This document shows, in pieces, positions 1 to 26,332 of a stretch of 26,332 bases of DNA; the first letter of the stretch is position 1, and each line of letters begins with the position of its first letter. This DNA is from a virus. The notes beneath the pieces were generated by a model. That model was not told the DNA's origin, searched no databases, and saw only the letters and a program-made list of their open reading frames with translations. The position numbers were made by a program, and so were the translations under genes. The stretch lies in IMG/VR virus record IMGVR_UViG_3300013372_004496, positions 1 through 26,332 of that record; one strand, 5' to 3'.

Positions 1-1
1 A

Positions 2-2197
2 AGTGCATTAAACTTTACCTATATAGGAAATTATAGGGTTTTAACTTGGGATAATCCATTTGAATATGTTACTTCTTTTAATGGGTGGATAATTGATGCA
101 TCTAATAGTAACAATAGCTCGTCAATATTAGATGGAAATGACATATCCATAGATTTCAGATACAGCATAAACGGAACAACATGGTCTCTATGGACTAATG
201 TCGGAACTGCTTTAGGCGGTTTAACAAACGAATATTCGGATCTTTTTGATATCCCACTAGATCCTAATAATAAGTTTTACCCGGAATTTAGATTTACCTG
301 TGTTCTAGTTAATGATGATGGAACGATAGTTTATAACACGGAAGAACCCATAGATCCCTCCATAGTTATAGTTAACTTCGAGCTAGATTTAAATTATGAG
401 GTTGATCCGGAAGTGGTAATATACAGACCTGCCCCAATATGTACTGATGAGGTTTCTACTAGACCTATCCTTTTCTCAAATTGTAATTTTACATTTAATC
501 CTTATGCTGTTAATAGGGCATTAAATATGTATCAGGATCTGAGTTTGATGGTTAATAACGTATTTGGTCTAGAGGTTAATTATTATTCAGTACAACCACA
601 AGCTAGAGGAAAAGATGTGGTACTTAAGGAATATACTATATTTGATGTAGTTGACGAGAAATGTATAAAGGCGCTGGTTCCACAAAACCAATTTCCTGAT
701 AATAAAATAAATTTCGACCCATTTGGTTTGCAATTCGAAGACCCCTTTGAAATACAAATAGATAAAAGATATTTTGAATCGATATTCGGAAAAGGATCGC
801 AGCCAAGGAAAAGAGATATAATTTATTTTCCATTAACAAATAGGATATATCAAATTAACTCTACGTATCTATTTAGAGATTTTATGAATGCTCCTGTTTA
901 TTTTAAGATAGAGCTTAAGAAATATACGCCAAGATCTAATACGTATTACCAAGATCCAGCATACAAAGAGGAGCTTGATGGTATATCTCTTACTACTAGT
1001 GATCTTTTTGGTGAGGAAGTACATTCGGAAGAAATTAAAAGTGCTAAACCCCAGCAGTATGCTACAACTATAACACAGCTTTCACAGGATCCAATTAGAT
1101 CTTATATTTACAAGGACCTTTCTATTGTAGAGTATGATCTTAATAATAACTGGACTATAGTTCTAAATAACTATTATGATCTGTATCAGTCTTTTGCTGA
1201 CGACTCTGAATTTAATTATGATTCTAAAAGATATAGAAATGCTGTTAGATATAAGGTATTACCTAAATGTGACTCAAAAACGGAACTTGCCTATACATGT
1301 TGGTTTAGTCTTAAGAATTTTTATGATAATCAGCAACTTGCAAAAAGATCCTATCCAGTAATAAATTTATCACTGGAGTCATCAACGGATGATCTGTTAT
1401 ATTTTAATAGCTACCCAAGAAAACATAATTTACAAGTTTGGCAATCTTATGATAGCAACCCAGAAGGTTATGTTGCAATAAAGGGTGACAAGCTTCATTC
1501 CGGTGGATACGAGGTTAGAGAAGTTATAGATGATTATAGATTCTCAGTAGATAACAATTCAACTAATTTCTCTCTAGGTACGATTATTTGGAAGATGCAG
1601 AAAGCTCAGAGTAGAAATTTAATTAGCGGATTATATCTAAATGATTTAGAAGAAATAAAAGGGATTAGAATAGATCTGATTCATTCTGGAGTTATGGACG
1701 AGTTAACAAATAATTTTCTGGAAGAAGGAAGCATAGTTATTAGATTAAATGACACTATAATAAATTCTCCTTTACAATTCATACCTGAGTTTGGTGATTG
1801 GTATGGGGTAGTTGTCAATTTCTCTAATGTTTATAAACAAATATCAGCAAATATCTGGGAGATAACTTATGATTCAAGTGACCCTAATGATCAAACTAGT
1901 AAGCTTAAGAAAGTGCACGAATCTGTTAGAATGTTTACAGACAATATAATATTCGAAGCACCCGTCAATGAGGTAACTGATACCCTTAGTCCTTTCTACG
2001 AAACCGATAATAATTCTTACAAAATCTACACCGGGCCTATATGGCTTAGTAATATTAGATTATTTAAGAATATGATAGATATAGATACGCAATCTACCGT
2101 ATTAAACCAGAATACAGTAAGAGATGCACAGTTAGCCCATATTATTGATAACGCAAAACCGCTTCTGAATATTCCGAAGTTTGCAAGAAATAGATAA
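2..2197 (+). CDS. Large virion protein with gp14-like neck domain (5' end outside window)
   Basis: The frame is open from base 2, so this is the C-terminal 731 residues of a longer protein; the in-frame GTG at 413 is internal. Three regions are visible. Residues about 50-135 hold a beta-rich stretch with an 'F.YS..G.TWS.W' pattern, like Fn3-type modules of virion proteins. Residues about 165-310 resemble the T4 neck protein gp14: a 'GLEVNYYSV' strand, then 'PRKRDIIYFPLTNRIYQI' at 803-856, matching gp14's 'P.EGDLIYFP...LFEI' element. Residues about 430-685 look like a LamG/concanavalin-type jelly roll ('YTCWFSLKNF', 'GDWYGVVVNFSN', 'GPIWLSNIRLFK'). T4 gp14 has about 256 residues, so this would be a much enlarged neck or connector protein. 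Its place just before the terminase pair agrees with the T4 order 13-14-15-16-17. The domain calls come from remembered family patterns, not from a search. Confidence 0.6.
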   Translation, partial: SALNFTYIGNYRVLTWDNPFEYVTSFNGWIIDASNSNNSSSILDGNDISIDFRYSINGTTWSLWTNVGTALGGLTNEYSDLFDIPLDPNNKFYPEFRFTCVLVNDDGTIVYNTEEPIDPSIVIVNFELDLNYEVDPEVVIYRPAPICTDEVSTRPILFSNCNFTFNPYAVNRALNMYQDLSLMVNNVFGLEVNYYSVQPQARGKDVVLKEYTIFDVVDEKCIKALVPQNQFPDNKINFDPFGLQFEDPFEIQIDKRYFESIFGKGSQPRKRDIIYFPLTNRIYQINSTYLFRDFMNAPVYFKIELKKYTPRSNTYYQDPAYKEELDGISLTTSDLFGEEVHSEEIKSAKPQQYATTITQLSQDPIRSYIYKDLSIVEYDLNNNWTIVLNNYYDLYQSFADDSEFNYDSKRYRNAVRYKVLPKCDSKTELAYTCWFSLKNFYDNQQLAKRSYPVINLSLESSTDDLLYFNSYPRKHNLQVWQSYDSNPEGYVAIKGDKLHSGGYEVREVIDDYRFSVDNNSTNFSLGTIIWKMQKAQSRNLISGLYLNDLEEIKGIRIDLIHSGVMDELTNNFLEEGSIVIRLNDTIINSPLQFIPEFGDWYGVVVNFSNVYKQISANIWEITYDSSDPNDQTSKLKKVHESVRMFTDNIIFEAPVNEVTDTLSPFYETDNNSYKIYTGPIWLSNIRLFKNMIDIDTQSTVLNQNTVRDAQLAHIIDNAKPLLNIPKFARNR

Positions 2198-2200
2198 TTT

Positions 2201-2995
2201 ATGCCTAGAAGAAAACCGAAACCAGAGAAAGTTGTAGAAGAAAAAATAAGGGAGAGCCTAGATTCTATAATAATGCAAGAGGCTCTAGAAAATATAATCC
2301 CAGATAACGACGAACTACCAAGATTAAAGACTACAGATTTAATGGATTTTACTGGGGAAAAATCTGCTGCTTTATCTGATGCTAAGGCTTTACTTGATAC
2401 AATAACAAAATTTTACATGGACGACACGAGCATGGGCGAGGCTTCGCACGTGGAGTTTAAAAAGAAGGTAGATGCGATGAATTTGTCATCGATGATGTTC
2501 CAGCTAAAAAGTGCTCAGCATGCTATAACAAAAATTTTAGAGGAGATAGATCTTGGTAATATGCATCCTAGACTTTTTGAAGTTTTAGCTCAATTGCAAT
2601 CCCAGATAATGCAGATGCCTAAAGATTATCAGGCATACCTTGAAAAAATGGAACAGAACTACAAAAAAACAAGGATAGAAATTGACGAGAAGAAGCATTC
2701 CCAAGGTATAGTAATGGATCAGACATTAGGCGATAATGGATTTTATGTTAATAATACTGCGGTTACACAAGACGGGGGAATTAGATCTAGAGGTACAAGA
2801 GGAATAATGGAGGGGCTAAGAGATATTATTGGCTCGGAGATCGTGGACATAAAACCCGAGGTGGTTAACCTTAATTCTGTTGTGAATGCTAGAGATAAAA
2901 AAATATTAGATTCGCAGAACCAGAATAATAAATTAAATTTTAACGAGGAAGATCCAGGTGAAGATTTTTCTATAGAGGATGATATACTCGAATAA
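2201..2995 (+). CDS. gp16: Small terminase subunit, gp16-like
   Basis: A 264-residue, mostly helical, charged protein lying directly before the large terminase and overlapping it by one base (TAATG at 2993-2997). The middle, about residues 95-165, is predicted helical with a 'MHPRLFEVLAQLQSQIMQMPKDY' segment. This resembles the central coiled-coil of T4 gp16 ('[21 protein letters not shown]'), which forms the oligomeric ring that recognises concatemeric DNA and regulates gp17. The C-terminal 100 residues are rich in N, D and E and likely flexible. T4 gp16 has 164 residues, so this version is about 100 longer, with an extra charged N-terminus and acidic tail. Identification rests on position and the short central similarity. 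It should act with gp17 at the prohead portal. Confidence 0.7.
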   Translation: MPRRKPKPEKVVEEKIRESLDSIIMQEALENIIPDNDELPRLKTTDLMDFTGEKSAALSDAKALLDTITKFYMDDTSMGEASHVEFKKKVDAMNLSSMMFQLKSAQHAITKILEEIDLGNMHPRLFEVLAQLQSQIMQMPKDYQAYLEKMEQNYKKTRIEIDEKKHSQGIVMDQTLGDNGFYVNNTAVTQDGGIRSRGTRGIMEGLRDIIGSEIVDIKPEVVNLNSVVNARDKKILDSQNQNNKLNFNEEDPGEDFSIEDDILE

Positions 2996-4815
2996 TGGAA
3001 ACGGGGATAGAAAAAATAAATGAGATAGAAACTAATCACTGGTCTACCTCCAGGATAGAAGAATTATTAAGAAAAGTTGATGAGGAAGGATTAGATTATA
3101 AATCTATAGATAATCCATTTCATGACAATGATCCGGAGCTAAAAAGATCTAATGTTCTTTGGGAATATAGTAGATCTGAAATATTAGAGATGAAAAAATG
3201 TGCGGAGGACGTAAGTTATTTTGCTAAATATTGTAAAGTAATGACAGATACCGGCTTAGATTACATAGGTCTAAGAGATTATCAAACATCAGTATTAAGA
3301 GAGTATCAAAATCACAGATTCAATATATTTTTAGCCCCAAGACAGGTTGGTAAATCAATTACATCATCAATAATATTAGTTTGGTATCTTCTATTCAATC
3401 ATGATAAAAACGCGATGATTCTTGCCAATGTTGGGGATACTGCGGAAGAATTAATGGATAAGATAAAAACCATTATTAAAGGACTGCCTTTTTATATGAA
3501 ACCCGGTATGGTGGTTAATAATGTAATGACAATGAGATTCGATAACGGATGTAGGGTGTTAGCTAAAACTACAACCAAGACTTCTGGTATTGGTTTTACC
3601 ATACATTTTTTATACATGGACGAGTTTGCCCATATTAATTCTAATTTTATAGAGGCTTTCTTTAGATCAACATATCCCACGGTATCTTCATCAGATGTTT
3701 CTAGAATTATTATTACATCAACCCCTAACGGGATGAATAAATTTTACGAGATTTACCAGGGTGCATTAACCGGAGAAAATAGCTTTAATCCAATAAGGGT
3801 AGATTGGTGGCAAGTTCCAGGTAGGGATGACGAGTGGAAAAAAAGAGAAATAGGTAACTTAGGAAGTGAGGAGCTTTTTAATCAAGAATATGGAAATCAA
3901 TTTCTTAGTTCTTCGAGTCTTTTACTAGGATCTGATGAACTCAGAAAAATAAGAAATAACGAGGTAGAATATAGTTGGAGAGAAATTACAAATCTTCATT
4001 ATGCAGATGTCAATTACGAGAATCTTATATGGCATCCTAAATTTGATTTAGATAAAGCTAATCTACCGGGGAAGAAATTTGTTTTTTCTGTAGATCTTAG
4101 TAGCGGTGCAAAAGGTGACTTTACTGTTATAAATATATTTAAAGTTACCCCTCTTCCTAAGGTTGTTATAGAAAAAATGGAAGAATTTGAAGACGAAGCA
4201 GATTTTTTTGGCTTAATCCAGATTGGTGTTTTTAGGGACAATGAGATTAAACTTGAAGACATTACTAGGTTTTTACAAATCTTATGTTCTGAAGTTTTTC
4301 AAGTTGATAGAGTTAAAATAGCTTTAGAGATGAATTACAAAGGGGAATTAGTTTATGATAAGCTTTCCCAGAGGGATGATTTTTATGATGAAATGTTTCT
4401 TTTTACTAAACACACTGAATCTGCAAGAGTACTAAAACCAGGCATCAAGTACAACGAGAAGAACAAAATGAAATACTGCGAACTTCTTAGAAGTCTAATG
4501 AGAAGGGACAGAATAATGGTTAATGATAAAAAATGGACTATTCCTGAATTATTCACTTTTGGTTTAAATAACTCAGGAACTTATTCGAGCCAGAGCGGTC
4601 ACGATGATGTTGCTATGACGCTCGTAAATTTACCGGGATTATTCGATGGTTATTATTTTAATCAAATAGTAGGTGAGGTATTTGATGAATTGGAGGACAA
4701 CGCATACAAGGATATGATTATTAAAAAATTAGAATCTGACTTCTCTAATGAAGGTGGGAAAGGCTATTCTACAAAGGACGGTAAAAATTATCAAGATTTC
4801 AATAATCTACTCTAA
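2995..4815 (+). CDS. gp17: Large terminase subunit (packaging ATPase/nuclease), gp17
   Basis: The DNA-packaging motor protein, docking on the portal and using ATP to translocate DNA, with a nuclease domain that cuts the concatemer. It has 606 residues (T4 gp17: 610). The ATPase half shows an adenine-binding 'LRDYQ' at 93-97, a variant Walker A 'APRQVGKS' at 114-121, Walker B 'FLYMDE' at 205-210 with the catalytic Glu210, and the coupling motif 'TSTPNG' at 241-246. The RNase H-like nuclease half shows Asp367 in 'FSVDLSSG', Glu445 in 'ALEMNY', and the acidic pair Asp537/Asp538 in 'GHDD'. All key residues are present, so the enzyme should be active. The start overlaps the gp16 stop, implying translational coupling. 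This is one of the most certain calls in the window. Confidence 0.97.
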   Translation: METGIEKINEIETNHWSTSRIEELLRKVDEEGLDYKSIDNPFHDNDPELKRSNVLWEYSRSEILEMKKCAEDVSYFAKYCKVMTDTGLDYIGLRDYQTSVLREYQNHRFNIFLAPRQVGKSITSSIILVWYLLFNHDKNAMILANVGDTAEELMDKIKTIIKGLPFYMKPGMVVNNVMTMRFDNGCRVLAKTTTKTSGIGFTIHFLYMDEFAHINSNFIEAFFRSTYPTVSSSDVSRIIITSTPNGMNKFYEIYQGALTGENSFNPIRVDWWQVPGRDDEWKKREIGNLGSEELFNQEYGNQFLSSSSLLLGSDELRKIRNNEVEYSWREITNLHYADVNYENLIWHPKFDLDKANLPGKKFVFSVDLSSGAKGDFTVINIFKVTPLPKVVIEKMEEFEDEADFFGLIQIGVFRDNEIKLEDITRFLQILCSEVFQVDRVKIALEMNYKGELVYDKLSQRDDFYDEMFLFTKHTESARVLKPGIKYNEKNKMKYCELLRSLMRRDRIMVNDKKWTIPELFTFGLNNSGTYSSQSGHDDVAMTLVNLPGLFDGYYFNQIVGEVFDELEDNAYKDMIIKKLESDFSNEGGKGYSTKDGKNYQDFNNLL

Positions 4816-4852
4816 AAATGATATTTATAAAACCCCCCAACAATTACTATTT

Positions 4853-4868
4853 TATTTTTGATATATAG
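4853..4868 (+). promoter_or_regulatory. Candidate late promoter before tail sheath gene
   Basis: In the 80-base gap between terminase and sheath lies TTTTTGATATATAG, ending about 27 bases before the sheath ATG. It shares the GATATATA core with elements at 15587 and 17737 and partly matches the T4 late octamer TATAAATA. The same stretch also reads TATTTTTG (4853-4860), which fits the Bacteroidetes -7 pattern TAnnTTTG, so it could be read by either system. No convincing -33 element is visible. It is inferred from sequence only. Confidence 0.4.
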
Positions 4869-4895
4869 TCTAGAAGCAAAAATATCTTTAATGTA

Positions 4896-7800
4896 ATGGC
4901 AAATAAGGTAAAAATAGATTACTCTCAGTTTAGAGCATCCGGGGTTTATACCCTAGAATTTGATGCGTCCCAAAATGTAATTCTTACATCCCAGACAATA
5001 CGTCTGGTAGTAGGATTTTCTAATAAGGGACCTTTTAATACACCGGTTTATATACCAGATGTGACTACACTAATTTCTATTTTTGGAGAGATCGATAGAT
5101 CTTTAGAAAATAAAGGATCCTTTTTTCAAAGGTCCATATTAACGTGTTTAAATGCAGGCCCAGTGTTTGCTTTAAATCTTTTAAAATTAAATGATGATTA
5201 CGATTCAGCTAACCCTGATGAGGTTGATTATCAAGCATATTCACTTGACACTGAAGAGTATAACGGGGTGGTAACGAGTAAACTATATTCATCCTATTAT
5301 AATAAGGAGAGATTTTGGTTCGCTGATCCTAATTATTTCTTGGCTACACTTAGTGTTTCTGACCAGGGTAAATTATTTAGCTTGGTTAATTTGGGTAAAT
5401 CCCCGATGAGCATTATAGTTAGAAAATCAACGGATTCATCTAAACCCCTTAAAGGATATGATATATTCGCTATAGATTGGTATGGAGCTAATAACGTTCC
5501 GACTTTCATGCATCCATTTGATTACATATCTGATTATTTTATTGACGTCATAGCAGTTTTTGGAGATTGGACAAATTACCAATCTCTATCTATAGATCCT
5601 CAGTGGAGCACTTATTTTACGGAAAATGGATTTATTAAAAGTAGAATAGATAGCTTTTTATCGGAGCCCGATGTTTCTATTGTTACCTCGGTTACTGGAT
5701 GCATTATACCTGATTTCGTAGATCTTAATGGGATAAATCAATACATACAGACTCTAGTTAATAATAGCACTCCATCTACAGGATTATTCTGTGCTATAGA
5801 CGAACAAGCATTCGATAATATTTGTACTAATGGATCTAAATTAGATTTAGTTGGAAATCATCTGATTGACGAATTAACTGGAGATAGCGATTTAGCTAGT
5901 CCTAGAATTAATTTCTTAAGCTATGATCAGGTTCTTGTTGCTGATTACCTATATACACAAAATGTAGTTGGCGTAACTGGGGCAACTGGATTTGTTAGTG
6001 CTACTGGGGCTACCGCTTACACATCGGGAGCAAAGGTTGGTACTTTATACACATTACAAGATGTAGCTGGTACGACTGCAGGGGTTGTTTATCAATCTTT
6101 TGCTACTTACGATCCTAATGCTTTTGATGGAGGACTACATTATCTTCAAACATCAGGTACTGGTGCTACCTCTGGGTATTTACAAACTGCAGCTCAAAAG
6201 AACGAGCTTAAGACTTTCTTAACAGTATCCTCTTCGAATGATCAAAAGTTTATTTTAGGAGTTGTCTCTGGGTATACTGGAGGTTTAACCGGAGGATTAA
6301 TAAATCAATTTTCAGAGGCGGATCTAGTCAAGTTAAAAGTAACTGGCACTAGGGACGTATCGGGGGAATTAAGAATATTCTTCACTCACCCATTAGATAC
6401 TGGATTCTACAGATCACAAGGTATTACAGTAACACCTACATACAACCTAACTTCTTACAATACTGGGGCATCCGGAAGTAATCAACCTTTCTATACAAAT
6501 GCCTATCAATTCGGTAATTCTGATTATGTTGATATAGTTAGCACTGCTACACCTGGCGGGGTAACTGGACCTAGCGCACCTCTTGGTGTTTCTAACGTAT
6601 TAGTTGGGTATAATGCTTCCCAATTATACCAGGACAATAAATATGCTGAAATCACTAATAGCGACATAATCTGGACAAACAGTAGTGGATCCAGCGTACA
6701 ATATCTAGAGTTTGAGCAGACAGTAGATAAGGATCAGTTCAATTATGTTAATACCAGAGCATATACCAATGTTTCTTTATCTGAGACCACGGTAACAAAT
6801 ATAACTGCATTTGGTACATCTTACGCATCTAATAACGTTGGATTAACAGTAGGATCCCAGAATATCGATATAATTTCTCAGGAAGGATCAATAAACGAAT
6901 TTGTAGATTGTACAAGAATTGACGTAACAACTTTCCTTGTAACTCAGGATGTTAACGGAAACGCACCTTTCTCGGTTGGTGATTTGGTTGTTTCGACTGA
7001 TCTTGATATCTGTGAGCCTTCTACGGGAAATATACAAAACAGACTAGCTAAGATTACTACAGTTTCCTCTACAACTACTTCTGGAACATACAGAGTTACA
7101 TCAGCTAGACCAGTTTTTTATTATAATTCAGGAAACGGGGTTAGAGTTCAGAAATTTAAATCAATAGCTCAGTTTACAAGATCTTTTGATTTCACATATT
7201 TAAGTGGATTCTTAATGAATGATCTACACAGGCCAAATGGAAGTGATGCTAGGATATCAAGAATTCTTGATGTTATGTACGAAACAAATATTGCTAAGAC
7301 ATTAGCAGCTAAGGACGTTATATCTTACCGATATATTATTGATACCTTCTCTGGCCAGATCCTACCAAGTTCTAAATATCAGCTTTCTAGGTTGGCTTTA
7401 CTAAGACAACAGGCGTTGGCTATTATAAATGCCCCTTCTATGGCACAATTTAGAGCTAGCACAGATCCAAGATTTACTGATGCACCTACTGCGGCTAATC
7501 CTTATCCAAGATTAAATACTTCTTATATAGCAGAGGGTGGTAATTTATCTTTAAATCCATCTTATACATTTAGTTTACCTAGTGAAGCTGATGGAGCTAA
7601 ATATGCAGCATTTTACTCACCTTATATTACTGTAAGAGAATCTAATAGAAATATTGAAGTACCTCCTGCAGCATACGTTTCCAATAATTTCCTTAGAAAA
7701 TTTGCTAACGGAGAACCTTATGCTATTATAGCAGGACAAAAGAGGGGAGTAATTAGTGGAGGTAATATAGTAGGAGTTGAATATGATTTCACTGAAGAGG

Positions 7801-8246
7801 ACAGAGGGAATTTAGAACCTTTTGGAATTAATCCAATTATTAAAAGAAGAGGAATAGGTGTAGTTATATTTGGTAATCAAACTGCTTATCAGCAAGTTAA
7901 TTCAGCATTTAATCTCGTTCACGTTAGAGATCTATTAATTAGTGTTGAAAATGACGTACAGGAAATTTTGGCTAATTACCTATTCGATTTTAATGAGGAT
8001 TCAATTAGATTAGAGATTAAAACACTTGTAGACAACTATCTAGATGGTGTTAGAGCAGGAGGAGGTATTTATGCTTACCAAACAATTATGGATGCTTCTA
8101 ATAATACCCCTGCAATTATAGATATGAATATGGGTATAATTGATGTCATAATAGAACCAGCAAGAGGAATTCAGAAGTTTATTAATAGAATAACTGTTAC
8201 TAGAACAGGCGGAATTGCTTCTGGAGGATTTATACAATTTGTATAA
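4896..8246 (+). CDS. gp18: Tail sheath protein, gp18-like, with large insertion
   Basis: The contractile outer tail protein. The N-terminal ~110 residues show the sheath start ('GVYTLEFD', 'VVGFSNKGPFNTPVYIPDVTTLISIFGEID'). The last ~350 residues carry the conserved C-terminal domain that forms the inner sheath wall and interlinking strands ('IKRRGIGVVIFGNQTAY', 'HVRDLLISVENDVQEIL', 'IDVIIEPARGIQKFINRI'). It has 1116 residues against 659 in T4. Most of the excess lies in about residues 350-750, a T/G/S/N-rich region starting with TGATG-type repeats near residues 358-379 (about 5967-6032) and rich in short beta-strand-like segments. This is probably a set of surface domains projecting from the sheath. 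It is followed by two tail-tube genes, matching the T4 order 17-18-19. The start ATG at 4896 gives a typical 'MANKVKIDYSQFRASGVYT' N-terminus. Confidence 0.93.
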   Translation: MANKVKIDYSQFRASGVYTLEFDASQNVILTSQTIRLVVGFSNKGPFNTPVYIPDVTTLISIFGEIDRSLENKGSFFQRSILTCLNAGPVFALNLLKLNDDYDSANPDEVDYQAYSLDTEEYNGVVTSKLYSSYYNKERFWFADPNYFLATLSVSDQGKLFSLVNLGKSPMSIIVRKSTDSSKPLKGYDIFAIDWYGANNVPTFMHPFDYISDYFIDVIAVFGDWTNYQSLSIDPQWSTYFTENGFIKSRIDSFLSEPDVSIVTSVTGCIIPDFVDLNGINQYIQTLVNNSTPSTGLFCAIDEQAFDNICTNGSKLDLVGNHLIDELTGDSDLASPRINFLSYDQVLVADYLYTQNVVGVTGATGFVSATGATAYTSGAKVGTLYTLQDVAGTTAGVVYQSFATYDPNAFDGGLHYLQTSGTGATSGYLQTAAQKNELKTFLTVSSSNDQKFILGVVSGYTGGLTGGLINQFSEADLVKLKVTGTRDVSGELRIFFTHPLDTGFYRSQGITVTPTYNLTSYNTGASGSNQPFYTNAYQFGNSDYVDIVSTATPGGVTGPSAPLGVSNVLVGYNASQLYQDNKYAEITNSDIIWTNSSGSSVQYLEFEQTVDKDQFNYVNTRAYTNVSLSETTVTNITAFGTSYASNNVGLTVGSQNIDIISQEGSINEFVDCTRIDVTTFLVTQDVNGNAPFSVGDLVVSTDLDICEPSTGNIQNRLAKITTVSSTTTSGTYRVTSARPVFYYNSGNGVRVQKFKSIAQFTRSFDFTYLSGFLMNDLHRPNGSDARISRILDVMYETNIAKTLAAKDVISYRYIIDTFSGQILPSSKYQLSRLALLRQQALAIINAPSMAQFRASTDPRFTDAPTAANPYPRLNTSYIAEGGNLSLNPSYTFSLPSEADGAKYAAFYSPYITVRESNRNIEVPPAAYVSNNFLRKFANGEPYAIIAGQKRGVISGGNIVGVEYDFTEEDRGNLEPFGINPIIKRRGIGVVIFGNQTAYQQVNSAFNLVHVRDLLISVENDVQEILANYLFDFNEDSIRLEIKTLVDNYLDGVRAGGGIYAYQTIMDASNNTPAIIDMNMGIIDVIIEPARGIQKFINRITVTRTGGIASGGFIQFV

Positions 8247-8266
8247 TTTATGATTTTTAAAGAAGG

Positions 8267-8280
8267 TAGATAAATATAAT
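8267..8280 (+). promoter_or_regulatory. Possible late promoter element before first tube gene
   Basis: TAGATAAATATAAT lies 5-20 bases before the ATG at 8286. It contains GATAAATA (8269-8276), one mismatch from the T4 late octamer TATAAATA. The distance to the start codon is very short and would leave almost no leader, so it may be only an AT-rich leader. Confidence 0.25.
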
Positions 8281-8285
8281 TAATT

Positions 8286-8840
8286 ATGGCAGGATTATCC
8301 CACTTTTCAAATTCGTTATCATCAATAAATAGGCTTGAACCTGTTTATTTGAATCAATTTGAGGTTACTATTATTCCCCCGGCAGCGGTTGCTGGAGGCG
8401 AGATATTACTTCAACATGTATCCAAAGTAAGTGGACTTTCTTTGGATAAAAATCCAGGATTAGCTACCCAAAAATTTAAGTTTGCTAAAAGAAATTACGC
8501 AGGTGCTAAACCAGATCAGACATACTTTGACCTTAGCGTTAGTTTTTCGGTTAATTTAAATGACGATAACTCAATGTATGTTTTTAAAACATTAAGACAA
8601 TGGTCTGATTTAATTTACAATCCTCTAACAGGAGCAATGGGATTAAAGAATGATTATGTAGGAACTGTAGTAGTTAACATCTTTAATAAACAAGGAGATG
8701 TTTTTAGAAGGATTACTTGTAAAGATTGTTTTCTTACAAAGCCAATCTCTCCAATGAACCTAAACTATACATCAACTGATCTATACAAGATAGATGATAT
8801 GGTATGGGCAGTTGACTATTGGGAAGACCTATTTTTATAA
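8286..8840 (+). CDS. gp19: Tail tube protein, gp19-like, copy 1
   Basis: A 184-residue protein of the gp19 tail-tube family (T4 gp19: 163 residues), which polymerises as hexameric rings inside the sheath. Family signs are the start 'HFSNSLSSINRLEPVYLNQFEVTIIPP', the central 'KFAKRNYAG..PDQTYFDLSVSFSVNLND' strand pair, 'LRQWSDLIYNPLTGAMG', and the C-terminal 'DMVWAVDYWEDLFL'. It follows the sheath gene by 39 bases and is followed 16 bases later by a clearly related second copy, with strongest similarity in the C-terminal half. Which copy is the main tube subunit cannot be decided from sequence. Confidence 0.93.
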   Translation: MAGLSHFSNSLSSINRLEPVYLNQFEVTIIPPAAVAGGEILLQHVSKVSGLSLDKNPGLATQKFKFAKRNYAGAKPDQTYFDLSVSFSVNLNDDNSMYVFKTLRQWSDLIYNPLTGAMGLKNDYVGTVVVNIFNKQGDVFRRITCKDCFLTKPISPMNLNYTSTDLYKIDDMVWAVDYWEDLFL

Positions 8841-8856
8841 AAAAGAATTTAAATAA

Positions 8857-9432
8857 ATGGCAGGACTACCACATTTTAGCAATTCAAAAGCAGGTATAAG
8901 TAACTTTGAACCTGTTTATTTAAATCAGTTTGAGGTTATAATAAATCCTCCGTCAGGAATAGTAGACTCAGCTACTACTTTTAATGGGGAAGGTATATTA
9001 GCTCAACAGGTTAAGTCTATAACAGGTTTAACTGTAGATATTTCTCCTTCAGCAACTATAGAGCAAAACTATAAATTTGCTACGAGAAGATATGCAGGAG
9101 GTGAGCCTTCTACTTCAGATATGACACTTTCTATGGAATTCGAGGTCAACCTTAATGATCAAAATTCTATGACTGTTTATAAAATATTAAGACAATGGTC
9201 GGATTTAATTTATAACCCTTTAACTGGAGCTATGGGTATTAAATCTGATTATGTCGGATCTATGGTAATTCAAGTATTTAATAAAAGGGGAGACGTTTTT
9301 AGAAGAATAAGAATTCCTTCTTGCTTTTTAAGTGAAGCTGTAAATGCCATGGAATTGGATTACGAGACCCCGGCAATATATAATATTACTGCTAGTTGGA
9401 TCTGTGATTACTGGGAAGATACGTTTATCTAA
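8857..9432 (+). CDS. gp19: Tail tube protein, gp19-like, copy 2
   Basis: A 191-residue paralogue of the preceding protein. It shares 'EPVYLNQFEV', 'KFATRRYAGGEPSTSDMTLSMEFEVNLNDQNSM', an identical 'LRQWSDLIYNPLTGAMG' block, 'GDVFRRI' and the ending 'ICDYWEDTFI'. It differs by a small insertion near residues 33-45 ('SGIVDSATTFNGEGIL') in the N-terminal half. A second gp19-fold protein could be a second tube subunit, or a specialised ring at the baseplate end or tail tip; T4 gp54, which starts the tube, also has a gp19-like fold. The gene ends 25 bases before a strong intrinsic terminator, so it closes the sheath-tube transcription unit. Confidence 0.9.
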   Translation: MAGLPHFSNSKAGISNFEPVYLNQFEVIINPPSGIVDSATTFNGEGILAQQVKSITGLTVDISPSATIEQNYKFATRRYAGGEPSTSDMTLSMEFEVNLNDQNSMTVYKILRQWSDLIYNPLTGAMGIKSDYVGSMVIQVFNKRGDVFRRIRIPSCFLSEAVNAMELDYETPAIYNITASWICDYWEDTFI

Positions 9433-9456
9433 ATAATTTTATAAAAAAATATGAAA

Positions 9457-9483
9457 AAAAAGAGGTCAAATTGGCCTCTTTTT
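9457..9483 (+). terminator. Intrinsic terminator after the tail tube genes
   Basis: The hairpin stem GAGGTC (9462-9467) pairs with GGCCTC (9473-9478) with one T-G wobble around loop AAATT. The stem extends outwards as A5 against the T5 tract at 9479-9483. It sits in the 87-base gap after the second tube gene and looks like a classic rho-independent terminator. Confidence 0.9.
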
Positions 9484-9494
9484 CTGTTTTCTGT

Positions 9495-9502
9495 TATATA
9501 AT
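9495..9502 (+). promoter_or_regulatory. Candidate late promoter TATATAAT before gp26-like gene
   Basis: TATATAAT ends 17 bases before the ATG at 9520, directly after a terminator, where a new transcription unit should begin. The same octamer occurs at 17741-17748, 19 bases before another start codon. It resembles the T4 late element TATAAATA. Confidence 0.45.
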
Positions 9503-9519
9503 AGAAAAAATATAATTTT

Positions 9520-10632
9520 ATGGAAAATAAACTATCCCCCGGGGAGATCTTAAGAATGAAAGAAATAGAAGGTGGAATTGAATATGATGATCATATAAAT
9601 AAAGGAGAATCATCGGTAGTAACAATAGAAAAAGAGGCAGGGGTTAAATCTGAAATCGAGAATGGTCAGATCATTAATAATACTGAACCAGAAAGGGAAC
9701 AACCTATCGAAAAGAAATTAAATATAGTAAATCCAGATAAGGGTTTAAATAAGGATTCTTTAGGCAAGGCTCAGAATATCCCAGAATCTCCATCATTTGA
9801 TAACGGCTGGAAGAACCTCCCGGTTAATATATTACCATCTAAAGGAATGTTTTATCCAGATAAAACAAGAGTTGCAATAAGAGCTGCTGAGGTAAGAGAA
9901 ATCAGACATTTTTCTACGATAGATGATGACGATAATTTAAGCATAGAAGAAAAACTTAGTTATATCTTAGATAGATGCTTTAGAATGGAATTTGCTCAGG
10001 AAGGTGTAGTTTCGTATAAAGATTTAAAACAAGAGGATAGATTTTTTGTTATTATGGCTATAAGGGATTTAACATTTGTAAGAGGAGAAAATTCTATTAT
10101 ACTTAAAACAAAGAAAAAATGTAAAGAAACACCAGAATGTACTATTAACGAGGGATTAGAGTTAAGAACAGGTGTTTTAAACTCATATGAAATAGAGGGT
10201 GATATTTTGAAATATTATAATAACGATACAAGAAGCTTTATTTTTACTATTAAGAGAACTAATAAAAATATAGAAATGTTCGTTCCCAGTATAGGTGTTA
10301 CCCAGGCTATTTCGGATTTTATTAGGGAAGAATATTCTATAAATAACAAGATCGATGAGGGATTTATTCAGATTGCCCCTTTTATTTTTAACGAATGGAG
10401 AAATTTAACTTTTGATAAAATTAAATTAAAATTAAGGGAATCGGATTTCTGGACGAAAGAAGAATATAGTTTGTATTTCGGACTTTCTGAAAAGATTAAA
10501 ATAGGAACAAAATTGGAGGCTAAACATAAATGCTATATTTGCGGTGAAGGGGAGGTCATCGCTGATATTAACTTTCCCGGAGGGATCAGATCTCTTTTCC
10601 TTATTTCAGATATCTTTAGAGAACTTCTTTGA
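9520..10632 (+). CDS. gp26: Baseplate/hub assembly protein, gp26-like (T4_baseplate family)
   Basis: A 370-residue protein. Residues 1-95 are a charged, probably disordered extension. The conserved part begins at about 98 with 'WKNLPVNILPSKGMFYP', the 'LPSKG..Y' signature I associate with T4 gp26-like baseplate proteins, followed by a helical region with 'VREIRHFSTIDDDDNLSIEEKLSYILDRC'. Four cysteines, C201, C207, C338 and C341 ('KHKCYICGEGE'), could form a zinc ribbon. T4 gp26 works in assembly of the baseplate hub. The gene follows a terminator and a candidate late promoter. Its last ~90 bases overlap another reading frame (to 10807) in the +1 phase with no ATG start; a frameshift near 10576-10584 would replace the last 17 residues with 75 others. 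Family assignment is from remembered motifs. Confidence 0.7.
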   Translation: MENKLSPGEILRMKEIEGGIEYDDHINKGESSVVTIEKEAGVKSEIENGQIINNTEPEREQPIEKKLNIVNPDKGLNKDSLGKAQNIPESPSFDNGWKNLPVNILPSKGMFYPDKTRVAIRAAEVREIRHFSTIDDDDNLSIEEKLSYILDRCFRMEFAQEGVVSYKDLKQEDRFFVIMAIRDLTFVRGENSIILKTKKKCKETPECTINEGLELRTGVLNSYEIEGDILKYYNNDTRSFIFTIKRTNKNIEMFVPSIGVTQAISDFIREEYSINNKIDEGFIQIAPFIFNEWRNLTFDKIKLKLRESDFWTKEEYSLYFGLSEKIKIGTKLEAKHKCYICGEGEVIADINFPGGIRSLFLISDIFRELL

Positions 10633-10807
10633 TATTAAATTTAGACTTTGGTATGAACATAAGATAGATCCAAATTGGCTGGAATCTATTCCTTTTTATG
10701 AATATCAAATATGGATAGATAAACTAAATGATACCATAGAGAAAAAAAATACAGAAGCACAGGCCGAAAGCGGGGTTACCCAATTATTTAATTTTTCAGC
10801 CAAGTGA
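10544..10807 (+). CDS. Overlapping frame: gp51-like small protein or +1 frameshift extension of gp26-like
   Basis: A reading frame in the +1 phase relative to the gp26-like gene, open from 10505 to the TGA at 10805-10807. No ATG occurs in it; the first usable codon is GTG at 10544, inside the zinc-ribbon coding region, so the stated start is only nominal. The part beyond the overlap is protein-like: 'FFDIKFRLWYEHKIDPNWLESIPFYEYQIWIDKLNDTIEKKN', a helix-rich sequence with a W/Y-rich hinge. In T4, gene 51 (hub assembly) directly follows gene 26, so this could be a reduced gp51. Alternatively, a shift at CCC-GGA (10576-10581) would fuse it to the gp26-like protein, giving about 428 residues. Position just before a tape-measure-like gene fits a tail-assembly chaperone. 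Confidence 0.55.
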   Translation: MKGRSSLILTFPEGSDLFSLFQISLENFFDIKFRLWYEHKIDPNWLESIPFYEYQIWIDKLNDTIEKKNTEAQAESGVTQLFNFSAK

Positions 10808-10810
10808 TAA

Positions 10811-10822
10811 TTGAATATATAC
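10811..10822 (+). promoter_or_regulatory. Weak candidate: TATATA element before tape-measure gene
   Basis: TTGAATATATAC resembles the TTGGATATATAA element found at 15587 and 17737. It ends only four bases before the ATG at 10827, so a promoter here would leave almost no leader. It may be coincidental AT-rich sequence. Confidence 0.15.
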
Positions 10823-10826
10823 AGAT

Positions 10827-12428
10827 ATGTCAGATCCTAAACTAACAGCTATGATGCTGGATCTCAGTAGAAATATAGAGAAACTGACCGGTGTGGTAAA
10901 AACAAATACCAATACCAACGAAGAATTGCAAAAATCGAATAAGGATACTGATAAAAATTTAAAGGACACTATAACTAAATTAGGTGGGGATTTAAAAAAT
11001 CTAAACTTTAATGAATTATCGGAAGGGTTTGGTGATATTACTAAGAACATTAAAGAATTAGATTTTAAGAAAATAGGGGATGAATTTAAAGGAGCAACCA
11101 AATCATTTAGTGAAATAGGTAAAAGCCTGGGGGATATAAAAAGTTTAAAAGATATTCCTAAAAGTTTGGAGGGTATAACCAAATCATTTAGTGGAATAAA
11201 GGATCTCACAAAAGACTTAGGTGGTATAACTAAAAAATTAGGTATTGATATACCAGGTGAAAAATTTAAAAATATTAGTGATAAAGTAAAAGGAGCTGGT
11301 GGTAAAGTAGGGGATATATTATCGGGTGGATTTGGTAAGAAGATGGGAGAGGATTTTAAAGGAGCAACTGAATCATTTAGTGAAATACGTAAAAGCATAG
11401 GAGATATAAAAAGTTTAAAAGATATCCCTAAAAGTTTTGAGAGCATAAAAGGATCATTTGGTGGAATAAAGGGGCTCACAAAAGACTTAGGTGGTGTAAC
11501 TGAAAAATTAGGTGTTGATCTACCGGGAGAGAAATTTAAAAATATTACTGATAAAGTAAAGGGGGCTGGTGGTAAAGCAAAGGATATATTATCGGGTGGA
11601 TTTGGTAAGAAAATATTAGGTGCATTTGCCGAAGGCGGAACAATCGATAAAACGGGAAGCTATCTGGTTGGTGAAAAAGGACCGGAGGTTGTTAAATTGG
11701 AAGAAGGAAATAATGTTTTATCTAATGAAAAATTAATTAGTGCGGATCAAAATCTTAGTGAAAAAAAAGGTAAAACAGAAAAACAAATAGCTAAAGATAA
11801 ATCTAGGACTGAAAAAAAAGCAGAAAGGTTAGAAAATAAAGCGGAGGGTGGGGGTAAATTTAGCAGTTTAATAGGGGGTTTGAAAGAATCTGGAATGGAG
11901 GCTTTAAAAGGCATGGATATTTCTGGAATTACTGGAAAGGCGTCAGAATTTCTTTCTAAAAACATAAAGATAAATAACCCATTATTAAAAAAAGCATCAG
12001 ATATAGGAATTAAGAGTGGTTTAGATAAACTATCGGAATCAAAACTATTTAAAGACGATAAGCCATCTGTAGATAACTCGGATGGTACAAAATTAATTTC
12101 AGATGTACTCCCCCTTAAAAAAATAGACCCTAAAAAAATAGAATCAGAGGAAAAAAAATCGGACAACGCTATATTAAATGATCCTGGAACATCAGAAAAT
12201 ATTAAGACCAATCCAAGCGAATCTATAGTTAATAATAAAGGTGAAGCAGATAAATTAAAACCCGAATCAACTACTGGGCAAACCCCTAATAAGAATGAAA
12301 CAAATCTATCAAAAACGGATATAGATGATATGAAGTCAATATTATATAGAATAGCATCCCTATTAGAGGGACCATTGATGGTATCCTCTACGGAATCCCC
12401 GTTCAGACCAAATTCAAAAAGAATTTAA
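10827..12428 (+). CDS. Tape-measure-like tail protein with internal duplication
   Basis: A 533-residue K/G/S-rich, low-complexity helical protein. The best clue is 'AEGGTIDKTGSYLVGEKGPEVVKL' (residues 268-291, 11628-11699). This is the 'GG.....LVGE.GPE.V' motif that recurs in tail tape-measure proteins of many phages. The length is close to T4 gp29 (590 residues), which fits a tail near T4 length. Residues 83-172 and 173-262 are two tandem copies of a 90-residue unit with phase-perfect periodicity ('DFKGAT.SFSEI.KS.GDIKSLKDIPKS'). The C-terminal third is strongly charged and probably disordered, ending in 'MKSILYRIASLLEG'. Its place after tube and gp26-like genes matches tape-measure position in long-tailed phages. 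Alternatives are a scaffold or other coiled-coil virion protein. Confidence 0.65.
   Translation: MSDPKLTAMMLDLSRNIEKLTGVVKTNTNTNEELQKSNKDTDKNLKDTITKLGGDLKNLNFNELSEGFGDITKNIKELDFKKIGDEFKGATKSFSEIGKSLGDIKSLKDIPKSLEGITKSFSGIKDLTKDLGGITKKLGIDIPGEKFKNISDKVKGAGGKVGDILSGGFGKKMGEDFKGATESFSEIRKSIGDIKSLKDIPKSFESIKGSFGGIKGLTKDLGGVTEKLGVDLPGEKFKNITDKVKGAGGKAKDILSGGFGKKILGAFAEGGTIDKTGSYLVGEKGPEVVKLEEGNNVLSNEKLISADQNLSEKKGKTEKQIAKDKSRTEKKAERLENKAEGGGKFSSLIGGLKESGMEALKGMDISGITGKASEFLSKNIKINNPLLKKASDIGIKSGLDKLSESKLFKDDKPSVDNSDGTKLISDVLPLKKIDPKKIESEEKKSDNAILNDPGTSENIKTNPSESIVNNKGEADKLKPESTTGQTPNKNETNLSKTDIDDMKSILYRIASLLEGPLMVSSTESPFRPNSKRI
11073..11342 (+). repeat. Tandem 270-bp repeat, unit 1 (inside tape-measure gene)
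   Basis: Encodes residues 83-172 of the tape-measure-like protein. It aligns without gaps to the next 270 bases. Long stretches are nearly identical at DNA level, such as the segments encoding 'GDIKSLKDIPKS' and 'PGEKFKNI.DKVKGAGGK', implying a fairly recent in-frame duplication. Confidence 0.9.
11343..11612 (+). repeat. Tandem 270-bp repeat, unit 2 (inside tape-measure gene)
   Basis: Encodes residues 173-262, the second copy of the 90-residue unit, ending in 'ILSGGFGKK' exactly as unit 1 does. The conserved period keeps frame and probably helical register. Confidence 0.9.
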
Positions 12429-12462
12429 TAATATTTTTTTTTATCTAAACTTATAATTACAT

Positions 12463-13059
12463 TTGGCAACTACTATAGTTGATAATTTTTATATGACCAA
12501 AGAAAAATCTATTAATGAGTTTAAAGCTAACGATTTATCTTTTTTAGACGATATTTTTTTTAGTAATTTTAATTGGAAGATTGTAAAATTTAAAGATTCC
12601 GATGGATTATTTTATTACAATGTATTTACTTCTGATTATAACGAACTTATAATTGAACATAAAAGCGATAAGATATATTTAGAAATGGCTAAAACCTGGG
12701 CAAAGAATTCTTACTGCGAAAGAAAAAAAGTAGGTTGTTTAATAGTAAATAATAGGGCAATTATTTCGGACGGGTATAACGGATCGCCTACTGGATTTCC
12801 TAATATATGTGAAACAGAGGGAATAACATTACCGTATGTACTTCATGCTGAGGCCAATGCTATAACTAAATTAGCTAGGGGAACTCAAAGTTCTGATGGC
12901 TCTTCTTTATATGTTACATTATCCCCTTGTTATGAATGTTCAAAACTTATTATACAATCTGGTATAAAAAGAGTAGTTTTTAACCAGATTTATAGAAAAA
13001 CCGAATCGTTATCTTTTCTTGCTGAAGCTGGAATAGAAATAATAAAAATTAATATTTAA
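12463..13059 (+). CDS. cd: Deoxycytidylate (dCMP) deaminase, T4 cd-like
   Basis: A zinc-dependent deaminase converting dCMP to dUMP, supplying the thymidylate pathway. The catalytic signature is complete: 'HAE' at 128-130 (zinc ligand His128 and proton-shuttle Glu130) and 'PCYEC' at 155-159 (zinc ligands Cys156 and Cys159). The substrate loop 'GYNGSPTGFPN' is typical of dCMP deaminases. The deaminase fold begins near residue 70, so about 67 N-terminal residues are an extra segment I do not recognise; the total of 198 is still near T4 cd (193). The start is uncertain: TTG at 12463 gives 'MATTIVDN', but ATG at 12493 (residue 11) is possible. A TACATTTG sequence at 12458-12465, fitting the Bacteroidetes -7 pattern, overlaps the TTG and would favour the later start if it is a promoter. 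Confidence 0.9.
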   Translation: MATTIVDNFYMTKEKSINEFKANDLSFLDDIFFSNFNWKIVKFKDSDGLFYYNVFTSDYNELIIEHKSDKIYLEMAKTWAKNSYCERKKVGCLIVNNRAIISDGYNGSPTGFPNICETEGITLPYVLHAEANAITKLARGTQSSDGSSLYVTLSPCYECSKLIIQSGIKRVVFNQIYRKTESLSFLAEAGIEIIKINI

Positions 13060-13065
13060 TATTAC

Positions 13066-13674
13066 ATGGAGAAAAATATACAGAAACTAGCCGAGGATTT
13101 TATGGAAACGAGATCGGATAAACAATTTCAACCATTATTTGACAGGTTAAGACCAGGTGTATTAAATCACTGTTTTCTTATAATGAAGGAAAATGAATTA
13201 GCACAAGATGCTTTTATAAACACAATGGCTAAGATTTGGTTAAAAATAGACCAATATGATAAGGAGAGGGGAAATTTCTCAACGTGGTGTTATAATATAG
13301 CGAGGAACGAATCGCTTCTTTTATTGAAATCAAGAAAAAGATATTTTTCCTATAACGATTCAGAGTTAGATTTTTTGTCCTCCAAAAATGAAATCGGTGA
13401 TCTAGGTGGAGTATATCTTATGGAGGAAGATCCTAATAATTTTATATTTGGCGAGGAAAACAGTGTCGATGAAATATACGAGTCTGTGTTGGATGAGATT
13501 AGGGATTTACCTGAGCTTTATCGTGATATTATGATAGATAGGGAGATTAATAACATGAAGTATAAAGATATTGCTGAGAAATATGGAATCAAAAAAAGAT
13601 CTATAGCAACTAGAATTAGAAGAGCCAGATGTAAAATTAGGAAAAAAATGTTGGGAAACAATAAACCACATTAG
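13066..13674 (+). CDS. ECF-type RNA polymerase sigma factor
   Basis: A 202-residue sigma-70 family protein with the two-domain ECF layout. Region 2 spans about 8-95, with 'AQDAFINTMAKIWLKIDQYDKERGNFSTWCYNIARN', the classic 'F..WL..IARN' region 2.3-2.4 pattern. A linker of about 45 acidic residues follows. Region 4 is at about 135-195: 'LPELYRDIMIDREINNMKYKDIAEKYGIKKRSIATRIRRARCKIRKKM', a helix-turn-helix for the -35 element. It would redirect host RNA polymerase to phage promoters. It lies six bases after the deaminase gene, likely in one operon. The window also holds a gp55-type sigma (20914-21273), so the phage has two candidate sigma factors. No anti-sigma gene is evident next to it. Confidence 0.88.
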   Translation: MEKNIQKLAEDFMETRSDKQFQPLFDRLRPGVLNHCFLIMKENELAQDAFINTMAKIWLKIDQYDKERGNFSTWCYNIARNESLLLLKSRKRYFSYNDSELDFLSSKNEIGDLGGVYLMEEDPNNFIFGEENSVDEIYESVLDEIRDLPELYRDIMIDREINNMKYKDIAEKYGIKKRSIATRIRRARCKIRKKMLGNNKPH

Positions 13675-13694
13675 CATATAATATAAAAAGAAGT

Positions 13695-14129
13695 ATGTTT
13701 AGAATTTTTAAAATTATAAAAGAGATAAAACTCTATAGGGATTACTCTAGAATTATAAAAGCAGAGGAAAAGAATTCTCAAACATGGAAGAGAATAAACT
13801 TGAGAAAAGACAATTTAAATAGGATTTATACTGTTATTAATCTTCCTTTACAGGTTCTTGCTTCTGTAGACTTACCTAGAGAATCCAGACCTTCTTTTGT
13901 AGTAAATGAAATAAAGCCAATAAACGAATACCTTAAATCCCTTAACTTGGAGGAGATTATAACAATGTGGGTACAACCAGTTAAAGGAACAGATGATGAA
14001 TCATACCTTGTTGTTTATCAGTTTCTTTTTAGACATATTACCTGGCTTTGGATTTTAAGATTTATTTCAGAGATAACACTTTTATCCTTGATGATTTATC
14101 ATAGAGATTTTTTATTGTCATTTTTTTAA
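13695..14129 (+). CDS. Unknown protein with C-terminal membrane segment
   Basis: A 144-residue protein I cannot name. The N-terminal ~40 residues are basic and helical ('FRIFKIIKEIKLYRDYSRIIKAEEKN'). The centre has 'RKDNLNRIYTVINLPLQVL' and 'IKPINEYLKSLNLEEIITMWVQPV', patterns I have a vague memory of in small uncharacterised proteins of T4-like marine phages. The C-terminus, about residues 113-142, is strongly hydrophobic and aromatic ('FRHITWLWILRFISEITLLSLMIY') and should be membrane-inserted. It lies between the ECF sigma and nuclease genes with short spacers. A TATAATAT stretch at 13677-13684, shortly before the ATG, may be a promoter or simple AT-rich leader. Confidence 0.7.
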   Translation: MFRIFKIIKEIKLYRDYSRIIKAEEKNSQTWKRINLRKDNLNRIYTVINLPLQVLASVDLPRESRPSFVVNEIKPINEYLKSLNLEEIITMWVQPVKGTDDESYLVVYQFLFRHITWLWILRFISEITLLSLMIYHRDFLLSFF

Positions 14130-14140
14130 TATAGCTTATA

Positions 14141-14944
14141 ATGTCTGAAGATCTAGTATTATTAAAAAAGAATGAAATAGAGGAAAAGCTGAGAATCTAT
14201 GAGGATAGTAACTTTACATTCCACGAGGAATCACATGTTTATAGATATTCAGGAGTAAAATATGATTCAGTGACTACTTTTATTAAAGTATTTAAAGTTG
14301 CCTTTGATAAGGATTATTGGTCAGCGAGGAAAGCATCGGAAAGGGGAGTAGATGTTTCCGTTATATTAAATGAATGGGAAACTAAAGGGGATGTGTCGAG
14401 AAATCTTGGGACGGTAGTTCATAAATTTATAGAGGATTTTTGGTCGGGGAAAAATCCGGAAATTCCCGATGACGAGGATGTTAGAAATAGGGTACTAAAA
14501 TTTATGGATGTATATAAAAAAAGATTGCATAAGCTAACCCCATTAAAATCCGAGCTGAAGATATTTTCTAAAAAATGGAGACTTGCAGGTACAATCGATC
14601 AGCCATTACTTTTGCTTGATCCTTTAACAGAAAAGGTACATTTAATAATAGGTGACTGGAAAACCAACGGTGAATTTAAAGATGATAAACACCCTAAGGG
14701 AAGATTTAAAAAATTGCTTAGACCTTTTAATAATTTATATGCGAACGATCATAATGAATATTCGATTCAGATAAGTTTATATCGTCTTATATTAGAGGAA
14801 ATCGGTATAGATACTGAGAGTGGGTTTCTTCTTCATTTAGGTCCTCAAGATCCTAAGATTTATCCAGCTAAAGATTTTAGAGAAATTTTAAGAGCATATC
14901 TTAATCAGAACAGAACAGAATTTGATATTTTTAAAATAGATTAG
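14141..14944 (+). CDS. PD-(D/E)XK nuclease, RecB/Cas4-like
   Basis: A 267-residue nuclease of the RecB-like PD-(D/E)XK group. Motifs in order: 'GTVVHKF' with His94, 'SELKIF' with Glu138, 'GTIDQ' with metal ligand Asp153, 'IGDWKTN' with Asp172 and Lys174, and the QxxxY motif 'QISLY' with Gln210 and Tyr214. This complete set predicts an active Mg-dependent DNA exonuclease or endonuclease, probably in phage recombination, DNA processing or host DNA degradation. The protein has no helicase part and no four-cysteine iron-sulfur cluster of the Cas4/AddB kind. It begins 11 bases after the preceding gene and is probably cotranscribed. Exact polarity and substrate cannot be read from the sequence. Confidence 0.88.
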   Translation: MSEDLVLLKKNEIEEKLRIYEDSNFTFHEESHVYRYSGVKYDSVTTFIKVFKVAFDKDYWSARKASERGVDVSVILNEWETKGDVSRNLGTVVHKFIEDFWSGKNPEIPDDEDVRNRVLKFMDVYKKRLHKLTPLKSELKIFSKKWRLAGTIDQPLLLLDPLTEKVHLIIGDWKTNGEFKDDKHPKGRFKKLLRPFNNLYANDHNEYSIQISLYRLILEEIGIDTESGFLLHLGPQDPKIYPAKDFREILRAYLNQNRTEFDIFKID

Positions 14945-14987
14945 AAACAAAAACGTAAAAAATAACTAAAAATAAAAAAATAGAAAA

Positions 14988-15527
14988 ATGACAAAGAAAA
15001 AAGCACAAGAATTAAACACAAATCCTATTGAAATGCCAGGTGGATCTTCAATGGTAGATTTCGAAAACTCACAATCCGGATCTTTTGACGGTAACGTAAT
15101 TGTTGACTCCGATATGGTTGAGCTAATAGAGAAGCAGATAAGCGATAAAAAGGAAGAACTTAAAAGTAAAGTGTATGCAGTAACTTGCTCTGAATCGGTA
15201 TTTAATGAATACGAGACATTTATGAGAGAAACAGCGGAATGGAATTCTACTGAAGCTTTAGGTATAATCGAAATCAATAAACAGATTGCCAGAATTAAAA
15301 AAGCTGGAATTAAAGATGGCGTAATTTATCTTGGTGCACTTCCTTTAGAGGCAAGCCACTATTTTCTTAGTAAATCAAAAGGGGTAGGTATTATTAGTGC
15401 AGAGAATTTTATCAAAATGTATAAAGTTTTCGATCAGGCATTAAATGATGCTAAGACTGATGCTTCAACTATTAAAGATTTAGAAAAACAATTAGCTGCT
15501 GCTATGCAAGGCATTACTTTAGGTTAA
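14988..15527 (+). CDS. Unknown 179-residue protein with own terminator
   Basis: I do not recognise this protein. The N-terminal ~40 residues are polar and likely disordered ('GGSSMVDFENSQSGSFDGNVIVD'). The rest is predicted helical with a central strand-rich piece ('AGIKDGVIYLGALPLEASHYFLSKSKGVGIISAENF') and a final helix 'STIKDLEKQLAAAMQGITLG'. It has no cysteine-rich, membrane or catalytic signature. The 43-base gap before it is almost pure A with few other bases, a leader type associated with efficient initiation in Bacteroidetes. A perfect 11-bp terminator follows immediately. This suggests a well-expressed protein, perhaps structural or DNA-associated, but that is inference. Confidence 0.75.
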   Translation: MTKKKAQELNTNPIEMPGGSSMVDFENSQSGSFDGNVIVDSDMVELIEKQISDKKEELKSKVYAVTCSESVFNEYETFMRETAEWNSTEALGIIEINKQIARIKKAGIKDGVIYLGALPLEASHYFLSKSKGVGIISAENFIKMYKVFDQALNDAKTDASTIKDLEKQLAAAMQGITLG

Positions 15528-15537
15528 TCTAAAATAT

Positions 15538-15566
15538 AAAAAGCTAGATATACTCTAGCTTTTTTT
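15538..15566 (+). terminator. Intrinsic terminator, perfect 11-bp stem
   Basis: AAAAAGCTAGA (15538-15548) pairs perfectly with TCTAGCTTTTT (15554-15564) around loop TATAC, and the T-run continues to 15566. It begins 10 bases after the preceding stop codon and separates the deaminase-to-nuclease block from the next unit. Confidence 0.93.
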
Positions 15567-15586
15567 GTATGCTATAGTTTTTAAGT

Positions 15587-15600
15587 TGGATATATAAATA
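15587..15600 (+). promoter_or_regulatory. Candidate late promoter with exact T4 late octamer
   Basis: TTGGATATATAAATA contains TATAAATA at 15593-15600, identical to the T4 late-promoter consensus recognised by gp55. It lies just after a terminator and 17 bases before the next start codon. The 12-mer TTGGATATATAA is repeated exactly at 17737-17748 before another late gene. Confidence 0.65.
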
Positions 15601-15617
15601 GTAAAAATCGTTTAATC

Positions 15618-15914
15618 ATGAAAATATTAGAAAAAATTAAAACAAATTACTGGGCAATCGTTCTCTTATTGATAATTATTATCTTTTTTAGACAGTGCGG
15701 CATTAGAAGAGATATAGACAAAATCGAAAAAAATGTAAAAATCATAACTGTAAAAATTGATTCGGTGCAGAATACAATGGTTACAAGGGATCAGGTTAAA
15801 TATGAAATGGACCAGACCATGTTTAATTTTCTTATTTACGAAGATGATTTTGATAAAGGTAGATCATCTTTATCTGATATAAAAAATAAAATTAACAGGA
15901 GTGAAAAGGATTAA
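15618..15914 (+). CDS. Small membrane-anchored coiled-coil protein
   Basis: A 98-residue protein with one N-terminal transmembrane helix (residues about 12-30, 'YWAIVLLLIIIIFFRQCGI') preceded by three lysines. A charged heptad-like stretch ('RDIDKIEKNVKIITVKIDSVQNTM') and an acidic/basic tail follow. The topology suggests an N-in protein with its coiled coil outside the membrane or in the periplasm. Its last 14 bases overlap the next gene, which also encodes a membrane protein, so the two are likely coupled and may interact. A holin/spanin or exclusion role is conceivable but nothing here demonstrates it. Confidence 0.75.
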   Translation: MKILEKIKTNYWAIVLLLIIIIFFRQCGIRRDIDKIEKNVKIITVKIDSVQNTMVTRDQVKYEMDQTMFNFLIYEDDFDKGRSSLSDIKNKINRSEKD

Positions 15915-16524
15915 TTTAGTTCGTGGTTTTATCATAACAACATTTGTTAGTCTATATTTAGTTGTTTCCATAATTTCTACGATACATGTTATTGATTTTT
16001 TTAGACTCTCTAATCCAGAATGGCTGTCTATAGCTTTAGCTATTGCTTTTGAGATAGGTGCTGCTGCTTCATTAGCTAGTCTTATAGCTTTAGATAAAAT
16101 GAACAAAACAATGGTTTGGACACTTTTTATTCTTTTAACTGCTATGCAGGCAATGGGGAATACATATTATGCTTATACGCATCTAGACAATTTTAATTCC
16201 TGGATCGAACTTTTTGGCTTAGTTGATGAGGAGTTAATTTATCAGAAAAGAACTTTATCTATAATAAGTGGAGCAATTCTTCCTTTCGTAGCTCTTGGAT
16301 TTATTAAATCCCTAGTTGACTATATTAAACCAGATGAAGATGAAGAAATAGCAAAAGATAATGTGATAAATATAGATATCTTAGAAGATGAAGCAATTAT
16401 AAATACTGCAGAGGAAGAAATAATAACAGAGGATGATGTTTTGGATAACCAGAATACACAGCAAGATCATATCAGAAAAAACAGGAATAACTTTATATAC
16501 GAGGATCCTACTAGATTAAAATAA
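15901..16524 (+). CDS. Polytopic membrane protein, unknown function
   Basis: A 207-residue protein starting at GTG 15901, overlapping the previous gene by 14 bases, with a Shine-Dalgarno-like AACAGGA just before it (rare in this window). Four hydrophobic helices are visible: about 9-34 ('GFIITTFVSLYLVVSIISTIHVI'), 38-64 ('PEWLSIALAIAFEIGAAASLASL'), 72-96 ('VWTLFILLTAMQAMGNTYYAY') and 118-142 ('LSIISGAILPFVALGFIKSLVDYI'). The last ~60 residues are very acidic ('DEDEEIAKD', 'EEEIITEDD') and should be cytoplasmic. I do not recognise the family. The acidic tail may contact a host or phage protein. Confidence 0.75.
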   Translation: MKRINLVRGFIITTFVSLYLVVSIISTIHVIDFFRLSNPEWLSIALAIAFEIGAAASLASLIALDKMNKTMVWTLFILLTAMQAMGNTYYAYTHLDNFNSWIELFGLVDEELIYQKRTLSIISGAILPFVALGFIKSLVDYIKPDEDEEIAKDNVINIDILEDEAIINTAEEEIITEDDVLDNQNTQQDHIRKNRNNFIYEDPTRLK

Positions 16525-16533
16525 TAAATAAAC

Positions 16534-17202
16534 TTGGCAGAAAACCAAAATAATGACTTTTACGGAGGAAGTGCTTCAGAGATTGGATCGGAATTTTTCT
16601 CGGGAGGTAGTGCAGCATATCCAATAGATCCTTTAGGTGGATCAACCGGAGGATTTGTTACAAGATATACAAATATAGCGGAAATAACACTTGATTTAGA
16701 AAGGGTTGAAGCAACTCTTAAAAGATTCAATGACCCTGTTGAAATAAAATTCATAAAGGAATCATTTAAGGTAGTACAACAGTCGCAAACACTAAATTAC
16801 CTAGATCTAATTGATTTTTTCCATCCTCTCCAGAATTTTTCTGAGTTTCAGAAGGTGTCAATGATTATTGGTCCTAGATCATCAGCAAATCTAGATCCTG
16901 GATCTTTTTATGGTACTACTGGGGAAGTTTCTATGTTAATAGCAAGAGCACATTATCTACCAGAAACAACGGAAGATCAGAAGGTTCTTTTCTGGGATTA
17001 TAAGGCAAACGAAAGAAATATAATGGGAGAAATTATGGTCCTAACTGGAGCAATTAAGAACGGATCCCAGTGGAGAGGCTGGGACGTTGATCCTTTTTCT
17101 ACTTATGGTCACACTGGTAGTGCTAATAGCTACAACGGTGGATTTATATTTACCAATCCTACTGACTATAATGTCAAGTTAATAGTAATAGCAGCAAATT
17201 AA
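16534..17202 (+). CDS. Unknown, probably virion protein (paralogue of next gene)
   Basis: A 222-residue protein, most likely starting at TTG 16534 ('MAENQNNDFYGGSASE'). The N-terminal 45 residues are G/S-rich and flexible. The remainder looks beta-rich. Its C-terminal ~70 residues ('VLFWDYKANERNIMGEIMVLTGAIKNGSQWRGWDVDPF', then 'NGGFIFTNPTDYNVKLIVIA') align in pattern with the same region of the next protein ('W.Y....MGELMILSG......GWNLSKPG....GGITFCNPHTDIKIRLEI'). This implies an old duplication. It is cotranscribed after the membrane proteins and before the 931-residue protein. A tail, neck or capsid-decoration role is plausible but unsupported by any motif I know. Confidence 0.7.
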   Translation: MAENQNNDFYGGSASEIGSEFFSGGSAAYPIDPLGGSTGGFVTRYTNIAEITLDLERVEATLKRFNDPVEIKFIKESFKVVQQSQTLNYLDLIDFFHPLQNFSEFQKVSMIIGPRSSANLDPGSFYGTTGEVSMLIARAHYLPETTEDQKVLFWDYKANERNIMGEIMVLTGAIKNGSQWRGWDVDPFSTYGHTGSANSYNGGFIFTNPTDYNVKLIVIAAN

Positions 17203-17203
17203 A

Positions 17204-17689
17204 ATGGCAACAAAACCCATAACATGTCCGTACGAAGTACTAGAGGGATTTCGATTTTATCGGGGAAATCTTGTATTGGATACAGGAGAAACAAATAATC
17301 CTCAGCAATATTTAAGCATGTCTGATCTCTCGTTAGAGGTACAGAATTTTGCTAGGAATAGAGCAATACTAAACGAGTCTTCCTGTTATCTTTTAAGCCA
17401 ACCTGATGTAACCGATGAATATGGATTTGTTTCATATATTGCAGTGAAGGCAATATTTCCTAATACTGTAGTTGAATCTAAAAAATATTTAAATTGGACA
17501 TATCAAGGAAAAGATTATTACATGGGGGAACTTATGATTTTAAGTGGTAAAAGAACATCTACAACAGATGCCGGTCACGAGGGATGGAACTTAAGTAAAC
17601 CAGGAACAACCCAACAAGAAGGAGGTATTACTTTTTGTAACCCACACACTGATATAAAAATAAGATTAGAGATTCTAATCGGAAGATAA
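17204..17689 (+). CDS. Unknown, probably virion protein (paralogue of preceding gene)
   Basis: A 161-residue protein starting one base after the previous stop codon. It shares with the upstream protein the block 'YLNWTYQGKDYYMGELMILSGKRT', a conserved Gly-Trp ('EGWNL'), and the ending 'GGITFCNPHTDIKIRLEILI'. It lacks the G/S-rich N-terminus. The compact beta-rich character and adjacency to late genes suggest a structural component, possibly forming a hetero-oligomer with its neighbour. I do not recognise the family. The last codons contain a perfect 7-bp inverted repeat (17664-17680) without a T-tract. Confidence 0.7.
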   Translation: MATKPITCPYEVLEGFRFYRGNLVLDTGETNNPQQYLSMSDLSLEVQNFARNRAILNESSCYLLSQPDVTDEYGFVSYIAVKAIFPNTVVESKKYLNWTYQGKDYYMGELMILSGKRTSTTDAGHEGWNLSKPGTTQQEGGITFCNPHTDIKIRLEILIGR

Positions 17690-17736
17690 AACAGGTATGA
17701 AGTTAAATATATACTGTAAAAGTTTTATATTCAATT

Positions 17737-17748
17737 TGGATATATAAT
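17737..17748 (+). promoter_or_regulatory. Candidate late promoter TTGGATATATAA before 931-residue protein
   Basis: TTGGATATATAA ends 19 bases before the ATG at 17768 and is an exact 12-base match to the element at 15587-15598. It is followed by TCTG and a run of A. The TATATAAT part also matches the element at 9495. An additional related stretch, AAATATATACTG, lies at 17705-17716. Confidence 0.55.
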
Positions 17749-17767
17749 CTGAAAAAAAAAATTAACT

Positions 17768-20563
17768 ATGGAATTCTTAAACCAAGTAAAAAAGCTAAAA
17801 AACATAACAAAATCATCGGAGGTTAAAGCCCTTTGTGAAAACTTCATTAACGGGGGATCCGTTTCTAAAGATCTATTAATTGAATCTTTAGAGAATCATA
17901 ATATATCCGATGACACCGAAAACAAAATTCAAACACATTTTGATGCTATAAGGAATGAAGAAATGGAAGCTTCTAGAAAAGTTGCAGATTCCATAATGGA
18001 GTCTTGGGGTGGAATAAATAATAATAAAACGTTAGGTAATTCTGGTTCATACGGCACCATAAATGAAGCATTAACGGATCCTGCTGCAATAGATAAAGCT
18101 TTTAAACCATTAAAAAAGGGGGATAAAGGACAAAAGGTAAAAGAATTACAAATATACTTAGGTGTTAAACCCATTGATGGTATTTTTGGTGAATCTTTGG
18201 TATCTACGGTTAAAGCTTTCCAGAAAAAAAATAAATTAACACCGGACGGTATAGTTGGTATTGATACTCTAAAAAAAATAATAGAAATTTTTCATGCATT
18301 AGTTCCTGATAAATCATTAGCTGACCAAGCATCATTATTTTATGGGATGATAAGGGATAAATTCTGCAACGAAGATGAATCCTTTGTAAATGAAGCATTA
18401 ACGGATAAAGCTGCAATAGAGAAAGCTTATAAGCCATTAAAAAAGGGAGATAAAGGAGAAAGAGTAAAAGAATTACAAAAATACTTAGGGGTTAAACCTA
18501 TTGATGGTATTTTTGGTGACTCCTTATTATATGCAGTTAAAGCTTTCCAGAAAAAATATAAATTAACACCGGACGGTATAGTTGGTATCAATACTCTAAA
18601 AAAAATAATGGAAATTTTTTTCTTAGCAGTTCCTAAGAAATCATTACTTGACCAAGCAAAATTATTTTATCAGGAAATAAGTAATAAATTCTTCAACGAA
18701 GAGGCATCCTTCCTGAGCGAACTTGATAGTATAAGCTCAATTGACGGAGCAGCTCAAGAGTTTATAAAATCTAACGAGGTTAACAATCTTGGGATATTAG
18801 AATCTATAGATATGATAAAAACAACATCTATTTATACCTACCCTAAAGCTAGAATTATATGTGAGCAATACCGGAATCTTATAATAAATAATAAAATACC
18901 CGAATTTGCATTAATTCATAATTTTTTAAATGACATTCAGCCGCTAAACTGGGATGATACAGTTAAATCTGTTTCCCACGGGCTTACTGAAAAATTAGAA
19001 GTACTTTCAAGAGAAATAGAAGTCTCTAAAGTTATTGAGACAATTAAAAATTCAGGTAGCTCTGCTTTCTATTCCGATCTTAGCGATACTCTTAATGAGT
19101 GGTTAATTTTGGAGAGTAAATCAAATGCTCTATTGGTTAAAAATATTTCTAGATGGTCATTTAATCCAGTGGTTAGAAACCTAATTAACTTTATAAATCT
19201 TAATGAAAATAATGATAATAGAAAATTACAAATTCCTAGTATAGCTCAAGGCGAATCTAGTGTATATAAAGTTTTCTCTCCTGTTATGTTAGGAAGTGAT
19301 AAATCTATTTTCTATCTAGGTGGAAATGTTTTTGAGTCTAATTCTGCAGCAATTAAGAAATTAACAAAGAAAGAAGTTACTGGACTATCTAGCGATTATA
19401 TTCAATTAATAGAATCTTTTAATAAGCCTTACGTTAGAATTAACGAGGAAGGAATTTTTATTCAAATAGGTAAGAGTACGGTTAGAATTATAGAAGAAGG
19501 AGAAGAAGTATCGGTTTATTTAGGGAAAAGAAAACTCAGATTTAGTGATCCTTCGGGCTTAGCTAAAATATTGGGATTAGAATCAGCTACGTATTTTGCA
19601 GTAAATGAAACTCAAGTAGTTTCCGATATTATGAGACTTTACACAAATTACCGAAATATAGTTGAACTTGATTTTGCTAAGAGTATATCTTCTAATGTAT
19701 TCGAAGGACTCGCTATTAATTTAATCAAATGGAACAAGCAGATTTACCTACAAAAGATTAACCAAGGAATGAATGAAAACTCAATTTATAAGGTTACTGG
19801 TAATCAAGCAGTATCAATGGTTAAAGAATTTATGAGATATGATATTTCCGAAGGATTAACCGAATTTTTAGTTGGAGAAAATAAGATTAAATCTATCATG
19901 GTAAATGATAGAGATAAAGTTATCGGGAATATTTCTAAAGTTGAAGAACAAATAAACAAATTGGAATCTTTAATGTCAAATAATCCTTTGTATTCTGCTT
20001 CTCCTGAGATTATGAAAGCTAAAAAACTTTTAGAGGGAGAACTTATATTTCTTAGGGAAAAATGGAACCAAATTAATCTAGAAATATCTTCATCCGAATC
20101 AACTATAGAATTAGAAAATTCTTTAGAAATTTTCGAGGATGAGAAATTTAACATTGGTGATTTTATTAAAGTTAAAGAATCCGGTGATACTGGTAAGATA
20201 ATTTCAATAGATGCTACATCTGGAAGATATACAGTTCTTTTAGATACTGGAAAAACATCAGATTTTTTAATAAGTGAAATTACCGATTTAGAGGAAGCAC
20301 TCAGTCAAGCGGCAGAGGATAATTCGGATTCAGCTGAAGATGATGATTCCGAAGAAGAGGTTAAAGAAAATTTTGGTATTTTAAGTGGAAACGGAAACAG
20401 ACTTAATAAATCAGAAATGTCTTTATCAGATCAGAAGAAGCTTTTAACTAATTTTTCAAAAGGACATGGATTTTCTAAAGCCCCTGGAGACCACAAAGGA
20501 ACGATTGATATAAAGATGGATTCTTTACATGGATATAATTCAACTATGAATAATGAAGAATAA
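17768..20563 (+). CDS. Large putative virion protein with two peptidoglycan-binding domains
   Basis: A 931-residue protein. Residues about 113-172 and 222-281 are two PG_binding_1-like domains ('LKKGDKG.KVKELQ.YLGVKPIDGIFG', 'VKAFQKK.KLTPDGIVGI.TLKKI'), part of a tandem 109-residue duplication (about 99-207 and 208-316). No lysozyme, amidase or peptidase catalytic motif is visible, so it should bind rather than cut cell wall. The middle (about 320-780) is helical and unrecognised. At about 788-840, 'FNIGDFIKVKESGDTGKIISIDATSGRYTVLLDTGK' looks like a small SH3/KOW-type barrel. An acidic stretch and 'FSKAPGDHKG' follow. Candidate prohead-protease-type sites (I/V-N-E before A) occur at residues 98-100 and 207-209. 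It might be an internal head or tail protein delivered at infection; this is inference. Confidence 0.7.
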   Translation: MEFLNQVKKLKNITKSSEVKALCENFINGGSVSKDLLIESLENHNISDDTENKIQTHFDAIRNEEMEASRKVADSIMESWGGINNNKTLGNSGSYGTINEALTDPAAIDKAFKPLKKGDKGQKVKELQIYLGVKPIDGIFGESLVSTVKAFQKKNKLTPDGIVGIDTLKKIIEIFHALVPDKSLADQASLFYGMIRDKFCNEDESFVNEALTDKAAIEKAYKPLKKGDKGERVKELQKYLGVKPIDGIFGDSLLYAVKAFQKKYKLTPDGIVGINTLKKIMEIFFLAVPKKSLLDQAKLFYQEISNKFFNEEASFLSELDSISSIDGAAQEFIKSNEVNNLGILESIDMIKTTSIYTYPKARIICEQYRNLIINNKIPEFALIHNFLNDIQPLNWDDTVKSVSHGLTEKLEVLSREIEVSKVIETIKNSGSSAFYSDLSDTLNEWLILESKSNALLVKNISRWSFNPVVRNLINFINLNENNDNRKLQIPSIAQGESSVYKVFSPVMLGSDKSIFYLGGNVFESNSAAIKKLTKKEVTGLSSDYIQLIESFNKPYVRINEEGIFIQIGKSTVRIIEEGEEVSVYLGKRKLRFSDPSGLAKILGLESATYFAVNETQVVSDIMRLYTNYRNIVELDFAKSISSNVFEGLAINLIKWNKQIYLQKINQGMNENSIYKVTGNQAVSMVKEFMRYDISEGLTEFLVGENKIKSIMVNDRDKVIGNISKVEEQINKLESLMSNNPLYSASPEIMKAKKLLEGELIFLREKWNQINLEISSSESTIELENSLEIFEDEKFNIGDFIKVKESGDTGKIISIDATSGRYTVLLDTGKTSDFLISEITDLEEALSQAAEDNSDSAEDDDSEEEVKENFGILSGNGNRLNKSEMSLSDQKKLLTNFSKGHGFSKAPGDHKGTIDIKMDSLHGYNSTMNNEE
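18062..18388 (+). repeat. Tandem 327-bp repeat, unit 1 (PG-binding domain A)
   Basis: Encodes residues 99-207, from 'NEALTDPAAIDKAFKPLKKGDKG' through the PG-binding domain and a C-terminal helix ('SLADQASLFYGMIRDKF'). It is gaplessly periodic with the next 327 bases. Confidence 0.88.
18389..18715 (+). repeat. Tandem 327-bp repeat, unit 2 (PG-binding domain B)
   Basis: Encodes residues 208-316, 'NEALTDKAAIEKAYKPLKKGDKG' through 'SLLDQAKLFYQEISNKF'. DNA similarity to unit 1 is high, including identical runs in the segment coding 'KLTPDGIVGI', so the duplication seems recent compared with the rest of the gene. Confidence 0.88.
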
Positions 20564-20574
20564 TAATTTAAGAT

Positions 20575-20799
20575 ATGTCATCAAATAAAATTCTTGATTT
20601 TTTCTCATATATTAACGAGGAAAACGCCGATGTAAAAAAAAATCTTAGTCGGAACTTCTATTTTGCGCCCAAGGCGGAAAACCAAAACAAGCCAGGAGCT
20701 TCTTTTATACAATCATCTAAAGGCACTTTAAGTAAAGCACCAACGGGTAAAGAAATAACAGAGAAAGAAGAAGAAGAAACGGAGGAAGAAAAAGAATAA
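20575..20799 (+). CDS. Small unknown protein with acidic tail
   Basis: A 74-residue protein starting 11 bases after the large protein. The N-terminal half is mixed ('ILDFFSYINEENADVKKNLSRNFYFAPKAENQ'). The last 15 residues are nearly all E, T and K. It contains 'TLSKAPTGKE', echoing 'FSKAPGDHKG' near the end of the upstream protein; this may be coincidence or a shared binding tag. It is the last gene before a terminator, so probably belongs to the same transcript as the 931-residue protein. Function is unknown. Confidence 0.6.
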   Translation: MSSNKILDFFSYINEENADVKKNLSRNFYFAPKAENQNKPGASFIQSSKGTLSKAPTGKEITEKEEEETEEEKE

Positions 20800-20821
20800 T
20801 TATCATAAAAAACACAAAGGG

Positions 20822-20851
20822 ATGTAGTTCAAATAGGACTACATTTTTTTT
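20822..20851 (+). terminator. Intrinsic terminator after the 74-residue gene
   Basis: ATGTAGTTC (20822-20830) pairs with GGACTACAT (20836-20844), with one T-G wobble, around loop AAATA, followed by eight T (20844-20851). An outer pairing, AAAACAC (20809-20815) with GTGTTTT (20863-20869), could enclose it. Confidence 0.88.
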
Positions 20852-20913
20852 GAAATCTTTCCGTGTTTTATCGGTAGAATAGATAACAAACAAACAAAAA
20901 TAATTAAATATTG

Positions 20914-21273
20914 ATGGCTAAAGAATATGTAAAAAATAGCGAATTATTGATAGCGGTAGTGGAATCTAAACAAAAAGGACATTTAACACCGGATACAATT
21001 TATATGTTTAATTTAATGATAAATGGCATATCTAAAAAAATGTCATATAAAGACCCAGAGGACAGAGAAGATTGCATGGCTTTTGCAATGGAGGATCTTT
21101 GTAAGTATTGGAATAGATTCAATCCGGATAAATCAAATAACCCGTTTGCATATTTCACGCAAATAGCTAAGAATGGTTTTGCTAAAGGGTGGAAAAAAAT
21201 ACATCCGCCTAAAAGCCCAAGAACTATACCATTTAGCTATATTACGGGTGATAATAATACATATAACGTATAA
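20914..21273 (+). CDS. gp55: Late transcription sigma factor, gp55-like (short)
   Basis: A 119-residue protein. A TTG immediately upstream (20911) is in frame, but ATG 20914 is the better start ('MAKEYVKNSELLIAVVESK'). It matches T4 gp55 along its N-terminal two thirds: 'VKNSELLIAVVESK' against 'VNNKELLQAIIDWK', then 'DREDCMAFAMEDLCKYWNRFNPDKSNNPFAYFTQIAKNGFAKGWKK' (50-95) against gp55's '[38 protein letters not shown]', the sigma region-2-like core. gp55 directs host RNA polymerase to late promoters of type TATAAATA, which occurs in this window. T4 gp55 has 185 residues with a C-terminal sliding-clamp-binding motif. This protein ends about 65 residues earlier and I see no clear equivalent. 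The gene begins a block with gp4 and the portals. Confidence 0.85.
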   Translation: MAKEYVKNSELLIAVVESKQKGHLTPDTIYMFNLMINGISKKMSYKDPEDREDCMAFAMEDLCKYWNRFNPDKSNNPFAYFTQIAKNGFAKGWKKIHPPKSPRTIPFSYITGDNNTYNV

Positions 21274-21284
21274 AATTATTTTTA

Positions 21285-21770
21285 ATGGTTGATATTAAGA
21301 AAGTAAAACCTAACGGGGAATATCGGTCAGGTAAATATGAACCAAGAAATCCTGAAAAATATATAGGAGATATACACAATATTATATATAGATCCTCTTG
21401 GGAATATAGATTTTGTACCTATTGTGATACTAACGAATCAATTTTAAAATGGAGCTCAGAACCAGTATCGATAGATTATTATAATCCATTAGATAAGAAA
21501 GATCATAAATATAATGTCGATTTCTATATAAAAGCATTAAAAGAAAACGGGGAAGAACAGGATTGGATCATTGAGATAAAACCAGAAAAACAGACAAAAA
21601 AACCTATATATGAAGGGGTAAATACTCTTAGTAAGCTAAAATCTTACAACAGAAATATGCAAATTTGGATAACGAATCAGTCAAAATTTAAGGCAGCAAA
21701 AGAATGGGCATTAAAAAGAGGATTTAAATTTGGTGTAATAGACGAAAACTTTCTTTTTAAAAGCAAATGA
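21285..21770 (+). CDS. gp4: Head completion protein, gp4-like nuclease fold
   Basis: A 161-residue protein closely following T4 gp4 (also called gp50/65): 'SGKYEPRNPEKYIGDIHNIIYRSSWEYRFCTYCDTNESILKWSSEPVSIDYYNPLDKKDHKYNVDFYIK' matches gp4's 'GKFVPKNINKYKGDYTKIIWRSLWERRFMVYCDTNPAVIEWNSE'. The fold is TnsA/PD-(D/E)XK-like: Glu40 in 'SSWEYRF', Asp79 in 'VDFY', and Glu97/Lys99 in 'IIEIKPEK' keep the apparent active site. In T4 the protein acts on the filled head after packaging so that heads can join tails. The gene overlaps the next by four bases (ATGA at 21767-21770), indicating coupling. In T4, gene 4 precedes gene 53; here it precedes an unknown protein and the portals. Confidence 0.93.
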   Translation: MVDIKKVKPNGEYRSGKYEPRNPEKYIGDIHNIIYRSSWEYRFCTYCDTNESILKWSSEPVSIDYYNPLDKKDHKYNVDFYIKALKENGEEQDWIIEIKPEKQTKKPIYEGVNTLSKLKSYNRNMQIWITNQSKFKAAKEWALKRGFKFGVIDENFLFKSK

Positions 21771-22372
21771 GTTTTAAGGAGTTAATTTTAGAATACCGTA
21801 ATAATATAAAAGGCGGGAAGGATATCTTTAAACAGACTGATGAATACTTCTTAAAAGATTATTTTAAGAATAATAAAAGATTTATGACTCAGCCGATTTC
21901 CATAATACCTGGTAAAATCTACTATTTTAATTATTTAACTGATTCTAAAATTAGCAAGGAAAGAAAGTTTATAGATAGATTTCCTGTAATTTTATGTACT
22001 GATTTTTTTGAATCTGGTGGGTTTAAAATAATGAAAGGAATAGATTTAGTAACTACCCCCACAAAATATAGAATAGAGATTATAAGTACAATCTCTGATT
22101 TATTTGAGCAAACGTTAAAAGATAATGATATTACCGAATCAAAAGGTGGAATACCATCTCCTTTAAATTTAAAAGATACTGAATTAAATAAAATTTTAAA
22201 AGGAACTGGATATAAATCATCTCTTTTTGGATTTAAAACATCCTTTATGAAGAATATGGGATCAATTGTTTACAAGGATTGGATCAGAATACCATATTTA
22301 ACCGTTAATTTAATAGAGGGCTTAAAATTATCTGGGATATATAGTGAATATGAATCGAAATTAAAACTATAA
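21767..22372 (+). CDS. Unknown T4-like phage protein, possible virion component
   Basis: A 201-residue protein coupled to gp4 by an ATGA overlap. It shows 'IIPGKIYYFNYLTDSK....FIDRFPVILCTDFF', 'GIDLVTTPTKYRIEII' and, near the C-terminus, 'FGFKTSFMKNMGSIVYKDWIRIPYLTVNLIEGLKLSGIYSEYESKL'. This arrangement (a 'PG.IY.F.Y' strand, 'DRFPVIL', and a late 'W...PYL') is one I remember from uncharacterised proteins of many tailed phages, but I cannot attach a function. In T4 the gene after 4 is 53 (baseplate wedge); the sequence does not resemble gp53 as I recall it. Its place between head-completion and portal genes suggests an assembly or structural role. Confidence 0.7.
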   Translation: MSFKELILEYRNNIKGGKDIFKQTDEYFLKDYFKNNKRFMTQPISIIPGKIYYFNYLTDSKISKERKFIDRFPVILCTDFFESGGFKIMKGIDLVTTPTKYRIEIISTISDLFEQTLKDNDITESKGGIPSPLNLKDTELNKILKGTGYKSSLFGFKTSFMKNMGSIVYKDWIRIPYLTVNLIEGLKLSGIYSEYESKLKL

Positions 22373-22390
22373 TTCAATCTATAATTAGAA

Positions 22391-24016
22391 ATGGCTGGAT
22401 TTGTTGAAAATAATAATCCTGGACAAACTCCTGTTATACAGAGAATCCGGGATTCCGTAAGAAAGTTAAGTACCTTCGGTATGAAATACGATGACATGGT
22501 CATACGTAACTCTCAAGCTGTTGGGGTAACCGAGGCATCATTTTTAAATAAGAATAAATCCAACGTAGAGGACGAAAGCATGCTCTGGACTCTTGCTAAG
22601 CAGGATATATCATCCAGACAATTTATTGGATATTTCGATAAGGATTATAAGGGCAAAAGGGAATACTTAAGAAAGTTTTCTCTTAATCCTGAAATAGAAT
22701 GGATTTTAGATACTATATGTGACGAGTCTATTTCTTATGATCCTGCTAATTTTTTCGCATATCCTGATTTTATTGATCTCAGTGACATTAACGAAAAGTT
22801 AAAGGATGATCTATATGATGTATTTAAAAAACTATATGACGTATGGGGATTTTCTGATGATATTACAGCATGGCAATATTTTAGACAATTTATAATTGAT
22901 GGATTTCTTGCTTTTGAAATTATTTATGATGATAAGGGTAAAGAAATAGTTGGATTTAAAGAATTAGACCCAGTAACACTAATACCTAGTGTAGAGAAAC
23001 AAATAGATGGATCTTTTGTTAATACGTGGACACAATATCCTCAGGATCCTAAGAAAAAAAGAGTTCTTTATGATCCGCAGATAATTTATATTTCGTACGC
23101 TAAGGGTAACGCAGTATCTAGGGTAAGTTATATAGAAAGACTAATAAGACCTTACAATATTCTTAGAATTATAGAATACACGAGGGTAATTTGGTCAGTA
23201 ATGAATGCTTCTTTTAAATTAAAGATGACGGTTCCTATTGGTAGTAAGTCCCAGCAAAAAGGTATGCAAACTCTAGGTGAATTAATGAGCATTTATAAAG
23301 AAGATATTCAATTAAATGATGAGAGCGGGGAATTAAGCGTAGACGGAAGACCAAAGATACAATTTTATAAGAATTATCTAATGCCTTCTGGTGTTAACGG
23401 AACACCTTCCATAGAACCTATAACAACAGATGGACCAAATCTTAATGACCCAGCTCCTTTAGCATATTTCTTTGATAAATTTATACTTGAATCTAAGGTC
23501 CCTCCTTCAAGATTTCATAATCCAGATGGCGGTACAACATCACCATATTCTAACGGGGCAGAAGGATTAGACAAAGAAGAAATAAGATTCGCAAAATTTA
23601 TTTCAAGATTAAGATCAATGTTTCAGGAAATAATAACAAAACCGCTTTGGTTGCAAATGGTAAATAAATATCCTAAATTGGAAGACGATTTTATGTTTAA
23701 GAGCCAATTAGGTATTGACTATTTCTCAGATAATCCATTTAAATTAAATCAGGAGATTGATATAATAAACAAAAGAAAAGAAGCGGTAGCTGCTTTAGGA
23801 GGTATTATGGGGGATGAGGAAAAACCATTTTTCTCTAATGCTTTCCTTATAGAAACATATCTAGGAATTTCTAAGCAAGATATTGATGCTAACAAAGAGG
23901 CATTAAAAAGAAAAGCAAAAGAAAAAAAAGAAAAAGGGAAAGAAGGCGAAGCGGAAGAAGCTAAACCTGCAGAAGGAGAGGAAACAACTGAAGAAGAAAC
24001 GGCTCCTGCAACTTAA
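22391..24016 (+). CDS. gp20: Portal protein, gp20-like, copy 1
   Basis: A 541-residue member of the T4 gp20 portal family (T4: 524 residues), which forms the dodecameric ring at the capsid vertex that initiates head assembly, docks the terminase and later joins the neck. Signs are the N-terminal 'NPEIEWILDTICDESI', wing/stem 'WQYFRQFIIDGFLAFEIIYDDKGKEIVGFKELDP', 'ISYAKGNAVSRVSYIERLIRPYNILRIIEYTRVIW', 'GELSVDGRPKIQFYKNYLMP' and 'ESKVPPSRF....GLDKEEIRFAKFISRLRSMFQEII', equivalent to T4's 'RVPLSRIP...[23 protein letters not shown]'. The C-terminal ~45 residues are a K/E/A-rich tail. It is followed 22 bases later by a second portal gene. Both copies keep the family core. Confidence 0.93.
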   Translation: MAGFVENNNPGQTPVIQRIRDSVRKLSTFGMKYDDMVIRNSQAVGVTEASFLNKNKSNVEDESMLWTLAKQDISSRQFIGYFDKDYKGKREYLRKFSLNPEIEWILDTICDESISYDPANFFAYPDFIDLSDINEKLKDDLYDVFKKLYDVWGFSDDITAWQYFRQFIIDGFLAFEIIYDDKGKEIVGFKELDPVTLIPSVEKQIDGSFVNTWTQYPQDPKKKRVLYDPQIIYISYAKGNAVSRVSYIERLIRPYNILRIIEYTRVIWSVMNASFKLKMTVPIGSKSQQKGMQTLGELMSIYKEDIQLNDESGELSVDGRPKIQFYKNYLMPSGVNGTPSIEPITTDGPNLNDPAPLAYFFDKFILESKVPPSRFHNPDGGTTSPYSNGAEGLDKEEIRFAKFISRLRSMFQEIITKPLWLQMVNKYPKLEDDFMFKSQLGIDYFSDNPFKLNQEIDIINKRKEAVAALGGIMGDEEKPFFSNAFLIETYLGISKQDIDANKEALKRKAKEKKEKGKEGEAEEAKPAEGEETTEEETAPAT

Positions 24017-24038
24017 GGAGAATATAATATTATAGCTA

Positions 24039-25649
24039 ATGGCAGGATTTTTAGATTTTTTAAAACCAAATCAATCAGCTTTAGGTAATATCCTGAAGAA
24101 CCTTTCTAATGTTGCAAAATTTGGGATGCAATATGATGATATGGTTGTTAGAAATTCACAGGCTATTGGTAAAACAGAGGGATATTTTTTTAACCAAGAA
24201 GGAAGTGGATTTACACAAAATGATGCTTTTCAATGGACAGCATCTTATCAAGATACCAAAGTAAGAAAATATATTGCTTATTTTGATAGGGACTATATCG
24301 AGAAAAGAAATTATTTAAGGAAGTTTTCGTTAAATGGTGAGATCGAGTTTATTCTAGATACAATAACTGATGAATCGATAGTATATGATGATCGTAATTA
24401 TTTCGCTCAGCCATCTTTCGTTAATTTAGATTTAAAAGATAAGATTAAGGATAAAATATCATCCCATTATAATAGAATATACAATGTTTTTGGTTTTCAA
24501 AATACAATTCTTGGTTGGCAGTATTTTAAGCAATTTTTAATTGATGGATTTTTAGCATTTGAGATAATTTATGACAATAAAGGAAGAGAGATAATAGGAT
24601 TTAAAGAACTTGACCCTACTTCTCTTCAACCAGTAGTAGAGAAAGTGGCAGAAAATGAATATAGACAATTTTGGATCCAATACCCAAAGAATCCACAAAT
24701 GACAAGAAAACTAACTAATGAACAGATAATTTATATTTCTTACGCTAAGGGAAATACTATCTCTAGGGTTAGCTATATAGAAAGATTAGTTCGGTCATAT
24801 AATATTTTAAGAATAATGGAGAATTCCAGAATTATCTGGAACGTAATGAATTCATCTTATCGTTTAAAATTTATTATTCCTATTGGTAGTCAATCTCCAC
24901 AAAAAGCAATGCAAACACTTGGCCAGCTAATGTCCAATTACAAGGAAGATATATCTATTAATGATTCATCGGGGGAATTAACAGTAAACGGAAGGCCTAA
25001 AGTTCAATTTTATAAAAATTATCTTTTTCCCGAAAAGGACGGGCAAACCCCAGATATATCGTCACTTAATTCAAGTGGACCGGACTTTAACGTAATGGAG
25101 AATGTAGTATACTTCTTCAATAAATTAAAAATGGATTCTAAAATCCCTTATGCTAGATTTGCTTCTAAAAATACAACTCCTGGAAATTATCAGACTAGTA
25201 TAGATCAACTAGAAAGAGACGAGATAAGATTCGAGAAATTTTTAAGAAGGCTAAGATCTATATTCCAAGAGATTTTAGTAAAACCCCTTTATATTCAAAT
25301 GTGTTTAGACTATCCGGAGCTATCTAGAGATAAAGGATTTAAAGCAAACATAGGATTAAATTATAACAGGGATAGTGAGTTTGAAGAAATGGTGGAACTT
25401 ACTGGATTTACAAAAAGAACTGAATTTATAAACGGATTAAAAGAGCTAAAAATTAAGATTGGTGAGGAAGAAAAAGGATATTTTGATCCTGATTTCTTAG
25501 TTCAGAGATTCTTAGGAATGAATCCAGATCAAATAAAAATGAATCAGAGATATAAAGAAAAGGCAGAAAAAGAGGCAGAAAAAGCTAAGAAAGAGGGAGG
25601 AGAAGAAGGCGGAGAAGAAGAAGCAGGAGGAGGAGCAGTCACCTTATAA
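24039..25649 (+). CDS. gp20: Portal protein, gp20-like, copy 2
   Basis: A 536-residue paralogue of the preceding portal, colinear over almost the whole length; I judge roughly half to two thirds of positions identical by eye. Shared blocks include 'YDDMV.RNSQA.G.TE', 'REYLRKFSLN.EIE.ILDTI.DESI', 'DGFLAFEIIYD.KG.EI.GFKELDP', 'IIYISYAKGN..SRVSYIERL.R.YNILRI' and 'SGEL.V.GRPK.QFYKNYL.P'. Differences concentrate near residues 30-60, in the segment around 335-385 (loop before 'DSKIPYARFASK'), and in the C-terminus, which here ends in a G/E-rich tail. The core appears intact, with no stop or frameshift, so it is unlikely to be a decaying copy. The two could co-assemble or be used in separate rings. 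Confidence 0.93.
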   Translation: MAGFLDFLKPNQSALGNILKNLSNVAKFGMQYDDMVVRNSQAIGKTEGYFFNQEGSGFTQNDAFQWTASYQDTKVRKYIAYFDRDYIEKRNYLRKFSLNGEIEFILDTITDESIVYDDRNYFAQPSFVNLDLKDKIKDKISSHYNRIYNVFGFQNTILGWQYFKQFLIDGFLAFEIIYDNKGREIIGFKELDPTSLQPVVEKVAENEYRQFWIQYPKNPQMTRKLTNEQIIYISYAKGNTISRVSYIERLVRSYNILRIMENSRIIWNVMNSSYRLKFIIPIGSQSPQKAMQTLGQLMSNYKEDISINDSSGELTVNGRPKVQFYKNYLFPEKDGQTPDISSLNSSGPDFNVMENVVYFFNKLKMDSKIPYARFASKNTTPGNYQTSIDQLERDEIRFEKFLRRLRSIFQEILVKPLYIQMCLDYPELSRDKGFKANIGLNYNRDSEFEEMVELTGFTKRTEFINGLKELKIKIGEEEKGYFDPDFLVQRFLGMNPDQIKMNQRYKEKAEKEAEKAKKEGGEEGGEEEAGGGAVTL

Positions 25650-25694
25650 TTTTTTATCTCCGGGGTTTTTTGGTATTTTTACAAAAAAATATTA

Positions 25695-26332
25695 ATGAGA
25701 AAGGAACTTCAATTATTTAAAGACCTAGAATCCCTAACCGGAGAGGGTTCACAAAAAGCAAAACAAAGAATAATTTCAGAAAACCAAACGGAAAGATTTC
25801 TGTATCTACTGGATATCTGCTTCAATCCGTTTGTTACCACAAAACTTCATAAGATCTCTTTTAACGAGTCTTTGTCTGAAATTAATTATAACCACTGGGA
25901 TGATTTTAAAGATCTGGCAGAAGAGCTAAAAAGAGTGCCAGCTGCAAACGATTTACTTAGGAAGAGAGCTCAAGATATAGTTTCCTCGCGAATATGTGAT
26001 GATGAATTTGAGGATCTTCGGTTAAGAGAAGTTCTGATGAAAATTATTACAAAGAGAATGAATATAGGTATAGGAGCTAAGCTTATCAATAAATCAATCG
26101 GTAAAGAAATAATACCGGATCCTTCGCTTATGTTAGCTACCGCCGATCCAGAGGCCTTAGAAAAATGGGACCGCATTTACTGCGAAGAAAAATATGATGG
26201 GGTAAGAGTTATTGCTCTTTGGAAGGATCATAAATTTTCTTATTTTACAAGAGCTTTTAATGAGTTAGATTCTGCTTGTTTTCCTGAATTATCTAAATCT
26301 CTTGAAACAGCAATAAAAGTAAATGGAATATC
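25695..26332 (+). CDS. gp30: ATP-dependent DNA ligase, gp30-like (3' end outside window)
   Basis: The first 212 codons of a DNA ligase cut by the window edge. The adenylation motif I 'KYDGVR' at 166-171 contains the nucleophile Lys166, close to Lys159 of T4 DNA ligase. It is preceded by 'SLMLATADPEAL' and 'EEK', the usual entry to the nucleotidyltransferase domain. Residues 1-145 form the helical N-terminal DNA-binding-like region ('LREVLMKIITKRMNIGIGAKLINKSIGKEIIPDPSLMLA'), as in T4 gp30. It would seal nicks in phage replication, recombination and repair. It follows the portal block after 45 bases. In T4, genes 21-23 (protease, scaffold, major capsid) follow the portal, so their absence here marks a rearranged order. 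Confidence 0.93.
   Translation, partial: MRKELQLFKDLESLTGEGSQKAKQRIISENQTERFLYLLDICFNPFVTTKLHKISFNESLSEINYNHWDDFKDLAEELKRVPAANDLLRKRAQDIVSSRICDDEFEDLRLREVLMKIITKRMNIGIGAKLINKSIGKEIIPDPSLMLATADPEALEKWDRIYCEEKYDGVRVIALWKDHKFSYFTRAFNELDSACFPELSKSLETAIKVNGI

Follow-up and report, generated by a model that had tools for sequence, protein, structure and literature searches.

Does a phage that carries two genes for the same kind of portal protein build one ring from both products, or does each gene serve a ring, or a role, of its own? To our knowledge, the portals of tailed phages as described so far are rings of one protein, and we know of no obligately heteromeric portal in a tailed virus; such a portal would be the first. 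It has long been asked how a portal with 12-fold symmetry fits both a 6-fold tail and a 5-fold capsid vertex. The locus analyzed here is a virus record of 26,332 bases (the window; G+C content 32%), a T4-type structural region that encodes two gp20-type portal paralogues, designated A and B (Table 1). T4 itself has one gp20 gene, and its portal (PDB 3ja7, 9lu7, 6uzc) is a ring of this one protein, a homododecamer (PMC4493910).

Table 1. Positions of the portal genes and of further structural genes in the window.
Feature	Position	Strand	Size	Profile matches
Terminase large subunit, gp17-type	2995..4815	+		PHROG 5989 and 2
Tail sheath	4896..8246	+	1116 aa	PHROG 34521 tail sheath
Tail tube protein 1, gp19-type	8286..8840	+	184 aa	PHROG 3629 tail tube, 28.3 bits
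Tail tube protein 2, gp19-type	8857..9432	+	191 aa	PHROGs 3629 / 45 tail tube, 28.1 / 24.5 bits
DNA end protector, gp2-type, upstream neighbor of A	21767..22372	+		PHROG 429, 27.7 bits
Portal protein A, T4 gp20-type	22391..24016	+	541 aa	PF07230 193.8 bits; PHROG 213
A-B spacer	24017..24038	+	22 bp	
Portal protein B, paralogue of A	24039..25649	+	536 aa	PF07230 232.9 bits; PHROG 213

A preliminary description of the window had proposed two full-length gp20-type genes in tandem, 22 bases apart, and the open reading frames, PF07230 and PHROG 213 confirm this. Both proteins score far above the Pfam Portal_T4 cut-off of 22.9 bits and thus belong to the T4 gp20-type portal family. Each starts with MAGF, and the two are 51% identical over 506 aligned columns (515 bits). 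The spacer is short, 1-23 bp across 67 distinct pairs (predicted starts), so A and B are probably co-transcribed. Located 5' of the portals are matches to a DNA end protector, a late sigma factor, two tail tubes, a sheath and a terminase; the presence of gp2-, gp17-, gp18- and gp19-type genes in the neighborhood is shared with T4. The best PHROG for both tail tube proteins is 32623, which has no assigned function.

To delineate the distribution of the pair, viral contigs were searched with B, with A and with an alignment of A and B, and loci were taken from the best 80 matches per scan. The A/B clade comprises at least 229 loci among the matches listed, equivalent to 108 distinct DNA regions, as many loci are the same contig retrieved by two queries. 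Exactly two adjacent portal ORFs on the same strand were found in 223 of the 229 loci, and A precedes B in all 223 (among the matches listed). Such constant co-occurrence of the paralogues is what a heteromeric ring born by duplication, of the V-ATPase c-ring type, would show. The six remaining loci are five with one portal at a contig end (L068, L069, L086, L186 and L233) and one, L196, in which B is split by a frameshift. The matches listed contain 81 distinct A/B protein pairs, 54 of them at <95% identity. When 15 double-portal records (107 to 434 kb, a few near-identical) were searched whole, each had exactly two portals, so that the state usual for T4 gp20-type portals, one gene per genome, does not hold here. 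In this clade of large uncultured phages, the pair A and B is fixed.

The two neighboring lineages have a single portal in 86 of 86 loci among the matches listed, and 57 of these loci extend >1.7 kb on each side. When eight named single-portal records were searched in full, seven gave one match, and the eighth, LR756501, gave one full portal and a small C-terminal fragment. Among 50,697 named phage records, in which records very near the window may be absent, the best match reached 44% (A) or 45% (B) identity. It belongs to an LR756500-type huge phage (462 kb), which, with its relatives, shares neighboring genes with the window but has a single portal and a single tube. The matching records have one portal place each (1,963 places in 1,961 records in one search, 2,074 in 2,072 in the other), except for the 735-kb LR756501 and LR756503, of equal length, with two; the second place in LR756501 is its C-terminal fragment. 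A search of plasmid records with B gave no match. Bacterial and archaeal genomes, scanned for the pattern, yielded four relatives with a single visible portal apiece. Among these, L444 branches nearest to the pair and is a 3.3-kb fragment, too short to show whether a second copy follows.

Phylogenetic analysis placed all A sequences in one clade and all B sequences in another, both in a tree of 94 portals (36 of the 54 representative pairs; supports 100 and 99) and in a more careful tree of 46 portals (16 of the 54 pairs; supports 100/100 and 100/99). In the latter, A and B are joined against 14 single portals with a support of 91/77. The simplest reading would be that the portal gene duplicated once, at the clade's base; the exact placement of this event is not firmly fixed. 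The distance matrices of A and B correlate strongly (r = 0.94; none of 999 permutations as high), and sequences of the same type, A or B, diverge by up to 40-42%. There was no clear sign of gene conversion between A and B, the mean A-B distance being 0.502 within a phage versus 0.507 between phages. Both genes are under strong purifying selection: median dN/dS is 0.020 for A and 0.017 for B in 14 pairs among 18 phages, which rules out a pseudogene or relaxed selection on one copy for these close pairs, and about 0.03 for both in nine more distant pairs, for which dS is saturated. The expectations of the preliminary description were therefore borne out on several points, namely a fixed and diverged pair in related phages (223 of the 229 loci listed), two conserved clades in a gp20 tree and purifying selection on both copies, and the patternless loss of one copy in relatives was not seen, the exceptions being the contig ends and the frameshifted B. 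A and B are two intact, constrained and co-inherited paralogues.

The predicted models (mean pLDDT 63 for A and 60 for B, with a poorly predicted clip in AlphaFold) were compared with known structures, and T4 gp20 structures ranked first for both. The A model aligns with T4 gp20 over 363 residues (Z 22.6, rmsd 8.4) and the B model over 374 residues (Z 21.7, rmsd 12.8). At 18-21% identity to T4 gp20 in these structural alignments, versus 51% to each other, A and B share with it the PF07230 family and the order wing, stem, clip and crown, and in the models both keep the portal fold from wing to crown. Domain limits were taken from those described for T4 gp20 by Sun et al. 2015 (PMC4493910). At 27 positions A is fixed for one residue and B for another; 20 of these lie in the stem, clip and tunnel loop. 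Counted over the columns fixed in both proteins, 20 of 82 in these three parts differ versus 7 of 109 elsewhere (Fisher p = 0.0006). Several of these swaps are conservative and long held; examples from the tunnel loop are E/D, D/E and K/R. Of the sites of difference named in the preliminary description, the loop before the 'S+(V/I)P..RF' motif falls inside this region and was upheld, whereas the N-terminal segment was not, as the N-terminus and the crown are variable within each copy. Conservation per domain is near equal in A and B (clip 0.876 and 0.866; wing1 0.813 and 0.791).

The two tail tube genes form the second tandem pair of the window, and their products are 53% identical (blastp). 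In searches of whole records, the tube count was exactly two in 30 of 34 double-portal records, the other four giving no match, and exactly one in 19 of 24 single-portal records, the other five giving no match; no record breaks the rule of double with double and single with single. Among the best 80 loci of a tube scan of viral contigs, 79 have both tubes and the remaining one is cut at a contig end. A branch with supports of 95 and 95 separates the tube 1 from the tube 2 types, and 22 alignment columns carry a fixed difference between them, including the charge changes K75/E83 and N70/R78. Only portal and tube, among the genes of G010 (one genome of the clade) with an assigned structural role, have a near-full-length paralogue of >50% identity. 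Sheath, terminase and head protease of G010 have no paralogue at an E-value of 1e-5, and its major capsid protein has two weak partial matches (37% over 84 aa and 21% over 202 aa). Two diverged copies of both the portal and the tube suggest a DNA channel built from two proteins instead of one. The association of portal and tube rests on one clade and may be chance co-inheritance.

Rates of evolution were compared on a common tree of 41 of the 54 phages, in which two neighboring control genes are complete, using 59 of 79 branches after the shortest quarter was dropped. The correlation of branch rates is 0.80 between A and B, 0.44-0.58 between A or B and the control genes and 0.37 between the two control genes, which are shorter and noisier than A and B. 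By region, the correlation is 0.67 between the channel parts of A and B and 0.74 between the remainders of A and B, versus 0.55 (A) and 0.51 (B) between channel and remainder of the same protein. The contrast D of like domains across A and B with unlike domains within one protein is 0.35 (bootstrap 0.05-0.70), obtained from separate alignments of A and B. From 521 shared columns, 60 random column splits gave a mean D of -0.05 with a maximum of 0.16, and six contiguous windows gave 0.05-0.21, the two nearest to the channel region being highest (0.19-0.21). Channel with channel minus channel with remainder alone amounts to 0.12 (bootstrap -0.10 to 0.32), and on terminal branches only, D is 0.15 and the advantage of A-B over the control genes is gone (-0.03). 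The covariation signal between A and B is modest. It fits a side-by-side packing of like domains in one ring and could also stem from shared external partners such as the terminase, the capsid or the host.

Taken as a whole, our preferred reading, to which we assign a probability of slightly below one half (about 0.48), is that A and B share one mixed portal ring of 12 subunits, perhaps six of each; rate covariation and the parallel duplication of the tube mildly favor it. Duplicated once at the clade's base, the portal gene would have yielded two neighboring copies, and their products would have diverged in stem, clip and tunnel loop, the parts by which T4 subunits pack against their neighbors and form the channel lining. 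A and B would then be obligate subunits that jointly build the 12-mer at the head vertex, possibly alternating around the ring, while both would have retained the capsid-facing wing and the exposed clip. In T4, the gp20 dodecamer joins the gp13 dodecamer and the gp14 hexamer (PMC12270204, preprint), so an alternating portal would itself carry six-fold symmetry, with two kinds of site that match the six-fold tail. The change from 12-fold to 6-fold symmetry would, if this is true, be written into the portal itself. Since the tube is duplicated in the same lineage, the whole axial DNA conduit may have passed from one-protein to two-protein rings; that an alternating 6A+6B portal is continued by tube rings containing or alternating two paralogues is a more doubtful extension. 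Co-assembly of A and B, the 6+6 ratio, the alternation and the two-protein tube ring are what we infer from the genes and their evolution.

Other explanations divide the two proteins between rings or between roles. Two separate homomeric dodecamers, used in two kinds of particle (one with tube 1, the other with tube 2) or reserved for separate stages or separate hosts, would agree with the doubling of portal and tube in the same phages, as if two head-tail axes coexist, and with the retention of every portal domain under equal constraint in both copies. They would sit less well with the unduplicated terminase, sheath and head protease of G010 and the two weak, partial matches of its capsid protein; the close spacing across 67 pairs suits joint over alternative expression, and the coupling of rates between same domains, though compatible, is not predicted. 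We regard this arrangement as unlikely. Duplicate tube proteins of related injection systems take stacked positions. Two tube genes are carried by the eCIS clusters of Bacteroidales (PMC7394362), and by analogy one portal copy could be the true portal and the other be repurposed, for instance to form a stacked second ring, to initiate the prohead or to act as an internal-body protein. Such a change of role would be expected to relax the terminase-, neck- or capsid-facing parts of one copy, but neither A nor B has lost a domain, and domain conservation and dN/dS are near equal and equal, respectively; we regard it as somewhat less likely still.

A shared ring could also have arisen by constructive neutral evolution, a ratchet of complementary interface losses that brings no advantage in symmetry. 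The fungal V-ATPase c-ring, which gained a paralogous subunit by duplication, provides a precedent (PMC7982386), and of the positions conserved in 18 single portals, six are lost in A only, three in B only and seven in both. These positions are few and have no structural placement on opposite faces, and two ring proteins duplicated in one lineage would need two ratchets, so that this explanation ranks behind a repurposed copy. Redundant dosage copies without division of labor, or an assembly artefact, are very remote: nothing specific speaks for them beyond the frameshifted B of L196, whereas 27 differences between A and B have stayed fixed despite the divergence within each and no clear sign of gene conversion is seen. 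An artefact is ruled out by the recurrence of the pair in 81 distinct protein versions among the matches listed.

Natural, clade-wide and encoded by two genes, such a portal would make each kind of site open to mutation on its own and would serve to test if rings become complex for function or by a neutral ratchet. The duplicated tube adds a specific, checkable prediction for the whole conduit in these phages, whose contigs reach 434 kb. Precedents for rings altered by duplication come from elsewhere. In the tail tube protein pb6 of T5, duplication has lowered the symmetry from a hexamer to a pseudo-hexameric trimer (PMC5717097); the pb6 copies are fused in one protein, whereas here the copies are separate genes and the portal is doubled too. 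The V-ATPase case was tested experimentally (Finnigan 2012, as cited in PMC7982386), while the mixed ring proposed here is deduced from sequence comparison. In the literature searched, tail tube (fused) and V-ATPase were the ring-by-duplication precedents, with none for portals. The full-text articles covered, with subscription journals, figures and supplements largely outside, held no recognized account of a paired or heteromeric portal or of a duplicated tail tube, and the passages on portals in PMC7162821, PMC7824862, PMC8346664 and PMC12363816 describe no paired portal. The last of these reports a fragmented and/or highly divergent portal gene in gut Jug phages. The Lak megaphages Lak-A2 and Lak-B4, Tenacibaculum phage PTm1 and Sphingomonas phage PAU have a T4-type portal and a T4-type tube, one each.

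A link to the clade of Bacteroidetes phages that encode bS21 was also considered. In those phages, bS21 lies within a few genes of the terminase, portal, protease and capsid genes, and the abstract of the paper names portal vertex proteins in the plural (PMC9723584). The link found no support, as bS21 is not beside the portals here: of 13 double-portal records, one (G007) has a match to bS21 (PF01165), located at 40.7 kb, far from its portals at 316-319 kb. As a separate observation on gene families, three genes of G010, read from their sequence as fibre-like, resemble each other at about 31%, and a family of nine genes without a known role in part exceeds 50% identity.

The tail tube gene of the double-portal phages is itself present as a tandem pair of paralogues, located in the window directly downstream of the tail sheath gene (table below). 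Whole-record searches identified two tail tubes in all double-portal records with a tube match (30/30) and a single tail tube in all single-portal records with such a match (19/19). The sheath protein of the window measures 1116 aa, compared with 659 aa for T4 gp18 as calculated from its gene coordinates.

Tail and other genes annotated in the window
Feature	Position	Remark
Tail sheath	4896-8246	1116 aa
Tail tube paralogue	8286-8840	tandem
Tail tube paralogue	8857-9432	tandem
Member of further gene pair	16534-17202	tandem, strongly diverged
Member of further gene pair	17204-17689	tandem, strongly diverged
931-aa protein	17768-20563	two similar repeats

The products of the further gene pair share 26% identity across 134 aa, and their counterparts in G010, a genome from the double-portal clade, had no match within the examined 200 kb of LR756500, the single-portal huge phage that is the nearest named record. 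By eye, the repeats of the 931-aa protein resemble peptidoglycan-binding domains.

Among the 229 clade loci listed, only one (L196, 6629-8247) carries a frameshift in portal B, which divides the gene into two overlapping frames. The 735-kb phage LR756501.1 has a 101-aa open frame (15166-15351) in addition to its portal; the match of this frame to the portal profile is confined to the profile's C-terminal part. The portal that joins nearest to the A/B pair in the tree is that of L444 (CALMHN010000092.1), a short contig whose record assigns it to a bacterial MAG; judged by eye, this portal is preceded by what look like the same genes, for a sigma factor, a nuclease-like protein and a DNA end protector.

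Between 140 and 300 kb of LR756500.1 (L345-L352), the structural genes are interspersed with a set of related ORFs, at least eight in number and 537-647 aa long, that are possibly mobile or homing genes inserted there; terminase similarity is shared out over three ORFs. G010 encodes a nine-gene paralogous family of 224-351 aa at 234-239 kb and 273-279 kb (L339, L341), with several members in tandem.
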